Source: Prochlorococcus sp. AG-409-J16
Lineage (GTDB): Bacteria; Cyanobacteriota; Cyanobacteriia; PCC-6307; Cyanobiaceae
Direction: 5' to 3'
Assembly: GCA_003215655.1 (NCBI GenBank)
Contig: QCKB01000001.1
Span: 496,001-560,000 of the forward strand
DNA length: 64,000 nt
Position numbers and translations under genes: made by a program. Shown piece after piece: positions 1 through 64,000 of the stretch; the first letter of the stretch is position 1, and each line of letters starts with the position of its first letter. The notes below the pieces were generated by a model. It saw only the letters and a list, made by a program, of their open reading frames with translations. It was not told the DNA's origin and did not search any database.

Positions 1-1
1 A

Positions 2-307
2 CTTGAAGATATTGATGAAGAGCCATACAAAGTTGACCGCATGCTTACACATTTAAGACTTACAGGTCTTCTAAGTTATATAGGAGGACTTGGGTTTGGT
101 GATTTCCAAAAATGTGAGGCACCTAAAGAGATCCCTATTAATGAAACTTTTCAGCTTGAAGAAGTTCTTAAAGATCGTAGCCTTGACCTTCAAATCCCTG
201 TCGTAGGGAAGCTCTCTATAGGGCATTGTTGTGGCAATGCAGCCTTGCCATTGGGAAGAAATGCAATCTTAAATGGGAACACTGGATTGCTTAGCCTTTA
301 TCCCTAA
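2..307 (+). CDS. LD-carboxypeptidase (peptidase S66), 3' end only
   Basis: This is the C-terminal part of a muramoyltetrapeptide carboxypeptidase, which trims the terminal D-Ala from peptidoglycan tetrapeptides during murein recycling. The reading frame is already open at base 2, where it encodes the family motif [14 protein letters not shown], so the gene starts before the window. Near the C-terminus the stretch [18 protein letters not shown] carries the His and Asn/Leu-Pro-Leu-Gly pattern of S66 enzymes; this His is the third member of the Ser-Glu-His triad. The Ser and Glu lie outside the window. Its last 17 bases overlap the convergent ispD gene. Family assignment is fairly firm; exact substrate is inferred. 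Confidence 0.85.
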
Positions 308-971
308 GTGAAAGGACAGCTTCAGCAACCTTTAAATCAAAAGGGGTCGTCACTTTTATATTCCCTGGACCAGCATCCAGGACTTTTACGGGCCATCCAA
401 GACGTTCATAAAGAGACGCATCATCAGTTACTGACCAACCCAGGGTCTTAGCTTGATCATGTCCATGAATTAACTCTGCAACTGAAAAACCTTGTGGTGT
501 CTGGGCAGCCCAAAGTTCCTCCCTTGCAGGCGTTTCTTTAATTACTCTTTCCTCATCTACACGCTTAATGGTATCTGTAACAGGCGTTGCTGCTATTACG
601 GCATCACCACCCAAAACAGCAGCTGAACACTGGTCAAACAAAGATGCTTCTACTAAACATCTTGCACCATCATGGATAAGCACATGCTCGGCACCTGATG
701 GTAAGGAAGCAAGACCTAATTGGACAGATTCCTGTCTAGTGCTACCACCATTAACCCACTTCACCGTTTTGAAATCCGAATAAATGAGTCCCATAATTTC
801 TTCTCTATCGCCTGGTTGACCAACAATCCCTATCCAGTCAATAGACTTGGCTTTCAAAGCAGCTTCAAGGGTCCAAGACAAAAGAGGGCGACCAGCTAAA
901 GGCAACAACAACTTGTTGCGATCTGCTCCCATTCGTCTTCCGCTACCAGCGGCTGCTATTAATAAATGCAC
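291..971 (-). CDS. ispD: 2-C-methyl-D-erythritol 4-phosphate cytidylyltransferase
   Basis: IspD transfers CMP from CTP to 2-C-methyl-D-erythritol 4-phosphate in the MEP pathway, which supplies isoprenoids for carotenoids, phytol and quinones in cyanobacteria. The 226-residue protein has normal family length. The nucleotide-binding start [17 protein letters not shown] (residues 4-20) gives the glycine-rich loop and the conserved Arg and Lys, and IHDGARCLV in the middle is the second signature. It is transcribed divergently from fabG across about 130 bases, and its 3' end overlaps the LD-carboxypeptidase tail by 17 bases. The cytoplasmic role is well established for the family. Confidence 0.96.
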
Positions 972-1103
972 AATTAATACTGCCTTGGGCAGTTTGAAAG
1001 GTCCTCAATACAATCAGCTTGCACTATTCGAGCTCTTAAAACAAAAAGCTCTAAAGAAACTGCTCCTAATTTTTCCTAACATCTATCTACTCATACCAAC
1101 TTT

Positions 1104-1853
1104 ATGAATTACTCCCCCCTTGTTGGTCAAACTGCTCTTGTAACTGGTGCCAGTCGGGGCATCGGTAGAGCAGTGGCAATATCTTTAGGCAAAGCCGGAG
1201 CTGAAGTCGCTGTTAACTACTCCAGCTCACTTGAGAAAGCAGAAGAAGTAGTAGAAGCGATTATTTCTTCAGGAGGTAAGGCTTATCCATTGCAAGCCAA
1301 TGTTGCAGATGAATCAGCTGTAGATGAACTAGTAAAAAACGTTATTACTCGCAGTCAGAGCCTAGACATCCTTGTAAACAATGCAGGAATAACAAGTGAT
1401 GGCCTCCTCATGAGGATGAAAACTATGGAATGGCAAAAAGTAATCGACCTCAATCTCTCAGGAGTATTCCTTTGCACGAGAGCAGTAGCAAGAACAATGC
1501 TCAAACAAAGAAGGGGCAGAATTATCAATATCACTTCCGTCGTGGGACTAACAGGAAATGCCGGGCAAGCTAATTACGCCGCAGCAAAAGCGGGAGTGGT
1601 CGGATTTACTAGAAGCACTGCTAAAGAGTTTGCTAGTCGAGGCATAACCGTTAATGCTGTTGCTCCAGGGTTCATCAATACTGATATGACCAAAGACCTA
1701 GATACAGCAGGAATCCTTGCCGCAATCCCAATGGGAACATTAGGCACCCCTGAACAGGTCGCTGGGGCAGTTAATTTCCTAGCTTCTGATCCAGCAGCTG
1801 CATATATAACCGGACAAGTTTTACAAGTCGATGGTGGAATGGTTATGGCCTAA
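1104..1853 (+). CDS. fabG: 3-oxoacyl-[acyl-carrier-protein] reductase
   Basis: FabG reduces beta-ketoacyl-ACP to beta-hydroxyacyl-ACP with NADPH in type II fatty acid synthesis. The 249-residue short-chain dehydrogenase has the NADPH loop TGASRGIG (residues 14-21), the NNAG motif (92-95), and the catalytic Ser145, Tyr158 and Lys162 in the ITSVVG and NYAAAKAG stretches. The end GQVLQVDGGMVM is typical of FabG rather than other short-chain dehydrogenases. It stands alone, 132 bases from divergent ispD and convergent with the small gene at 1875. No ribosome binding site is obvious, which is common in these organisms. Confidence 0.95.
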   Translation: MNYSPLVGQTALVTGASRGIGRAVAISLGKAGAEVAVNYSSSLEKAEEVVEAIISSGGKAYPLQANVADESAVDELVKNVITRSQSLDILVNNAGITSDGLLMRMKTMEWQKVIDLNLSGVFLCTRAVARTMLKQRRGRIINITSVVGLTGNAGQANYAAAKAGVVGFTRSTAKEFASRGITVNAVAPGFINTDMTKDLDTAGILAAIPMGTLGTPEQVAGAVNFLASDPAAAYITGQVLQVDGGMVMA

Positions 1854-1874
1854 AGCTTAAAAAAGGGCTGGCTT

Positions 1875-2063
1875 TTAATCACTTGAAGTTTCGTCCAATG
1901 GTTGACCTAACTCATACCGCAACTTTCGAATCCTTTGCAAAAGCTGCAATCGCCTGCTTCTGGCCGTTGCGGTCAGGAAGAAGCGTAATGGAACATAAAC
2001 GAGTGTCATCATGCCAGCTAAGCCAGCTATGAGAACAAAAAATAACGCCCCAGAGTCATTCAT
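1875..2063 (-). CDS. Small membrane protein, unknown function
   Basis: A 62-residue protein starting at MNDSGALFF. It has one hydrophobic segment (about residues 6-28) followed by a basic, arginine-rich tail with the pattern SRRLQLLQRIRKLRYELGQ and an acidic end. This resembles short single-span proteins conserved among marine cyanobacteria, but I do not know a function. The frame stays open upstream to 2279, but that extension overlaps the groEL2 start and has poor composition, so the start at 2063 is preferred. It lies convergent to fabG (21-base gap) and divergent from groEL2 across 128 bases. Confidence 0.65.
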   Translation of the reverse strand: MNDSGALFFVLIAGLAGMMTLVYVPLRFFLTATARSRRLQLLQRIRKLRYELGQPLDETSSD

Positions 2064-2188
2064 AAGTGGAAAATAACTAGCTAAAGGCCGATCAGCACAA
2101 AAAGTTCCCAAACAATTCGGCTTTCCCCACATCCAGCCCCTCCCCTTTAGTGAACTTGTTGTGGGAAATTGACGATGGGTATAAGTAG

Positions 2189-3877
<1,689 letters not shown>

Positions 3878-3953
3878 CTTTTCCTAAGGAGGAAAGCTAC
3901 ATGCAGTAGGCATTAAATTAAATCCCGACCAAAACGAGCAATAATCTATGTCT

Positions 3954-3989
3954 AATCTAAATCAGTCACTCTAGTAACTGATTTAGATT
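3954..3989 (+). terminator. Perfect 13-bp hairpin after groEL2
   Basis: AATCTAAATCAGT (3954-3966) and its exact reverse complement (3977-3989) flank a 10-base loop. The stem is AT-rich and is followed by TTCAAAA rather than a strong T run, so it is a weak or bidirectional terminator or an mRNA end-stabilising hairpin. It lies between groEL2 and the convergent nanE. The remaining bases of the 249-base gap (3878-4126) are AT-rich and show no gene. Confidence 0.5.
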
Positions 3990-4126
3990 TCAAAACTAGG
4001 TGCATATAAGTTCTTTAAATATTCAAAATCAAATTCTTTTAGGGCTATAACACAAAGGTATTTAAAGAAATGCATTCATAATTTCACTTAACTATTCAAA
4101 GTAATTTTCCAATATAAATAATTTTT

Positions 4127-4831
4127 TTAGTGACTTTTCTGGGAGGCAACATCTCCACAACAAGTTTTAACCAACTGTTCAAAACCAATTATTGAATCGC
4201 CTATAACAACATTATCTGCACCATGGGAGAATGCCTGCAAGACAACCTTTGGAGATGTTATTCCTCCCTCACAAAAAAACCTAATATCACTTGGGGCATT
4301 CTCTCTCAAAGACTCAAGTAAGTGAAAACAAGGAGGAGTCTTTGCAGAAGTCTGCTCTGTATAGCCATATAAAGTAGTAGATATCCAAGTGAATCCAAGA
4401 TCTATAGCACGTAGGCCATTCGGAAGATCATCTATACCTGCTATCAAAAAAGCACCCAACTCCTCCCGAGCACGACTTACTAAATCTTGAAGCATCTGCC
4501 CTCCGGGTCTAGCACGTGCTGTCGCATCAAGGACAATACAATCTGCTCCGGCCGCCCAAATGGTTTTCACCTCCTTCCATCCGGGAGTAAGGGAAATAAC
4601 GCTGTCAGGGTAAATTCGCTTCCAAAGTCCAATAATGAAAGCATGTGGGCATCGACGCCTAACTGCACCTACTTGCTCCGGTCCCTCAACAAGCACACCT
4701 ATTGCACCATTAATCAAGCTCGCTTCAGCCATAGCCGCAATCACATAAGGATCATTCATTGGGGACCTTTTGGAGGCCACCAATGAAACAATTAAACCTT
4801 TATGAAGTTTCTCAAGTGACGGAACCGCCAT
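4127..4831 (-). CDS. nanE: Putative N-acetylmannosamine-6-phosphate 2-epimerase
   Basis: NanE converts ManNAc-6-phosphate to GlcNAc-6-phosphate in sialic acid or amino sugar use. The 234-residue TIM-barrel protein has the catalytic lysine in FIIGLWKR (Lys71), the aspartate in GADCIVLDATAR (Asp102) and the glutamate in FFCEGGITSP (Glu188), at the places expected for the family. It is the last gene of a minus-strand run and starts 3 bases after the acidic unknown protein upstream. No NanA lyase, NanK kinase or sialate transporter is in the window, so the true sugar phosphate is uncertain. A role in cell wall amino sugar recycling is possible, but this is inference. Confidence 0.85.
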   Translation of the reverse strand: MAVPSLEKLHKGLIVSLVASKRSPMNDPYVIAAMAEASLINGAIGVLVEGPEQVGAVRRRCPHAFIIGLWKRIYPDSVISLTPGWKEVKTIWAAGADCIVLDATARARPGGQMLQDLVSRAREELGAFLIAGIDDLPNGLRAIDLGFTWISTTLYGYTEQTSAKTPPCFHLLESLRENAPSDIRFFCEGGITSPKVVLQAFSHGADNVVIGDSIIGFEQLVKTCCGDVASQKSH

Positions 4832-4834
4832 ACC

Positions 4835-5350
4835 TCAAGACGCATTCCTTTCCCTTTCGTTAAGAGAAGGTAACCAACGACGAAAATGATTAAGAGCAAC
4901 TGGAGGTGGCGTTGCTTCCAAAGTAGCGCTAGCAGTCTTCTCATCATCAACCTCTTCTGCTACTTCCGAGTAGTCATTAGCTAGAGGGACTCCAATTTCC
5001 TCCAAACCATAGGATTCGGAAATATCTTCTTTTTGAAACTCACCTATTTCAGCTTTTGATTGGCCAAGTTCAGCATCTTGTTGTGAATCATCCTCAAGAC
5101 TAAACGATATCAACTCTTCAGAACATTCATTATCAGAAATCAGGTCGCTCTCATTTTGATAATGAATGCTCTCTGTCTGCTGAAAATCAGGCAAAGTTTC
5201 AAACCCATAACGATGAACCCACAAAGACTGCAAAAGGGAAAAGCTTCTTCCCTCACTGCGATCTAATGCTTCTGCGATCTGGCTTTGCAGCTGACTTTGA
5301 CGTTGATCATGGTCAAGCAAGCAAGAAGTGTTAGTCATTTGATCAAGCAA
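4835..5350 (-). CDS. Acidic protein of unknown function
   Basis: A 171-residue protein I do not recognise. The N-terminal third (QSQLQSQIAEALDRSEGRS then SFSLLQSLWVHRYGFETL) looks folded and helical; the middle (about residues 55-140) is rich in Glu, Asp, Ser and Gln and probably disordered; the end has WLPSLNERERN. There is no signal peptide or membrane segment. ATG at 5350 overlaps the ABC permease stop by 8 bases; a second ATG at 5338 (MTNTSCLL) avoids the overlap and is equally possible. It lies between the permease and nanE with almost no spacing, so it is probably cotranscribed with them. Confidence 0.7.
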   Translation of the reverse strand: MLDQMTNTSCLLDHDQRQSQLQSQIAEALDRSEGRSFSLLQSLWVHRYGFETLPDFQQTESIHYQNESDLISDNECSEELISFSLEDDSQQDAELGQSKAEIGEFQKEDISESYGLEEIGVPLANDYSEVAEEVDDEKTASATLEATPPPVALNHFRRWLPSLNERERNAS

Positions 5351-6197
5351 GTTTGCGATTCATTAGTGGTCGAATCAAAAAGAAAAGACCAATAGTCAAA
5401 CCCATTAAAACGCTCAAACATCCATAGCCATTCACATCCCCATAAGGAGCATGTAGCACGGTAATGCCTAGATCAAGCGGGCCACCATAAGCAGCACGAA
5501 TAGGTTCTATAGCAAAGGTAAGGGGATTAATGGCCGCAAGCCAGCCCAACCAAGTTGGCATAAATGAAATTGGTGCCAAAGCAGTACTAGCAAAAAGCAA
5601 CGGCAAGTTAGCCACAAAGATGACTGCTATCAATTCGATGTGTCCTGGCAAGGCAAAGGCTAATCCCAAACTCAAGGCTGTTACTGCAAAAACCAATATC
5701 AAAAGTATGAGGAGCACTACCAAAAGTCCAGATACTCCAGGCCATCCGTATCCCAGCAAGGAGGCGGTACCCATAATTACAAGACTTTGCAATAAACTTA
5801 TAGAGGTTATGTAAATAACAGAAGCAAACACAATCGAGCTTCTACTTCGAAGAGGAGCAACTAGAAGTCGATTCAAAAATCCAAATTCCCGATCAAACAT
5901 TACGGGCAATCCAGCATTGAGGGCCCCACTAAAGGCAGTAAAAACGATGACACCTGCACCCAAGAACCTTCCATAGGTCATTCCGCCTGGCAAAAGTCCC
6001 TCAGGAGCCTTTGAAAACAATGCTCCAAAAAGGACCAACCAAATCAAAGGCTGAATAATCCCAGCGACAAGAGTTGATGGTCGTCGTAAAAGCTGTAAGT
6101 AAAGTCTCCTCGTTAGCGCCAATGTCTCTTGGAGAACCTCAAGAATAAACCCTTGCTCGTCAATTCCTTGAGCGTAAACATCTACGGTGTTTTCCAT
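5343..6197 (-). CDS. ABC-2 type transporter permease (Ycf38-like)
   Basis: A 284-residue membrane protein of the ABC-2 export permease family. It has about six hydrophobic segments, the first near residues 40-62 (VAGIIQPLIWLVLFGALF) and the last near 260-278, with the family's amphipathic region FDREFGFLNRLLVAPLRSR at about 105-123. It resembles the plastid-encoded Ycf38 and cyanobacterial relatives. It follows its ATPase by 74 bases and overlaps the acidic protein downstream by 8 bases. Exported substrate is unknown; location next to heme A genes in picocyanobacteria hints at a link with the respiratory oxidase, which is inference. Confidence 0.88.
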   Translation of the reverse strand: MENTVDVYAQGIDEQGFILEVLQETLALTRRLYLQLLRRPSTLVAGIIQPLIWLVLFGALFSKAPEGLLPGGMTYGRFLGAGVIVFTAFSGALNAGLPVMFDREFGFLNRLLVAPLRSRSSIVFASVIYITSISLLQSLVIMGTASLLGYGWPGVSGLLVVLLILLILVFAVTALSLGLAFALPGHIELIAVIFVANLPLLFASTALAPISFMPTWLGWLAAINPLTFAIEPIRAAYGGPLDLGITVLHAPYGDVNGYGCLSVLMGLTIGLFFLIRPLMNRKLA

Positions 6198-6271
6198 AAG
6201 TCGAGAGTTAAGTAATAAGAGACAAAGAGAAAAGATTTAACAACGTTAGGAGGAACGAAGCTACGAAGGAG

Positions 6272-7285
6272 CTAACGCATAGCTTTCTTACTCTCAAGTT
6301 TCAAATCCCTTTGGGAAGCCACTTCCAATTCAGCATCCATGAGTGTTTTACCAGTGGCTTGCAAATAAACATCGTCCAAGCTCGCCCGGCTTTGAGTCAA
6401 AGAAAAGATTGGAAACTGAGCCTTATTCAATTCTTCCTGAATTCGTGGTAGGACTTGTTCACTATCAACCACTAAATTCAAAGAAAATCCCTGCGCTTGA
6501 TTAATAACAACTTGTGTAATTCCTTCAATTCTGTTCAATAACGTTCTAACCATTTCGGATTCCTTCTCATCACTAAATTCGCGAACCCGAAGAGTCACAC
6601 GGTCGCCACCAAGTTGTTGCTTTAATTGCTCGGCCGTCCCTTCAGCGATAACTCGACCCTTATCGATAATTGCCATGCGTTGAGCGAGAGCCTCTATCTC
6701 TTCAAGATAATGACTACTAAGAAGGATCGTTGTCCCATTTGAAATTAGCTCCTTCAATAACTGCCAAATAACTGACCGACTTTCAATATCCAATCCAACA
6801 GTGGGTTCGTCCAACACAAGCAGCTCTGGCCGGTGAAGCAAACCAGATGCCAGATCGAGACGTCGCCTCATCCCACCAGAGTAGGAACCACAACGACGAT
6901 CAATCCAAGTTTGCATACCCAACCTCTCAACCAACTCTCTAATACGTAAAGATGTTTGCGAAGTGGCGAGGTGATAAAGATCACCCTGCAATTGCAATAA
7001 CTCCCTACCCGTAAGGATTTTGTCAATCGCAATTTCCTGCGCCACATAACCTAATGACCGCCTAACTACCCGAGGATGACTTAAAGCATCTACCCCCCCC
7101 ACTATGACCTTCCCGGAATCAGGCGAAAGCAAGGTGCATATGATCCTTATTGCGGTTGTTTTTCCTGCTCCATTGGGTCCCAGCAGTCCATAGAGACATC
7201 CTTTGGGGACCTGTAAGTTGAGCCCTTGAAGAGCTTTTACCGAGCCATAAGACTTCTCTAGCTCATGAAGTTCAATCACAGGCAT
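6272..7285 (-). CDS. ABC transporter ATP-binding protein, CcmA/DrrA type
   Basis: The 337-residue ATPase partner of the ABC-2 permease downstream. Walker A is GPNGAGKTT (about residues 36-44), the signature is YSGGMRRRLDLASGL, and Walker B with the catalytic glutamate is LLVLDEPTVGLD. The C-terminal 100 residues form the extra domain of DrrA-type exporters (GGDRVTLRVREF onward). It drives export across the plasma or thylakoid membrane. It is 106 bases downstream of ctaB on the same strand and may share its transcript or have its own promoter in that gap. Confidence 0.93.
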   Translation of the reverse strand: MPVIELHELEKSYGSVKALQGLNLQVPKGCLYGLLGPNGAGKTTAIRIICTLLSPDSGKVIVGGVDALSHPRVVRRSLGYVAQEIAIDKILTGRELLQLQGDLYHLATSQTSLRIRELVERLGMQTWIDRRCGSYSGGMRRRLDLASGLLHRPELLVLDEPTVGLDIESRSVIWQLLKELISNGTTILLSSHYLEEIEALAQRMAIIDKGRVIAEGTAEQLKQQLGGDRVTLRVREFSDEKESEMVRTLLNRIEGITQVVINQAQGFSLNLVVDSEQVLPRIQEELNKAQFPIFSLTQSRASLDDVYLQATGKTLMDAELEVASQRDLKLESKKAMR

Positions 7286-7391
7286 TAAGAAGTTTCCTCA
7301 GGAGATGATGGAGAATCTAGAAAGAATGATTAGCTAAGTGCTAAACAACAAAGTAAGATTACTTACTTTTCTTGTTTAATAGATCTTTCTA

Positions 7392-8393
7392 TTAAACAAC
7401 TTTCAAGTCAGTGGCAATCTGTTGGAGCAATGCAAATCCCTGAGTGTCAAATTGAACTGCTAAGGGCGTGCGGCTCAAAATCAATAAGAGACAAATCCCA
7501 AACAAATAAAAAATCGACCAACGAAACAAATCCTTGGCACAGTCCTTGCTCATAGGCATCAATCGCAGCCTATGTCCAATTTGCAGCAGACGTGCATTAA
7601 AGGGCAAAAGAAGCACTCCATAAAGCAAACCTCCTTCAGGTAAAGCTAAAATCCCAAACCCACTAACAAAAGCTGTAGCCCAACTGTAATGAGAAATAGC
7701 TTTAGCTGTAACCACTTCTCCTTTAACAACAGGAAGCATAGGAATACCTACTGATCGATAGTCATCTTTTAGCAATAGAGCTAAAGCCCAAAAATGAGCA
7801 GGAGTCCAAACCATGACCAAACTAAATAGCCACCAACCACTAAGTCCTACATGCCCTGTAGCCGCTGCTGCACCAACTAAAGGTGGAATCGCCCCAGCGA
7901 CTCCACCTATAACAATATTTTGGGATGTCCTAGGTTTAAGGAGGGCTGTATAAAGTAAGACATAACTACAAAGGCCAAGAAGAGCTAATCCTGCGGCAAG
8001 ACAGTTAACTCCACTCACCAGTAATGCTGCTGCGACCAGAGTGCAGGAAATAGCCCCTGTGAATGCCGCCTTAGGAGACAACCGTCCTGATGGCAAAGCC
8101 CTACCACTAGTTCGTTGCATTCGACTATCCAGGTCCTGCTCCCACAAGCAATTAAGAACACCTGCAGCCGCTGCGGCCAATGCACCACCACCCAATGTAC
8201 AAACGAGACGAGGAGAAGATAGTGGCCATCCTTCGGTCAGGGCCATCCCCCCAAGAGTCGTGGCAAGCAACAGTGGGATCAGTCGGGGCTTTGCAACCTC
8301 TAACCATGGTGGAAGCTTGATTAACTTCCGTGAGGGAACAATTTTCTCTCTTGAAAGTTCTCCCTGGATCAATGCAGAAGTGGAACTAACCAT
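7392..8393 (-). CDS. ctaB: Protoheme IX farnesyltransferase (heme O synthase)
   Basis: CtaB adds a farnesyl group to protoheme to make heme O, the precursor of heme A for cytochrome c oxidase. The 333-residue UbiA-family membrane protein has the polyprenyl-diphosphate-binding stretch [18 protein letters not shown] (Asn and two Asp with the RTxxR pattern) after the first two membrane segments, and [15 protein letters not shown] as the second conserved Asp region. About eight or nine hydrophobic segments are visible. Its ATG overlaps the end of ctaA by 8 bases, so the two are translationally coupled. The product is used by CtaA just upstream. Confidence 0.95.
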
Positions 8394-9315
8394 GACAAGT
8401 CTCTAAAGAAGAAAAATCTTGAATTAAAGGCAAATAAGAAGATGGACTCCCAGGGCTTCTAAAGGTAAGAGCAGAAAGGAATGCAACTAATAAAGCTGCT
8501 ACAAGCTGATGTGCCACTGTCACGAAGGGAATAGCTAATCCCAAATGCATTACTAGAAGCCCAAGGCTGATTTGAGCTAATACGAGCAAGAAGACCACCA
8601 GCAAGAAAGGCCATTGTCGTCTCGACCAACCTCCTGCCAAGAAAGAAATAACGATAAACATAATGACAAAAGAGGCTACTGGAATAGCCGAGAAGCGATG
8701 CCAGTGCAGCCATTCGCAAACTTGTCCCTGAGCGATGCACCTCTGAGCTGCCCACTCAGTGGCCATACGACCTCCTAAAACAGACTGCGCCATGACAAGC
8801 AGGAGGGAGGCCCCACTCATAAACCTCCACCACAATGGAGAGGAGGAGTCTCTAGAGGATGAAAGCAAGCACTGAGTCAACCCACTAACAGCAGCTACAA
8901 GTGTTAGGGCTAAACCCAAATGAGCTGTAACCACTCCAGAAGGCAAAAGTTGAACCACAGTTAAAGCTCCCAATCCTCCTTGAACAGAAACAAGAATTAC
9001 AAGAAAAGCTGAGGCTAATGGCAACCAACCTGGCAAGGCAAGCCGCCAAATCCAAACCACCCCTAGCTGAACACAAAGAGCAATCCCAACTACAAAGGCA
9101 TCTAAACGATGAAACCATTCAAGAAAAACTTGTATGTTCATCTGATGACCTGGGAAAAAAGTCCCATAACATAAAGGCCAGTCAGGACAAGCCAGACCGG
9201 CTTCCATAACTCTTGTTGCACCCCCTATCACCACAAGAGCGATCAGGGCAACAACAAGATGGGACGCGAGCTGAGCAAGCCGCCAACGGATTAAAGGAGA
9301 AGGGGTGAAAGCCAC
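8386..9315 (-). CDS. ctaA: Heme A synthase
   Basis: CtaA oxidises heme O to heme A in the membrane. The 309-residue protein has eight hydrophobic segments, conserved histidines in the [11 protein letters not shown] loop and the C-terminal half HWHRFSAIP, and the cysteine pair region [12 protein letters not shown] near residue 40 typical of bacterial CtaA. It is the first gene of a minus-strand run (ctaA-ctaB-ABC pair-unknown-nanE) and is divergent from ctaC across 270 bases, an arrangement known from marine cyanobacteria. Co-regulation of heme A synthesis with the oxidase from this shared upstream region is likely. Confidence 0.94.
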
Positions 9316-9585
9316 CTAATCAATCCAGTTCAGGAAAAGAGCTGTTATCAGCGAAACGTAGCGGTCAAACACACGACGTCACGTTGTATGGACGTCTGCA
9401 ACATCACATCACGCATTCAAATCATCCATTCCTGACAAAGCAACTTAAGGGTGAAAGCATTCTATCCCCTATAAGTCATTGCGCTGCAAGGGATAAGCAT
9501 GAATGCATGATTACATGCTTAACAATCACTGAACATTGACAGAGTTGGTTCTCAATAACCTTATATACATGGCAGGAGAGGTTAA
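9316..9585. promoter_or_regulatory. Divergent ctaA/ctaC control region
   Basis: This 270-base gap holds no gene and must carry the promoters for both ctaA (leftward) and ctaC (rightward). The clearest element is the ribosome binding site AGGAGAG at 9574-9580, five bases before the ctaC ATG. A TTGACA at 9536-9541 lies upstream of TTATAT at 9561-9566, but the 19-base spacing is too long for a confident promoter. I see no NtcA-type or LexA-type palindrome. Confidence 0.5.
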
Positions 9586-10413
9586 ATGCCTGTTCCAAAA
9601 ACCATCCTTGCGATTTTTTCAGGAGCAATCGCTGTAGCTGCAGGAATTTGGATAGGCCAAAACGTCAATCTTCTTCCTATTGAAGCCAGTGAAAATGCGC
9701 CGGTATACGACGAACTTTTTCGAGTACTTTTCAGTATTGGGACCGTTCTTTTTGTAGGAATTCTTGGCCTAGTCGTTTTCAGCCTTATCAAATTTCGACG
9801 AAAGTCAGGGGACTCAGAAGACGGAATTCCACTAGAGGGGAACCTGTCTCTTGAGATTTTCTGGACTGCAGTCCCAGCCGTAGTCATTTTATTTGTAGGA
9901 ATCTATAGCTACGACATTTACGACCGAATGGGAGGCATGAATCCCTTGGCTCATGGAGCTTCACATGATCATCAAGCCATTGCGACCCAAGAGCGCGTTT
10001 GGGGAGGAATTGGAAGTGGATCAATTAGCGATAAAGCTGACAGCACAATCTCTCCACTCCCCATAGAAGTAACCGCGATGCAATTTGCATTTCTCTTTCA
10101 CTATCCTGAAGGTGACATTATTTCTGGAGAACTTCACGTCCCTACAGGTCGACGTGTGAACATGCGAATGGAATCAAAAGATGTTATCCATGCATTTTGG
10201 GTGCCTGAATTCCGCCTGAAGCAAGATGTGATACCTGGACAACCAACCATTTTGAGTTTCACCCCAACAAAACCAGGAAGATATCCCATTATTTGCGCTG
10301 AGTTATGCGGCCCATATCACGGTGGTATGCGTTCAACAGTTGTAGTAGAGAAACCAAGTGAATACGAAGACTGGTTCAACAAAAACTCCAAAATCCCTGT
10401 TTTAGAAACATGA
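9586..10413 (+). CDS. ctaC: Cytochrome c oxidase subunit II
   Basis: Subunit II receives electrons from cytochrome c or plastocyanin through its CuA centre. The 275-residue protein has an N-terminal membrane or signal segment (residues 5-24), two further spans (45-68 and 90-110), and a soluble domain. CuA ligands are His202 in VIHAFWVPEF, Cys237 and Cys241, His245 and Met248 in CAELCGPYHGGM. A short His-rich linker lies at about 123-129. A strong ribosome binding site precedes the ATG. Its end overlaps ctaD by 4 bases, so ctaC-D-E form one operon for the terminal respiratory oxidase. Confidence 0.96.
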   Translation: MPVPKTILAIFSGAIAVAAGIWIGQNVNLLPIEASENAPVYDELFRVLFSIGTVLFVGILGLVVFSLIKFRRKSGDSEDGIPLEGNLSLEIFWTAVPAVVILFVGIYSYDIYDRMGGMNPLAHGASHDHQAIATQERVWGGIGSGSISDKADSTISPLPIEVTAMQFAFLFHYPEGDIISGELHVPTGRRVNMRMESKDVIHAFWVPEFRLKQDVIPGQPTILSFTPTKPGRYPIICAELCGPYHGGMRSTVVVEKPSEYEDWFNKNSKIPVLET

Positions 10414-12068
10414 TTTTTGCAAACCCTTCCAGTCCTGAGAAAACCTCAGAAAGGCTACAGCCAACAGGATGGCTTAGGTATTTCAGCTTTAGCCTTGACC
10501 ACAAAGTAATAGGTCTTCAATATTTAATCTGTGGTTTTATTTTTTATCTAATTGGGGGGTCTCTCGCAAGTGCTATTCGGGTTGAGTTAACCAGTCCAAT
10601 ATCAGATTTTATGGCAAGAGATGTTTATAACCAGGTGCTTACTCTACACGGAACAATAATGATCTTTCTATGGATAGTTCCAGTAGTAAATGGTGCCTTT
10701 GGAAACTACCTGATCCCATTTTATGTGGGAGCTCGCGATATGGCATTTCCAAGACTAAATGCCGTTGCCTTCTGGTTAATTCCACCCGCTGGACTAATGC
10801 TAATTAGCAGTTATTTCATAACAGGTGCTGCAGAATCTGGCTGGACAGCTTATCCCCCATTGAGCATAACGACTCCTGCTACAGGTCAAATTATTTGGAT
10901 TATCAGTGTTTTACTTCTTGGGGGAAGTTCAATTTTTGGCGGCATCAATTTCATTGCCACCATCCTCAAACTTCGTCAGCCTGGATTGAAATTAATGCAA
11001 CTTCCAATGTATTGCTGGGCGATGCTAGGGACGAGCATATTAGTAGTTCTCTCTACACCTGTACTTGCAGGAACACTTATCCTTTTAAGCTTCGACATTG
11101 TTGCCCACACTGGTTTTTTCAACCCAAGCATGGGGGGAAATGTAATTGTCTATCAACACTTGTTCTGGTTTTATTCCCATCCAGCCGTCTACATAATGGT
11201 ACTTCCAGCTTTCGGGCTAGTCAGTGAAATCCTTCCCGTCCACTGCAGGAAGCCCCTATTTGGATATACAACAATGGTTTATTCAATAATGGCGATTGTT
11301 GGGCTAGGCCTGGTTGTCTGGGCTCATCATATGTTTACTAGCGGTACTCCTCCTTGGATGCGCCTCTTCTTTACCATTGCAACCTCATTCATTGCTGTAC
11401 CGACTGGAATTAAATTCTTCAACTGGGTTGCAACTTTATGGGGAGGGAAGATTTCTCTTAATAGTGCTGTCTTATTTTCCTGCGGCTTTATTATAAATTT
11501 CGTTCTAGGTGGCATAACAGGTGTCGCGCTTGCACAGGTTCCCTTCGACGTGCATGTACATGATACCTACTTTGTAGTTGCTCATTTTCACTATATTGTC
11601 TATGGGGGGTCTGTTTTTGTAATCTTTTCTTCCATCTATCATTGGTATCCGAAATTTACCGGACGAATGTTAAATGAGAACATAGGTCGACTCCACTTTG
11701 TACTTACCTTCATAGGATTCAATCTCTGTTTTGCACCTCAGCACTGGCTCGGACTTAATGGCATGCCGCGACGTGTTGCTGAATACGACCCTCAATTCAC
11801 ATTCGTAAACCAACTAAGTAGTGCTGGTGCATTGCTAATGGCTCTCAGTACTCTTCCGTTTTTATGGAATGTAATCAACAGTGCTATGAATGGTCCGATT
11901 GCTGGAGATAATCCATGGAGAGCTTTGACACCTGAATGGCTCACCAGCTCTCCCCCTCCAGTAGAAAACTGGGAAGGCAAAGCCCCGCTAGTGAATGAGC
12001 CCTATGGTTATGGTCGTTCTACTAAGAACCCCAAAAGTCCAAATGATGGAGAGAGAGATACAAAATGA
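10410..12068 (+). CDS. ctaD: Cytochrome c oxidase subunit I
   Basis: The catalytic subunit holding heme a and the heme a3-CuB site where oxygen is reduced and protons are pumped. The 552-residue protein has twelve membrane segments. Ligands are visible: the early His in LTLHGTIMIF, His and the cross-linked Tyr in WFYSHPAVYIMVLP, the His pair in VWAHHMFTSG, and the two heme His in HDTYFVVAHFHYIVYGG. It overlaps ctaC by 4 bases and ctaE by 4 bases. The ligand set is complete and argues for an aa3-type oxidase, consistent with the adjacent ctaA and ctaB. Confidence 0.97.
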   Translation: MIFANPSSPEKTSERLQPTGWLRYFSFSLDHKVIGLQYLICGFIFYLIGGSLASAIRVELTSPISDFMARDVYNQVLTLHGTIMIFLWIVPVVNGAFGNYLIPFYVGARDMAFPRLNAVAFWLIPPAGLMLISSYFITGAAESGWTAYPPLSITTPATGQIIWIISVLLLGGSSIFGGINFIATILKLRQPGLKLMQLPMYCWAMLGTSILVVLSTPVLAGTLILLSFDIVAHTGFFNPSMGGNVIVYQHLFWFYSHPAVYIMVLPAFGLVSEILPVHCRKPLFGYTTMVYSIMAIVGLGLVVWAHHMFTSGTPPWMRLFFTIATSFIAVPTGIKFFNWVATLWGGKISLNSAVLFSCGFIINFVLGGITGVALAQVPFDVHVHDTYFVVAHFHYIVYGGSVFVIFSSIYHWYPKFTGRMLNENIGRLHFVLTFIGFNLCFAPQHWLGLNGMPRRVAEYDPQFTFVNQLSSAGALLMALSTLPFLWNVINSAMNGPIAGDNPWRALTPEWLTSSPPPVENWEGKAPLVNEPYGYGRSTKNPKSPNDGERDTK

Positions 12069-12667
12069 CGACAATCGCACCAGTCGAACAAAGTCCTGAA
12101 AAAGAAGTCACCCAGATCGAAGACCATGCTGACTTTCGATTATTTGGCCTTGCTGCTTTTTTAGTGGCCGATGGGATGACTTTCGCGGGTTTCTTTGCGG
12201 CCTATTTAACTTTCAAAGCAGTAAATCCACTCCTTCCAGATGCGATCTATGAGTTAGAACTACCCTTACCAACCCTAAATACTGTTTTACTTCTAGTAAG
12301 TAGTGCGACCTTCCATAGGGCTGGGCAAGCTTTGCGAAAGGATAACGCCATGCTTTGCCAACGCTGGCTTCTTATAACAGCCGGACTAGGCCTAGCATTT
12401 CTCGCAAGTCAAATGGTTGAATATTTCACTCTTCCGTTTGGACTTACTGACAATCTTTATGCCAGCACTTTCTATGCCCTAACCGGTTTCCATGGACTCC
12501 ATGTAACACTTGGGGCCCTAATGATTCTGATTGTTTGGTGGCAATCCAGGTCTCCAGGAGGGAGAATCACAAGTAAAAACCAGTTCCCGCTTGAAGCAGC
12601 AGAGCTCTACTGGCATTTCGTTGATGGAATTTGGGTCATCTTATTTATCATCCTTTACCTTCTATAA
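12065..12667 (+). CDS. ctaE: Cytochrome c oxidase subunit III
   Basis: Subunit III is a membrane partner that stabilises subunit I. The 200-residue protein has five membrane segments, the short form found in cyanobacteria, with conserved stretches FRLFGLAAFLVADGMTFAGF near residues 25-44, TGFHGLHVTLGALM near 141-154 and AAELYWHFVDGIWVILF at the C-terminus. It overlaps ctaD by 4 bases and is the last oxidase gene; the cyAbrB gene follows 95 bases later on the same strand. Confidence 0.95.
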   Translation: MTTIAPVEQSPEKEVTQIEDHADFRLFGLAAFLVADGMTFAGFFAAYLTFKAVNPLLPDAIYELELPLPTLNTVLLLVSSATFHRAGQALRKDNAMLCQRWLLITAGLGLAFLASQMVEYFTLPFGLTDNLYASTFYALTGFHGLHVTLGALMILIVWWQSRSPGGRITSKNQFPLEAAELYWHFVDGIWVILFIILYLL

Positions 12668-12762
12668 ACAAAAAAAGTACGTCTGATTTAGACAAAAGTC
12701 AGAACAATCACTTGCCAGTCTCAAGAAAGACAGTCAGAATTAATTTAATTAAAACTAGCGAA

Positions 12763-13122
12763 ATGCTGGTCGGAAAAGAACTACTTGACAAAGCCAGGTC
12801 ACTAAGCAACCGTCCTGAAGACGAAATTGCCCGTGGCTGTGGCTATATCGGACCCAGCGGAAGGGTTCTGAGAAAGAGCTTCTACCGTGCATTGGTAGAA
12901 GCCAAAGGCTACAAAATCCCCTCTAGATCCTTAAACAGGGGGGTTAGAGGTCGACAAGCAGATTTTCGGACCAAAGTTCATGGCAACGGAAATCTTCTTG
13001 TCGGGCATGCCTATACAAAGAAGCTCGGCCTTGAACCTGGCCAGGAATTCCGGATTGAGTTGCACCGCGAATCCAAAACAATTTGGCTAGTGCCTTTAGG
13101 AACCTCTAAGCGTGACAAATAA
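12763..13122 (+). CDS. AbrB-family transcriptional regulator (cyAbrB)
   Basis: A 119-residue member of the cyanobacterial AbrB family, DNA-binding regulators linked to carbon and nitrogen balance. The conserved N-terminal motif MLVGKELLDKARSL and the stretch CGYIGPSGRVLRKSFYRALVEA are hallmarks, and the SpoVT/AbrB-like fold is at the C-terminus (GNLLVGHAYTKKLGLEPGQ then FRIELHRESKTIWLVPL). An in-frame start at 12631 exists but would overlap ctaE, and the added residues look random, so 12763 is chosen. It follows the oxidase operon and is closed by a strong terminator, so it may be cotranscribed with ctaCDE. Confidence 0.85.
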   Translation: MLVGKELLDKARSLSNRPEDEIARGCGYIGPSGRVLRKSFYRALVEAKGYKIPSRSLNRGVRGRQADFRTKVHGNGNLLVGHAYTKKLGLEPGQEFRIELHRESKTIWLVPLGTSKRDK

Positions 13123-13148
13123 ACGCCTTTGATCTATTGGCTTCTATC

Positions 13149-13178
13149 AAAGATCGCTTGTTATAAGCGATCTTTTTT
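13149..13178 (+). terminator. Rho-independent terminator after cyAbrB
   Basis: An 11-bp perfect stem AAAGATCGCTT (13149-13159), loop GTTAT, and AAGCGATCTTT (13165-13175) run into further T residues. It sits 26 bases after the cyAbrB stop and likely ends the ctaCDE-cyAbrB transcript. It may also act on ribE transcripts from the opposite strand, where the trailing T run is shorter. Confidence 0.88.
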
Positions 13179-13200
13179 CCTAATCTAAATACCTTAAGAA

Positions 13201-13869
13201 TCAAGCCCACCCATTACTCTCAAGCCATTCTCTTGAAATATCAGAAGGGAATTGTTGTGCCCCCTTCGTCCTGGAAATATTCTGGTTAAACGAGAGTAAA
13301 CGCTCTGAATATTTTGCCAAGAGATCAACTTCTATATTCACCAAAGAACCAACATTCAGTTCCTTCAAAGAAGTTGTTTCCCATGTATGAGGAATAACAG
13401 CTATCGAAAAACGTGTCTCATCATCAGAGAGACTAGCGACAGTCAGACTTACTCCATCAATAGCAATACTTCCTTTCTCGCAGACATAACGGATAAAAAG
13501 ATCATCCAATAGCCGCATTTCAAGTATCCATGATTGGGATAAATCTGCTAATGAAACGACTTCGCCTAGCCCATCAATATGCCCTGTAACCAAATGGCCA
13601 CCTAAGCGATCAGAAAGTTTCAAAGCAGGTTCTAGATTCACAAGACTTCCTTTCTGAGCCTTATTACCAAGTGTTGTCCTACTCAATGTCTCCTCACTTA
13701 CATCAGCCCAAAACCCATCAGGTGCTATCTCCGCCACAGTGAGGCAAACACCATCTACGGCAATACTGTCCCCCAACTTCAAAGGAAAGAAAAATTTACA
13801 GCCTTCAACCAATAACCCCTTAGAGCGCTGGGTAACCCTGCCTACTGACTGAATAAGACCTGTAAACAT
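13201..13869 (-). CDS. ribE: Riboflavin synthase, alpha chain
   Basis: This enzyme dismutates two molecules of 6,7-dimethyl-8-ribityllumazine to riboflavin. The 222-residue protein shows the expected tandem repeat of two lumazine-binding barrels: MFTGLIQSVGRV with DSIAVDGVCLTV in the first half, and HLVTGHIDGLGEV with GSIAIDGVSLTV in the second. The N-terminal MFTG is the catalytic start motif. It is divergent from the bifunctional-nuclease-family gene with only 59 bases between, so there is no room for an FMN riboswitch. Confidence 0.96.
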   Translation of the reverse strand: MFTGLIQSVGRVTQRSKGLLVEGCKFFFPLKLGDSIAVDGVCLTVAEIAPDGFWADVSEETLSRTTLGNKAQKGSLVNLEPALKLSDRLGGHLVTGHIDGLGEVVSLADLSQSWILEMRLLDDLFIRYVCEKGSIAIDGVSLTVASLSDDETRFSIAVIPHTWETTSLKELNVGSLVNIEVDLLAKYSERLLSFNQNISRTKGAQQFPSDISREWLESNGWA

Positions 13870-13928
13870 TTTAATTAATCCTCTTCTAAATTAATGACCA
13901 TAATCAGATAAAAGGAACAGGAGGAACT

Positions 13929-14480
13929 GTGGTAGAGATGAGAGTGGGAGGCTTGGCCATCGACGCGGCAAGTAGGAGTCCGGTGATTTTGCTTATGGAT
14001 CCATCAGGACGACGCCAAGTGCCTATATGGATTGATCACGCCCAAGCACACAACATAATCACAGGCATGGAAAATCCTTCACAACAAAACCCCTTAACTC
14101 ATGACCTAATGATTGCATTGCTAGAAGCAGGAAATCTTCTTTTAGAAAAAGTAATTATCCACTCCATTGAAGAAAACACCTTTAAAGCCTTGCTAAAGCT
14201 TAAAGAAAAGGCCCCAAAACAAGAAACTCCTAAGCAAACCGACAACCCTCTCTTAGAAGTACAAGCCAGGCCAAGCGACGCAATCGCTATAGCGGTGAGG
14301 ACAAAATGCAGCATTTGGATGCTGGAAGAAGTTGTAGCGAAGGCTTCGATCCCAGTTGATATCAATGCAGACGAAAAAGATCAGAATGAATTCCGACAAT
14401 TCCTAGACAATGTCAGTCCCGCAGCCTTAATCCGACATTCAAAAACAAGCCCTTCTGACAATGAGGGTATTAACCAGTAA
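13929..14480 (+). CDS. Bifunctional nuclease (BFN/DUF151) family protein
   Basis: A 183-residue protein with the BFN domain, named after plant proteins with RNase and DNase activity; the bacterial role is not settled. The domain spans about residues 4-145, with DPSGRRQVPIWIDHAQAHNI near the N-terminus and ARPSDAIAIAVRTKCSIWM near residues 115-133. The start is GTG at 13929 (MVEMRVGG); an ATG nine bases later is a possible alternative. Its TAA shares one base with the ATG of the aldo/keto reductase, so the two are translationally coupled. Confidence 0.85.
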   Translation: MVEMRVGGLAIDAASRSPVILLMDPSGRRQVPIWIDHAQAHNIITGMENPSQQNPLTHDLMIALLEAGNLLLEKVIIHSIEENTFKALLKLKEKAPKQETPKQTDNPLLEVQARPSDAIAIAVRTKCSIWMLEEVVAKASIPVDINADEKDQNEFRQFLDNVSPAALIRHSKTSPSDNEGINQ

Positions 14481-15616
14481 TGAAGAAGGAACTCCGCTCC
14501 TTCGGGAAAGGACCGGCAGTAAGTCTTTTCACACTGGGGACAATGAGAGCCCTTGGTTCTTACGAACAAATGTATTCCGTAGTAAAGGCAGCACACCTAA
14601 TCGGAATCAACCACATAGAAACTGCTCCTTCCTACGGTCCAGCTGAAATCTTTCTAGGTGCTGCTATTAAACGTCTGAAAGACGAAGGACTAGAGCCTCC
14701 AGGGGGTTGGATCATAACTAGCAAGCTTCTTCCTTCTTATGACTTGGCAGAAGGGAAAAGACAACTGAAAAGTTTGCTTAAGAGACTGAATGTCCCAAGA
14801 CTGAAGAATCTTGCAATACATGGACTAAACCTCCCAGAACACCTTTATTGGACGCTTAATGGCGAAGGTTCAAAGCTGATCAAATGGGCTTTAAATAAAG
14901 GTCTAATAGAGCAAGTAGGATTCAGCAGTCATGGGTCCTTTGAGCTAATTGAACAGGCCATTGCAAGTAAATGTTTTCAATTCTGTAGCCTTCATCTACA
15001 TCTTCTTAATCCAGAAAGAATCCCTCTAGCCCAACTCGCCTTAAAGAAAGGCATGGGAGTAATGGCCATCTCACCAGCAGACAAAGGTGGGCGCCTTCAA
15101 GCTCCTAGCGCAACCTTAATAAATGACTGTCAACCCATACCCCCTTTAGAGCTTGCCTATCGCTTCTTATTAGCTCAAGGGATAAGCACACTGACAATCG
15201 GTGCATCCCAACCCAAAGACCTAGTAATCGCAGAAAAATTTATCAATGCTAACCATCCTCTTAATGAGATTGAAAGTCAATCGATTAGCAACCTTCATGA
15301 GAAAAAGCGCTTCCGTCTAGGGAATACTTACTGCGGGCAGTGCAGAGAATGTCTTCCATGCCCGCAAAAAGTTCCAATACCGGAACTCCTTCACCTTCGT
15401 AATCTCACGATTGGGCATGACCTAGAGTCCTTCGCAAAAGAACGGTACAACTTAATCGGCAGAGCAGGGCATTGGTGGGAAAGTGTCGATGGCAGCGCAT
15501 GTCAAGAATGTGGCGAATGCCTTCCTCTTTGCCCGAATAATCTTCCGATTCCAGATCTACTTTCAGATACTCATACAAGGCTTATGGCAACTCCACGGAG
15601 ACGGTTATGGGATTGA
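14480..15616 (+). CDS. Aldo/keto reductase with C-terminal iron-sulfur motifs
   Basis: A 378-residue protein: an aldo/keto reductase barrel (about residues 10-255) followed by a ferredoxin-like tail. Likely catalytic residues are Tyr52 in ETAPSYG, Lys82 in IITSKLLP and His114 in AIHGLN; the usual catalytic Asp position is Glu47. The tail has two cysteine sets, Cys285-288-291-294 (CxxCxxCxxCP) and Cys341-344-347-351 (CxxCxxCxxxCP), each able to hold a 4Fe-4S cluster or one cluster between them. It probably links NADPH or ferredoxin electrons to reduction of an unknown carbonyl. It overlaps the convergent binding-protein gene by 12 bases. Confidence 0.85.
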   Translation: MKKELRSFGKGPAVSLFTLGTMRALGSYEQMYSVVKAAHLIGINHIETAPSYGPAEIFLGAAIKRLKDEGLEPPGGWIITSKLLPSYDLAEGKRQLKSLLKRLNVPRLKNLAIHGLNLPEHLYWTLNGEGSKLIKWALNKGLIEQVGFSSHGSFELIEQAIASKCFQFCSLHLHLLNPERIPLAQLALKKGMGVMAISPADKGGRLQAPSATLINDCQPIPPLELAYRFLLAQGISTLTIGASQPKDLVIAEKFINANHPLNEIESQSISNLHEKKRFRLGNTYCGQCRECLPCPQKVPIPELLHLRNLTIGHDLESFAKERYNLIGRAGHWWESVDGSACQECGECLPLCPNNLPIPDLLSDTHTRLMATPRRRLWD

Positions 15617-16609
15617 TATATTCCAACGCTGAATAAGTCTCTTCTTTTCAAGATCATTCAATCTTGGGAAGGACCAACAACGTGACCACACTTCCCTTGC
15701 AGGTAAAACTATCGACTGATAAGAACTTGGCAAAGCTTTCATCAAATCATGCAGTTGCTTATGAGGCAATGGTGGAATCCAACCATTTGCTAGCAAATGC
15801 ATTGACATCGAAGGCTCCCAAGCAGCCTCTATCAATTCTGGAGACACTAAGTGCTTAGAAGATGCCGTATGGACCAGTACTGTCCAATGCAATGGTGCTC
15901 CAGTTTGAGGGAGGGCAATGCTTAGTCGAGGGTCCATCCGCAAAATAGACAGGCATTTATGTAAAGGCAAAACCGCAACTCTTGCCTTCCCCTCAAGAAT
16001 CCAATTAAGGGAATATCTATCGTCTGCAGCAATAGCCTGCCCCCTTAACTCACGCAATGAATCAGGGCGATCTATCTGATCGGCAATACTCATGATCAAC
16101 CTTGGACTCTGAGGCAACACGACAAACCCCTTTAAGCCTTGATCTAACAGCACATCCCAAGTTTCCCTGGCTCGAGAAATCCACTCGTTACCGTTGCGAA
16201 AAACAAGTACCCAAGGACTCACCCAAACCGGCAAAACTCTACTAGCCATTTCAGGACCTAGGCCGTTCAGGAAATTTACGGCTTGAAAGTCAAAACGATC
16301 ACGAAAACTAGCTAAACCTATTGGCTGCAACAATTCTTGCGACAACTCAGATAGCCATCCATCACCTAACGCCAATAAATCCGTGCCATTAGAGATGGAC
16401 TCAGCAAAAGGGTTTACTCCTGAAAATGGTTCAATTGGTTTATATCTCCAAGGAGCAGGTAAAGCTCTACGCCATTTTTTAGGCAAAGTCTCTGGTGCTG
16501 ATGTTAGTTGTGGTCTTGGCCTCCCGATCCCGCAACCAAGCAACCCACTCAGTCCGGCCAAAAAACCAAGTCTCAAAAGCTTCCTTCTACTAAGCTCAAA
16601 TTCAAGCAT
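15605..16609 (-). CDS. Tat-type lipoprotein, polyamine-binding-protein-like
   Basis: A 334-residue exported protein. The N-terminus has a twin-arginine start (SRRKLLRLGFLAG, residues 7-19) and a lipobox ending LSGLLGC, so it is likely a Tat-exported lipoprotein. The mature part resembles extracellular solute-binding proteins of the PotD/PotF type (WVSPWVLVFRNGNEWISRA, WDVLLDQGLKGFVVLP), but no permease or ATPase for it is adjacent. Its start overlaps the CobT-like gene by 8 bases and it ends the topA run; its stop overlaps the convergent aldo/keto reductase by 12 bases. Ligand is unknown. Confidence 0.72.
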   Translation of the reverse strand: MLEFELSRRKLLRLGFLAGLSGLLGCGIGRPRPQLTSAPETLPKKWRRALPAPWRYKPIEPFSGVNPFAESISNGTDLLALGDGWLSELSQELLQPIGLASFRDRFDFQAVNFLNGLGPEMASRVLPVWVSPWVLVFRNGNEWISRARETWDVLLDQGLKGFVVLPQSPRLIMSIADQIDRPDSLRELRGQAIAADDRYSLNWILEGKARVAVLPLHKCLSILRMDPRLSIALPQTGAPLHWTVLVHTASSKHLVSPELIEAAWEPSMSMHLLANGWIPPLPHKQLHDLMKALPSSYQSIVLPAREVWSRCWSFPRLNDLEKKRLIQRWNISIP

Positions 16610-17828
16610 TAAGACAACCTCGAAGTTTTTCCTCGCTTAGAGGAGATTGCATAAGCAACTCGTCCATTGCCAAATCACAACCTTCAACAAGCTGTTTACA
16701 AGAAGCCCCTTGAAGTTGAGCCAGCAAGGCAAGAGCACCAGCCCCTACCCCTTCTTTAACGTAACCAATCTCATAATCTCGCAATGACTGATGGGCGCTT
16801 TCATGGAAATGAAGTCCAGTAGACAATCCAAGCAGATCAACTCCAAAATGATCGCCAACAATGTCTAATAGATCCTCGAGAGGAGAGTCTTCACCAAATG
16901 AAGAATTAGCCCCTTCATTCAACAACCAAGATGTTGTCCCAATTACAACACCTGCAGCCAACCTCTCTCTAAGCTCAGTACTCAATGCTGCTAGTGCCAA
17001 AGCCAATACTGCAACCATCTGACTCCCTCCACCTAATAAAACTGGTTGTCGGGCCTCCATGGCTCCAAGCAAAAGCCCAACTGCAACAGGCTGAAAAGGA
17101 TCTCCAACCGCTGCAATTATTTTTTGGGGTGAAGGTTCACTGCCTAAGTCTGCTGCATTTAAACCTTTGCCAACCAAATCCTTCTTCAACTGAATTGGCG
17201 CCCTAAGCCCGCTACCACTAATCAAATCAGCAACTTGCAGACCAAGACCAGCCAAGACAGCCTGAGCCGTAGTCGTACCCCCTGGAACTGACTCTGCAAG
17301 CAATAGGGGTTTCTTCAATCTTCTACCAAGAAAAAAGCCTTTGCTCCAAAGGCCTGAAACCCGAGTGAACGTCATCGCATGCCCAGTACTAATGCAATCA
17401 GCTGGTCCATAGGATGGTGATTCAATACGTAGATGAGTAAATGGCGGAGGCTGAGGCAAGCCAACCGAAATAACAAAAGGATCTAAACCAATCCACCTTG
17501 AAGCAACATAACTAATCAATGCGGGAGATATGCCAGCAGGGAGAGGTGGCAATGGCCACATTCTTTTACCCCCAGGGCCATTCAGCAGCAACTCTGCATC
17601 AGCAACTGCTGTAAATCGTCGGGCGGCTGATGTAGAACCAGCAGCAGATATCCCTTGCACCTCTGCTGTCCTCGAACCTGCTATCACCAAGAAGAAAACA
17701 ATGTCCCTTTCGGTATTTCTCCAAGGCTTAAGCCGAAGGCCTAACTGTGACGATGAAGCTGCGCACCCAAAGGCTCTACAACCTTCTGGGAAATCTAATA
17801 AGGCAGAAAAGTCCTTTTTCACCTTCAA
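16602..17828 (-). CDS. CobT-like protein (TIGR00303 / UPF0284)
   Basis: A 408-residue protein of the family related to nicotinate-nucleotide:dimethylbenzimidazole phosphoribosyltransferase (CobT), found in archaea and cyanobacteria. Recognisable parts are ESVPGGTTTAQAVLAGLG near residue 180, GDPFQPVAVGLLLGA near 242-256 and VLLGGGSQMVAVLALALAAL near 264-283, matching the phosphoribosyl-transfer fold. By analogy it could attach a lower-ligand base in cobamide synthesis; marine picocyanobacteria make pseudocobalamin with adenine, so adenine may be its substrate. That is inference. It overlaps the DUF2232 gene by 4 bases and the binding protein by 8. Confidence 0.82.
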   Translation of the reverse strand: MKVKKDFSALLDFPEGCRAFGCAASSSQLGLRLKPWRNTERDIVFFLVIAGSRTAEVQGISAAGSTSAARRFTAVADAELLLNGPGGKRMWPLPPLPAGISPALISYVASRWIGLDPFVISVGLPQPPPFTHLRIESPSYGPADCISTGHAMTFTRVSGLWSKGFFLGRRLKKPLLLAESVPGGTTTAQAVLAGLGLQVADLISGSGLRAPIQLKKDLVGKGLNAADLGSEPSPQKIIAAVGDPFQPVAVGLLLGAMEARQPVLLGGGSQMVAVLALALAALSTELRERLAAGVVIGTTSWLLNEGANSSFGEDSPLEDLLDIVGDHFGVDLLGLSTGLHFHESAHQSLRDYEIGYVKEGVGAGALALLAQLQGASCKQLVEGCDLAMDELLMQSPLSEEKLRGCLNA

Positions 17829-18520
17829 AGGGGATCAAGAGCAACAAGTCCATAGAGCAATCGAGGTGGGTCTGGAATATCCACACTGAGTCGAGGAAAG
17901 ATCCAAAAAGCTAAAGCATGAAGAGCTAACACATAAATCACTTCCTGAAGAACAATTAATGCCAGGGCCATTAACTGAACTTCTAAAATGCCTGGAGCCA
18001 ATGAGATATGTAATAAATCCAAAAACCTATCTAAGAAAACCGAGCCTGCTCGTGTAATTACCACCCAAAGATTCTCTCCTACTAAAAGGGATAAAACACC
18101 AACCCTTATAAGGAATCCCATCGTTCCAATGAAAACCCCAATTCCCCAACTAAACCACCAACTAATTCTTCGCTGCCAACTCCATCCAAGCCAAAGCGAA
18201 AGGACACCATATGGGAAAAGCATTAACGGGCCTCTTATAGGTCCCATAAGAGCCACTAGGAGTAAAACTGAAAGTACAACTCCCTCTAAGCCCACTCGAG
18301 TATTTCGTCGTACTTGCAAAAATGCCAACGGCAAAGGAAGCGCCAATCTAAAAAGTGCCCCACCAATTGGTAGGTAATAAAGAGCAACCCATATCAAAGC
18401 GGAAGCCGCTGCCAAATACGAAGTCTCCATAATCTCTCTTGCCTGCAAACGACTAACAGTACCCAATAAGTTTTTTGGCTTCTGGCCGTTGGCTTCAAAG
18501 TCCTTCCTGTTCCGATTCAA
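17825..18520 (-). CDS. DUF2232-like membrane protein
   Basis: A 231-residue integral membrane protein with about six hydrophobic segments (roughly residues 34-50, 56-68, 78-95, 100-115, 125-150, 180-210). The pattern ETSYLAAASALIWVALYYLP at the start and the PIRGPLMLFPYGVLSLWLG region resemble DUF2232 proteins, distant relatives of the substrate-binding subunits of ECF vitamin transporters. It overlaps the genes on both sides by 4 bases. A role in moving a cobamide precursor for the CobT-like neighbour is possible but unproven. Confidence 0.7.
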   Translation of the reverse strand: MNRNRKDFEANGQKPKNLLGTVSRLQAREIMETSYLAAASALIWVALYYLPIGGALFRLALPLPLAFLQVRRNTRVGLEGVVLSVLLLVALMGPIRGPLMLFPYGVLSLWLGWSWQRRISWWFSWGIGVFIGTMGFLIRVGVLSLLVGENLWVVITRAGSVFLDRFLDLLHISLAPGILEVQLMALALIVLQEVIYVLALHALAFWIFPRLSVDIPDPPRLLYGLVALDPL

Positions 18521-19011
18521 GGCCTGTCACCTCTTCGCTCAATTCTGATTTTGGAAGAAGAACTCGATTCAAAACGCTCAATCCTCTCTACTTCGAAATT
18601 GATACCGGCCATTCGCAAAGCATTTGTGACACGCTCTGCTGGGGCAGAAGGGTCTGCACGCAAAAGCTTGATTGTGATGCGATATGGCTGCAAAGGAATT
18701 GATCTACCAAAGGAACTTCGCTTTTTTGTTGTCCCCTTAGTGATTTTCTGAATTGATTGATCTACTCCATCATTATTCTGAACAGCCTTAGTAAGATTTG
18801 TTTTAGATGACTTAGATAACGAAGATTTTATTTTTGGTTTATTTACTTTTTTCAAGCCTTTTTTTAAAGGATCTTCCACTGGAACATCAAAGGTCTTTGA
18901 AAGTTGCTTAGCAACTTCTGTCTTTGCGCATGACTGCACAAACAAAAGGCCAAAACAACAAACAAACATCCACAACCTTGCGAGCAACTCTGACTGCTGC
19001 TTCGTAGTCAT
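18517..19011 (-). CDS. Putative lipoprotein of unknown function
   Basis: A 164-residue protein with an N-terminal hydrophobic segment and a lipobox-like end (LLFVQSC at about residues 22-28), so it is probably a membrane-anchored lipoprotein. A lysine- and serine-rich linker (about 50-98) leads to a small C-terminal domain (RITIKLLRADPSAPAERVTN, then FEVERIERFESSSSSKIRIE). I do not recognise a family. It overlaps topA and the DUF2232 gene by 4 bases each. Confidence 0.7.
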   Translation of the reverse strand: MTTKQQSELLARLWMFVCCFGLLFVQSCAKTEVAKQLSKTFDVPVEDPLKKGLKKVNKPKIKSSLSKSSKTNLTKAVQNNDGVDQSIQKITKGTTKKRSSFGRSIPLQPYRITIKLLRADPSAPAERVTNALRMAGINFEVERIERFESSSSSKIRIERRGDRP

Positions 19012-21710
19012 GTTTCAGAAGACTTAATTACCCTTACGGCACTTGCACGTAAGCGACCTGTCTTTGTCGTGGCAGGAGGTTTATTTACTTTGCTTTGCCG
19101 AGTAGTGCTTTTTTTCTTTGTAGTCCCTGAGGCACTCTTTTTCGTATTTCTTGTCTTTTTAGATTTAGCCTTTGCCTCCAATAATTCAACCGCCTCTGCA
19201 AGGCTGATATCTTCTGCACCCTTCCCATCCGGCAAAGAAGCGTTCACCTTGCCCTGTTTCACATAAAGGCCATAAGGTCCGTCATAAATCTGAACTGTTT
19301 CTTTACTCCCTTTAGGGACTCCTAAATCTTTCAGAGCAGTCCTACCCCCTCTTCCACGTTTAGGCATAGCAAGCAGCTCAAGTGCTCTTGTTAGCTTGAT
19401 TGTGAGAACATCGTCCTCTCCCTTAATAGAACGATAGTCTTTATCCCCCTTCCCTTTATCCCAAACCACATAAGGGCCAAATCTACCCAATCCAGCCTGC
19501 ACCTTCCCTCCATCTGTATGTTCACCAAGTAATCGAGGAAGTCGCAATAAACCCAATGCCTCATCGAGAGTCAAATCCTCTGGCTTCAAACCTTTAGGCA
19601 ATGATGCTCTCTTAGGCTTGGGATTCTCATCACTTACTTGTCCTCTCTGGACATAAGGTCCGTACTGGCCAAAAAGTAAGAAAATTTGCTCAGCAGTTTC
19701 TGGATCTATCCCTATTGATTCAGGACCTTCTGCCTTCTGCTTAAGTATCAATTCCGCCTTCTCCTCATCCAAATCTGCAGGAGTGATCTCTTGCGGAAGC
19801 GTTGCTTTAATAACCTCTTCCTCGCCCTCTTCACTAACTCTTTTCGACTCCAAATAGGCCCCAAAGCGACCTATACGAACAACGCAGGAGAGTCCCTCAA
19901 GCCCAATAGTGCGAGAGGACCCTGAATCAATATCACCTTCACGCTGATTCACCTGATTCTCTAAACCTTTTTTGCCTTTATAAAAATTCTCTAAATAAGG
20001 GAGCCATTGAACCTTGCCGGTAGCGATTTCGTCCAAGGTTGATTCCATTCTCGCTGTAAAGCTTGTATCAACCAAATCCGGGAAATGCTCCTCTAACAAA
20101 GAAGTAACTGCAAAAGCAGTAAAACTAGGAGTCAGAGAATTGTTTTGGAGAGTTGAATATCCTCTATCAACAATTGTCCCAATAATGCTGGCATATGTGG
20201 AAGGTCGTCCAATCCCCTCCTTCTCAAGCATCTTCACCAAAGAAGCCTCGCTGTATCTAGAGGGAGGCTGGGTATCGTGACCAATCGCTTCTACACCTTT
20301 AGGGGTAGGGCTATCTCCAACAGTCATATCAGGCAAGAGAACCTCCTTTCCCTCAAGCACTGCATCAGGATCATCACTACCTTCTACATAAGCTCTGAAA
20401 AAGCCAGGAAAATCAATTCTCTTACCATTGGCCCGAAAATTAGCCTCTCCAACCGACAAGTCAACTGAAAGCATAGTTAACTTCGCCTCTGCCATTTGAC
20501 ATGCAACTGTTCTCTTCCAGATCAATTCATAAAGAGCAAGATCTCGCCCTTCAAGCCCAGAATCGCTAGGAGTTTTGAAAGTTTCACCTGCAGGACGTAT
20601 TGCCTCATGAGCCTCCTGTGCATTACGCGCCTTAGTACTAAATTGACGAACTGATTTACTTAGATAATCACTCCCATAGCGAGATTGAACACAATTTCGA
20701 GCCGCCTTAATTGCCTGATCAGACAAATGGACAGAGTCTGTTCGCATATAGGTGATATATCCCCGCTCATAAAGTCCTTGAGCACATCTCATTGTCTCTC
20801 TAGCTGAGAGTCTTAATTTGCGATTAGCCTCCTGTTGAAGAGTACTTGTAGTAAAAGGAGGCACAGGCTTTCTAGAGCTAGGCTTCTCCTCTACCGAGGA
20901 AATTATCCAATCAATAGATTTAATCTTCTGAGCAAGATTTAGGGCCTCTTTTTCATTAAGCAAAAGCACTTTGCTTCCAGCTTTAAGCTCACCTGTTGTT
21001 TCATCGAAATCATTTCCAGAGGCAATCTTTTGCCCTTCTAAATGAGTGAGTCTTGCATCAAACTCTCCATCAGCCATCTCTAACCTTGCCTTCAAATCCC
21101 AATAACTCCCACTGCGAAAGGCTCGCCTTGCACGTTCCCTTTGAACTAACAATCTCACTGCCACTGACTGAACCCGCCCTGCAGAAAGGCCCCATGCCAC
21201 TTTTTTCCAAAGGAGAGGAGACAGGGTATAGCCAACTAAACGATCAAGAATCCGACGCGTCTCCTGAGCATGAACCAACTCCATATCAAGTTCCCTAGTC
21301 TGATTTAAAGCTTTTGCTATCGCCTCCTTGGTGATCTCATGAAAGACCATTCTCTTTACAGGGACCTTAGGTGCAAGTAATTGAGAAAGATGCCAGCTAA
21401 TACTTTCACCCTCTCGATCTTCATCAGTCGCTAATAGCAACTGTTGCGCACCTTTAAGAGCAGCTTTTAGCTCTTTAACTATTTTTTTCTTGTCCTTAGG
21501 AACAACATATAAGGGCTCAAAATCGGCCATGGTATTTACACCAAGGCTGGCCCATTTCTGTCCTTTATGAGCAGCGGGTACTTCGCTGGCATTATTTGGG
21601 AGATCCCTGACATGGCCCATAGATGCTTCCACAACGAAATCTTTGGGAAGAAATCCTCTAATAGTCCTTGCCTTAGTAGGACTCTCAACGATGACAAGAG
21701 TGTGCGTCAA
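19008..21710 (-). CDS. topA: DNA topoisomerase I
   Basis: TopA relaxes negative supercoils by transient single-strand breaks. The 900-residue protein has the Toprim domain (residues 3-115) with the Glu of IVESPTKA and the acidic triad DEDREGE (96-102), and the active-site Tyr321 in YITYMRTDS. After the core (to about 590) come repeated C-terminal domains with YGPYVQRG, FGPYVVWDKG and YGLYVKQGK motifs, and a Lys/Thr-rich tail from about 845. It is the first gene of a minus-strand run of five overlapping genes, divergent from ndhB. Confidence 0.97.
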   Translation of the reverse strand: MTHTLVIVESPTKARTIRGFLPKDFVVEASMGHVRDLPNNASEVPAAHKGQKWASLGVNTMADFEPLYVVPKDKKKIVKELKAALKGAQQLLLATDEDREGESISWHLSQLLAPKVPVKRMVFHEITKEAIAKALNQTRELDMELVHAQETRRILDRLVGYTLSPLLWKKVAWGLSAGRVQSVAVRLLVQRERARRAFRSGSYWDLKARLEMADGEFDARLTHLEGQKIASGNDFDETTGELKAGSKVLLLNEKEALNLAQKIKSIDWIISSVEEKPSSRKPVPPFTTSTLQQEANRKLRLSARETMRCAQGLYERGYITYMRTDSVHLSDQAIKAARNCVQSRYGSDYLSKSVRQFSTKARNAQEAHEAIRPAGETFKTPSDSGLEGRDLALYELIWKRTVACQMAEAKLTMLSVDLSVGEANFRANGKRIDFPGFFRAYVEGSDDPDAVLEGKEVLLPDMTVGDSPTPKGVEAIGHDTQPPSRYSEASLVKMLEKEGIGRPSTYASIIGTIVDRGYSTLQNNSLTPSFTAFAVTSLLEEHFPDLVDTSFTARMESTLDEIATGKVQWLPYLENFYKGKKGLENQVNQREGDIDSGSSRTIGLEGLSCVVRIGRFGAYLESKRVSEEGEEEVIKATLPQEITPADLDEEKAELILKQKAEGPESIGIDPETAEQIFLLFGQYGPYVQRGQVSDENPKPKRASLPKGLKPEDLTLDEALGLLRLPRLLGEHTDGGKVQAGLGRFGPYVVWDKGKGDKDYRSIKGEDDVLTIKLTRALELLAMPKRGRGGRTALKDLGVPKGSKETVQIYDGPYGLYVKQGKVNASLPDGKGAEDISLAEAVELLEAKAKSKKTRNTKKSASGTTKKKSTTRQSKVNKPPATTKTGRLRASAVRVIKSSET

Positions 21711-21842
21711 AGGGTGAGCTTGTAAAACCGTTCCCCCTCTCTATCGCACCAACGTCCGTGCTGCATAGATCTACGCAATGCGAAAGATCATTTGATGAAG
21801 CACCGCTACAGTCACAAAAGCTTGTCAAATGATGCTTTAACC

Positions 21843-23414
21843 ATGCCAGAGATGGGTGCAATCCTTTTATCCACCCAGTTCATGGCAGCTCCCGATGAGC
21901 TGCTAAGCCTTTCCATTAATGCTGGTGCAGTAGCTCCAGAAGGCTGCGTACTGTTAGCAATGCTTGGCACACTCATTGTTGACCTTGCAGGGGAAAAGGC
22001 AGCGTCAAGGTGGGCTCCACCAATTTGCTATGCAGGTCTTGGGGCAGCACTCCTATTACTGGCAATCCAATGGGATACACCCCTTGAGCCCTCATTCCTT
22101 GGGGCATTCTTAGCTGACAAGCTTGCAATTGCTTTTAGAGCTGTCGTAGCCCTTTCTACTCTTCTTTCCTTGCTAATTAGCTGGAGATACGCGGAGCAAA
22201 GCGGGAGTCCTGTCGGGGAATATGCAGCCATTCTTCTTGCCGCAACGCTTGGCGGAATGCTTCTTTGCGGCTCTACAGATCTTGTAAGTGTTTTCGTCTC
22301 ACTAGAAACGCTTTCTGTCGCAAGCTATCTCCTATCTGGCTATATGAAACGTGATTCTCGTAGCTCGGAAGCAGCTTTGAAATATCTTCTAGTGGGTTCT
22401 GCAGCTGCTGCTGTATTCCTTTACGGCGCCTCTCTTCTCTATGGCATTAGCAGTAGTACCAACCTTCAAGAAATAGGTATTGCTCTCCTCAACAGTCCCA
22501 CCCCATTAGCGGCACTCGCATTGGTTTTTGTTCTTGCAACTGTTGCCTTCAAAATTGCAGCCGTACCCTTCCACCAATGGACACCAGATGTATATGAAGG
22601 CTCTCCTACACCAGTTGTTGCTTTTCTCTCGGTCGGCTCAAAAGCAGCAGGTTTTGCTCTTGCACTAAGGCTCTTAGTTGGCTGTTTTGGAGCATTTGAT
22701 GAGCAATGGAAGCTTTTATTTACCGTACTTGCCGTTTTAAGCATGAGCCTGGGCAATGTTGTAGCCCTTGCTCAGTCCTCTATGAAAAGGATGCTTGCAT
22801 ACAGTTCAATAGGCCAGGCAGGTTTTGTAATGATCGGCCTGGTATGCGGAACAGAAGAGGGTTTTGCCTCAATGGTCGTTTATATGGCTGCTTATCTTTT
22901 CATGAATCTTGGTGCCTTTGCATGCATCATCCTCTTCTCAATAAGAACTGGTAGTGATCAAATCTCAGATTACGCAGGGTTATATCAAAAGGATCCTTTG
23001 ATCACTCTTGGGCTTAGCTTATGCCTACTTTCACTCGGAGGTATCCCTCCAATGATTGGGTTCTTTGGAAAAATATATCTTTTCTTTGCCGGCTGGGCAG
23101 ATCAACAATACCTATTAGTGATTGTAGGCTTGGTAACATCAGTAATATCTATCTATTACTACATCTCAGTTATAAAAATGATGGTAGTAAAAGAACCACA
23201 AGAGGCCTCAGAAGTTGTTAAGACATATCCCCCTATTCAATGGAAAACCATTGGACTACCCCCTTTAAGGGTTGCTCTGATTTCGTGTGTACTAATAACA
23301 GCCATAGGAGGAGTCTTGTCTAATCCTTTATTTCAATGGGCAAACAATGCCGTAGCCGGGACCCCATTGCTTCAAGAAGCAATTGAACTCACGACCCAAA
23401 GAGCTCTTGTCTAA
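21843..23414 (+). CDS. ndhB: NAD(P)H-quinone oxidoreductase subunit 2
   Basis: NdhB is a proton-pumping membrane subunit of the photosynthetic NDH-1 complex, used in cyclic electron flow, respiration and CO2 uptake. From the chosen ATG at 21843 (MPEMGAILL) the protein has 523 residues and about fourteen membrane segments, with family stretches [37 protein letters not shown] and [16 protein letters not shown]. The frame is open to an ATG at 21792, but those 17 hydrophilic residues are atypical. The last 32 bases overlap the start of the following ABC ATPase gene. Confidence 0.95.
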
Positions 23415-24105
23415 AGAACAATCCCATAAAGAAGCTGTAGCAAACCTTACTGATGTAAGCAAGATCTACGGGTCAGGGGACGTACAAGTAAAAGCTCTTG
23501 ACCGGCTTAATTTAATTGTCAACAAAGGGGACTACCTAGCCGTAATGGGAGCAAGTGGATCAGGGAAAAGTACTGCTATGAATATTCTTGGATGTCTCGA
23601 TCGGCCAACTCAAGGAAGCTATTTGCTTAACGGATCAGCAGTAGAAGGTCTTGATGATGACAACCTTGCTGACTTGCGCAACCAGGAGCTCGGATTTGTT
23701 TTTCAGCAATTCCATCTCCTCCCACAAGCAACTGCCCTTGAAAATGTAATGCTTCCAATGATCTATGCAGGAGTGCCTGCACAAGAGCGTCGTAATCGTG
23801 CGGAAGAAGCCCTTACTAGAGTTGGTCTTAATGACAGAATTAGCAACCGCCCCAATCAACTTTCTGGAGGTCAGCAACAAAGAGTCGCAATAGCCAGAGC
23901 AATAATCAATCAACCAGCTTTGCTACTTGCAGATGAACCAACCGGGGCTCTAGATTCAAAAACAACAGAGGATGTCTTAAATCTCTTTGATGACCTTCAT
24001 GAACAAGGGATAACTCTTGTTCTAGTTACACACGAAGATGATGTAGCAAAAAGAGCAGACAAAATTATTCGATTTAAAGATGGAATGGTATTAACTAATT
24101 CATAA
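23383..24105 (+). CDS. ABC transporter ATP-binding protein, MacB/LolD/DevA type
   Basis: A 240-residue ATPase with Walker [10 protein letters not shown] (residues 56-64), Q-loop [10 protein letters not shown], signature [14 protein letters not shown] and Walker [14 protein letters not shown]. The family drives MacB-type exporters, LolCDE lipoprotein release or the cyanobacterial DevBCA pump. No permease gene is adjacent, so its partner is elsewhere. ATG at 23383 lies inside ndhB; an in-frame TTG at 23407 would shorten the overlap. Translation coupling to ndhB is likely in either case. Confidence 0.9.
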
Positions 24106-24139
24106 ACGATCTAATAGTGTCCAGACTTTTCATAAATAC

Positions 24140-24901
24140 TTACCTCCAACGTCTCTGCTTCTTAGTTTCAACACCCCGCCTAAGCAACAAAGCGCCATCT
24201 ATATCCAACCCATCAATGTCCCAGACTTGACCTGTATCAGGATCTATAAAGTTATCCGCCCAAATCCTTCTTTCGGCTTCTTTACAAACCAAATCTGCTT
24301 TCTGAACCAAATCCATAGTTCTATCTAACGCAAACAACACTTCAGCCGCCCAAGACGCTGGATCACACTGGCCTGGTCTCAACACTTCTGTCAGTGCTAT
24401 CCCTTCCAAAGGAACTCGATTACATACATTGAGACCAATACCTACCCTTGCCAAGAGCACTCTGTCCCCCCGATGCACCAACCTGGGCAACAAGCCCGCA
24501 ATCTTCTTTCCTCGGACAATTAGATCGTTAGGCCATTTAATAAGTACTGGCACTCCAAAACTTTCAAGCCGTTCGGATAAAGCAACTGCAACTGCAAGTC
24601 CAAGGACCCCAGGAAATGCCTTGCCACCGTTCCAAGGCATTGCCGCACTAATCCAAACCCCACCTTGAGGCGCAGACCAATTCTTTCCCATTTGCCCGAC
24701 CCCATAGCTCTGCCTTGCCGCCAAAACGGCCCGAGTCTGGTTTGCCTGCAAAGGCCTTTCTCTAAGCCAACCTGAAAGGACTAATTCTGTACTTGCACAT
24801 ACAGGCTTCCAACGCAATTGCCAAGGGCGAGCCTCAGAAGAAATCCCTCGCCTAAATCGAGCAACAGCAGCTGAGCCTCTAAATGAATCAACTCTGCTCA
24901 T
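24140..24901 (-). CDS. birA: Biotin--[acetyl-CoA-carboxylase] ligase
   Basis: BirA activates biotin as biotinoyl-AMP and transfers it to the biotin carrier protein of acetyl-CoA carboxylase. The 253-residue protein lacks the N-terminal DNA-binding domain of E. coli BirA, as in cyanobacteria. KWPNDLIVRGKKIAGLL (residues 122-138) gives the conserved Lys-Ala-Gly lysine. The adenylate loop, usually GRGRRGR, reads YGVGQMGKNW here (66-75), with the usual arginines replaced. It overlaps the aminotransferase upstream by 14 bases. Confidence 0.9.
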   Translation of the reverse strand: MSRVDSFRGSAAVARFRRGISSEARPWQLRWKPVCASTELVLSGWLRERPLQANQTRAVLAARQSYGVGQMGKNWSAPQGGVWISAAMPWNGGKAFPGVLGLAVAVALSERLESFGVPVLIKWPNDLIVRGKKIAGLLPRLVHRGDRVLLARVGIGLNVCNRVPLEGIALTEVLRPGQCDPASWAAEVLFALDRTMDLVQKADLVCKEAERRIWADNFIDPDTGQVWDIDGLDIDGALLLRRGVETKKQRRWR

Positions 24902-26084
24902 TCCACCAAGGCTTCAACCGAGCGACTGCCAACTCAAGTTCCTCTGAAGGCAAGACCAATGCAAGGCGTAACCAATTTGCACCTCCAGCACCAAAGCCTG
25001 AACCAGGAGTCAAGGCTATTCCTGTCTTATCTAAAAGTTCTGCTGCTAAATGCTCATCGTCAAAGCCTCTTTCTTTCGCCCAATTTGGAATAGGCATCCA
25101 AAGATAGAGAGACATCGAAGGGATAGGCACATTCCATCCAATGGATGTCAATGCTCGAATAGTCCTATCTCTACGCTCCATATAGACATTACGAACATGT
25201 ATAGGCCAATCAGGAGCTTTGGTTAATGCCGCAATAGCTCCTTGCTGCAGAGCTAAAGATTGATTGAAATCGACAACACTCTTAATCTTCTTTAAAGCAG
25301 ATATCAAAGGCTCAGCGCCTATAGCAAAAGCCATACGAAATCCGCCCATACACCAAGCCTTGGAGAAAGAAAAGAACTCGATACCACGCTCCCTCCAACC
25401 CTTAGAACGTAATAAAACTGGTGACTCACCTTCAAGTGCAAGATCTACATATGGATTGTCGTGAGCAACTACGAAATCATGGCGAACCCCAAGATCCATT
25501 ACCTCATCTATAAAGCTCTGATGACCTACGGTTGCGGTGGGGTTATGAGGGAAGCCAAGCGTCATCATGCGTAGCTGATCCAAATGTGAACTTGATAAAA
25601 GGCCGAAATTAGGATGCCAATTGTTTTCAAATGAAAGCTGGAGACTTTGAATGCTTGCATTAGCTAGAACCATCCCTCCCCGATGGGAAGGATAAGAAGG
25701 GTCAAGGATCAACCCTCTATCGCCAGGATTCAGAATCGCCAACGGGAGATGTGCTGTCCCTTCTTGAGAACCAACTAAAAACAAAACTTCTCGACTTGCA
25801 TCAACATCTATACCGAAACGCCACTTACACCATTCAGAAACTGTCTCACGAAAAGGTCTCGTGGCCGCATGCAAACAATAAGTAGAACTATCAAATAATC
25901 CCAATGATTCCTCAATAGCCGCAATGGCTGCAGGAGGAGGAGCAATGTCCGAAGACCCAAGTGATAGGTCAACTAGAGAAAACCCATTTGAGCCTTTGCT
26001 AGAGCGCCGATATGCGTCTTTAAGGCGATCATTACGGTCAAAGACACCAAACCCTAAGCGGCTTATACGATCCGAGGTCTGCAT
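24888..26084 (-). CDS. PLP-dependent class I/II aminotransferase
   Basis: A 398-residue fold-type I aminotransferase. The PLP lysine is in FFSFSKAWCMGGFRMAFAIG, and the cofactor Asn-Pro and Asp-Asn-Pro-Tyr motifs are GFPHNPTA and VAHDNPYVDL. The N-terminal DLSLGSSDIAPPP resembles LL-diaminopimelate aminotransferases and related enzymes, but the amino acid substrate cannot be set from sequence. The chosen start MQTSDRISRLGFGVF fits the fold. It is upstream of birA, overlapping by 14 bases. Confidence 0.88.
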   Translation of the reverse strand: MQTSDRISRLGFGVFDRNDRLKDAYRRSSKGSNGFSLVDLSLGSSDIAPPPAAIAAIEESLGLFDSSTYCLHAATRPFRETVSEWCKWRFGIDVDASREVLFLVGSQEGTAHLPLAILNPGDRGLILDPSYPSHRGGMVLANASIQSLQLSFENNWHPNFGLLSSSHLDQLRMMTLGFPHNPTATVGHQSFIDEVMDLGVRHDFVVAHDNPYVDLALEGESPVLLRSKGWRERGIEFFSFSKAWCMGGFRMAFAIGAEPLISALKKIKSVVDFNQSLALQQGAIAALTKAPDWPIHVRNVYMERRDRTIRALTSIGWNVPIPSMSLYLWMPIPNWAKERGFDDEHLAAELLDKTGIALTPGSGFGAGGANWLRLALVLPSEELELAVARLKPWWNEQS

Positions 26085-26154
26085 TAAAAAAAACCTAGGG
26101 AGAAGGGCCGAAAATTAATTTTTAGCCCTATCAGATTCTCCCTCAACTTTCCAT

Positions 26155-26958
26155 TCAAAGTTTATCTATAGAGCGTTTTAATTCCTCCAAGTCTGCATCT
26201 ACCTCAGCCACCTTCACAGCTTCAACTTCTTCATTTGGAAGCTTTTGATCGGTTTTCGAAGACATTTCACCTGAAGAGGGCAAGGCAACTGCCTCAGCTC
26301 CTCCCTTAAGTTGCTGCCGCAACAAGTCCAACTCATTGTCAACATCAGAGGGAGCTTCAAGAGCGGCAAATTGACTTTCAAGATCAGCTCCAGCAAGCTC
26401 CGCTGCCGCCTGACTATTTGCCTCAAGCGCCTCAACCTTATCTTCCATTCGCTCAAAAGCTTCCATGGCCGAATTGGTTCCTAAATTGCCAACAGCACTT
26501 TGAAGCTGTTGCTGGGCCTGAGCAGCTTGTGCTCTGGCCTTTAGCATGTCCTTCTTGGTTCTCGCCTCAGCAATCTTCCCCTCAAGAGCAACAAGACTTC
26601 GCTTGAGCATCTCCACTTGACCTTCTTGTGCTTGCAACTGATTAGAAAGAGCTGTTGCTGATTCTTGAAAACTTTTCCTTCTTGTCAGCGCCTCACGCGC
26701 TAATCCCTCCTCTCCTTTCTGAAGAGCCAACTGTGCTCTTTCATACCAGATGCTGATCTGACTCTCGGATTGTTCTGCCTGATTTCCGAGTCTCTTCTGG
26801 CTAGCAATAGCAATTGCTACAGCCTGTCGAAGCTTGACCAAATCAGCCTGCATATCAGCAACTGACTGGTCAAGGATCTTCACTGGATCCTCAGCCTTAT
26901 TCACCAAATCATTGAGATTGGCACGTAATAAGCGACTAAGCCTGTCAAAAAAGCCCAT
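26155..26958 (-). CDS. vipp1: Vipp1 (IM30), PspA-family ESCRT-III-like protein
   Basis: Vipp1 forms large helical rings and rods that remodel and protect thylakoid membranes. The protein from the ATG at 26958 has 267 residues: amphipathic helix MGFFDRLSRLLRANLNDL, long coiled-coil hairpin (about 25-150), then a C-terminal extension ending DADLEELKRSIDKL, which separates Vipp1 from shorter PspA. The frame is open 18 codons further, to an ATG at 27012, but the helix must be N-terminal. It is divergent from dciA across 67 bases. Confidence 0.92.
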   Translation of the reverse strand: MGFFDRLSRLLRANLNDLVNKAEDPVKILDQSVADMQADLVKLRQAVAIAIASQKRLGNQAEQSESQISIWYERAQLALQKGEEGLAREALTRRKSFQESATALSNQLQAQEGQVEMLKRSLVALEGKIAEARTKKDMLKARAQAAQAQQQLQSAVGNLGTNSAMEAFERMEDKVEALEANSQAAAELAGADLESQFAALEAPSDVDNELDLLRQQLKGGAEAVALPSSGEMSSKTDQKLPNEEVEAVKVAEVDADLEELKRSIDKL

Positions 26959-27025
26959 TGAGGGTTTAAGTAAGGGCTTTCGGAGGCTAGCGAGATGTGT
27001 CAAATACTCCACCTAGAGTTATGAG

Positions 27026-27544
27026 ATGGCACTAGCTCCCAAAGAAGAACAGAAACGAATTGGACAGGTTACATTCCTCCAAAAGCCAGTTCCTGCAGCG
27101 ACCTCGAGGATTTCAAATTGCCTTGATGATCTCAAAAGCTCCTGGCGAAAAAAAGGAGCTCTTGCGGCAATTTGGCAAGAATGGTCAATTATTGCTGGAC
27201 CACAACTTGCAAAAAACAGCAGAATTATTGGCTTCCGAAATGGAATACTCATAATTGGAGCTAGCCATCCGCAATGGCTACAAGCGCTTCTTTATAACCG
27301 CACTCAACTATTAGCTGCAATAAAGGCAAAAGGTCATAAGGTTAAAATTCTAAAAATCGAACATCATCCCGAAAATAATTTCAAAAAATTAGAGGGTGAA
27401 TCTGTTATCTGGGCAAAACATCCCAGCAGGATTGATATACATGGACTGAAGAATTGTAATCTTTGCGGAAACCCTGCACCCGTCGGAGAAACAACTTTAT
27501 GGGGCAAGTGTTCTTTTTGCAGAAGGAAAGAGCTCTCCAAATGA
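27026..27544 (+). CDS. DciA-like (DUF721) protein with C-terminal zinc ribbon
   Basis: DciA proteins load or assist the replicative helicase DnaB in bacteria without DnaC or DnaI. The 172-residue protein has the DUF721 domain (about residues 28-112) with WSIIAGPQLAKNSRIIGFRN and GILIIGASHPQWLQAL. The C-terminus carries Cys144-x2-Cys147 and Cys162-x2-Cys165, a likely zinc-binding knuckle not present in the basic family form. It is convergent with the GT39 gene (32 bases) and divergent from vipp1. Confidence 0.85.
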   Translation: MALAPKEEQKRIGQVTFLQKPVPAATSRISNCLDDLKSSWRKKGALAAIWQEWSIIAGPQLAKNSRIIGFRNGILIIGASHPQWLQALLYNRTQLLAAIKAKGHKVKILKIEHHPENNFKKLEGESVIWAKHPSRIDIHGLKNCNLCGNPAPVGETTLWGKCSFCRRKELSK

Positions 27545-27576
27545 AATATTTAAGCTTATATTTTTAAAACTAAAAA

Positions 27577-29442
27577 TCAAAATCTCTCTGGGCGAGGTTT
27601 GCGCCAATCAGGCTCAACTCCTATACCTCTAAGGTAGTCTGCACGAGCCTCAAGGCTACGCCTATCGATGCGCCAGACTTGATAAATCCCGAACCTTCCA
27701 AGCTCCTTATAAATCAATCCATTCCAATGCTTCCTTTTAGCAGTTTTACTATCAATAACAATCAAAGCTGTCTTAGAGCTATTGATACCACTAATTGGCA
27801 AGCCTTCCCAACCTTGACGCTTTTCCTCTCTTAGTCTCTCGGATAGATTTATAAGTGCACCTGCAGATTTACCTTCATAGACAATAATTTTTTCGGTGTA
27901 AAAATGTAAAGAAGGTTTCATTATGCCAACCATAGAGATTGGCTCTAATTTTTTTCTAGAAGCGGTTATCAAATGAGCTGCCTGACGAACAGGCAAATGC
28001 CGTAACCTGTCTCCAAGACTCCATATCGGCAAAAAGACGAATAAGTGAAAAGCAACTAAGGGGCCCTGAATAAATAATAATTTCCAATTTTGAATTCTAA
28101 TCAAAAGAAAGCAGCCAATCAACATTGATAGACTTAATATAATCGCGGCATTAACAGTAATTTTGCTAGCATTTAATTCTCTTACTAGTGTAGGCATTTC
28201 TGGATCAGATATTAAATTGATCCACAATGGTGCTCCCCAAAAAGCTATAGCCAGTAAAAACAATAAAAATACAGAAACTCTTGCAGAAAGAATAAAATAC
28301 CTTCCACTTTCAGCAGTCTTATTAGCTGCTAGTCCAATTAAAAGTGCAGCTGCAGGTGTAGCAGGAAGCCAATAGCTTGGAAGCTTAGTCGCAGCAAAAG
28401 TAAATAATAAGAAAATTGCTACTAGCCAACAACAAGCAAAGCTCTTTAAAGATTTTCTAGAACTAGACAATGAAGGCTTTATCTTTTCTCTAATAGGTTT
28501 AAAACCCTGTACTAATCCAAGAAACAAGAAAGGAGTAAATGGCAGAGATGAAATAACAAGAACAGGGAGGAAATACCACCAAGGCGCTTGATGACTATTA
28601 ACAACTGAAGTTAGTCTCTGAAAATTGTGATAGCCAAAAAAGCTATCCCAAAAGGGTTGGCCCTCCACCCATAGTTCGGCAACGTACCAAGGAATAGCGA
28701 CAACCCCTGATAAAGCTAATCCTTTTAATGGGTGCAAGGACTTCCAAAGCCCTCGGAAATCAGATTGCATCCAACCGAAAAGTATCAGAACGATGCCTGA
28801 CAAGACCAAAGCGACTGGTCCTTTAGTAAGGAGAGAAAAACCTAAAATTATCCAGCCCCAACACCAACCAGCCCCCTTTGGATTTATATAACTCCTCCAA
28901 TGCAAAAGGAGGCTTAGACCAAGTGTGCTGCAAAGAAGTGAATCGCTAACGGCCGTCCTGCTCCATAGCATTACAAGAGGGGACAAACCAAAAGCTAGCG
29001 CTACAGAAACAGCTGTCCTCCTTGGGTAAAAATCCCTCTTTTGAGGGAGGGTCATCACAGTATCTCCAAGCGCCAACATCATTAAAAGAGAGGCTAAGGA
29101 TGATGGGAGGCGAGCCGCCCAAGTCCCTAATGGGTCAAGGTTCTCTTGAAATGGCAATGCATATATTCCACCCATCAACCAATAAATCAAAGGGGGCTTA
29201 TCAAAACGCGGCAGCCCATTTACCCTTGGAGTGAGCCAGTCTCCTGTCTCAGCCATCGCACGTCCGGCAGCAGCAAAAAGCGGAGGCGTTTCATCCACCA
29301 AACCAGTTGCCCCAAGCTGCCAAAGAGCTAGTGGAATCCCAATACAAAAGATAAGGAGCAACCCCCTTTGTTTTTGCAGAGGACTTATCAAAATATTTTC
29401 CTCGAGCTTTTTATCAAGCATTAATCGATCTTCTGCCTTCAT
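27577..29442 (-). CDS. GT39/ArnT-like glycosyltransferase, membrane protein
   Basis: A 621-residue integral membrane glycosyltransferase of the PMT/ArnT type, which moves a sugar from a polyprenyl-phosphate donor onto lipid or protein outside the membrane. The catalytic acidic pair is in LVDETPPLFAAAGRAM near residue 49, followed by RFDKPPLIYWLMG. There are about ten to twelve hydrophobic segments up to residue 460 and a soluble C-terminal part. Its start overlaps the GT4 gene upstream by 29 bases; an ATG at 29421 (MLDKKLEEN) would reduce this. Acceptor is unknown; lipopolysaccharide modification is plausible. Confidence 0.88.
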   Translation of the reverse strand: MKAEDRLMLDKKLEENILISPLQKQRGLLLIFCIGIPLALWQLGATGLVDETPPLFAAAGRAMAETGDWLTPRVNGLPRFDKPPLIYWLMGGIYALPFQENLDPLGTWAARLPSSLASLLMMLALGDTVMTLPQKRDFYPRRTAVSVALAFGLSPLVMLWSRTAVSDSLLCSTLGLSLLLHWRSYINPKGAGWCWGWIILGFSLLTKGPVALVLSGIVLILFGWMQSDFRGLWKSLHPLKGLALSGVVAIPWYVAELWVEGQPFWDSFFGYHNFQRLTSVVNSHQAPWWYFLPVLVISSLPFTPFLFLGLVQGFKPIREKIKPSLSSSRKSLKSFACCWLVAIFLLFTFAATKLPSYWLPATPAAALLIGLAANKTAESGRYFILSARVSVFLLFLLAIAFWGAPLWINLISDPEMPTLVRELNASKITVNAAIILSLSMLIGCFLLIRIQNWKLLFIQGPLVAFHLFVFLPIWSLGDRLRHLPVRQAAHLITASRKKLEPISMVGIMKPSLHFYTEKIIVYEGKSAGALINLSERLREEKRQGWEGLPISGINSSKTALIVIDSKTAKRKHWNGLIYKELGRFGIYQVWRIDRRSLEARADYLRGIGVEPDWRKPRPERF

Positions 29443-30529
29443 TCTTAAGCATCCCTGCTTTTATCCAAGCCTCTACTCTCAAAGCAAATGCCTCTTGCGA
29501 GGCCGAGTCCTCCGCCCATCTTCTACATGTGAGCCTGTCAATTTCAGTGGCTCTTGATGCTGCATCAGTTAAAGCAGCTACATCATCTGGAGTAACTAAC
29601 CAACCAGTCCTACCAGACTGAATTATTTCCCCAGGTCCCCCTCTGTCATAAGCAACTACTGGGACTCCACAAGCCAAGGCCTCAACTACAACATTCCCAT
29701 ATGCTTCATTCCATTTAGGTGTATTTAGGAAAAGACGACAAGAACCTAGTTGCTTTTGGAATTGTGATGTTGGGAGAAAGCCACGCCAATCGATCATTCC
29801 TGATGGCACTGAAGCATCTATCTCTTTTGCATATTTAGTATCCTCAACAATGCCCCAAACCAATAAAGGCTCACATAGGGCCATTGCAACATCAACAGCA
29901 TCTTCAAGACCCTTCTCAGGAGCCACTCGACCAGCCCAACCAATAGGTCCCTTCTTATCTTTTATAAAATCATATTTTGAAAGATCAAACCCATTACCCA
30001 CAATTACAGGATCCTCTGCAAGCTTGAAATCATTTGCCTGGCTTTGAGTGTGAAAACCAAGTCGTTGTTGATCCCATAGCGCTAACTCCTCAATAACTGT
30101 CTTCATTACTCGCGTAACTGCTCCCATACTTATCAAATGAAACAATGGAGTCCCGATTTTTGAAGTTATCCAGATAGGGAGCCAGTCGTAACTGAAATTA
30201 AGAATCGCATCTGCAGACCCCCCTATTTCAAGAGCATGTTCTAAAAGCTTTGGAAGAACAGCCTCAGAGGGAATAACAATTGGGCAGTCGGGGGCTGAGT
30301 GTTGCCAGCTTTGTTGACTCGCTCCCTGGACATGAATAATTTCGACCGCAGAACAATCATCGGGAAGAGTTGAGCCATCTGGCGCGACCAGCGTTAATTG
30401 ATGCCCCAACATCAAAAGTCCCTTTATCAAGGAAGTAATAGTGAGCTCAACACCTCCTCCACAACCGCTCCCTAAATAACCTATTGGCGGACTGATCAAG
30501 ACCAGCTTCAAAGAAGAATTGTTCATCAA
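29414..30529 (-). CDS. Glycosyltransferase family 4
   Basis: A 371-residue GT-B fold glycosyltransferase. The N-terminal glycine-rich acceptor-side loop is PIGYLGSGCGGGVELT; the donor site has GWAGRVAPEKGL and the retaining-GT4 E-x7-E motif in WNEAYGNVVVEALACGVPVVAYDRGG. Sugar donor and acceptor are unknown. It lies between an EamA permease upstream (4-base overlap) and the GT39 enzyme downstream, forming a small surface-glycan operon. Confidence 0.9.
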   Translation of the reverse strand: MMNNSSLKLVLISPPIGYLGSGCGGGVELTITSLIKGLLMLGHQLTLVAPDGSTLPDDCSAVEIIHVQGASQQSWQHSAPDCPIVIPSEAVLPKLLEHALEIGGSADAILNFSYDWLPIWITSKIGTPLFHLISMGAVTRVMKTVIEELALWDQQRLGFHTQSQANDFKLAEDPVIVGNGFDLSKYDFIKDKKGPIGWAGRVAPEKGLEDAVDVAMALCEPLLVWGIVEDTKYAKEIDASVPSGMIDWRGFLPTSQFQKQLGSCRLFLNTPKWNEAYGNVVVEALACGVPVVAYDRGGPGEIIQSGRTGWLVTPDDVAALTDAASRATEIDRLTCRRWAEDSASQEAFALRVEAWIKAGMLKNEGRRSINA

Positions 30530-31485
30530 CCAACTTCCCCTGCAGTCGATTCAGGCCCTATCTCCTTAGGCTCCCAAATTCGACGTCTTTGACTGACTAA
30601 GACAACTGAAGAAAGAACTAGAGCTACTCCCACCCATTGCAAAAGGTCAAGGCGTTCCCCAAGCCACAATCCACCGCTTGCAAGAGCAAATACTGGAGTA
30701 AGGAAAGCTAATGAGCTGAAACTTGTGAGTTCGACCCTGCTTGCAAACCAAAAGAACAATCCATAAGCCAATGCACTACCAAACAAACTCGCGTATGCCA
30801 TCAAACCCCAATCAAACAAAGACCAATTTGGAAAGACTGACCAACTCCCATCAAATAAATGCCAAGCAATCAAAGGCAAGCTTCCCAGCGTCATATGCCA
30901 GCCAGTCACAGCAACAGGGTCACTTGCTTTACAGGCATAACGAATCAAAACAGTGCCTAATGCCATTGAGATCGCAGCCGCGAACATCCATAGTTCTCCG
31001 TGTCTCCAAATTGTTTCCAATCCCACTGGTTGTCCCATTAATAACCAATGGCTAATAAGTTCTGGAGGTGCACCTAAGCAAACGATACCTACCAAGCCAA
31101 TCATCAAGCCCATCCATCCAATTGGATTTATTGCTTCCCCAAATAAGCTTCTGGCAAGCAGTGCGACTAATAAAGGCTGAGAATCAATCAATACAGAACC
31201 CAACCCTGCCCCTGTTTCAGCCAGTCCTCTCGCTAAAAAAATCTGAAACAGACTTGCATCTATAGCTGTAAAGATAAGAAACGATCCCCAATCAGCTTTT
31301 GCTATAACTAAACTTCTACCGAGGAAAGGCACCGCTACCAACAACGCCACTCCAGCAGGCAATAGCCTCAGAAAGGCAACCAAGAAAGGCCCTCCAGACG
31401 AAACCAATGGCGCCATGGCAGCCATAGCTGTCCCCCATAAAACAAATGGGAGAATCATCAATAACCAGCGCCGAATTAAAAACAT
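30526..31485 (-). CDS. EamA/DMT-family permease
   Basis: A 319-residue membrane protein with ten hydrophobic segments arranged as two EamA repeats, each with the glycine- and proline-rich pattern of drug/metabolite transporters (RWLLMILPFVLWGTAMA at the N-terminus, AYASLFGSALAYGLFFW in the second half). Substrate unknown; members export amino acids or metabolites. It overlaps the GT4 gene by 4 bases and is divergent from sppA across 53 bases. Confidence 0.88.
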   Translation of the reverse strand: MFLIRRWLLMILPFVLWGTAMAAMAPLVSSGGPFLVAFLRLLPAGVALLVAVPFLGRSLVIAKADWGSFLIFTAIDASLFQIFLARGLAETGAGLGSVLIDSQPLLVALLARSLFGEAINPIGWMGLMIGLVGIVCLGAPPELISHWLLMGQPVGLETIWRHGELWMFAAAISMALGTVLIRYACKASDPVAVTGWHMTLGSLPLIAWHLFDGSWSVFPNWSLFDWGLMAYASLFGSALAYGLFFWFASRVELTSFSSLAFLTPVFALASGGLWLGERLDLLQWVGVALVLSSVVLVSQRRRIWEPKEIGPESTAGEVG

Positions 31486-31538
31486 GAGGGCAACTAGCTG
31501 GCTCCTTTTTAAGATATTTTCAAATACGCAAAACTTGT

Positions 31539-32351
31539 ATGTTCTGGCCTTGGCGTCGCAAATCTAGAAAGCGGATAGCACGAATCATCATTGAAGGTCC
31601 TATCAGTGGGCCAACACGCAAATGGGTGCTTAAAGCACTTAGGCAAATTGAAGAGAGGGAGTTCCCTGCTCTTGTTCTCCGTATTGATAGTCCAGGAGGG
31701 ACTGTCGGCGATAGTCAAGAAATTCATTCTGCACTAATAAGGCTTCGAGAAAAAGGCTGTCGAGTAGTCGCAAGTTTTGGGAACATCTCGGCCTCAGGGG
31801 GGGTATATGTAGGAGTGGCAGCGGAAAAAATAGTTGCCAATCCTGGCACAATTACTGGCTCAATTGGTGTAATCCTGCGTGGGAACAACTTATCCAAATT
31901 GCTTGAAAAAATTGGTGTTCGCTTCGAAACTATCAAAAGTGGAGCTTACAAAGACATTTTGTCGCCTGACAGAGCCCTAACAGAAGAAGAAAGAAAGCTT
32001 CTTCAAAGTTTGATTGACAGTAGCTATCTCCAGTTTGTGCAAGCTGTCGCCTCAGGTCGAAAACTAAGCGAAGAAGAAGTACGTAATTTCGCCGATGGAA
32101 GAGTATTCAGTGGAGCTCAAGCCAAAGAACTTGGGCTAGTAGATGAGCTTGGAGACGAGGAGCATGCAAGAAAACTAGCAATAAAACTCGCTGATTTAGA
32201 TGAGACTTCAGAAATGCCAGTCAATTTTGGTCCCCCCAAGAAAAAGATTGCAAGCCTTCTTCCAGGGGGGAATGTCCTTTCACACTTTGCAGATCTGATC
32301 AGCCTAGAGCTTTCCAATAGCGGTCAAATCCTCTGGCTATTCAGGCAATGA
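31539..32351 (+). CDS. sppA: Signal peptide peptidase SppA, short form
   Basis: A 270-residue S49 serine peptidase of the short SppA type that degrades cleaved signal peptides at the membrane. The likely nucleophile is Ser86 in ISASGGVYVG and the general base Lys138 in SGAYKDILSP. IDSPGGTVGDS (residues 49-59) is the family oxyanion region. The N-terminus is basic (WRRKSRKR) and lacks a clear signal segment, unusual for the 36-kDa type, and may be peripherally membrane bound. It overlaps aroH by 4 bases. Confidence 0.9.
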   Translation: MFWPWRRKSRKRIARIIIEGPISGPTRKWVLKALRQIEEREFPALVLRIDSPGGTVGDSQEIHSALIRLREKGCRVVASFGNISASGGVYVGVAAEKIVANPGTITGSIGVILRGNNLSKLLEKIGVRFETIKSGAYKDILSPDRALTEEERKLLQSLIDSSYLQFVQAVASGRKLSEEEVRNFADGRVFSGAQAKELGLVDELGDEEHARKLAIKLADLDETSEMPVNFGPPKKKIASLLPGGNVLSHFADLISLELSNSGQILWLFRQ

Positions 32352-32743
32352 CCAAAATAAACATGAATGAAAATATGCATTTGCATGGTCTAAGAGGCGC
32401 CACAACGAGTTCATCAAACTCTGTCGAATCAATCGAAATAGCAGTAAGTGAACTCATCACAGCGTTGATATCACGAAATAATTTGCACCCTGAACATATT
32501 GTTTCAATAACCTTCTCAGTAACTGCAGACTTAGATGCCTGTTTCCCTGCCTCTATTGCACGCAAACAATCAGGGTGGGAAGAAGTAGCTCTGCTCGATT
32601 GTCAACAGATGTCTGTTAAGGGAGACCTGGAAAAATGTATAAGGATTCTTGCCCTTGCCTGGCTCCCTAATGACCAAGCAGCCCAACATCCCTATCTTGG
32701 AAAAGCAATTATCCTTAGACCAGATAGATCCAATATCTCCTAA
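32348..32743 (+). CDS. aroH: Chorismate mutase, AroH type
   Basis: AroH rearranges chorismate to prephenate for phenylalanine and tyrosine. The 131-residue protein matches Bacillus AroH across its length: LRGATT with the first active-site Arg, ADLDACFPASIARKQSGW, KCIRIL with the second Arg, and HPYLGKAIILRPD with the Tyr. The catalytic loop position corresponding to Bacillus Cys75-Met-Gln-Glu78 reads DCQQ, so the usual Glu is Gln. Translation is coupled to sppA by a 4-base overlap. A weak hairpin follows the stop. Confidence 0.93.
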   Translation: MTKINMNENMHLHGLRGATTSSSNSVESIEIAVSELITALISRNNLHPEHIVSITFSVTADLDACFPASIARKQSGWEEVALLDCQQMSVKGDLEKCIRILALAWLPNDQAAQHPYLGKAIILRPDRSNIS

Positions 32744-32767
32744 AAGACGATTCGTCATTTCGTCTTT
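32743..32767 (+). terminator. Possible terminator after aroH
   Basis: AAAGACGA (32743-32750) pairs with TCGTCTTT (32760-32767) around a 9-base loop, starting at the aroH stop codon and ending in a short T-rich stretch. Stem length and T run are modest, so activity is uncertain. Confidence 0.5.
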
Positions 32768-32850
32768 ATAAAGCTATTGGAAAAAGAGAAAGCATTTGCT
32801 GCAATTTCTCCAAAAAATCAATCACCTCTAAACCCAGCCTAACGAAAGAA

Positions 32851-33432
32851 ATGATTGGACTAAATTTGAACTCCTTCAGGAGAAATATTGTTAAAGGTGG
32901 CTTAACTGCAGGGATACTTTGCTCTGGAGTAATGTTCGATGTCAATACTCCACGGTTTGCAGAAGCTTCGCCATCTTTCCTGGAATTTAGATGGGAAAAT
33001 TCAACTGGTTATAAAAAACTTTACTACTCCCAAAGCTCTCAAGAAAAGAGAGATAGGTCTACTTATTACTTAGTTCTTAGGCCAAATGATAGGAAAACAG
33101 CGATCCTCAAACTTAATATTACAGTCCCCGATTATTTTGACGCAAATATTTCCCCTAAAAAACTTAGTTTATGTCGAGTTACTCTTGGAGGAATGCTTTC
33201 ACGTACAAAATGCATTGAAAAAATACCTGCTATTTTTGAAGTAAATGAAACCCAAACAAGCATTGATGTATTCCCAGACCAACCTATTCCTGTTGGAGAA
33301 AGCTACGCAGTAGTAATGAAAATTTTCAACCCTAACCAATCAGGAATGTTCCAATTCAATGCCCTAGGGCAGCCCCCTGGTGACATCCCCATCGCCCGTT
33401 ACCTAGGCAGTTGGAGCATAGATATCAACTGA
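32851..33432 (+). CDS. DUF2808 exported protein
   Basis: A 193-residue cyanobacterial DUF2808 protein of unknown function. An N-terminal signal-type segment (about residues 15-38, ending near RFAEA) points to export. The domain has [40 protein letters not shown] and the Pro-rich end [20 protein letters not shown]. Two cysteines in the [14 protein letters not shown] stretch could form a disulfide. It lies just before rpmH on the same strand. Confidence 0.82.
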
Positions 33433-33478
33433 ACTGATAAATTATCAGGAATTACCGTCTACTGAAAAAGAAGGATCA

Positions 33479-33616
33479 ATGACTAAACGGACTCTTGGAG
33501 GAACTAGTAGAAAAAGGAAACGCGTATCAGGGTTTCGAGTAAGGATGAGGAGTCATACTGGCCGGAGAGTTATACGTACCAGAAGGAAAAGGGGGAGAGC
33601 GAGACTCGCTGTTTAA
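33479..33616 (+). CDS. rpmH: 50S ribosomal protein L34
   Basis: A 45-residue, very basic protein beginning [20 protein letters not shown] and ending RARLAV, the full L34 pattern including [14 protein letters not shown] at 33479 is preceded by AAGGATCA, a weak ribosome binding site. It is followed 41 bases later by rnpA, the near-universal bacterial order. There is no dnaA or DnaA-box cluster nearby, so this is not an origin region. Confidence 0.97.
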
Positions 33617-33657
33617 AAAATTCTAGAGATCCTTATATCACCGCAAATCAAAATTCA

Positions 33658-34041
33658 ATGGTTCTCCCTAAACCTATGAGGATAAAGGGTCATCGCCCTT
33701 TTTATTACCTGCATAAGGCTGGAACTGTTTTTCATAGTCAATCAATGGTGCTTAAGGTTGCCACTGGGAAGCCACACCTCTTAAGGCCATTCAATTCAAT
33801 AAAGAAATCAGATTCATGTAGGTGCGCAATCTCAATCAGCTGCAAAGTGAGCAAAAAAGCAGTAATTCGCAACCGATTACGCCGCCTTCTACATGATCAT
33901 CTTCGACAGAGACTTTCTTCAAAAAAAGAGCATTCCAACAAATGGGCTCTTTTCTCCCTTAAACAAAGCTCTGCGTTAAAAGAAGGAATGCCATTACTCA
34001 AAGAGTGCGACCAATTACTTAAAAAGGCAGGTTTGTATTAA
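33658..34041 (+). CDS. rnpA: Ribonuclease P protein component
   Basis: RnpA is the small basic protein of RNase P, which matures the 5' end of tRNAs. The 127-residue protein has the family's RNR motif region KKAVIRNRLRRLLHDHLR near residues 68-85. The start ATG at 33658 gives MVLPKPMRIKG; a later ATG (MRIKGHRPF) is also possible. It follows rpmH and touches the PH-domain gene by one base, so rpmH-rnpA-PH-yidC-ycf46 probably form one transcript. Confidence 0.94.
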   Translation: MVLPKPMRIKGHRPFYYLHKAGTVFHSQSMVLKVATGKPHLLRPFNSIKKSDSCRCAISISCKVSKKAVIRNRLRRLLHDHLRQRLSSKKEHSNKWALFSLKQSSALKEGMPLLKECDQLLKKAGLY

Positions 34042-34448
34042 TGAATCCCAATCAAGAAGAGATTTTTTACGAAGGTGGTCCAGCCAAAGGGGACCTAATC
34101 ATTAACCTTTTAGCAGGACTAACTATTATCGGATTGCCTTTCATGATTGGTGCAGTTGTAAGAGCGTTATGGCTAAGATTCAAAATCACTAGCAGGCGGG
34201 TATCAGTGACTGGTGGATGGCTTGGTAGAGACAAAACCCAAGTGGTCTATAAACAAATAAAAGAAGTTCGCTCTGTACCAAGAGGCTTCGGATCCTGGGG
34301 GGACATGGTTCTTGTGTTAAAAGATAACGCTCGTCTGGAAATGCGATCAGTTCCTCGATTTCGTGAGACCGAAAAGTACATAATTGATCGTATAAGCACC
34401 CCAAATGCCTTAACTGCAAACAATGAGGTTCAAGGTTTTGCGGCCTAA
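34041..34448 (+). CDS. Bacterial PH-domain membrane protein
   Basis: A 135-residue protein with one or two N-terminal hydrophobic segments (about residues 18-48) followed by a PH-like domain: [40 protein letters not shown], then [18 protein letters not shown]. The family role is unknown. It is conserved between rnpA and yidC in cyanobacteria, which suggests a part in membrane protein biogenesis. It starts on the last base of the rnpA stop codon. Confidence 0.88.
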
Positions 34449-34525
34449 ACCCAACCTTCCTCAACATCACTGCAACTTGTGTTGCAAACTGGCATCAAAG
34501 TTTCCTTCATCTTGAGAGCACCATC

Positions 34526-35668
34526 GTGATCGGATACATCTCCGACAATCTCCTAATCCCAATCCTGGATTTCTTCTATGGATTAGTCCCGAGCTATGGG
34601 CTGGCAATTGTCGCTCTTACTATCGTAATCAGAATCGCTTTGTTTCCGCTAAGTGCGGGTTCTATTCGTAGTGCCCGAAGGATGCGTATTGCTCAGCCTG
34701 TAATGCAAAAGCGTCAGGCAGAAATCAAAGCAAAATATGCAAGCAATCCTCAAAAGCAGCAAGAAGAACTTGGGAACCTTATGAAGGAATTTGGCAGTCC
34801 ATTATCTGGCTGCCTTCCGCTATTAGTACAAATGCCCATATTGTTTGCCCTATTCGCAACTCTTAGAGGGTCTCCTTTTGCAGATGTCCCTTATTTAATA
34901 AATATCAAAGTTTTACCTCCCGAACAAGTTGCAACTGTTGAGCCCAAACCTTTTACAAGCCCAAGGCACTCGATTTTTATTACTGAGAATGATCATGTGC
35001 CTGTAATTGCTTCTCTACAAGGCGGTAACAAAATAGGGGCCGGCGATACTGCACAAATCAAGCTAAACACCTTATCGGGAGAAAGCTTTGACAAGGTTCT
35101 TCAACGTTATGAAGATGGCTCAAAATTCAAACCATCATGGAAAGTCTCTAAAGGGGAAGGACTTGTAAAAGTCTCATCAGATGGATCAGTTACAGCAATC
35201 TCTCCAGGCGATGCAACTATTGAGGCCAAGATCCCTGGATTAGCGGCCCAAAGTGGCTTCCTTTTTATTAAAGCCCTGGGCCAGGTCGGGTTTTATGTTG
35301 ATGGTTCAATTAACTGGGATATCGCCATCCTTGTAGGTGGATTTGGATTGACTCTTTTAGTTTCTCAGGCCCTTTCAGGAAGGGGGATGCCAGTAAACCC
35401 TCAGCAATCAACAGCAAACAAAATCACACCAATAATGATCACTGGGATGTTTCTATTTTTCCCCCTTCCTGCAGGTGTGCTTCTTTATATGGTCATCGCA
35501 AATGTTTTCCAAGCCCTTCAAACGTTCCTTTTAAGTCAAGAAGCTCTTCCCGATAATCTCCAAAAGATACTTAATGATCAGTTAACCCAACAAGCCAATC
35601 CAGCTATAGCGACTAATGGGCCAGCCTCATCGGATCGTTTACCTTTTGAACCTAAAAGCGGCAAATAG
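34526..35668 (+). CDS. yidC: Membrane protein insertase YidC/Oxa1
   Basis: YidC inserts and folds membrane proteins in the plasma and thylakoid membranes. The GTG start gives 380 residues with the first segment near 10-40, the basic cytoplasmic loop ([19 protein letters not shown]), the conserved second segment ([15 protein letters not shown]), and a final hydrophobic pair near 262-330. Between the second and third segments, residues about 115-258 form a long periplasmic or lumenal insertion. Its part [18 protein letters not shown] then [13 protein letters not shown] resembles a bacterial Ig-like (Big_2) domain. Core family assignment is secure. Confidence 0.94.
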
Positions 35669-35755
35669 AAAAGCTTTTTAGACTGCCTTTTGAATAGTCA
35701 AGCTCCTTTTACTTCCTATTCCTTATTTGACAAAACAAAAACACCAACGTCTTCC

Positions 35756-37249
35756 ATGAAGGACTGGAATGACCATCTTGATCTTTTAATCAGAGCAAGC
35801 ACACCTTTGCTCTGGATTCGTAGTGGAGAAGAAGAACGAGTAGAAGCCTTACTAAAGCAAGCCGCTAATCGACTTCATCCAAGGCGCTTCGCCAGTTGGG
35901 ACTTCATCGAAGGTCTCAAAGGTGTTCTAAATGAAGACGGATTAGGAGCTCGACAACCAATGGCTGTTCTCCAATGGCTTCAAAAGCTTGAGAAAAGCAA
36001 TCCCACAATTCTCCTAGTAAAGGATTTCTATCGTTTTTGTGATGATCCAGGTATTTCTCGCATGCTTAGAAATCTCTCTGAGCAACTTAGGCATCAACCC
36101 CACACGATAGTCCTCTGCTCTGGTCCCTGGACCCCTCCTGCTGACTTAGACGATGTCCTTACAATTTTAGACTTGCCATTACCACAAGAGCCTGAACTTA
36201 GAAAATTACTTGAGAGCATTTCCAGTGCAAGTGACTCTGATCTGGATAATGACGTTCTAGAAGAGTTAACACATGCCTGCAGTGGCCTTAGTGAAATACG
36301 AGTAAGGCAAGTAGCAGCAAGAGCATTAGCTCAAAGAGGGAAAATGGGTCGAGAAGATCTTGCTGAAGTTTTAGAAGAAAAGCGACAGGCAATTGCTCGC
36401 AGCGAAGTACTCGAATACTGCGTAACAAATGCGACTCCTGCTGACATCGGTGGACTAGATGCATTGAAAAATTGGTTAGATCAACGTCATCAAGCCTTCT
36501 CAGATGAAGCTAGACGCTTCGGATTACCCTTACCTCGTGGGGTATTACTAGTTGGGCCTCAAGGAACAGGTAAATCTCTTACAGCCAAGGCAATTGCACA
36601 CAGCTGGTCGATGCCATTACTGCGCCTAGATGTTGGGCGTCTTTTTGCTGGACTTGTAGGTGCAAGCGAAGCTCGAACAAGAGAAACAATTCAACGAGCA
36701 GAGGCCATGGCACCATGTGTCCTATGGATTGATGAAATAGACAAAGGATTTGGAGGAGATGCGCGAAGCGATGGTGGAACAAGTCAACGAGTCCTTGCAA
36801 ACGTTCTTACGTGGATGGCAGAAAAGACCTCTGCTGTGTTCGTTGTTGCAACTGCTAATGGTGTAGAACGCCTTCCAGGAGAGCTCCTACGCAAAGGTCG
36901 CTTTGATGAAATCTTTATGCTTGATTTGCCAACATTAGAAGAACGTTTCAGCATTCTCCAGCTTCATATAAAACAACGCCGCCCCAACTCCAATCTTCCT
37001 CTGCAAGTAGTAGTAGACAGAACAGAAGGCTTCTCTGGCGCAGAGCTTGAACAAACCGTTATTGAAGCAATGCACCTTGCCTTTGCGGAGCGAAGGGAGC
37101 TAGAAGAAACTGATCTAATATTGGCCGCTACTCAACTAGTACCTCTCTCTAGAACTGCTAGGGAGCAATTGGAGTTATTAAAAGAATGGGCAGCAACTGG
37201 CAGAGCAAGGCCAGCTTCTATCCTTTTAGGCAATCTGATGAAGCCCTAA
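35756..37249 (+). CDS. ycf46: AAA+ ATPase, Ycf46 type
   Basis: A 497-residue AAA+ protein homologous to plastid Ycf46, linked to control of inorganic carbon use in cyanobacteria. An N-terminal domain (about 1-215) precedes the ATPase core with Walker A VGPQGTGKS, Walker B VLWIDEIDKGF, and the arginine finger region GELLRKGRFDEIF. The C-terminal lid has GFSGAELEQTVIEA. The frame is open from a TTG at 35690, but the ATG at 35756 (MKDWNDHLDLL) is preferred. It follows yidC. Confidence 0.9.
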   Translation: MKDWNDHLDLLIRASTPLLWIRSGEEERVEALLKQAANRLHPRRFASWDFIEGLKGVLNEDGLGARQPMAVLQWLQKLEKSNPTILLVKDFYRFCDDPGISRMLRNLSEQLRHQPHTIVLCSGPWTPPADLDDVLTILDLPLPQEPELRKLLESISSASDSDLDNDVLEELTHACSGLSEIRVRQVAARALAQRGKMGREDLAEVLEEKRQAIARSEVLEYCVTNATPADIGGLDALKNWLDQRHQAFSDEARRFGLPLPRGVLLVGPQGTGKSLTAKAIAHSWSMPLLRLDVGRLFAGLVGASEARTRETIQRAEAMAPCVLWIDEIDKGFGGDARSDGGTSQRVLANVLTWMAEKTSAVFVVATANGVERLPGELLRKGRFDEIFMLDLPTLEERFSILQLHIKQRRPNSNLPLQVVVDRTEGFSGAELEQTVIEAMHLAFAERRELEETDLILAATQLVPLSRTAREQLELLKEWAATGRARPASILLGNLMKP

Positions 37250-37378
37250 TTAACCATTCAAACAAGAATTAAACCTACCCTCCTAAATACTAGAAATTGA
37301 TCTGTCTCAAAATCGCGACGATTCTTAGGGCAAAAAACATTACAAGACTTAGGCTGCTCTGACGGAACTGAGAACCCA

Positions 37379-38656
37379 GTGCTTGATCAGCGCCTTGTGC
37401 GTGAAAATCCAACCTTAATTTCCCGTGAGCTAAAGCGGCGGGGCATCAAATTGGATATCACGTCACTACAACTCATCGCAAAGAATCAAAGAACTCTCGA
37501 AGAAGAAAGAAACTCCCTTCAGGCCACTGGCAATCAAATAGGCAAGGAAGTTGGACAACTCATTAAGAAGGGAATAGATCCCAACAGCAAAGAGATTCTT
37601 GCTCTTCGGCAAAAAGGCAATCAAATAAAGCAAAAGGTAGCCTCACTAGAAGAAGAAGAAAAGAAGGCAGCAAACGATTTGCGTGAGCAATTGCTTCGTC
37701 TGCCAAACCTCCCTTCTCCAGATTGTCCTGATGGGGAAGATGAAAAATCAAACCAAGAGAAGCACCGTTGGGGGAATCCTCTTAAGGGGGAAAACCTTCT
37801 TGAGCATTGGGAGATCGCTGAAAAACTAAATCTGTTTGATACCGAAAGATCAGCACGAATTGCACAAAGTCGATTCGTTACCTTGCTAGGAGAAGGAGCC
37901 CGACTTGAAAGAGCACTTATCAACTTTATGCTCGACCTTCATATCAAAAAAGGTTACCTAGAAGTACTTCCTCCAGTGCTTGTTAATACAGCAAGCCTTA
38001 CAGGATCAGGTCAACTCCCAAAATTTGCGGAAGAAAGTTTCCGGTGTTCAGACGATGACCTTTGGCTGACACCAACAGCAGAAGTCCCTGTTACATCTCT
38101 CCATCGAGATGAAATCATTCCTTTCGATCAACTCCCCTTGAAATATGTTGCCTATAGCCCCTGCTTTAGAAGAGAAGCTGGAAGCTACGGAAGAGATACC
38201 CGTGGTCTAATTAGACTCCATCAATTCAACAAAGTTGAACTTTATTGGTTTGAACATCCAGAAAAATCAAAGGAAGCTTTCAAGCAAATCACCTCTGACG
38301 CAGAAGCAGTCCTTCAAGCTCTTGAACTGCCTTATAGAGTCATAGAATTATGCACTGGAGATCTAGGGTTTTCAGCTTCTAGAACTTACGATCTAGAAGT
38401 TTGGCTCCCAGGTGCTGGAGCTTTTAGAGAAATCTCGAGTTGCAGTATCTGCAATGATTTTCAAGCTAGACGCTCGGCCATTAGAACCAAAGAAGGCAAA
38501 AACACCCAACTCGTTCATACTTTGAATGGGAGTGGTCTTGCGATAGGAAGGACAATGGCCGCCCTACTCGAGACAGGACAACAACCTGATGGGCGCGTAA
38601 AACTACCTAAAGCATTGATCCCTTATTTCGGAGCAGAACAACTAAACCCATCATGA
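37379..38656 (+). CDS. serS: Seryl-tRNA synthetase
   Basis: SerS charges tRNA-Ser. The 425-residue class II synthetase has the N-terminal coiled-coil arm (about 30-105) that binds the tRNA long variable arm, then motif 2 [22 protein letters not shown] and motif 3 [15 protein letters not shown]. The start is GTG at 37379, [11 protein letters not shown] in translation. It lies 129 bases after ycf46 and just before rseP on the same strand. Confidence 0.97.
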
Positions 38657-38675
38657 AATCATCTATAAAGAGTTT

Positions 38676-39755
38676 ATGAATGTCCTGGCATCACTAGGAG
38701 TACTAGGGCTCTTAATTGTGATTCATGAAGCTGGTCACCTTTTCGCGGCGACCTCACAAGGAATTCATGTCAGTGGATTTTCGATTGGCTTTGGGCCTGC
38801 ATTAATTAAAAAAAAGCTTCGAGGAGTGGTTTATGCCATAAGAGTTCTTCCTCTTGGAGGATTCGTAGCTTTTCCAGACGAAGAAGAAAGTGAAATACCT
38901 AAAGATGATCCAGATTTACTACGTAATCGACCGATTCCTCAAAGAGCTTTAGTTATTTCTGCAGGTGTGATTGCCAATCTTGCACTTGCTTGGTTAATCC
39001 TTCTAACTCAAGCAAATTTTGTAGGCATCCCTAATGAGCCTAATCCAGGTGTACTGATTGTTGCTGTCCAAAGCAATGAAGCGGCAGAAGCCGCAGGTCT
39101 TGAAGCTGGTGACCAAATACTTCGGGTTGACAATACTGACCTTGGGAAAGGTCAAGACGCGGTCTTACTTTTAGTGAAAAAAATCAAAGCATCTCCTGGA
39201 GAGTCCCTTGAGCTAGAAACAATAAGATCAGGTAAATCCTCAAATATACGAATAACCCCATCAGCTTCAAAAGGGTCTGGCCTTGTAGGAGCGCAACTAC
39301 AGCCTAATTCAAATGGAAATGTTCATGCCGCCAATGGAATTGGTGAATCAATAAAGTATGTAGACAACCAATTCCTACAACTCTTAAATCAAACTATAAA
39401 TGGCTACAAAGGGCTATTTACGAATTTCAATACGACTGCAAAGCAAATAAGTGGTCCAGTGAAAATTGTAGAAATGGGAGCTCAATTAACAGGTCAAGGT
39501 CTCTCTGGTTTAATGCTTTTTGCAGCTTTAATTTCAATCAACCTAGCTGTATTAAATTCCTTGCCACTTCCTCTCTTAGATGGAGGACAATTAATGCTTT
39601 TGATACTTGAAGGGTTCCGAGGCAAACCAATACCAGAAAAGCTCCAACTAGCATTCATGCAATCAGGTTTCCTCCTATTAGTTGGATTAAGTGTTGTCCT
39701 AATTATCCGTGATACAACTCAATTAGAAATTGTTCAAAATCTAATAGCTCATTAA
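38676..39755 (+). CDS. rseP: Site-2 zinc protease RseP family
   Basis: An intramembrane metalloprotease that cuts membrane-anchored regulators. The 359-residue protein has the zinc motif HEAGH (residues 17-21) in the first segment, a PDZ domain (about 115-195; GVLIVAVQSNEAAEAAGLEAG region), and the second active-site motif NSLPLPLLDGGQ near the C-terminus. The gene follows serS by 19 bases. Its substrates in this organism are not known; sigma-factor anti-sigma release is the usual role. Confidence 0.93.
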   Translation: MNVLASLGVLGLLIVIHEAGHLFAATSQGIHVSGFSIGFGPALIKKKLRGVVYAIRVLPLGGFVAFPDEEESEIPKDDPDLLRNRPIPQRALVISAGVIANLALAWLILLTQANFVGIPNEPNPGVLIVAVQSNEAAEAAGLEAGDQILRVDNTDLGKGQDAVLLLVKKIKASPGESLELETIRSGKSSNIRITPSASKGSGLVGAQLQPNSNGNVHAANGIGESIKYVDNQFLQLLNQTINGYKGLFTNFNTTAKQISGPVKIVEMGAQLTGQGLSGLMLFAALISINLAVLNSLPLPLLDGGQLMLLILEGFRGKPIPEKLQLAFMQSGFLLLVGLSVVLIIRDTTQLEIVQNLIAH

Positions 39756-39886
39756 CCAAATCCTTCTTCTTATTTATAAAGTCAATTTAATCATGTTTTC
39801 CACCATCCCCTTCCAAAACAAAATAAGTCAAGATGATATGAGAAGATATATGCAACTACCAAGCGTTTAGGGGCTAAACCTTACTC

Positions 39887-40189
39887 ATGGCCAAAAAGTC
39901 AATGATAGCAAGGGATGTGAAGAGAAAGAAGCTCGTTGAGCGTTATTCGGCAAAGCGAACGGCTCTGTTAAAAGCATTTAATTCGGCAAATGATCCGATG
40001 GAAAGGCTAGAAATTCATCGCAAAATTCAAAAGTTACCTCGTAATAGCGCCCCTAATAGAGTTAGAAATCGTTGTTGGGCAACAGGAAAGCCTAGAGGTG
40101 TTTACAGGGACTTTGGTCTTTGCAGGAACCAACTAAGACAACGTGCCCACAATGGAGAGCTTCCAGGCCTAGTCAAATCAAGCTGGTAA
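39887..40189 (+). CDS. rpsN: 30S ribosomal protein S14
   Basis: A 100-residue basic protein of the long, cysteine-poor S14 type without the C-x2-C zinc ribbon. [20 protein letters not shown] at the start and [20 protein letters not shown] in the middle are typical. It is separated from rseP by 131 bases and from pnp by 153 bases; neither gap shows a further gene. In cyanobacteria rpsN stands alone, outside the main ribosomal protein cluster, as here. Confidence 0.97.
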
Positions 40190-40342
40190 GGCGCCTTCAA
40201 CCAATACCTTAGGGAAAATCAAACTGCTCTTAGCTCAGATTCCTAGAAGAGTGGAAAATAAAAATAATCAAATCAAAAGATACTTGATCAATTTGCCCGT
40301 CAAAGTGCAAGAATGAGTTCAAACAAAAAGAGATAAGCGCAC

Positions 40343-42508
40343 GTGCAAGGTCAGACACAGTCAATCTCCTTTGATGGTCGGGAGATTAGACTGACCACGG
40401 GGAGATTTGCCCCACAGGCCGGAGGTTCAGTTCTCGTAGAGTGCGGTGATACTGCTGTGCTTGTAACTGCAACTCAAGCTGCAGGCAGAGAGGGAATTGA
40501 CTTTCTTCCACTTATTTGTGACTACGAAGAAAGGCTCTATGCAGCAGGTCGAATACCAGGCAGCTTTATGCGAAGAGAGGCGAGGCCTCCCGAAAGAGCC
40601 ACGCTTGTTGCTCGCCTGATTGACAGGCCCATGAGACCTCTCTTCCCCAATTGGATGAGAGATGACATACAAATAGTTGCTACTTGCCTTTCCCTAGATG
40701 AAAGAGTCCCTGCTGACGTCCTTGCTGTAACGGGGGCATCAATGGCAACTCTCCTTGCCGAGATTCCTTTCCAGGGACCAATGGCGGCAGTACGCGTAGG
40801 ACTTCTTGGAGATGATTTCGTCCTAAACCCAAGCTATAGAGAAATAGAAAGAGGAGATTTGGATCTCGTTGTAGCTGGCACTCCTGATGGAGTTGTGATG
40901 GTGGAAGCTGGGGCAAGCCAACTTTCCGAACAAGATGTAATCGAAGCGATTGATTTTGGCTATGAAGCTGTTTCCGAACTAATCAAATCCCAGCAATCTC
41001 TGCTAAAAGACCTTGGTATAAAACAGGTACAACCTGATGAGCCAACAAAAGACACCACAGTCCCTGCATACTTAGAAAAAAATTGCAGCAAAGCAATAGG
41101 TGAAGTCCTTAAGCAATTTGAACAATCAAAAGCTGATAGAGATCAAAAACTTGAGGAGATTAAAACTGAAGCATTACAAACTATCGAGGCGCTAAAAGAA
41201 GACAACGCTGTTCGCAAAGCAATCACTGGTAATAACAAATTACTAGGCAATAGCTTCAAGGCATTGACTAAGAAACTAATGCGAAATCAAATCCTTAAAG
41301 AAGGAAAACGTGTAGATGGAAGAAGTCTTGATGAAGTAAGAAAAATAGATTCAGCTGTTGGGGTTCTACCAAAAAGAGTTCATGGCTCTGGCTTATTCCA
41401 GCGAGGCCTGACTCAAGTTCTATCCACTGCAACGCTAGGAACTCCTAGCGACGCTCAAGAAATGGATGATTTAAACCCAAGCACAGAGAAAACATATCTA
41501 CACCACTACAATTTCCCTCCATTCTCAGTAGGTGAAACAAGGCCAATGAGATCTCCAGGCAGACGCGAGATCGGTCATGGTGCACTTGCCGAGAGAGCTC
41601 TGATTCCTGTCCTTCCTGCAAAAGACACCTTTCCTTATGTTCTAAGGGTTGTCAGCGAAGTTCTTAGTTCAAATGGCTCAACATCCATGGGTTCTGTTTG
41701 TGGAAGCACTTTGGCCTTAATGGATGCAGGCGTGCCGCTAAAGGCGCCTGTAGGCGGAGCTGCAATGGGACTTATCAAAGAAGGCAAAGAAGTCCGGATA
41801 TTGACAGACATCCAAGGAATTGAAGACTTCCTTGGGGATATGGATTTCAAGGTTGCAGGCACAGAGAAAGGGATAACTGCACTTCAAATGGACATGAAGA
41901 TCACAGGGCTATCAATCTCAACTGTTTCCGAAGCAATAAACCAAGCTCGTCCTGCTCGGCTTCACATCCTTGAAAAGATGAAGGAAGCTATTGATTCCCC
42001 TAGAGACTCTCTCTCCCCTCATGCACCAAGGCTACTTAGTTTCAGGATTGATCCAGAGCTAATAGGCACAGTTATTGGTCCTGGAGGCCGAACAATTAAA
42101 GGAATTACTGAGAGAACAAATACCAAAATCGATATAGAGGACGGCGGAATTGTCACTATTGCGTCACATGACGGAGCAGCAGCCGAAGAAGCTCGCAAAA
42201 TCATCGAAGGCCTAACTAGAAAAGTAAATGAAGGGGAAGTCTTCACAGGGTCTATTACCAGAATCATCCCAATAGGGGCATTTGTAGAAATACTCCCTGG
42301 GAAGGAAGGGATGATCCACATTTCTCAGCTTTCAGAAGCTCGTGTAGAGAAGGTAGAGGATGTTGTAAAAGTAGGAGATGAAGTGACTGTCAGGGTCAGG
42401 GAAATTGATAACCGGGGACGTATAAATCTCACTCTAAGAGGTCTTCCAAAGAATGGAGACGAAAGCTATATGGATTCATCCCCAACACCAGTAGCACCAC
42501 TCACATAG
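40343..42508 (+). CDS. pnp: Polyribonucleotide nucleotidyltransferase (PNPase)
   Basis: PNPase degrades RNA phosphorolytically from the 3' end and can add tails in cyanobacteria. The 721-residue protein starts at GTG and has two RNase PH domains (about 10-225 and 325-545), a KH domain with [12 protein letters not shown] and an S1 domain ([20 protein letters not shown]). The second PH domain has the conserved [12 protein letters not shown] and [19 protein letters not shown]. It ends 8 bases from convergent cysQ. Confidence 0.97.
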
Positions 42509-42515
42509 AAGAGAC

Positions 42516-43430
42516 TTAGACACTAAATCCAGGATCTATTGATTCCATAGCTTCTACTGATATGTCGCATAGTTTTTCATGGCAAAGCCCATTACTAGCT
42601 ATAAGGCACCCAGCCTGACGAATATCGCCAGTGTTATATAAAAGTACTCTTCCATCTGCATGAGTAAAACTGCCTCCCGCTGCCAATAAAACAGCTTCCG
42701 GAGCAGCCATATCCCAATCTTTTGGAGCACTTTTCCCAGAGAGAGAAATATAGAGGTCTGTCTCCCCTCGAAGGATCGAGGCAATTTTGCAACCAACACT
42801 ACCTACTGCTTTTACATCTCCCAAAGAAAGTCTTGAAATAAGATTTTCCAACCTTTCATCTCGATGATTTCTGCTTGCAACAAGCCTCATATCACTTGGT
42901 TCCCTTCTATCACTCAATGCAGCAGCAGCCCTTTCCCCTCTCCGATCCTCCTTCCAAGCTCCCAATCCATAGATACCAAACCAAAGCTCCTCTGACTCAG
43001 GGAGCAGAATTACGCCCAAAATAGGTCTTTGAAAATGTACAAGAGCCAAATGCACTGCATACTCTCCTGTCCCTTGAAGGAAATCCTTAGTGCCATCTAG
43101 TGGATCAAGGATCCACAACCACTCTGAATTAAGTGGTTGGCCTTTGGTGAGCTGATCCTTTGCGGACTCCTCACTAAGAAGCGTCCATTTCGCAGTTGGG
43201 AATTCTTTTTTCAACCCATCCAATAACCATTTATTAACTGCCAAGTCAGCAGCAGACACTGGCCCGTCTCCCCCTTCATTAATATTTAAGGCCTTTGAAA
43301 ATCCATAAGGGGGCTTTTCACCTCTGGCATATGCCAGGAGAATATCCGAAGCACCCCAACTAAGGCTCCTTAATTTCTGCAAGAGGTGCTCCAGATCTAC
43401 ACCTAAAGGGAGTTCAAATTCTCTATTCAT
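42516..43430 (-). CDS. cysQ: 3'(2'),5'-bisphosphate nucleotidase
   Basis: CysQ hydrolyses phosphoadenosine phosphate, a by-product of sulfate assimilation, and belongs to the inositol monophosphatase fold. The metal site is visible in LSEES and ILDPLDGTKDFLQGTGEYAV; the C-terminal WDMAAPEAVLLAAGG holds the third Asp. The frame is open to 43478, but the ATG at 43430 (MNREFELPLGVDLEHL) is preferred because it avoids overlap with the divergent rsmI start and matches family starts. This gives 304 residues. Confidence 0.92.
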   Translation of the reverse strand: MNREFELPLGVDLEHLLQKLRSLSWGASDILLAYARGEKPPYGFSKALNINEGGDGPVSAADLAVNKWLLDGLKKEFPTAKWTLLSEESAKDQLTKGQPLNSEWLWILDPLDGTKDFLQGTGEYAVHLALVHFQRPILGVILLPESEELWFGIYGLGAWKEDRRGERAAAALSDRREPSDMRLVASRNHRDERLENLISRLSLGDVKAVGSVGCKIASILRGETDLYISLSGKSAPKDWDMAAPEAVLLAAGGSFTHADGRVLLYNTGDIRQAGCLIASNGLCHEKLCDISVEAMESIDPGFSV

Positions 43431-43454
43431 CGGATTATTGGAGTTGAAATCATT

Positions 43455-44330
43455 TTGAATCAAAGAGTTGAGCCCCAAAAAGGTGTGCTTTATTTAGTAG
43501 GCACTCCAATAGGTCATTTGGGTGACCTTTCCCCACGAGCACAATCACTGCTTAAGGAAGTCTCATTCATAGCTTGTGAAGACACTCGCCACAGTGGTCA
43601 TCTCCTAAAGAGCTTGGGTGCGAAAGGAAGGCGTATTAGTTTTCACAAACACAACACTAATAGCAAGCTTCCGCAACTCCTAGAGATTCTGAAACAAGGA
43701 CAAAATACACTTGCGCTCATTAGTGATGCTGGCCTCCCAGGAATAAGTGATCCCGGAGAAATACTTGTATCCAAGGCAAAAGAAGCTGGCCACGAGGTTA
43801 TCTGCATCCCAGGCCCTTGTGCTGCAACAACTGCTCTTGTGAGCAGCGGACTCCCATGCGAAAGATTCTGTTTTGAGGGCTTCCTACCTACCAAAGGGAA
43901 ACTAAGGAAGGAAAGGCTTTCTGAATTAGCAATAGATATGCGAACAGTTGTGCTTTATGAGTCTCCCCACCGTCTAATACAACTATTAACGGAATTAGAG
44001 CAGCTATGCGGCAAAGATCGTCCCTTACAAGTAGCCCGCGAGTTAACCAAGCGACACGAAGAACAAGTAGGGCCAAATATTGGAGCTGCAATAAAACATT
44101 TCCTTACCAATAAACCTTTAGGCGAATTCACACTCGTCCTAGGAGGTAAACCAAAAATCAATTCAACTTGCTTAAAGCCTGATGAGGAATGGATACAGGA
44201 ATTAAATTCTTTAATGAGCGAAGGGATGAGCGCCAGTGAAGCTGCACGGCAACTAGCACAGCAAACTGGCCAATCAAGAAGATTCCTATATGGCTTATTG
44301 CACAAAGGTGCCAGAAATCAGAATGATTAA
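43455..44330 (+). CDS. rsmI: 16S rRNA 2'-O-methyltransferase RsmI
   Basis: RsmI methylates the 2'-OH of C1402 in 16S rRNA using S-adenosylmethionine. The 291-residue protein has the SPOUT-unlike tetrapyrrole methylase fold with YLVGTPIGHLGDLSPRA, ACEDTRHSG, SDAGLPGISDPG and IPGPCAATTALVSSGLP. The start is TTG at 43455; GTG at 43485 is a second option. It lies 24 bases from the likely cysQ start, so both promoters would overlap. Confidence 0.94.
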   Translation: MNQRVEPQKGVLYLVGTPIGHLGDLSPRAQSLLKEVSFIACEDTRHSGHLLKSLGAKGRRISFHKHNTNSKLPQLLEILKQGQNTLALISDAGLPGISDPGEILVSKAKEAGHEVICIPGPCAATTALVSSGLPCERFCFEGFLPTKGKLRKERLSELAIDMRTVVLYESPHRLIQLLTELEQLCGKDRPLQVARELTKRHEEQVGPNIGAAIKHFLTNKPLGEFTLVLGGKPKINSTCLKPDEEWIQELNSLMSEGMSASEAARQLAQQTGQSRRFLYGLLHKGARNQND

Positions 44331-44365
44331 ACTAAAGAAGAAGCAAATCAAATAATTAATAGCCG

Positions 44366-44599
44366 ATGTTTTTAAGACTCAAGCTGTTAACAACCACTCT
44401 GGCGAGTGGAGCTGTGCTGATGCTAGTTCTATGCCTTGGTTCTCAAAATCTCAGTAACAGAAAGCCCATCCAGCTTGGACTAGCCAAGACAGCTCCCCTC
44501 CCTTCTGGTTTTGTCATAGGAGTTTCAATTGTTTTAGGGGTAATTAGTGGAGGGAGCACTGCCGCGCTAATAATCCCAGAGCCGCCTCAATACAAATAA
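44366..44599 (+). CDS. Small two-span membrane protein, LapA/DUF1049-like
   Basis: A 77-residue protein with two hydrophobic segments (about residues 8-26 and 49-70) joined by a short loop containing GSQNLSNRKPIQLGLAK. The SQN ... V/P-I-x-L loop and spacing recall LapA-type (DUF1049) proteins found in cyanobacteria, but the match is loose. It follows rsmI by 35 bases and is convergent with the HTH protein gene. Confidence 0.6.
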   Translation: MFLRLKLLTTTLASGAVLMLVLCLGSQNLSNRKPIQLGLAKTAPLPSGFVIGVSIVLGVISGGSTAALIIPEPPQYK

Positions 44600-44622
44600 A
44601 TAATTATCCAAAATTATCTTTC

Positions 44623-45381
44623 TCATGAATCGAGTGCAATCAATGCCCCTTCAAGAACTAAACGAGTAATTCCACGGGCAAGTAGATATGGAGTAGAAAG
44701 CTGAAAAACTTGACTATCAGGTATTTTTATAACCCTTTGATTACGTCCACATTGCCTTCTAGCGGCTCTTGGGTTTGAGAAAAGTGATAATGCCTTCAGC
44801 TCCTTATCTTCTTCTTGTAAGGTTCCTAACTCCGGAAAATCTCTTAACGGTCGAGCATCTAGCTCAACAGTTTTATCGACCAGCATATATAAGCTAACAG
44901 GCAATAATCCTGGCATAAGTTGTTCACATGAAACCTGATCTCTATCATTCACCTCTTCAAAAACTGTATTAAGAGGAACTACCTCATGAAAGATCTCAGT
45001 TGGTTCAGCATCCTCAACTTGACCTTCTTCCGAGTCATCTTTGAAATCATCAGCATCATTCAAAGCTAAGGATCTATTAACTTCAGCAGCTATCTCACTT
45101 GACTGAGTAATATCGTAGTTCTCCTCACTTGCAAAACTTGATACTTCTAGCGTTTTTGATTCCGAGATATTTTCATTAGAAGCACTAAGACCACCTTTCC
45201 CTTTAATTCGAGAAGTTTTTAAGGCTTCATATTCCTCTGGAAGCAAAGAAGTTTTTACTGTGCGATTGACTGTATTGGGGCTGCAGCCATACGCCTTAGC
45301 AATTGCTGAGGTAGTTTGTCCCCTACGGTAACTCTCAACGAGCTCCTCCTTTTGTTTTTTGCTAAGCCGCCCAACCGACAT
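44623..45381 (-). CDS. Helix-turn-helix protein of unknown function
   Basis: A 252-residue protein. The N-terminus (residues 6-45: LSKKQKEELVESYRRGQTTS, then AIAKAYGCSPNTVNRTVKT) is a helix-turn-helix like those of resolvases and transposase-type DNA-binding domains. An acidic, serine-rich linker (about 62-145) follows, then a C-terminal domain (LPVSLYMLVDKTVELDARPL through FQLSTPYLLARGITRLVLEG). No catalytic transposase domain is present, so this is a DNA-binding protein rather than a mobile element. Its 5' end is 68 bases from tRNA-Arg on the other strand. Confidence 0.78.
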   Translation of the reverse strand: MSVGRLSKKQKEELVESYRRGQTTSAIAKAYGCSPNTVNRTVKTSLLPEEYEALKTSRIKGKGGLSASNENISESKTLEVSSFASEENYDITQSSEIAAEVNRSLALNDADDFKDDSEEGQVEDAEPTEIFHEVVPLNTVFEEVNDRDQVSCEQLMPGLLPVSLYMLVDKTVELDARPLRDFPELGTLQEEDKELKALSLFSNPRAARRQCGRNQRVIKIPDSQVFQLSTPYLLARGITRLVLEGALIALDS

Positions 45382-45449
45382 CTGATTAAAAGTTCTTCCC
45401 TCCCAACCTTAAGCTGCTCTAAACCAAATAGCTGTCACAATGCCATTAA

Positions 45450-45523
45450 GCTCCCTTAGCTCAGCTGGATAGAGCAGCTGCCTTCTAAGCAGCCGGTCGT
45501 TGGTTCGAATCCAACAGGGGGCG
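45450..45523 (+). tRNA. trnR-TCT: tRNA-Arg (anticodon UCU)
   Basis: A full cloverleaf can be drawn: acceptor GCTCCCT/AGGGGGC (one G-T pair), D stem GCTC/GAGC, anticodon stem GCTGC/GCAGC with loop CTTCTAA (anticodon TCT), and T arm GTTGG-TTCGAAT-CCAAC, discriminator G. CCA is not encoded. It reads AGA codons. Confidence 0.96.
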
Positions 45524-45754
45524 TTTCTAAAGCCAGATCCTCATTAATAGGTCCTAATAGAAAAAGACTAATTAAAAGCAAGACCAATCTCATTTAGGAG
45601 CTCTTAAACAAAAGAAGATTCAACTCTTATCGACAGGCGTTATCCAATGAAAAGCCAGGATTTCTAAGCCAATTTGCCTTGAGCCTTCACCTTGCTCCTA
45701 TATGCCAATTCTTAACGATCTAAGCCTGCCAAGGCTTAGTGGAATTATGTGTGG

Positions 45755-45766
45755 GTTATTAATAAC
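45755..45766. promoter_or_regulatory. 12-bp palindrome upstream of the 45786 gene
   Basis: GTTATTAATAAC is a perfect 12-bp palindrome ending 19 bases before the GTG start at 45786. A small hairpin, CTAAGCC/GGCTTAG (45720-45739), lies just upstream. Either may be a regulator site or a leader structure; the palindrome could also be chance in AT-rich DNA. The rest of 45524-45785 holds nothing I recognise beyond a 26-codon frame that I do not support. Confidence 0.3.
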
Positions 45767-45785
45767 ACGCTTTACCATTTAATAA

Positions 45786-46070
45786 GTGATCTTCTCAACT
45801 CCTTTCTTCGCAACGATTGCCTTCGGAGGTTTTACCCCTATAGCTGCACTCGCTGGGGTAGTAATCATCTTTCAAGTTTTCCAAATCTTCTATTACGGAC
45901 TCCCTAAGAATGAGCCGACATCTGGCTGGGGACTTGATTCCGACTCCGCACTGTTTAACTATCGGTGGAAACAATTCTTTGGTGTTCAAGTTGTGTGCGT
46001 AATCATTGCAACCTCAGTAATGTTTGCAGGACCTAAATTGATCTTCTTCCCATTTCAGGCGCTAAATTAA
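45786..46070 (+). CDS. Small two-span membrane protein, unknown function
   Basis: A 94-residue protein starting at GTG. Two hydrophobic stretches (about residues 15-37 and 66-90) flank a hydrophilic loop FYYGLPKNEPTSGWGLDSDS. It is not one of the small photosystem or NDH subunits I can recognise. It has its own space after tRNA-Arg and is followed by an 18-bp perfect terminator, suggesting a single, well-expressed gene. Function unknown. Confidence 0.7.
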   Translation: MIFSTPFFATIAFGGFTPIAALAGVVIIFQVFQIFYYGLPKNEPTSGWGLDSDSALFNYRWKQFFGVQVVCVIIATSVMFAGPKLIFFPFQALN

Positions 46071-46096
46071 AATAATCAGCTCATAACATAGCTTCC

Positions 46097-46142
46097 ACAG
46101 GAAAGGCCTGTCTGCTCTGTTCAGACAGGCCTTTCCTGTTTT
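46097..46142 (+). terminator. Strong rho-independent terminator
   Basis: An 18-bp perfect stem, left arm 46097-46114 (ACAGGAAAGGCCTGTCTG) and right arm 46122-46139, with a 7-base loop and a short T tail. It starts 26 bases after the stop at 46070 and is the longest perfect hairpin I found in the window. The remaining bases to 46276 are AT-rich with no gene. Confidence 0.9.
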
Positions 46143-46276
46143 AACTCTATCCATAAAAGCTATTAGTCCATAAAAAGCAGAAAGCAAAAAAAGAAAAAAA
46201 TTAAACCCTTGAATCAGATAGAAAATCCCATACTTATGCAACTATAGTTAAAGATTTAAACCTGATTAAATAATAC

Positions 46277-46657
46277 TCATCTGCCAAGATTATATATAAA
46301 ATCTTTAAATCCAGGGTTATAGAAATAAAGAGCTACACCTAAGGCCAGAATAAGGTTTAACCCTAACACTAGGGATGCGACAATCACCCTTTGCCTTTTG
46401 CCAGGAATTTTATATGTGAATGCACCAACCTTATATTCATCTAAATTAACCTCAGAACCATTTCCTTTATTTTTCTTCTTAGATTTCTTAGAGGTACTTT
46501 TTTTGCTTGAAGAAAGCTTTACTTTTCCTGATTTTGCAGAGCCAATAGAATCAGGTCCAAGCTCCTCTGAATCAATATTCAGATTATTAGACTTTATTGA
46601 AGACTCACCATCGTTTTTACCTGTACCTTGCTTAGATTCTTTCATTAGAAAAGGCAT
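46277..46657 (-). CDS. Lysine/serine-rich protein with one C-terminal membrane span
   Basis: A 126-residue protein. The first 75 residues are hydrophilic and low complexity (SSSKKSTSKKSKKKNKGN), then KVGAFTYKIPGKRQRVIVAS leads into a single membrane segment (about 90-112) and a short end FKDFIYNLGR. This is a tail-anchored layout. ATG at 46645 (MKESKQG) is an alternative start. Function and family not recognised. Confidence 0.65.
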   Translation of the reverse strand: MPFLMKESKQGTGKNDGESSIKSNNLNIDSEELGPDSIGSAKSGKVKLSSSKKSTSKKSKKKNKGNGSEVNLDEYKVGAFTYKIPGKRQRVIVASLVLGLNLILALGVALYFYNPGFKDFIYNLGR

Positions 46658-46815
46658 TCAAAAAACAAAAGATATAGCAATTGAATAGTTTCAGCCCTAA
46701 CCCTCCTACTGTTTAATAAAAGCCTAGAACCAATCGACATGAATGCAAGAGGTAGATCAACCCCATAGTTCTAAGCGAAAAGCAGTCTTCACCTCACAAA
46801 TCTAAAACCCTGCAG

Positions 46816-47184
46816 TTAAAGCCCTTTACAAAGGCTTTTAACGCCTTGCAAAGTATTCAAAGCAGTCCTACTCCGAGACATATTGAGCGGGGCAAGAAGC
46901 AATTCAGCCCCAAGGCCCAGTGCAATTGTCTGACATGAATACTTTCTCTGAGATTCAGCAGAACGTTGAATGGCTTCTGAAATACTTAAAGCCCTTTGAC
47001 AAGAATCTTCTCGCCTAGTCCGAAAACATTTAACAGATAGCTCATTAAGACCTTCAAGGAAGAATCCTTGCGCAAAAGTCAAGCTGCCAAAGCAACTTAA
47101 CCAAAAGGTCACCAAAAAACCAATGCTGGGACTCAATAATCTATTCACATCAGATGGCTTATTCATCACATCAGCAAATCGCAC
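46816..47184 (-). CDS. Secreted protein of unknown function
   Basis: A 122-residue protein with a likely signal peptide (hydrophobic segment about 20-38, ending SLTFAQG). The mature part has four cysteines (in VKCFRTRREDSCQRAL, KYSCQTIAL and KSLCKGL), which fits an oxidised, exported protein. An ATG at 47166 (MNKPSDVN) is probably the true start. No family recognised. The gap 46658-46815 upstream of the neighbouring gene shows no feature. Confidence 0.6.
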   Translation of the reverse strand: MRFADVMNKPSDVNRLLSPSIGFLVTFWLSCFGSLTFAQGFFLEGLNELSVKCFRTRREDSCQRALSISEAIQRSAESQRKYSCQTIALGLGAELLLAPLNMSRSRTALNTLQGVKSLCKGL

Positions 47185-47385
47185 TAATCAAAGGCGGCTC
47201 TCAGAGAAAAACTAAAAATCAGGAAGGACAGTTCGACAAACTGACCATGCAAATAAGGGAATCTATCCCCTGATCAGAGGAAACTTGTTTCAATAACCTT
47301 AAGCAAGGTCAATCAAATTACATCTGAAAGCCCGTATATCAGCAATCACTGAGATACTGTGTTTAGCGCAAAAAACCAACTTCGA

Positions 47386-47589
47386 ATGTCATCTGCACCA
47401 GGCTTCGACTATCACGCCGTCGCAACCATTCTCCATACAGCAATTCCTCTAGCCGCAGGAGCTGCAGGAGTTGGCTATTACGTCTTACGTTCAAAGGGCG
47501 TAGGCTTCAGCTCCGCCCATTTACTCGTAGGGGCGCCAATGTTCATTGTTGGGGCTGCCGCTGCGGCGTTTTACTACATCACTAACTAA
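47386..47589 (+). CDS. Small two-span membrane protein, unknown function
   Basis: A 67-residue protein beginning MSSAPGFDYHAVATILHTAI, with two hydrophobic, glycine- and alanine-rich segments (about 18-37 and 47-65). The frame is open from a GTG at 47359, but the ATG at 47386 matches the composition better. Followed by a hairpin terminator about 90 bases on. The family resembles small proteins conserved in marine picocyanobacteria; function unknown. Confidence 0.68.
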   Translation: MSSAPGFDYHAVATILHTAIPLAAGAAGVGYYVLRSKGVGFSSAHLLVGAPMFIVGAAAAAFYYITN

Positions 47590-47680
47590 GCTACCTTTAA
47601 CTAACCTTGCAGGCGCGTCTGAACTCCTTCAGGCCGCCTATTCAGGGCAGCTCAAGAAGTGATGCCATTGCTGAGACTCA

Positions 47681-47716
47681 TTTCCCTGGCAGTAGTTTTG
47701 CCAGGGAAAATTTATT
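47681..47716 (+). terminator. Rho-independent terminator after the 47386 gene
   Basis: TTTCCCTGGCA (47681-47691) pairs with TGCCAGGGAAA (47699-47709), an 11-bp perfect stem with a 7-base loop, followed by ATTTATT. It is 92 bases after the stop at 47589. The 220-base gap to gluQ holds no gene that I can support. Confidence 0.75.
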
Positions 47717-47809
47717 AATGCTTAGCTTCTGTTCTATTTAGAATCTAATAATATACATCTCAAATTTTTTGTCGAATATTTTTCAGTGATCACATAATAA
47801 ATCCTCCTA

Positions 47810-48730
47810 TTAACTTAATAAGCAATCAAGATCTTTCTCTTCATTCCTTTTTAAATCGCACAGCAACTCATCAGCTGTCAGAGCAGAACCTTGAGGCACT
47901 AAATTTAGTGATGAAGCCAAGAGCCCTACGACCTCTTCAGCTGCCAACCCTTGAGCTTTAAGACTATCCAATCCAAACTCGTTATTTCGTTTAGACATTT
48001 TCCCTCCTTGATCATCAAGCAAAAGAGGAGCATATAAGTAATGAATAGGTGTTTCAGTAATCACATTTGCTATAGCCAGCTGCGGGACTTCAGCGATAGT
48101 CAAATCCTCCCCACGAATGACCTCACTTATACCTAAGGTCAACTCATCAATTACTGTTGCTAGATGATAAGCAATAAATCCATCTGATCGTCTTAATACA
48201 ATATCTCCACAAGTTGTACTGAATTCGTCAGCTACTCTCAAACGCCAACTTGTCTGCAAATCTTTCTCATAGCCCCAATCTAGATTTAGATCTTTACAAG
48301 TTCCTGGATAAATTGACCAGGTTCCATTAGAAGTCGAGTTTGCCGCTAATTTTTTCCTGCTGCACCGACAGACATAAAGCTTCCCCTGAACTCGAAGAGC
48401 TTTAAGGACAGCGCTATATAGCCATAATCGACGGCTTTGGAAGACTACTGGGCCATCCCAAGAAAGGCCTAGCCAAAGAAGATCTTGCTGCAAGCTATGT
48501 ATAGCCCCAGGCCGATTCCTTGGCGTGTCCAAGTCATCAATTCTTAGCAACCAAAGGCCTCTAGAAACTCTTGCTTTCAGCCAAGAAATTAGTGCCGTTC
48601 TCAAATTACCTAAATGCAAAGGCCCTGTCGGAGAAGGAGCAAACCTTCCCCGATAGCCTTTTGCTCGGAGCTGACGTCCCTTCTCAAAATGCTCACAGAG
48701 GTGATCTGGAAGAATCAATGGAGAAGACAT
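47810..48730 (-). CDS. gluQ: Glutamyl-Q tRNA(Asp) synthetase
   Basis: GluQ-RS adds glutamate to queuosine at the wobble base of tRNA-Asp. The 306-residue protein is a shortened glutamyl-tRNA synthetase: HIGH-type HLGNL (residues 39-43), KMSKR near 243, no anticodon-binding domain. The zinc motif C-x-C-x(n)-Y-x3-C is present (YVCRCSRKKL and IYPGTC), which separates it from full GltX. It lies downstream of the HU gene on the same strand with 97 bases between. Confidence 0.93.
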   Translation of the reverse strand: MSSPLILPDHLCEHFEKGRQLRAKGYRGRFAPSPTGPLHLGNLRTALISWLKARVSRGLWLLRIDDLDTPRNRPGAIHSLQQDLLWLGLSWDGPVVFQSRRLWLYSAVLKALRVQGKLYVCRCSRKKLAANSTSNGTWSIYPGTCKDLNLDWGYEKDLQTSWRLRVADEFSTTCGDIVLRRSDGFIAYHLATVIDELTLGISEVIRGEDLTIAEVPQLAIANVITETPIHYLYAPLLLDDQGGKMSKRNNEFGLDSLKAQGLAAEEVVGLLASSLNLVPQGSALTADELLCDLKRNEEKDLDCLLS

Positions 48731-48827
48731 CTAAATAAATTTGACCAAAAACTGAAAGAATCAGTATCTAGTCAAAACGCCCCTGCCTTGAGTAAGGATT
48801 CAGCTAGATAAGTTGCCTAAGGAAAGA

Positions 48828-49103
48828 TCAGCCTTGGACGCGGTCTTTGAACATTTTTCCTGCAGTAAAGGCAGGAACGCGCTTCGCAGGGATCTTGATC
48901 TTCTCGCCAGTCTTAGGGTTAAGTCCCTGACGGGCAGAGCGATCGCGTGGCTCAAAAGAGCCAAAACCAAGGATGGATACCTTTTTGCCCTCCACCACTG
49001 AATCAATAATGGTGTCGATGGCAGCATCTACCACCAACGAAACATCGGTTTTGGTTAGCTCTGTACGGGCTGCCACTAGGTTGACAAGATCGGCTTTATT
49101 CAT
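48828..49103 (-). CDS. hup: DNA-binding protein HU
   Basis: A 91-residue histone-like protein that bends and compacts DNA. The start MNKADLVNLVAARTELTKTD and the arm FGSFEPRDRSARQGLNPKTG are complete, with the Pro at the arm tip (IPAKRVPAFTAGKMF). The open frame extends to 49232, but the ATG at 49103 is clearly the family start. The upstream stretch to 49276 carries its promoter. Confidence 0.96.
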   Translation of the reverse strand: MNKADLVNLVAARTELTKTDVSLVVDAAIDTIIDSVVEGKKVSILGFGSFEPRDRSARQGLNPKTGEKIKIPAKRVPAFTAGKMFKDRVQG

Positions 49104-49275
49104 TGGAAAGAGGTGATGGAGCGGAGACTGCTTGATGCCAAATTCGAAAGATGAAATCGACATCAATATCCCGAACGCGCTAATGGTATGAAGCAATTGG
49201 GCTGGCGGCAACCGAAAGAGCCTGTGGCGCAACGCTTTATACGTCAGATGAATTAATTAATAATTTGAGAGATTG

Positions 49276-49890
49276 CTATTTCCAACAATCCCATCCAAGC
49301 AATCGCCCACCAGCATGATTAGGGGGTGCCACCGAAGAAGCCAGTTGGGGAAAGGAGTTTGGGGGGAGCCAGGCGCGTAATTTCTCCAAACTTTTTAACT
49401 GAAGTGGCTTATGAAATGTCTTTCTACTGGGTGCAGGTGCCAATCGATCAGCCGACACTGGTAAGAGCAAACGTCCGCAGAACAGAACATTCCAAGGCTC
49501 TTGCGCATAAACAACTGAGCTTCCTGGCGTAGGTCCAGGCGTCCAAAGCAAACCAATTCCTGATGAAGTTATGAACTCGTTAGAGAAGCTCTCCAAAGAC
49601 GAAACTCCAGGAAGCAGATAAGCCTCTTGTTCCTGAAGCAATACCGGCCATCCAAGTGACTCTTGAAAAGAACGCACTTGGCCATGCCCTTCACGACTTG
49701 TCAGAAGAATTCTTCCCTTTAACCCTTTAGAAAGAGTTTCAATAATCTCAATGCTTTCAGGTGAGAATTCAGGACAGTCAATCAGTACTGGCTCTGGATG
49801 GCATCCCACCCACCAGGCAATTGTCCCGCCAAATTCCTTGTTGGGAGGGAATGCCCACAAACCCTCCATAAGCTTGTAAGGCTTTTTCAT
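49276..49890 (-). CDS. Degenerate metallo-beta-lactamase-fold protein
   Basis: A 204-residue protein whose layout matches the metallo-beta-lactamase fold but whose metal ligands are missing. The usual LTHxHxDH loop reads ILLTSREGHGQ (61-71), with the two His of HxH and the Asp-His changed; TPGHTPGS reads TPGPTPGS (117-124) with His120 replaced by Pro; and FTGD reads LFCGR (136-140). It cannot bind two zincs in the usual way, so it is probably a non-enzymatic relative. It is divergent from glgX across 96 bases. Function unknown. Confidence 0.7.
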   Translation of the reverse strand: MKKPYKLMEGLWAFPPNKEFGGTIAWWVGCHPEPVLIDCPEFSPESIEIIETLSKGLKGRILLTSREGHGQVRSFQESLGWPVLLQEQEAYLLPGVSSLESFSNEFITSSGIGLLWTPGPTPGSSVVYAQEPWNVLFCGRLLLPVSADRLAPAPSRKTFHKPLQLKSLEKLRAWLPPNSFPQLASSVAPPNHAGGRLLGWDCWK

Positions 49891-49986
49891 TGAATCCTCA
49901 CACGATCTACTCGTGATGACATTGTTAAAAAGAGAAGAGCGATTAACTTGTTAGCGATGCTTTCGGCTGTTAAGCGATAAAAGCCA

Positions 49987-52065
49987 TTGAGCAAAATTCA
50001 ATTAGGCACCCCATCGCCACTAGGCAGTTCCGTCACAGAGAGAGGCGTCAATTTCTCAGTAGCCGCTCCAGATGCTAATCGACTGGAATTAGTCCTATTT
50101 GAGCATGAAAACGACTCTCTCCCTAGTCAAATTGTGGAGCTTAGAGAAAGCCATCGATCGGGTGATTATTGGCATGTAGAAGTAGAAGGGATATCCACTG
50201 GAAGTCTTTATGGATATAGAGTTTTTGGTCCAAATGATTATAAAAAAAACGACTTCTACTCTTCTAAAATTTTGTTAGACCCTTGCGCGAGAGCAATTAG
50301 TGGCTGGAAAACTTACAACAGAGCTAGCGCAAAGGGGTACTCTTCAAATGCGAATGCATGCCTGAAAGGAGTTGTTTGCGAGAGGAATCTTTTTGACTTT
50401 GCTTCACATCCAAGGCCAAGAAATAAATGGAATCAAAGCATAATATATGAACTACATGTAGGAGGCTTTACTCGGAAAGAAAGTTCTGGGGTAAGGAAGG
50501 AAAATCAAGGAAAATTCCTAGGATTAATCGAAAAACTTCCCTACCTCAAAGAACTTGGTATAACAGCTATTGAATTGCTTCCTATTTATTCTTTTGACCA
50601 ACAAGATGCCCCATATGGATTAAACAATTATTGGGGATATAGTCCAATAAATTGGTTTACTCCTCATTGGGAGTATATAGTTGGCGATGATCCATTAGAG
50701 GCAAGAAAAGAATTCAGGGAACTAGTCTCTGCTTGCCATGATGAAGGTATCGAAGTCATTCTTGATGTTGTCTATAACCACACAACGGAAGGGAATAAAG
50801 AAGGCCCAATACTTAGCTGGCGAGGGTTTGCAGAAAGTTTGTATTACTACCAAAACACTGAAGGGGAATATCAAGATGTAAGCGGTTGTGGAAACAGCAT
50901 TGCCGCAAACAGGCCCTTAGTCAGACAATTGATCCTTGAATCCATGCGTTGTTGGGCAAACGAACTTGGAGTCGATGGTTTTCGATTTGACCTAGGAATA
51001 TCTCTAAGTAGAGGTGAGGGATTAAAACCCTTAGATCACCCTCCTCTTTTTGAAGAGATTGAAACCGATCCTATTCTGAGTGGGTTGAAACTTGTAAGTG
51101 AGCCATGGGATTGTGGAGGCCTTTACAAGGCTGGAGATTTTCCTTCTAAGCGAATTGGCACTTGGAATGGAAGATTCAGAGACGATGTCAGAAAATTCTG
51201 GAAGGGTGATAAAAATAGCGCCTGGGAGCTAAGAGAGAGACTTAGAGGAAGCCAAGATCTATACAAAAAAGATCCTAATCCCATTGCTCGTACAGTGAAC
51301 TTTGTCACTGCTCATGACGGCTTCACGCTTAATGATTTAGTCAGTTTCAACACTAAACATAACCTCGCCAATGGAGAGAACAATCGTGATGGAGAGAACC
51401 ACAATAATAGCTGGAACCATGGAATAGAAGGCCCAACTGATGATAAAGAAGTGAATGCTTTTAGAGGTCGCCAGAAACGAAATTTACTGACGACTCTCCT
51501 CTTATCACCTGGCATTCCGATGTTACTCATGGGTGACGAAGTAAGTCGTAGTCAAGGTGGAAATAACAATAGCTGGTGTCAAGACAATTCCATTGGATGG
51601 ATGATCTGGGATGATAATCATTGCGACAGAAAACTTCTGTTATTTATCACAAGATTACTGAAGATTCGTCATCAATTAACTGATCTCTTTAACCCAGAAA
51701 ATCCACATAAAGAAAAACACTTATCTAAAGGAAGTGAAGATGCAAATGGTCTATGGATAGAATGGCATGGTGTTGAGCTAAACAAGCCTGATTGGGGAAG
51801 TTGGTCTCATACGGTTAGCTACAGCATCAATAAAGGCAAAGAAGGCGCAATCTTCTGGATAGGTTTCAACGCCTATAGCGAGCCGATGATGTTCAACCTT
51901 CCAAAAGCAACATCTAAATGGCATGTAATTATTAATACCGCAATGGAACAAGGCATCGATATTCCGCTTTCTCGTCCTCTTGGCAATAATCGTTCTATTC
52001 AGATTGAAAACCGTGGCCTAATAGCAATGCTTTCTTACGAATATGCCTTAAAAATCTACCTCTGA
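49987..52065 (+). CDS. glgX: Glycogen debranching enzyme (isoamylase type)
   Basis: A 692-residue GH13 enzyme that hydrolyses alpha-1,6 branches of glycogen. The N-terminal beta-sandwich (GVNFSVAAPDANRLELVLFE, about 1-110) precedes the barrel with the catalytic residues in GVDGFRFDLGISLSRG (Asp nucleophile), LVSEPWDCGG (Glu acid) and NFVTAHDGFTLNDLV (Asp). The start is TTG. It is the only glycogen gene in the window; a sugar symporter lies beyond the convergent tRNA-Gly. Confidence 0.93.
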   Translation: MSKIQLGTPSPLGSSVTERGVNFSVAAPDANRLELVLFEHENDSLPSQIVELRESHRSGDYWHVEVEGISTGSLYGYRVFGPNDYKKNDFYSSKILLDPCARAISGWKTYNRASAKGYSSNANACLKGVVCERNLFDFASHPRPRNKWNQSIIYELHVGGFTRKESSGVRKENQGKFLGLIEKLPYLKELGITAIELLPIYSFDQQDAPYGLNNYWGYSPINWFTPHWEYIVGDDPLEARKEFRELVSACHDEGIEVILDVVYNHTTEGNKEGPILSWRGFAESLYYYQNTEGEYQDVSGCGNSIAANRPLVRQLILESMRCWANELGVDGFRFDLGISLSRGEGLKPLDHPPLFEEIETDPILSGLKLVSEPWDCGGLYKAGDFPSKRIGTWNGRFRDDVRKFWKGDKNSAWELRERLRGSQDLYKKDPNPIARTVNFVTAHDGFTLNDLVSFNTKHNLANGENNRDGENHNNSWNHGIEGPTDDKEVNAFRGRQKRNLLTTLLLSPGIPMLLMGDEVSRSQGGNNNSWCQDNSIGWMIWDDNHCDRKLLLFITRLLKIRHQLTDLFNPENPHKEKHLSKGSEDANGLWIEWHGVELNKPDWGSWSHTVSYSINKGKEGAIFWIGFNAYSEPMMFNLPKATSKWHVIINTAMEQGIDIPLSRPLGNNRSIQIENRGLIAMLSYEYALKIYL

Positions 52066-52079
52066 AAACAATTCAAGGA

Positions 52080-52150
<71 letters not shown>

Positions 52151-52238
52151 ACTGATACATAAGAACCAGTCTCGAGACGAGCTGATCTATATGTAAGCTC
52201 CCTCTCATTATTACTCCGAAGCCGCCCCTTCGAAAAGT

Positions 52239-53639
52239 TTGACTAAATTCTCAGACTCAAAAGAAGAACTTTCGCGAAGAAGACTAATGATCTCCTATGG
52301 GCTAGGAGATGCAGGCACTGGGCTCGCCGCCTCGCAATTAGGTTTTTATCTGCTTCCTTTCTTTACTTGTGCCGCAGGACTACCTGTATGGATTGGAGGA
52401 GTTCTTTTGATGATTACAAAACTATGGGATGGTTTTAATGATCCCCTAATTGGCTGGCTTAGCGATCACACTCAAAGCAAATGGGGGCCAAGAATACCTT
52501 GGATCTTAGGCGGTGCAGTACCTCTAGGATCTAGCTTAGGAGCTATCTGGTGGGTACCACCAGGCGGAATTGCCGAAAGAACCGCCTATTACGCAGTAAT
52601 GGTGATTATTTTAATGACTGCTTATACAAGCGTAAATCTTCCATATGCAGCACTTTCTACAGAATTAACGACTAAAACATCAATACGAACAAGGCTTAAT
52701 GCATCAAGATTTACAGGGTCTATTCTAGCAAGTTTAATTGGGCTAATTGCAGCCTCATTACTAACCAGCAAAGGAACAGAAGGGTATATAACAATGGGAA
52801 GAGTTACAGGGACAATTGCTATATTTACAACGCTATTATGTTGCTGGGGATTAGCCCCATTCGCAAAAAAAGCTCAGAAGCCAAAAAAGAATTCAGAGCC
52901 AGTAATAAAGCAACTTAAGCGAATAATTAATAATAATCTGTTTTTAAAAGTTTTAGGTTTATATCTATTACTCTGGTGTGGGCTGCAAACGATGCAATCA
53001 GTTGCTCTTTTTTACCTTGTCCAAGTTATGCGAGTTCCTTCAGAAATATCAACTTTAATCCTATTACCTTTTTTAGTTAGTTCTTTATTTGGACTGCAAG
53101 CTTGGAGCTTTTTTTCAAATAAGTACGGACGAATACAATCTCTTTATCTTGGAGGAGGGCTTTGGATTATTGGATGTTTATTTGCAATGATTCTTCCTCC
53201 ACTATCAGGATCACCATTATTAATCGAACAGCTACCTATCAATGGGATAGATTTAATCAAACTTTCTTTATTAATACTAAGTATTATTCTTGCAGGCTTT
53301 GGTGCATCAACTGCTTACTTGATTCCGTGGTCATTGCTCCCTGATGCCATTGATGCCGACCCTGATAAACCAGCAGGCTTCTATACAGCTTGGATGGTAT
53401 TAATTCAAAAAATTTTTATCGCATTAAGCATGTGCCTAGTTACCTTTTTATTGCAAATAAGTGGTTATCAATCCCCTGAAGTTTGCACAGGTGCATTAAC
53501 ATTTATTGACCAACCAACATCTGCTCAGGTCGCAATCAGAATCTGCATGGGGTTAATTCCAGCAGCTCTTGTATTGATTGGTCTTCGAACAATCAATAGC
53601 TGGCCAAATCAACTCCCCATGGATAAAGCAGGCAACTAA
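52239..53639 (+). CDS. GPH-family sugar:cation symporter (MelB-like)
   Basis: A 466-residue membrane transporter with about twelve hydrophobic segments of the glycoside-pentoside-hexuronide:cation symporter group. The diagnostic loop KLWDGFNDPLIGWLSDHTQS (about 61-80) corresponds to the Asp/Asn cation site of MelB, followed by GPRIPWILGG. The start is TTG (MTKFSDSKEEL). Its TAA shares a base with the ATG of the MlaE gene, so the two are cotranscribed. Sugar not known. Confidence 0.9.
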   Translation: MTKFSDSKEELSRRRLMISYGLGDAGTGLAASQLGFYLLPFFTCAAGLPVWIGGVLLMITKLWDGFNDPLIGWLSDHTQSKWGPRIPWILGGAVPLGSSLGAIWWVPPGGIAERTAYYAVMVIILMTAYTSVNLPYAALSTELTTKTSIRTRLNASRFTGSILASLIGLIAASLLTSKGTEGYITMGRVTGTIAIFTTLLCCWGLAPFAKKAQKPKKNSEPVIKQLKRIINNNLFLKVLGLYLLLWCGLQTMQSVALFYLVQVMRVPSEISTLILLPFLVSSLFGLQAWSFFSNKYGRIQSLYLGGGLWIIGCLFAMILPPLSGSPLLIEQLPINGIDLIKLSLLILSIILAGFGASTAYLIPWSLLPDAIDADPDKPAGFYTAWMVLIQKIFIALSMCLVTFLLQISGYQSPEVCTGALTFIDQPTSAQVAIRICMGLIPAALVLIGLRTINSWPNQLPMDKAGN

Positions 53640-54385
53640 TGAGAAAACCAATTTGGCTAAAGAGACTCTTCCAAAGCCTTCTTATAGGGGGACAAGCAAT
53701 AGCAGCGAGTGCGAAAGGTCGAATCAACTCATCTGACCTATTTGAACAACTAATGGAAGCAGGCCCAGCTAGCTTTCTGATCGTCCTAATCACAGGGATT
53801 GCAGCAGGAACTGTCTTCAATATTCAAGTGGCAGCCGAATTAAGTCGCCAAGGAGCTGGATCAACTGTTGGAGGAATACTTGCAATAGGTATGGCTAGGG
53901 AAATCGCCCCATTGCTTTCAGCCACCCTCCTCACAGGGAAAGTGGCTACTGCATATGCCGCACAACTAGGAACAATGAAGGTGACCGAACAAATCGACGC
54001 CATCACCATGCTTCAGTCTGATCCAGTGGAATATCTTGTTGTCCCAAGAATGATTGCCATGGTAGTCATGGCGCCAGTTCAGTGCTTACTATTTTTTTGC
54101 GTTGCTCTTTGGAGTGGCCAAATCAGCAGCACTCAGCTCTATCAAATACCTCCATCAGTTTTTTGGACTTCTGTTCGCACCTGGCTAGGTCCAGACGACC
54201 TGCCCTTCATGTTGATCAAAGCAGTTGTCTTTGGTCTGCTAATTGCTGTTCTGGCTTGTGGGTGGGGGCTAACCACTCGTGGTGGTCCTAAAGAAGTAGG
54301 GACAAGTACGACAGGGGCAGTAGTTATGACACTAGTAACCGTTTCTATAACGGATGTTTTTCTAACCCAAATACTTTTCGGCTAA
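53639..54385 (+). CDS. MlaE/YrbE-type lipid ABC permease (Ycf63-like)
   Basis: A 248-residue permease of the MlaE family, which moves phospholipids between membranes; the plastid relatives (TGD1, Ycf63) import lipids to chloroplasts. Six hydrophobic segments are visible, with family stretches GPASFLIVLITGIAAGTVFN, REIAPLLSATLLTGKVATAY and GTMKVTEQIDAITMLQSDPV. It starts on the last base of the symporter stop and ends on the first base of the DUF3119 gene. The MlaF ATPase and MlaD partner are elsewhere. Confidence 0.92.
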   Translation: MRKPIWLKRLFQSLLIGGQAIAASAKGRINSSDLFEQLMEAGPASFLIVLITGIAAGTVFNIQVAAELSRQGAGSTVGGILAIGMAREIAPLLSATLLTGKVATAYAAQLGTMKVTEQIDAITMLQSDPVEYLVVPRMIAMVVMAPVQCLLFFCVALWSGQISSTQLYQIPPSVFWTSVRTWLGPDDLPFMLIKAVVFGLLIAVLACGWGLTTRGGPKEVGTSTTGAVVMTLVTVSITDVFLTQILFG

Positions 54386-54816
54386 TGACAACCAAAACTT
54401 CCTCTCAACAAGACCTCAATCAAAGTGAGATTCTTAAACAAGATTCTCGTTTACCCATATATATCTCAGTAATTGGAATTGCTCTGTTCCTATTAGGAGT
54501 TAATAAGTGGGCAACGCTTTCCATTCTGATTTTTGGAGTTTTCCTGCTGATCCAATCATTCATTCTGAGACTGGAATTCACCTCTGATGCACTTGTGGTA
54601 TGGCAATTAAATAGAGAATTACGTCGCTTTCCTTTCAAAAACTGGCTGGCATGGCGATTGTTCCTCCCTCAATTACCTGGAATCCTTTATTTCCGCGAAG
54701 AAGCAAGTCCTCATTTACTGCCAATCCTTTTTGATCCTGACAAGCTTGAGAGTCAATTAAGGCTTAAGGTCGGTTCTCTTGAAAAGCCTAATAAATCTCC
54801 CAACAGCCTCTCCTAA
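54385..54816 (+). CDS. DUF3119 membrane protein
   Basis: A 143-residue cyanobacterial and plant DUF3119 protein. Two hydrophobic segments lie close together (about 25-58: LPIYISVIGIALFLLGVNKW then LSILIFGVFLLIQSFIL), followed by a PH-like soluble part with LVVWQLNRELRRFPFKNWL and LPGILYFREEASPHLLPILF. Function unknown. It overlaps the MlaE-like permease by one base, suggesting a link to lipid handling. Confidence 0.85.
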   Translation: MTTKTSSQQDLNQSEILKQDSRLPIYISVIGIALFLLGVNKWATLSILIFGVFLLIQSFILRLEFTSDALVVWQLNRELRRFPFKNWLAWRLFLPQLPGILYFREEASPHLLPILFDPDKLESQLRLKVGSLEKPNKSPNSLS

Positions 54817-54844
54817 CGCCAAACACTGCTGCCGTAATAGTTAA

Positions 54845-55816
54845 ATGACAGAATCGAAACTCCCTACTCCTGACAATGACAATGAGAGAATGGATCCCAC
54901 ACCTTCATTCTCAGAAAAAGCGAATAAACCAATCCCAAGTTCTAAAGACTCATCTCTAGAACCACTTCTCAAATTAGCCTTAAAAGAACTTGAACAAAAA
55001 CGAGACAGCCTTAAAGAAGAAATTCAAGAGCTTTCAAATCGTAAGTCTCAACTAGATATAGAACAAAAAAAGAGCTTTACGGGTAAATCAGACGATATCG
55101 CTAGGAGGGTGAAAGGTTTCCAGGATTACCTCACAGTTGCCCTACAAGATCTTGCACATTCCGCCGAACAACTTGAACTAATTGCTCAACCAGTTGTCGT
55201 AAAGCCTTCTCCTCTAGATGAAGGCGAACGATCTAGTCAAAACATTGCTCAGGAGTTGCCTGTAGCCGTTTCTGAGACATTCAAACCTGACCAAGAGCTT
55301 ATTGATGAATGCCTTGAACAATTTCTAAGCGAGCCAGATTTTTATGCCGAGCCCTGGAAATTACGACGAAGTCTCGAAAAAAAGGATATAAGGCTTCTAC
55401 AAGACTGGTTCTTCAGCCAAGGGGGAAGAGGAGCGCAACCAAGCCTAGGTAATAGATCTAGAAATATACTTGTCTCTTCAGCTTTAATATCAATCCTCGG
55501 AGAATTATATGGGGAGCGCTTTCAAACACTGGTATTAGCAGGGCAACCTGAACGCCTCGGAGAATGGAGGAGAGGACTACAAGATGCCTTAGGCCTTGAC
55601 CGTGAAGACTTCGGGCCTAATAGCGGTATCGTCTTATTTGAGCGAGGTGATGCTGTAGTAGAAAGGGCCGACCGGCTAGAAGAGCGTGGAGAAGTGCCTC
55701 TAATACTTATTGACTCAGCAGAAAGGAGTGTAGAGATACCCGTTCTTCAATTTCCACTCTGGCTTGCATTTGCGGCAAGTCCTGACGAGCTTTACGAAGA
55801 GGAGGAACTCCTTTGA
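54845..55816 (+). CDS. DUF3086 protein
   Basis: A 323-residue cyanobacterial DUF3086 protein. The first 60 residues are hydrophilic; a coiled coil follows (about 43-80), then a hydrophilic linker and a conserved C-terminal domain (about 155-310; WKLRRSLEKKDIRLLQDWFF, ERFQTLVLAGQPERLGEWRR). No catalytic motif is apparent and function is unknown. Its stop overlaps plsY by 4 bases. Confidence 0.85.
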   Translation: MTESKLPTPDNDNERMDPTPSFSEKANKPIPSSKDSSLEPLLKLALKELEQKRDSLKEEIQELSNRKSQLDIEQKKSFTGKSDDIARRVKGFQDYLTVALQDLAHSAEQLELIAQPVVVKPSPLDEGERSSQNIAQELPVAVSETFKPDQELIDECLEQFLSEPDFYAEPWKLRRSLEKKDIRLLQDWFFSQGGRGAQPSLGNRSRNILVSSALISILGELYGERFQTLVLAGQPERLGEWRRGLQDALGLDREDFGPNSGIVLFERGDAVVERADRLEERGEVPLILIDSAERSVEIPVLQFPLWLAFAASPDELYEEEELL

Positions 55817-56433
55817 CAAATCACAGCCCATTCCTTCTCGGTCCTGTTCTCTTATTAATGGGCTATCTACTTGGATCATTACCTAACGGCTATCTTGCAG
55901 GCATATGGTTTGCCGGAATAGATCTTAGGGAGAAAGGTTCTGGATCGACAGGCGCAACTAATGTGCTCCGTCATGTAGGCAAGGGTGCTGCTTTAGCGGT
56001 TTTCTTATTAGACGTAGCAAAAGGAAGCGCAGCTGTTTTAATTGCAAAAATATTCCTTCCTGGTGATGCCTTAGAAGTCGGAGCAGGATTGGCAGCGTTA
56101 GCTGGTCATATATGGCCAATTTGGCTTAATTGGAAAGGTGGGAAAGCTGTAGCAACTGGTTTAGGAATGATCCTAGGGCTCTCATGGCCTGTAGGGATGG
56201 CCTCTTTAGGGATTTTCTTAACCGTACTTAGATTTAGCAAAATAGTCTCGTTATCAAGCCTTGTTGCAGCAATTAGCCTTCCTTTCCTTATGACAATTAG
56301 TCTTCAAAATGAAAGCTTTCGACCAGCATATTTAACTGTCTCCTTAGCAGCAATGACCTTAGTCATATGGAGACATAGAACCAATTTTAAACGAATACTT
56401 AATGGCACGGAACCAAAACTCGGCAATAAATAA
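55813..56433 (+). CDS. plsY: Acyl-phosphate:glycerol-3-phosphate acyltransferase
   Basis: PlsY makes lysophosphatidic acid from acyl-phosphate and glycerol 3-phosphate, the first step of membrane lipid synthesis. The 206-residue protein has about six hydrophobic segments and the three family motifs: GSLPNGYLAG (21-30), the GSGSTGATNVLR region (42-53), and GHIWPIWLNWKGGKAVATGL. The start is TTG, overlapping DUF3086 by 4 bases. Its stop is 7 bases from that of convergent pyrF. Confidence 0.94.
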   Translation: MTNHSPFLLGPVLLLMGYLLGSLPNGYLAGIWFAGIDLREKGSGSTGATNVLRHVGKGAALAVFLLDVAKGSAAVLIAKIFLPGDALEVGAGLAALAGHIWPIWLNWKGGKAVATGLGMILGLSWPVGMASLGIFLTVLRFSKIVSLSSLVAAISLPFLMTISLQNESFRPAYLTVSLAAMTLVIWRHRTNFKRILNGTEPKLGNK

Positions 56434-56443
56434 ACCGGTTTAT
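56430..56443. terminator. 14-bp palindrome spanning the plsY and pyrF stop codons
   Basis: ATAAACCGGTTTAT is a perfect palindrome containing both stop codons of the convergent genes (TAA at 56431-56433 and its mirror at 56440-56442). A T-rich run follows on each side (TATTTTTAG to the right, TTTATT to the left). It may be a compact bidirectional terminator, but the stem is short and AT-rich. Confidence 0.4.
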
Positions 56444-57165
56444 ATTTTTAGACTCTGACAACATTTTTCGAATTCCAATCGAGGGTCATCCGCACGAGTA
56501 ATTGGTCGCCCAATAACAATTCTTGAGGCCCCAGCTTTAATAGCTTCAGAAGGAGTCATTACTCTTACTTGATCACCTAATTCTGAAGCTTTTGGCCTAA
56601 TGCCAGGAGTCACTAAATGGAAAGGCTCTGGAAAACGTTGGCGCAAACTTCTTAGTTCCTTCGGAGAACAAACACAACCAGCCAATCCCGCCTTTTTAGA
56701 CAATGAAGCCAACATGTCTACCCTTTCCTGAATTGTCTGACGAATTAATAGTTCTTTTGCAATCAATCCTTCATCCCAACTAGTCAAAACTGTTACAGCT
56801 AACAACTTGGGAGGAGGTAAACCAGCCTCCTCCGCTCCTTCCAAAGCTGCAGCCTGAGCTTGAATCAGCGCCTTAGTTCCAGCACAAGAATGAATAGTAA
56901 TCAATTCTGCGCCTAATTTCGCAGCTCTTTTGCAAGCCCCAGCCATTGAAGCTGGGATGTCATGGAACTTGAGATCTAAGAAAACTCTTAACCCCCTATC
57001 CCTTAACTCACGCACAATACCTGGCCCGCTACTCACAAAAAGTTCGACCCCTACTTTTACCCAAATAACATCTGGCAAACGGCTCAAAATCGCCAAGGCT
57101 TCATAACTATCCATACCATCTAAGGCAAGAATAACTTTATCGGTAGGATTTAGCGAAAGAACCAT
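56440..57165 (-). CDS. pyrF: Orotidine 5'-phosphate decarboxylase
   Basis: PyrF makes UMP from OMP in pyrimidine synthesis. The 241-residue barrel has the catalytic Lys-Asp pattern in [19 protein letters not shown] (the D-x-K-x-x-D-I-P motif) and the phosphate loop [16 protein letters not shown] near the end. It follows tyrS by 17 bases on the same strand, so the run DUF1825-tyrS-pyrF is likely cotranscribed. Confidence 0.97.
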
Positions 57166-57182
57166 TTATTGAAAAAATCGAT

Positions 57183-58436
57183 TCATCTAGTTAATCGGCG
57201 AAAAGTTTTCTTCCCAAGTTGCAAAACCTTTCCAAAAAGAAAACTACTCTCTTGAAATTCGAAATTTGGATCAAGTATTTTCTCTCCATCTAGGCGAAAT
57301 GCACCCCCAGCAATTTGGCGACGTGCCTCACTACTACTCGCACAAAGGCCAATAGAGCTAATCAAATAAAATGCCTTAACAGGAAACTTAACTAAAGAGA
57401 TTGAGACCTCAGGAATCTCAGCAGTTGAATCACTGATACCTGAAACCAATATTGCAGCATCTCGCTGAGCAGCTTTAGCAGCATCAAATCCATGACGAGT
57501 AGCTGTCACAGCCAAGGCCATAGCCTTCTGCCTTTCGCGAGGATTTAAGGGTAATACGTCAACATCTTCCTCACTAAGGAGCGTGACATAACTATCAACA
57601 AGTGCATCTGGCACTTTCTCAAGCTTGGAATACATAGAAATAGGATCTTCATCCAAGCCAATTGTGTTTCCAAGACTCTTACTCATCTTTTGAACCCCAT
57701 CAAGGCCTAACAAAATCGGCAATAGGAGTCCAAATTGAGGGCGCTGATGGAAATGACGCTGAAGATCCCTACCTATAGCAATGTTGAACTTTTGATCTGT
57801 TCCGCCAAGCTCCACATCTGCCTTAACAGCCACAGAGTCATAACCTTGAAGTAGCGGGTAAAGAAACTCATGCAAAGAAATAGCTGTACCTGCGGAATAT
57901 CTGTTTGAGAAATCCTCCTTGGCAAGCATTTGTCCAACTGTTGCCGTACCAAGAAGATCTATAACTTGAGCAAGATCTAGTTCTTCTAACCATTCACTAT
58001 TTCGACGAACTTCTAAACGACCAGGAGTAGTGAAATCCAACAATGACCTTTCTGAGGGTTTACCGAGACCAAGTTGCTGCAGATAAGTCTTTGCATTAAC
58101 TTCTACCTCCTCAGACGTGAGTTGAACCCTGGTTGTGTTTTTGCCAGTTGGATCTCCAATTCGTGCAGTGAAATCACCAATTATCAAAACCGCAGTATGC
58201 CCTGCATCCTGAAATGCCCTTAACTTGCGAAAAAGAATGCTATGCCCCAAATGAATAGAACTACTGGTTGGATCAATCCCAAGCTTTATTCGCATTGGTT
58301 TGTCCTTCTTTAAAGCCTCTTCCAATCGTGAGGAAAGGTTCTGATCAGGATCTCCAATCTGGCCTGAAGGGAAAAGATCCACCATCCCTCTCGAAGCCCA
58401 GCTCGGCAATGCGATTTTCTGCATCTGCATCTGCAT
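57183..58436 (-). CDS. tyrS: Tyrosyl-tRNA synthetase
   Basis: TyrS charges tRNA-Tyr. The 417-residue class I synthetase has the HIGH motif as HLGH in [15 protein letters not shown], the KMSKS loop [11 protein letters not shown], and a C-terminal S4-like RNA-binding domain (about 350-417). Three in-frame ATGs open the reading frame ([11 protein letters not shown]), so the exact start is uncertain by up to four residues. It lies 49 bases after the DUF1825 gene. Confidence 0.96.
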
Positions 58437-58485
58437 TAGCAGAGGATACTCAACTGATTAAATCGTAAGAAAACTCTTCGAAGGT

Positions 58486-58812
58486 TCATTCTTGACACTG
58501 ATCCAATTCACTCTTCATCCTCTTAAGAGTCATATTCATTTGTTCAAACATTTGTTCAGGAGTCATTCCAAATTGACCTAGCTGAGTCCGCAACTGTTCT
58601 ACTGTCATCTTTGCTTGAAAATCCTCCGACAGCTCAAAACGCTTCATAAATACCTGATAACGCTCCATTAAAGCTTCCATTGTGGAGATAAACATCTTCT
58701 TACCTTCACGATCGAACTTCCCATAATCTGAACCAAGCTTCATCAACTCCTGATAGTCATAAAAAAGCCTTTTGGCCTCCTCTTGAACAATGTCGGATTC
58801 AAAGAAGGCCAC
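58486..58812 (-). CDS. DUF1825 protein
   Basis: A 108-residue, mostly helical cyanobacterial DUF1825 protein (MAFFESDIVQEEAKRLFYDY at the start, then QELMKLGSDYGKFDREGKK, and a Met-rich end QFGMTPEQMFEQMNMTLKRM). No membrane segment. Function unknown. It is the first gene of the tyrS-pyrF run. The 250-base gap upstream (58813-59062) is AT-rich and holds no recognised gene. Confidence 0.88.
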   Translation of the reverse strand: MAFFESDIVQEEAKRLFYDYQELMKLGSDYGKFDREGKKMFISTMEALMERYQVFMKRFELSEDFQAKMTVEQLRTQLGQFGMTPEQMFEQMNMTLKRMKSELDQCQE

Positions 58813-59062
58813 TGACTCCTCTAGGCGGTTTAAGAAGATTCTGCAAAAAACATATTAAAGGCAACAGTGCGGATCCACGTAATAGAAATATTTATACCAA
58901 TCTGCTCTTCCGTAAATCAACCCATTAAAAGAAAAAAGGCAAACCTGATTCAAAGAAGCCCTTCTGAACTAACAAAAAAACCTTCTAGCAAAAAGTTCTA
59001 ACTAATAGGCGTGACGCAAGTTAGATAAATAGGTAAGGTCTTCATTAGATATTTGTCTTGGA

Positions 59063-59686
59063 ATGGCCAGAGGCCACTGGTTGGACCCTTTGGCACGACA
59101 GATACTGCGAGCCACAGGGAATCTACCTTCTAAAACAAGCCACCCTTCCAATCAAGCCAACCATCTTGATCCGATAGAGATTGAGTTAAAAGCTCTTAAA
59201 GAAGAACAAAACATACTCAAACAGGAGTCGGCCTATTTCATTGACGTCAATAGAGCAAAGCCTTCTGATTGGCTTACGCTACCTGGATGCACAGAGGAGA
59301 TGGCCCAACTACTCATTCGCTTACAGAGAGCAGGTGTTCAACTCAGTGGAGAAGAAGATCTCTTTCAATTACTAGAACTCCCACAGAACATCGCAAATCA
59401 ATGGAAGCCTTTTTTACTTTTCCACTGGTATGGAAGTGCACCTCCTTTACCCAACATCCAATCAATTGATTTAAATTCTGCTCCTATTTCAAAAGTCAAA
59501 GACTTCCTTAATTGGCCCGAAGATCGTATTCAAAGATTATCCAGAGAGCGACAAAAAAATCAATTTACAAATCTGGCGGATTTTCAAGAACGCCTAATGC
59601 TTCCAGCATCAGAAATTGAAAAATTAATAGGAGCGGTCCGCTTCGGCAACAAACGTCCAGGACCAATGCTCCCACCAAAGTGCTAA
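59063..59686 (+). CDS. Helix-hairpin-helix protein
   Basis: A 207-residue protein with two ComEA-like helix-hairpin-helix regions: FIDVNRAKPSDWLTLPGCTE near residues 59-78 and SIDLNSAPISKVKDFLNWPE near 134-153. Such modules bind DNA without sequence preference. The N-terminus (about 1-30) is basic and may be membrane-independent; no signal peptide is seen. It ends 3 bases before the start of a GIY-YIG-like nuclease gene, so the two form a pair that could be a split HhH plus GIY-YIG nuclease. Confidence 0.8.
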   Translation: MARGHWLDPLARQILRATGNLPSKTSHPSNQANHLDPIEIELKALKEEQNILKQESAYFIDVNRAKPSDWLTLPGCTEEMAQLLIRLQRAGVQLSGEEDLFQLLELPQNIANQWKPFLLFHWYGSAPPLPNIQSIDLNSAPISKVKDFLNWPEDRIQRLSRERQKNQFTNLADFQERLMLPASEIEKLIGAVRFGNKRPGPMLPPKC

Positions 59687-59689
59687 TCC

Positions 59690-60289
59690 ATGGGGAACTA
59701 CTCAACTGGTCAAGGTGAACTATTTATCAAAAATACTGCTACCGAAATTCTAAAAGTTCAGGAAAACATAAGACTTAGCAAAGATCTCTTAAAGACTTGG
59801 CAGAAGCGTTTACACAGTCACCAGGCACAATTATTTTCAAACCTTGAAACCGCTCCCAGACAGGGCTCTTTCTTTAATCCAGAGAAGATAGATCCTATCA
59901 ATCATTTCAATCCAATGAAATTAACTCCCTTACCTCTTAGTTTTTGGCGCTGGCCAAGCAGCCCTCACAAAGGTCCTGCTGTTTATTTAGTTATGGACCG
60001 GCCAACCTACCTAGATAAACCGATTTTGCTTTATATAGGTGAAACGATTAATGCAGATAAGCGCTGGAAAGGTGAGCATGACTGTAAGGAATATCTTTCT
60101 GCATATAACGAAGCACTTACAGCCGTCAATTTAAGCAGCCAACTAAGTATTCGCTTCTGGACGGATGTTCCAAAGGCAACAAAAGCCCGAAGGAAACTAG
60201 AGCAACAACTCATCCAACTTTGGTTGCCACCATTTAATAAAGAGACCAGATCGCGTTGGGCAACTCCATTCACTGCAGATATCACCTAA
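59690..60289 (+). CDS. GIY-YIG-like nuclease domain protein
   Basis: A 199-residue protein with a GIY-YIG-type core in its C-terminal half. The two signature strands are GPAVYLVMD (95-103, Tyr99) and LLYIGETINADKRW (113-126, Tyr115, Arg125), followed by a Glu at 171 in KLEQQLIQLWLPPFNKET and Asn183. That is the full catalytic pattern of UvrC, Cho and Slx1-type nucleases. The N-terminal third is basic and unassigned. It follows the HhH gene by 3 bases; together they resemble a split structure-specific nuclease. The target is unknown. Confidence 0.82.
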   Translation: MGNYSTGQGELFIKNTATEILKVQENIRLSKDLLKTWQKRLHSHQAQLFSNLETAPRQGSFFNPEKIDPINHFNPMKLTPLPLSFWRWPSSPHKGPAVYLVMDRPTYLDKPILLYIGETINADKRWKGEHDCKEYLSAYNEALTAVNLSSQLSIRFWTDVPKATKARRKLEQQLIQLWLPPFNKETRSRWATPFTADIT

Positions 60290-60325
60290 AAGCAGAGCTA
60301 GCATCAAAAAAAAGTATCAAGATCT

Positions 60326-61798
60326 ATGGAGATTTCATTTGCAACAGAAAGTCTGGAAGATTGGAATGGCTCCTTGCTTGTCATAGGCCTAGTAGAAGAA
60401 AATCTAGAAAAACAATTAGTTCCTCTTAAAAAGCGCTTTGGAGAACTTCTCCTGAGAAGTATCGAGAAAAAAAAGTTCACTGGCAAATCAAAAGAAATTG
60501 CCAGTTACCAGCTTATAGATGACTCTTTAGAGAAGCTTGTACTAATAGGTTTAGGAAAACCAGAAAATCTGGTTTTAAACGAACTACGAAATGCCTCTTC
60601 CATTGGCGCGAAAGAAAGCCTAGGCACCAATGGAAAGATGGGAATTTATTTCCCATGGACTCTTTTCAATAAAGACTCAGCATCTAAAGCTGTTGCAGAA
60701 GCCGCCCTACTTTCATTCTTCAAAGACGTTCGTTTTTTAAGTTCACCAGAAGTTAAAAGCATCCCTTCAGGAATTGACCTGATTGGGCTTCCTAATTCAA
60801 ATAAAGACTTCCTAAAGTCAATAATCCCCGTATGTAATGGTGTAGGACTCGCAAGAGAACTTGTGGGGGCTCCAGCGAATATGCTCACACCTGCAGAATT
60901 AGCGAATACCGCTGCCTTACTTGCTAGGGAGAAAAATTGCCAACTAAAAATTCTTGAGAAGAAAGACTGCCTAAAAGAAGGAATGGGAGCATATTTGGCT
61001 GTTTGCCAGGGTTCTGATCTTGATCCAAAGTTTATTCATTTGACCTACAAACCTGATGGTCAAATTCTTAGGAAGCTTGTCCTTATAGGAAAAGGGCTGA
61101 CATTCGATTCAGGAGGCTACAACCTAAAAGTTGGTGCCTCACAAATAGAAATGATGAAATTCGATATGGGTGGTAGCGCTGCTGTATTAGGGACTGCTAA
61201 AGCAATTATTGAGCTAAAGCCCAAAGAAGTTGAAGTTCATTTCATTATTGCTGCTTGTGAAAACATGGTCAATGGATCAGCCGTTCACCCTGGAGACATA
61301 ATTGAGGCCTCTAACGGTAAAACGATCGAAATAAATAATACTGATGCCGAAGGTCGACTAACCCTTGCAGATGCTTTGGTTTATGCCTCCAAACTTCAAC
61401 CTGATGCAATCGTTGACCTTGCAACCCTCACCGGAGCATGTGTTGTAGCCCTAGGAGACGAAATAGCTGGACTATGGACAGGCAATGATTCCTTGGCCAA
61501 AGGTCTAATCAGTGCTGCAAATGACGCAGGAGAAGGACTATGGAGAATGCCTCTTTATCAACCTTATAAAGATGGATTGAAATCTTTACTTGCCGACCTA
61601 AAGAATACTGGCCCAAGGCAAGGCGGCTCTATAACAGCGGCTCTTTTCCTAAAGGAATTCGTCGATGAATCAATCCCTTGGGCACATATCGACATTGCTG
61701 GGCCTGTATGGTCTGATAAAGGTCGCGGAATTAATCCTGCTGGAGCGACTGGATATGGAGTTAGGACTTTAATAAATTGGATATGTAATCAGGAATGA
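60326..61798 (+). CDS. pepA: Cytosol (leucyl) aminopeptidase
   Basis: PepA removes N-terminal amino acids from peptides using two metal ions. The 490-residue protein has the active-site signature NTDAEGRL with metal ligands, plus KGLTFDSGGYNLK and MKFDMGGSAAVLG. The last domain carries DLATLTGACVVALG. The start is 36 bases after the GIY-YIG gene. It is followed by a 93-base stretch with no supported gene before the convergent small protein. Confidence 0.96.
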   Translation: MEISFATESLEDWNGSLLVIGLVEENLEKQLVPLKKRFGELLLRSIEKKKFTGKSKEIASYQLIDDSLEKLVLIGLGKPENLVLNELRNASSIGAKESLGTNGKMGIYFPWTLFNKDSASKAVAEAALLSFFKDVRFLSSPEVKSIPSGIDLIGLPNSNKDFLKSIIPVCNGVGLARELVGAPANMLTPAELANTAALLAREKNCQLKILEKKDCLKEGMGAYLAVCQGSDLDPKFIHLTYKPDGQILRKLVLIGKGLTFDSGGYNLKVGASQIEMMKFDMGGSAAVLGTAKAIIELKPKEVEVHFIIAACENMVNGSAVHPGDIIEASNGKTIEINNTDAEGRLTLADALVYASKLQPDAIVDLATLTGACVVALGDEIAGLWTGNDSLAKGLISAANDAGEGLWRMPLYQPYKDGLKSLLADLKNTGPRQGGSITAALFLKEFVDESIPWAHIDIAGPVWSDKGRGINPAGATGYGVRTLINWICNQE

Positions 61799-61891
61799 AA
61801 AAGAAAAATATCTTCAATAAGAAAAAGTATCTATCAAAAATATTTATACTTTCTCAATCAATTAAATCAACTTCTACGCCTAATGAATTCA

Positions 61892-62104
61892 TTAGGAAGC
61901 AGCTGCTGCAACGATCTTGTCCATCTCGCTCCTGCGATCTGCGAATGACCTCGAGATCGGGCTCTCTAATGCATGAATCTGCCAACGCGCTCTATCAGTA
62001 CAAGTCGACAAAACTCTCTCTAAATCATCAGAAGCCAACTTTGGCGAGGGGTAAGGCCCAACAAACCGCGTAACAAGCCCATCTTTGACCGTCAGCAGAT
62101 ACAT
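61892..62104 (-). CDS. Small protein of unknown function with strong ribosome binding site
   Basis: A 70-residue soluble protein, MYLLTVKDGLVTRFVGPYPS at the start and RARWQIHALESPISRSFADR later. It has two cysteine-free halves and no membrane segment. The opposite strand carries an overlapping frame of poor composition that I reject. The start codon is preceded on the minus strand by AGGAGAG (62111-62117) at six bases, the best such site in the region, which supports translation. It may be cotranscribed after msrA. Function unknown. Confidence 0.75.
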   Translation of the reverse strand: MYLLTVKDGLVTRFVGPYPSPKLASDDLERVLSTCTDRARWQIHALESPISRSFADRRSEMDKIVAAAAS

Positions 62105-62110
62105 ACATTG

Positions 62111-62117
62111 CTCTCCT
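62111..62117 (-). promoter_or_regulatory. Ribosome binding site of the 62104 gene
   Basis: AGGAGAG on the minus strand, six bases upstream of the ATG at 62104. Strong sites like this are uncommon in the window and help choose the strand and start of the small gene. The rest of the gap to msrA (62118-62231) has a small palindrome, GTATCAAGTTGATAC (62194-62208), possibly a weak terminator for msrA. Confidence 0.7.
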
Positions 62118-62231
62118 CAAATCACTAGAAGATGGTAGTAAACTTTTACGGGAATTGGGATGGGTGAAAACCCGCATTTTTAGAGAAAAGATAGTATCAA
62201 GTTGATACCAGTTTTATATTTTCCTTATATT

Positions 62232-62885
62232 TTAAATATTTTCACTCCAGTCGCTGTCAGTTCTTGCTTTTTTGCCCCACAATGCGTTTAATCGATCATC
62301 GCGACCGCAGCTATATCTGTAGAAATTATATTTTAGCTGATTTTCTTCAGCAAAATTTTGATGGTAATCCTCAGCAGGCCAGAACTTCTCAAAGCTCTTA
62401 ATCTCAACCTTGAGGTCTTCTAAAGAAAGGTTTAACTCCTTAGCTGCAGCTATGAAACTTTCATTCGCTTGAGCTAACTGAATCTTATCTCTAGTAAAAA
62501 TAACTGGCTGATAGGAGTCTCCTCGATCACAAAATTGACCATCACCATCAATTGCATCCACATTTCTCCAATAAGTACGCAAAAGGTCTTTATAAGAAAT
62601 TTCATTTGCATCGAAAAGCACATTTACAGATTCCTTATGGCCCGTACCACCCGAACTCACTTGCTTATAAGTAGGGTTCTGAAGAGTACCTCCTGAATAA
62701 CCACTCTCAACAGAGACCACTCCGGAAAGCCCTTCAAAGTCATGCTCTAAACACCAGAAGCACCCTCCTGCAAAAACCGCTTCATCAACATTTAAAGCAA
62801 TTGCAGAGGAAGGAAACAGAAGGAAAACTGCACTTAAAAAGACTGAGGCAATTAAGGTTACATATTGGCTGAAATTAAAAGTCAT
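62232..62885 (-). CDS. msrA: Peptide methionine-S-sulfoxide reductase, exported form
   Basis: MsrA repairs oxidised methionine. The 217-residue protein has an N-terminal signal-type segment (about 5-30, [20 protein letters not shown]), then the catalytic Cys42 in [31 protein letters not shown] and a C-terminal YRYSCGRD with a resolving cysteine. The signal suggests a periplasmic or lumenal enzyme. Its start overlaps lpxB by 4 bases. Confidence 0.94.
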
Positions 62886-64000
62886 TTTGCAACCAAGTCA
62901 AAGATTTCTTTAGCAGCTCTATTAGTAACACCTGGCGAACCAAGGCTCTGTCTCAATCGCTGATAGCCTTGCATCATTATGGAACGACTCTCTGATGACT
63001 CTAAAAGTGGTATAGCCTCTTTTGATATCGCTTCAGCTGTTAACTGATCTTGAACAAACTCAGGAACAAGACTTTCTTTAAGTAGAAGGTTCACAGGAGA
63101 TATATGATCCACATTAAATCTCAAAAGATATCTAGCAATAAATGCTGTGACGCGGCTAACCCTATAGCCAACAACTTGAGGGACCCCATTTAGTGCAAGT
63201 TCCATATTTACCGTGCCAGATTTTGTGAGAGCAAGATCTGCTACCGCGAATAACATTGGTTTTAAATCTGAAGCTTGATTAGCTGATAGGACCTTCCCAA
63301 TTACCCCTGCTCGGTCCAAAGCATTTCTCAATGGCTGTTCAAAACTCTTAAGTCCTGCAGGGACAACAACTTGAAGAGAAGGATCCCTCTTCTGAAGAGT
63401 TGCTGCAGCTTTTGCGAGAGTGGGCATCAGATAACGCAACTCCTGCTTACGAGATGCAGGCATCAAAAGTAAAACTTTCTTGGAATCATCAAGCCCTAGT
63501 TTCTTGAATGCCTCCGCACGTTCTGGCAAAGGGCCTAGGAGATCAAGCATCGGATGTCCCACCCAAGTGACCTTCCCTCCACGGGTTTGATAAAAATGCG
63601 CCTCTTCTTCGAATATGGCCAAAATTCGATCAGTAAATCCAATAAGGTCAGTAGTTCCTCCGTCTCCTAAACGCCAGGCCCACTCCTGCGGCGCTATGTA
63701 ATAAATAATCGGCACATTCGGAAGTTGATTACGCAATTTGTTTCCTAAGCGAATATTTGCTCCCATGTAATCAATAAGCACAACTCCATCTGGGGGATGC
63801 TTCTTAAGTAAATTGTCAACTCTCGATTGAACCTTCAAAGTTGGGATAACAAGTGGTAACGCCTCCCACAGGCCTATTGCTCCAAGGGGAGCTGTATCAG
63901 CTATCAATTCTGCGCCCGCCAAGTGCATTCTTGGTCCACCTAGTGCAACCAGTTCAAGTTCAAGTTTTCGTTTTAAGGCTTCATCCCTCAATGCCTTAAT
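62882..64000 (-). CDS. lpxB: Lipid A disaccharide synthase, N-terminus missing
   Basis: LpxB joins UDP-diacylglucosamine and lipid X to make the lipid A disaccharide. The 373 visible residues run from the [20 protein letters not shown] stretch to the stop; the N-terminal glycine-rich loop lies past the window end, so the gene is partial. Family stretches are [32 protein letters not shown] and [20 protein letters not shown]. It overlaps msrA by 4 bases. Presence of LpxB fits a Gram-negative outer membrane with lipid A. Confidence 0.96.

Follow-up and report, generated by a model that had tools for sequence, protein, structure and literature searches.

A GIY-YIG protein of the Cyanobiaceae with two putative sliding-clamp motifs and a dispensable helix-hairpin-helix partner

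A gene pair conserved at the family level

The window, the whole stretch of 64,000 nucleotides that was analysed, belongs to a Prochlorococcus genome of 1.84 Mb in 18 contigs. Towards its end, a gene for a helix-hairpin-helix (HhH) protein is directly followed by a gene for a GIY-YIG protein, and the locus contains the following features.

58486..58812, minus strand: DUF1825 gene, assigned by Pfam and synteny; upstream neighbour, on the opposite strand to the pair
59063..59686, plus strand: upstream HhH partner gene, 207 aa, with two degenerate ComEA-type HhH domains (HHH_3/HHH_6)
59075..59098, plus strand: HWLDPLAR motif, N-terminal in the HhH protein and near-invariant in Cyanobiaceae alignments
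59690..60289, plus strand: GIY-YIG nuclease gene, 199 aa, PF01541 above cut-off; the core of the finding
59711..59725, plus strand: putative clamp motif 1, QGELF, residues 8-12, in the disordered N-terminus of the model
59780..59848, plus strand: helix between the motifs, L..WQ.R...HQ, residues 31-53; AlphaFold2 pLDDT 93-97 for residues 31-50
59861..59875, plus strand: putative clamp motif 2, QGSFF, residues 58-62, in a low-confidence loop of the model
59978..60247, plus strand: GIY-YIG catalytic core, residues 97-186, with Y99, Y115, R125, H130, E171 and N183
60326..61798, plus strand: pepA (M17 leucyl aminopeptidase), assigned by Pfam and by synteny in most Cyanobiaceae loci; downstream neighbour

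The two open reading frames of the pair, previously proposed on the plus strand with a 3-base gap (59686/59690), were confirmed, and since both genes are widespread and conserved, they are not chance reading frames. The pepA and DUF1825 genes are not thought to be part of the system.

The family was surveyed in 300 Cyanobiaceae genomes, 197 of them near-complete. The GIY-YIG gene, which is single copy and syntenic in this family, was found in 195 of the 197 near-complete genomes; the two genomes without it (G240 and G254) have a completeness of 92 and 90%. The HhH gene is present in 142 of the 197 and missing from 55. The pair was scored at 120 non-identical loci whose sequence extended far enough upstream. 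Wherever both genes occurred (72 loci), they were adjacent and on the same strand (72/72), with a median gap of 3 bp, and in many of these loci the HhH stop overlaps the GIY-YIG start. At the other 48 of the 120 loci the HhH gene was not found, with the GIY-YIG gene intact. At some of the HhH-less loci a remnant of the gene survives, either a piece from its C-terminal or N-terminal end or a copy riddled with stops, and in one genus a different gene fills the HhH place. The two genes are thus a family-level gene pair in which the HhH gene is dispensable and the GIY-YIG gene is the conserved part. The DUF1825 and pepA neighbours are conserved as well, and therefore shared synteny alone does not make the pair special.

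Adjacency of the pair in relatives, which the sequence-only reading had made a check of its proposal, holds inside the Cyanobiaceae but not beyond, where the two genes are not neighbours. GIY-YIG relatives are present in 169 of 255 sampled non-Cyanobiaceae cyanobacteria, and 60 loci from outside the family revealed no GIY-YIG neighbour common to several families. Only 2 of these 60 loci have an HhH gene at most 0.8 kb from the GIY-YIG gene; both are from one Synechococcus elongatus-like family, in which the genes lie 0.5-0.7 kb apart with an insert that differs between the two genomes. Single outside loci showed other arrangements: a GIY-YIG gene that overlaps recD2 by 4 bases (L117:1018-3875), a photolyase gene that ends 4 bases before the GIY-YIG start (L104), and recA near the GIY-YIG gene (L118).

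The HhH protein has lost its hairpin glycines

When the HhH reading frame was compared with Pfam, HHH_3 aligned with residues 60-118 at an E value of 2.2e-4, which is below its cut-off, and HHH_6 matched residues 153-191. Its cyanobacterial relatives have two HHH_3 stretches each, with E values of 5e-13 and 4.5e-16, and the predicted model matched ComEA and PsbU with Foldseek probabilities of 1.00 and 0.95. The ComEA-type fold of the two hairpin domains, as first read from the sequence, therefore stands, but the canonical G-h-G does not: three of the four hairpins lack it in all sequences of two alignments (23 and 25 sequences), and the fourth retains it in only 1/23 and 2/25 sequences. Because these glycines are lost, it is doubtful that the protein binds DNA in the ordinary HhH manner. 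A role in DNA uptake, which had also been suggested, is not indicated, as the protein shares just the general ComEA/PsbU fold.

The downstream gene encodes a GIY-YIG protein with an intact active site

The product of the downstream gene matched PF01541 with 25.9 bits (cut-off 22.6), and the same profile was matched by 21 of 23 diverse homologues at an E value of 0.1 or better. Tyr99, Tyr115, Arg125, Glu171 and Asn183 do not vary among 23 sequences, the most distant of them at 32% identity, nor in an alignment of 61 Cyanobiaceae GIY-YIG sequences. The AlphaFold2 model, built on 61 sequences, has a mean pLDDT of 83.6 and a confident core, in which the secondary structure elements follow the order strand-strand-helix-strand-helix. 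Low-confidence regions are the N-terminus (about residues 1-30) and residues 54-68, flanking the helix of residues 31-53.

Foldseek alone did not give a significant match of this model in the PDB, and a sequence search for relatives with a solved structure returned none for either the HhH or the GIY-YIG protein. VIA-align was run as a second look on the Foldseek candidates and gave Z scores of 7.7 for T4 EndoII, 6.6 for the UvrC N-domain, 6.2 for R.Eco29kI, 5.1 for PD-T4-3 and 3.9 for Hpy188I. One structure outside the GIY-YIG group also scored (2lwf, a plant glutaredoxin N-terminal domain, Z 5.6), and clearly unrelated structures remained at 2.9 or lower. In the 199-residue chain only the GIY-YIG domain was matched, and UVR, RNase H-like or HhH regions were not. 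The GIY-YIG identity claimed by the sequence-only reading was thus borne out by the profile match, the structural matches and the conservation of all five catalytic residues, and the product of 59690-60289 is a member of the GIY-YIG superfamily, and not UvrC, NucS or MutL. The earlier suggestion of an uncharacterised DNA-processing role is supported as well.

Two putative clamp-binding motifs in the N-terminal tail

Over its first 72 residues, the GIY-YIG protein is constrained only in the helix and in two pentapeptides, and the rest is free to vary. W37 and Q45 of the helix are invariant across 203 sequences. Among 203 distinct homologues, the pattern Q..[LIM][FL] occurs at site 1 in 199 and at site 2 in 178, and at 60% non-redundancy 56 of 65 homologues have both motifs together. 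The column entropies at site 1 are 0.05 bits for Q8, 0.13 for L11 and 0.45 for F12, compared to about 2.5-3.8 bits for the free positions in and around this motif, and at site 2 they are 0.45, 0.71 and 0.58 bits for residues 58, 61 and 62; most neighbouring tail columns exceed 3. At position 3 of the motif S, D, E, N and T predominate, and G is frequent at position 2. The nuclease motif takes the form QG[ED]LF/QGSLF in the Cyanobiaceae, and several members from outside the family begin with MEQLSLF or MSKQLSLF, which is the published consensus for binding of the bacterial sliding clamp DnaN, QL(S/D)LF (PMC9690074). NucS, a clamp-activated mismatch nuclease, has a similar terminal motif, [E/K][L/Y][T/R]LF (PMC8228993).

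As background we used 417 reading frames from 464 kb of the window genome. None of them contains two copies of Q.[SDENT]L[FL] within the first 75 residues, a strict form that also leaves out the GIY-YIG protein of the window itself, because its second site reads QGSFF. Judged by its letters, this site is a weaker match to the clamp consensus. With Q..LF within the first 20 residues as the pattern, the GIY-YIG protein was the only one among the 417. A scan of the whole genome for DNA patterns encoding QGxLF was too noisy to be informative (24+41 matches versus 16+35 in the reversed control). Taken together, there is good evidence that the N-terminal stretch is a clamp-docking tail, with binding itself predicted from the motifs. 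Residues Q45-F49 were considered as a third clamp motif and rejected, since they sit in the well-predicted helix and fit just 103 of the 203 sequences. A search of open-access literature found no paper on this GIY-YIG family, nor one that links a GIY-YIG protein to the clamp in cyanobacteria.

Distribution of MutL, MutS and the nuclease

In the MED4 strain mutS is present and mutL and mutH are absent, and the existence of a repair system was left open (PMC2921402). No cyanobacterium has mutH, and mutL is missing in several strains of P. marinus (PMC5101192). In our sample, MutL (PF01119) was found in 0 of 36 Cyanobiaceae and in 245 of 255 other cyanobacteria, and PF08676 gave the same picture in 22 genomes. 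All 36 MutL-less Cyanobiaceae have the GIY-YIG nuclease. MutS with its mismatch-recognition domain (domain I) is present in 34 of 34 near-complete genomes of this family, and those sequences that were read have an unbroken GDF[FY]E motif.

The location of the clamp motif in MutS differs between the two groups. Nine out of ten MutS tails read from MutL-positive cyanobacteria have a C-terminal clamp motif (QLDIF, QLGLF, QLDMF, QLSIF and QLSLIP), the tenth tail being QMTIDD. In Cyanobiaceae MutS the C-terminal motif is lost (L378-L387, L301-L307, L324-L337), and most sequences carry QG[SND]LF, the same form as the nuclease motif, in an extension that adds roughly 100 residues to the N-terminus. 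Exceptions are QLSL- or QLAL-like N-termini in L302, L303 and L327, QGSFF in L337 and QKNLF in L328. In the window genome, mutS is frameshifted at a run of 11 G (L304:2162-2172, contig C4), and only one G/C run of at least 9 was counted in 400 kb of this genome; the frameshift may be an assembly error or a switchable mutator locus. A second genome (G003, L305) has a split mutS as well, in this case without a G run.

Outside the Cyanobiaceae, 163 of the 245 MutL-positive genomes have the GIY-YIG gene and 82 miss it. The nuclease therefore did not arise as a MutL replacement, and cyanobacteria with MutL can do without it. Ten genomes outside the family are MutL-negative, and six of these have the GIY-YIG gene and four do not; with completeness of at least 90% and contamination of at most 5% required, four remain, three with the gene and one (G429, L399) without. 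The latter, a near-complete genome in a single contig of 3.8 Mb, lacks both MutL and the nuclease, and the C-terminal clamp motif is missing from its MutS too; this looks like the disappearance of the entire pathway, but in one genome only. Two other genomes in which MutL was not found (G319 and G336) still have the MutS tail motif, and here a gap in the assembly may explain why MutL is missing.

A probable clamp-recruited nuclease and a possible MutL-less mismatch repair

We regard it as probable that the GIY-YIG protein is a clamp-recruited nuclease for replication-coupled repair, in which both the binding to the clamp and the role in repair are inferred. The protein would be a vertically inherited cyanobacterial nuclease, tethered to DnaN by its flexible N-terminus with the two QxxLF motifs, and is predicted to nick or cut the DNA that the replication fork has left behind. 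In the Cyanobiaceae (Prochlorococcus, marine Synechococcus and Cyanobium) it would be the strongest candidate for the enzyme that nicks the strand in mismatch repair: MutS, with the same clamp motif, would detect the mismatch, and the clamp would then bring the nuclease there. The HhH protein would be a dispensable accessory, presumably co-expressed with the nuclease. Tentatively, Prochlorococcus and marine Synechococcus may thus have a mismatch repair of a third kind, in which MutS and a stand-alone GIY-YIG nuclease work without MutL or MutH through a shared DnaN-docking pentapeptide. The least certain step, and a rather doubtful one, is that the nuclease has replaced MutL as the nicking enzyme. 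We treat the role in mismatch repair only as a hypothesis, because the loss of MutL in the family counts as a single event, the nuclease occurs in MutL-positive genomes, the MutL-negative genomes outside the family are mixed, and mutS of the window genome is frameshifted. With what amounts to one evolutionary loss, the co-occurrence is statistically weak.

It is quite possible, if somewhat short of an even chance, that the protein is a clamp-tethered nuclease for general repair of flaps, branches or lesions that has nothing to do with MutS, and that the loss of MutL is coincidental. Its presence in most MutL-positive cyanobacteria fits this, as may the repair genes among its scattered neighbours elsewhere (recD2 in L117, photolyase in L104, recA in L118), whereas its near-universal retention in exactly the MutL-less family, where MutS has the same relocated pentapeptide, argues for the connection with MutS. 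The clamp itself could also be the wrong partner. The motif is short, its position 2 is often G and clamp binding is only predicted, so that the QxxLF repeats might bind a protein other than DnaN or stabilise the nuclease, with the match to the clamp consensus being fortuitous. We consider this unlikely, given the disordered context, the two copies, the S, D or E at position 3, and the same motif shape in the MutS tails of the same genomes.

The sequence-only reading had likened the pair to a UvrC whose modules are divided between two genes. A structure-specific nuclease of this kind, for which both chains are obligatory, would agree with the shared strand and with start and stop codons that overlap or lie a few bases apart in nearly all 72 loci. 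It is very unlikely nonetheless, as the HhH gene is often lost (absent from 55/197 genomes and not found at 48/120 loci) and the GIY-YIG gene stays, the two are not adjacent in other cyanobacteria, and the hairpins are without GhG. Many solo GIY-YIG proteins are homing endonucleases or restriction enzymes, the structural matches include R.Eco29kI and T4 EndoII, and GIY-YIG relatives occur on cyanobacterial plasmids. That the protein is such a selfish or defence nuclease is nevertheless hardly credible for a single-copy, syntenic gene of 195/197 near-complete Cyanobiaceae that has no methyltransferase as a neighbour. An origin from a phage or a defence system was rejected, with no phage match and no significant match in PADLOC or PHROGs.

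Comparison with known systems

The N-terminal GIY-YIG domain of UvrC has the same fold (Z 6.6) and the same Tyr/Tyr/Arg/Glu/Asn set. In UvrC, the UVR, RNase H-like and C-terminal HhH regions are on the same chain, whereas the window protein has a tail with clamp motifs instead. EndoMS/NucS of Actinobacteria and Archaea is our working analogy, as a non-MutL mismatch nuclease that is activated by the clamp via a short terminal x-L-x-L-F (PMC8228993). Its RecB-like fold, however, is unrelated to GIY-YIG, and organisms with NucS lack MutS, whereas the Cyanobiaceae keep it. MSH1 of plant organelles likewise links MutS-type recognition to a GIY-YIG nuclease (PMC12292046), but on one chain, where the Cyanobiaceae have separate genes and, as we propose, a common clamp tether. 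With MutL and MutH the protein would share strand nicking in MutS-dependent repair, although the folds are unrelated.

Few photosynthetic cells are as abundant as Prochlorococcus and Synechococcus, and their mutation rate underlies estimates of population size and evolution. With a candidate nuclease and motif residues now named, the question of their mismatch repair without MutL or MutH, left open in print (PMC2921402), becomes directly testable. If the hypothesis is true, this would be a second clamp-dependent alternative to MutL, alongside NucS, and a free-standing counterpart of the MutS-GIY-YIG fusion of plant organelles.

The HhH protein resembles ComEA and PsbU in its HhH fold, and differs from them in the loss of the GhG hairpin glycines. 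Its relatives also exist outside the Cyanobiaceae. There, 12 of 15 loci (L123-L137) have a gene for a TM2-SHOCT membrane protein next to the HhH gene, and these two genes constitute a conserved pair of their own. At one of the outside loci (L135) a DUF1825-like gene adjoins the HhH gene, as in the window.
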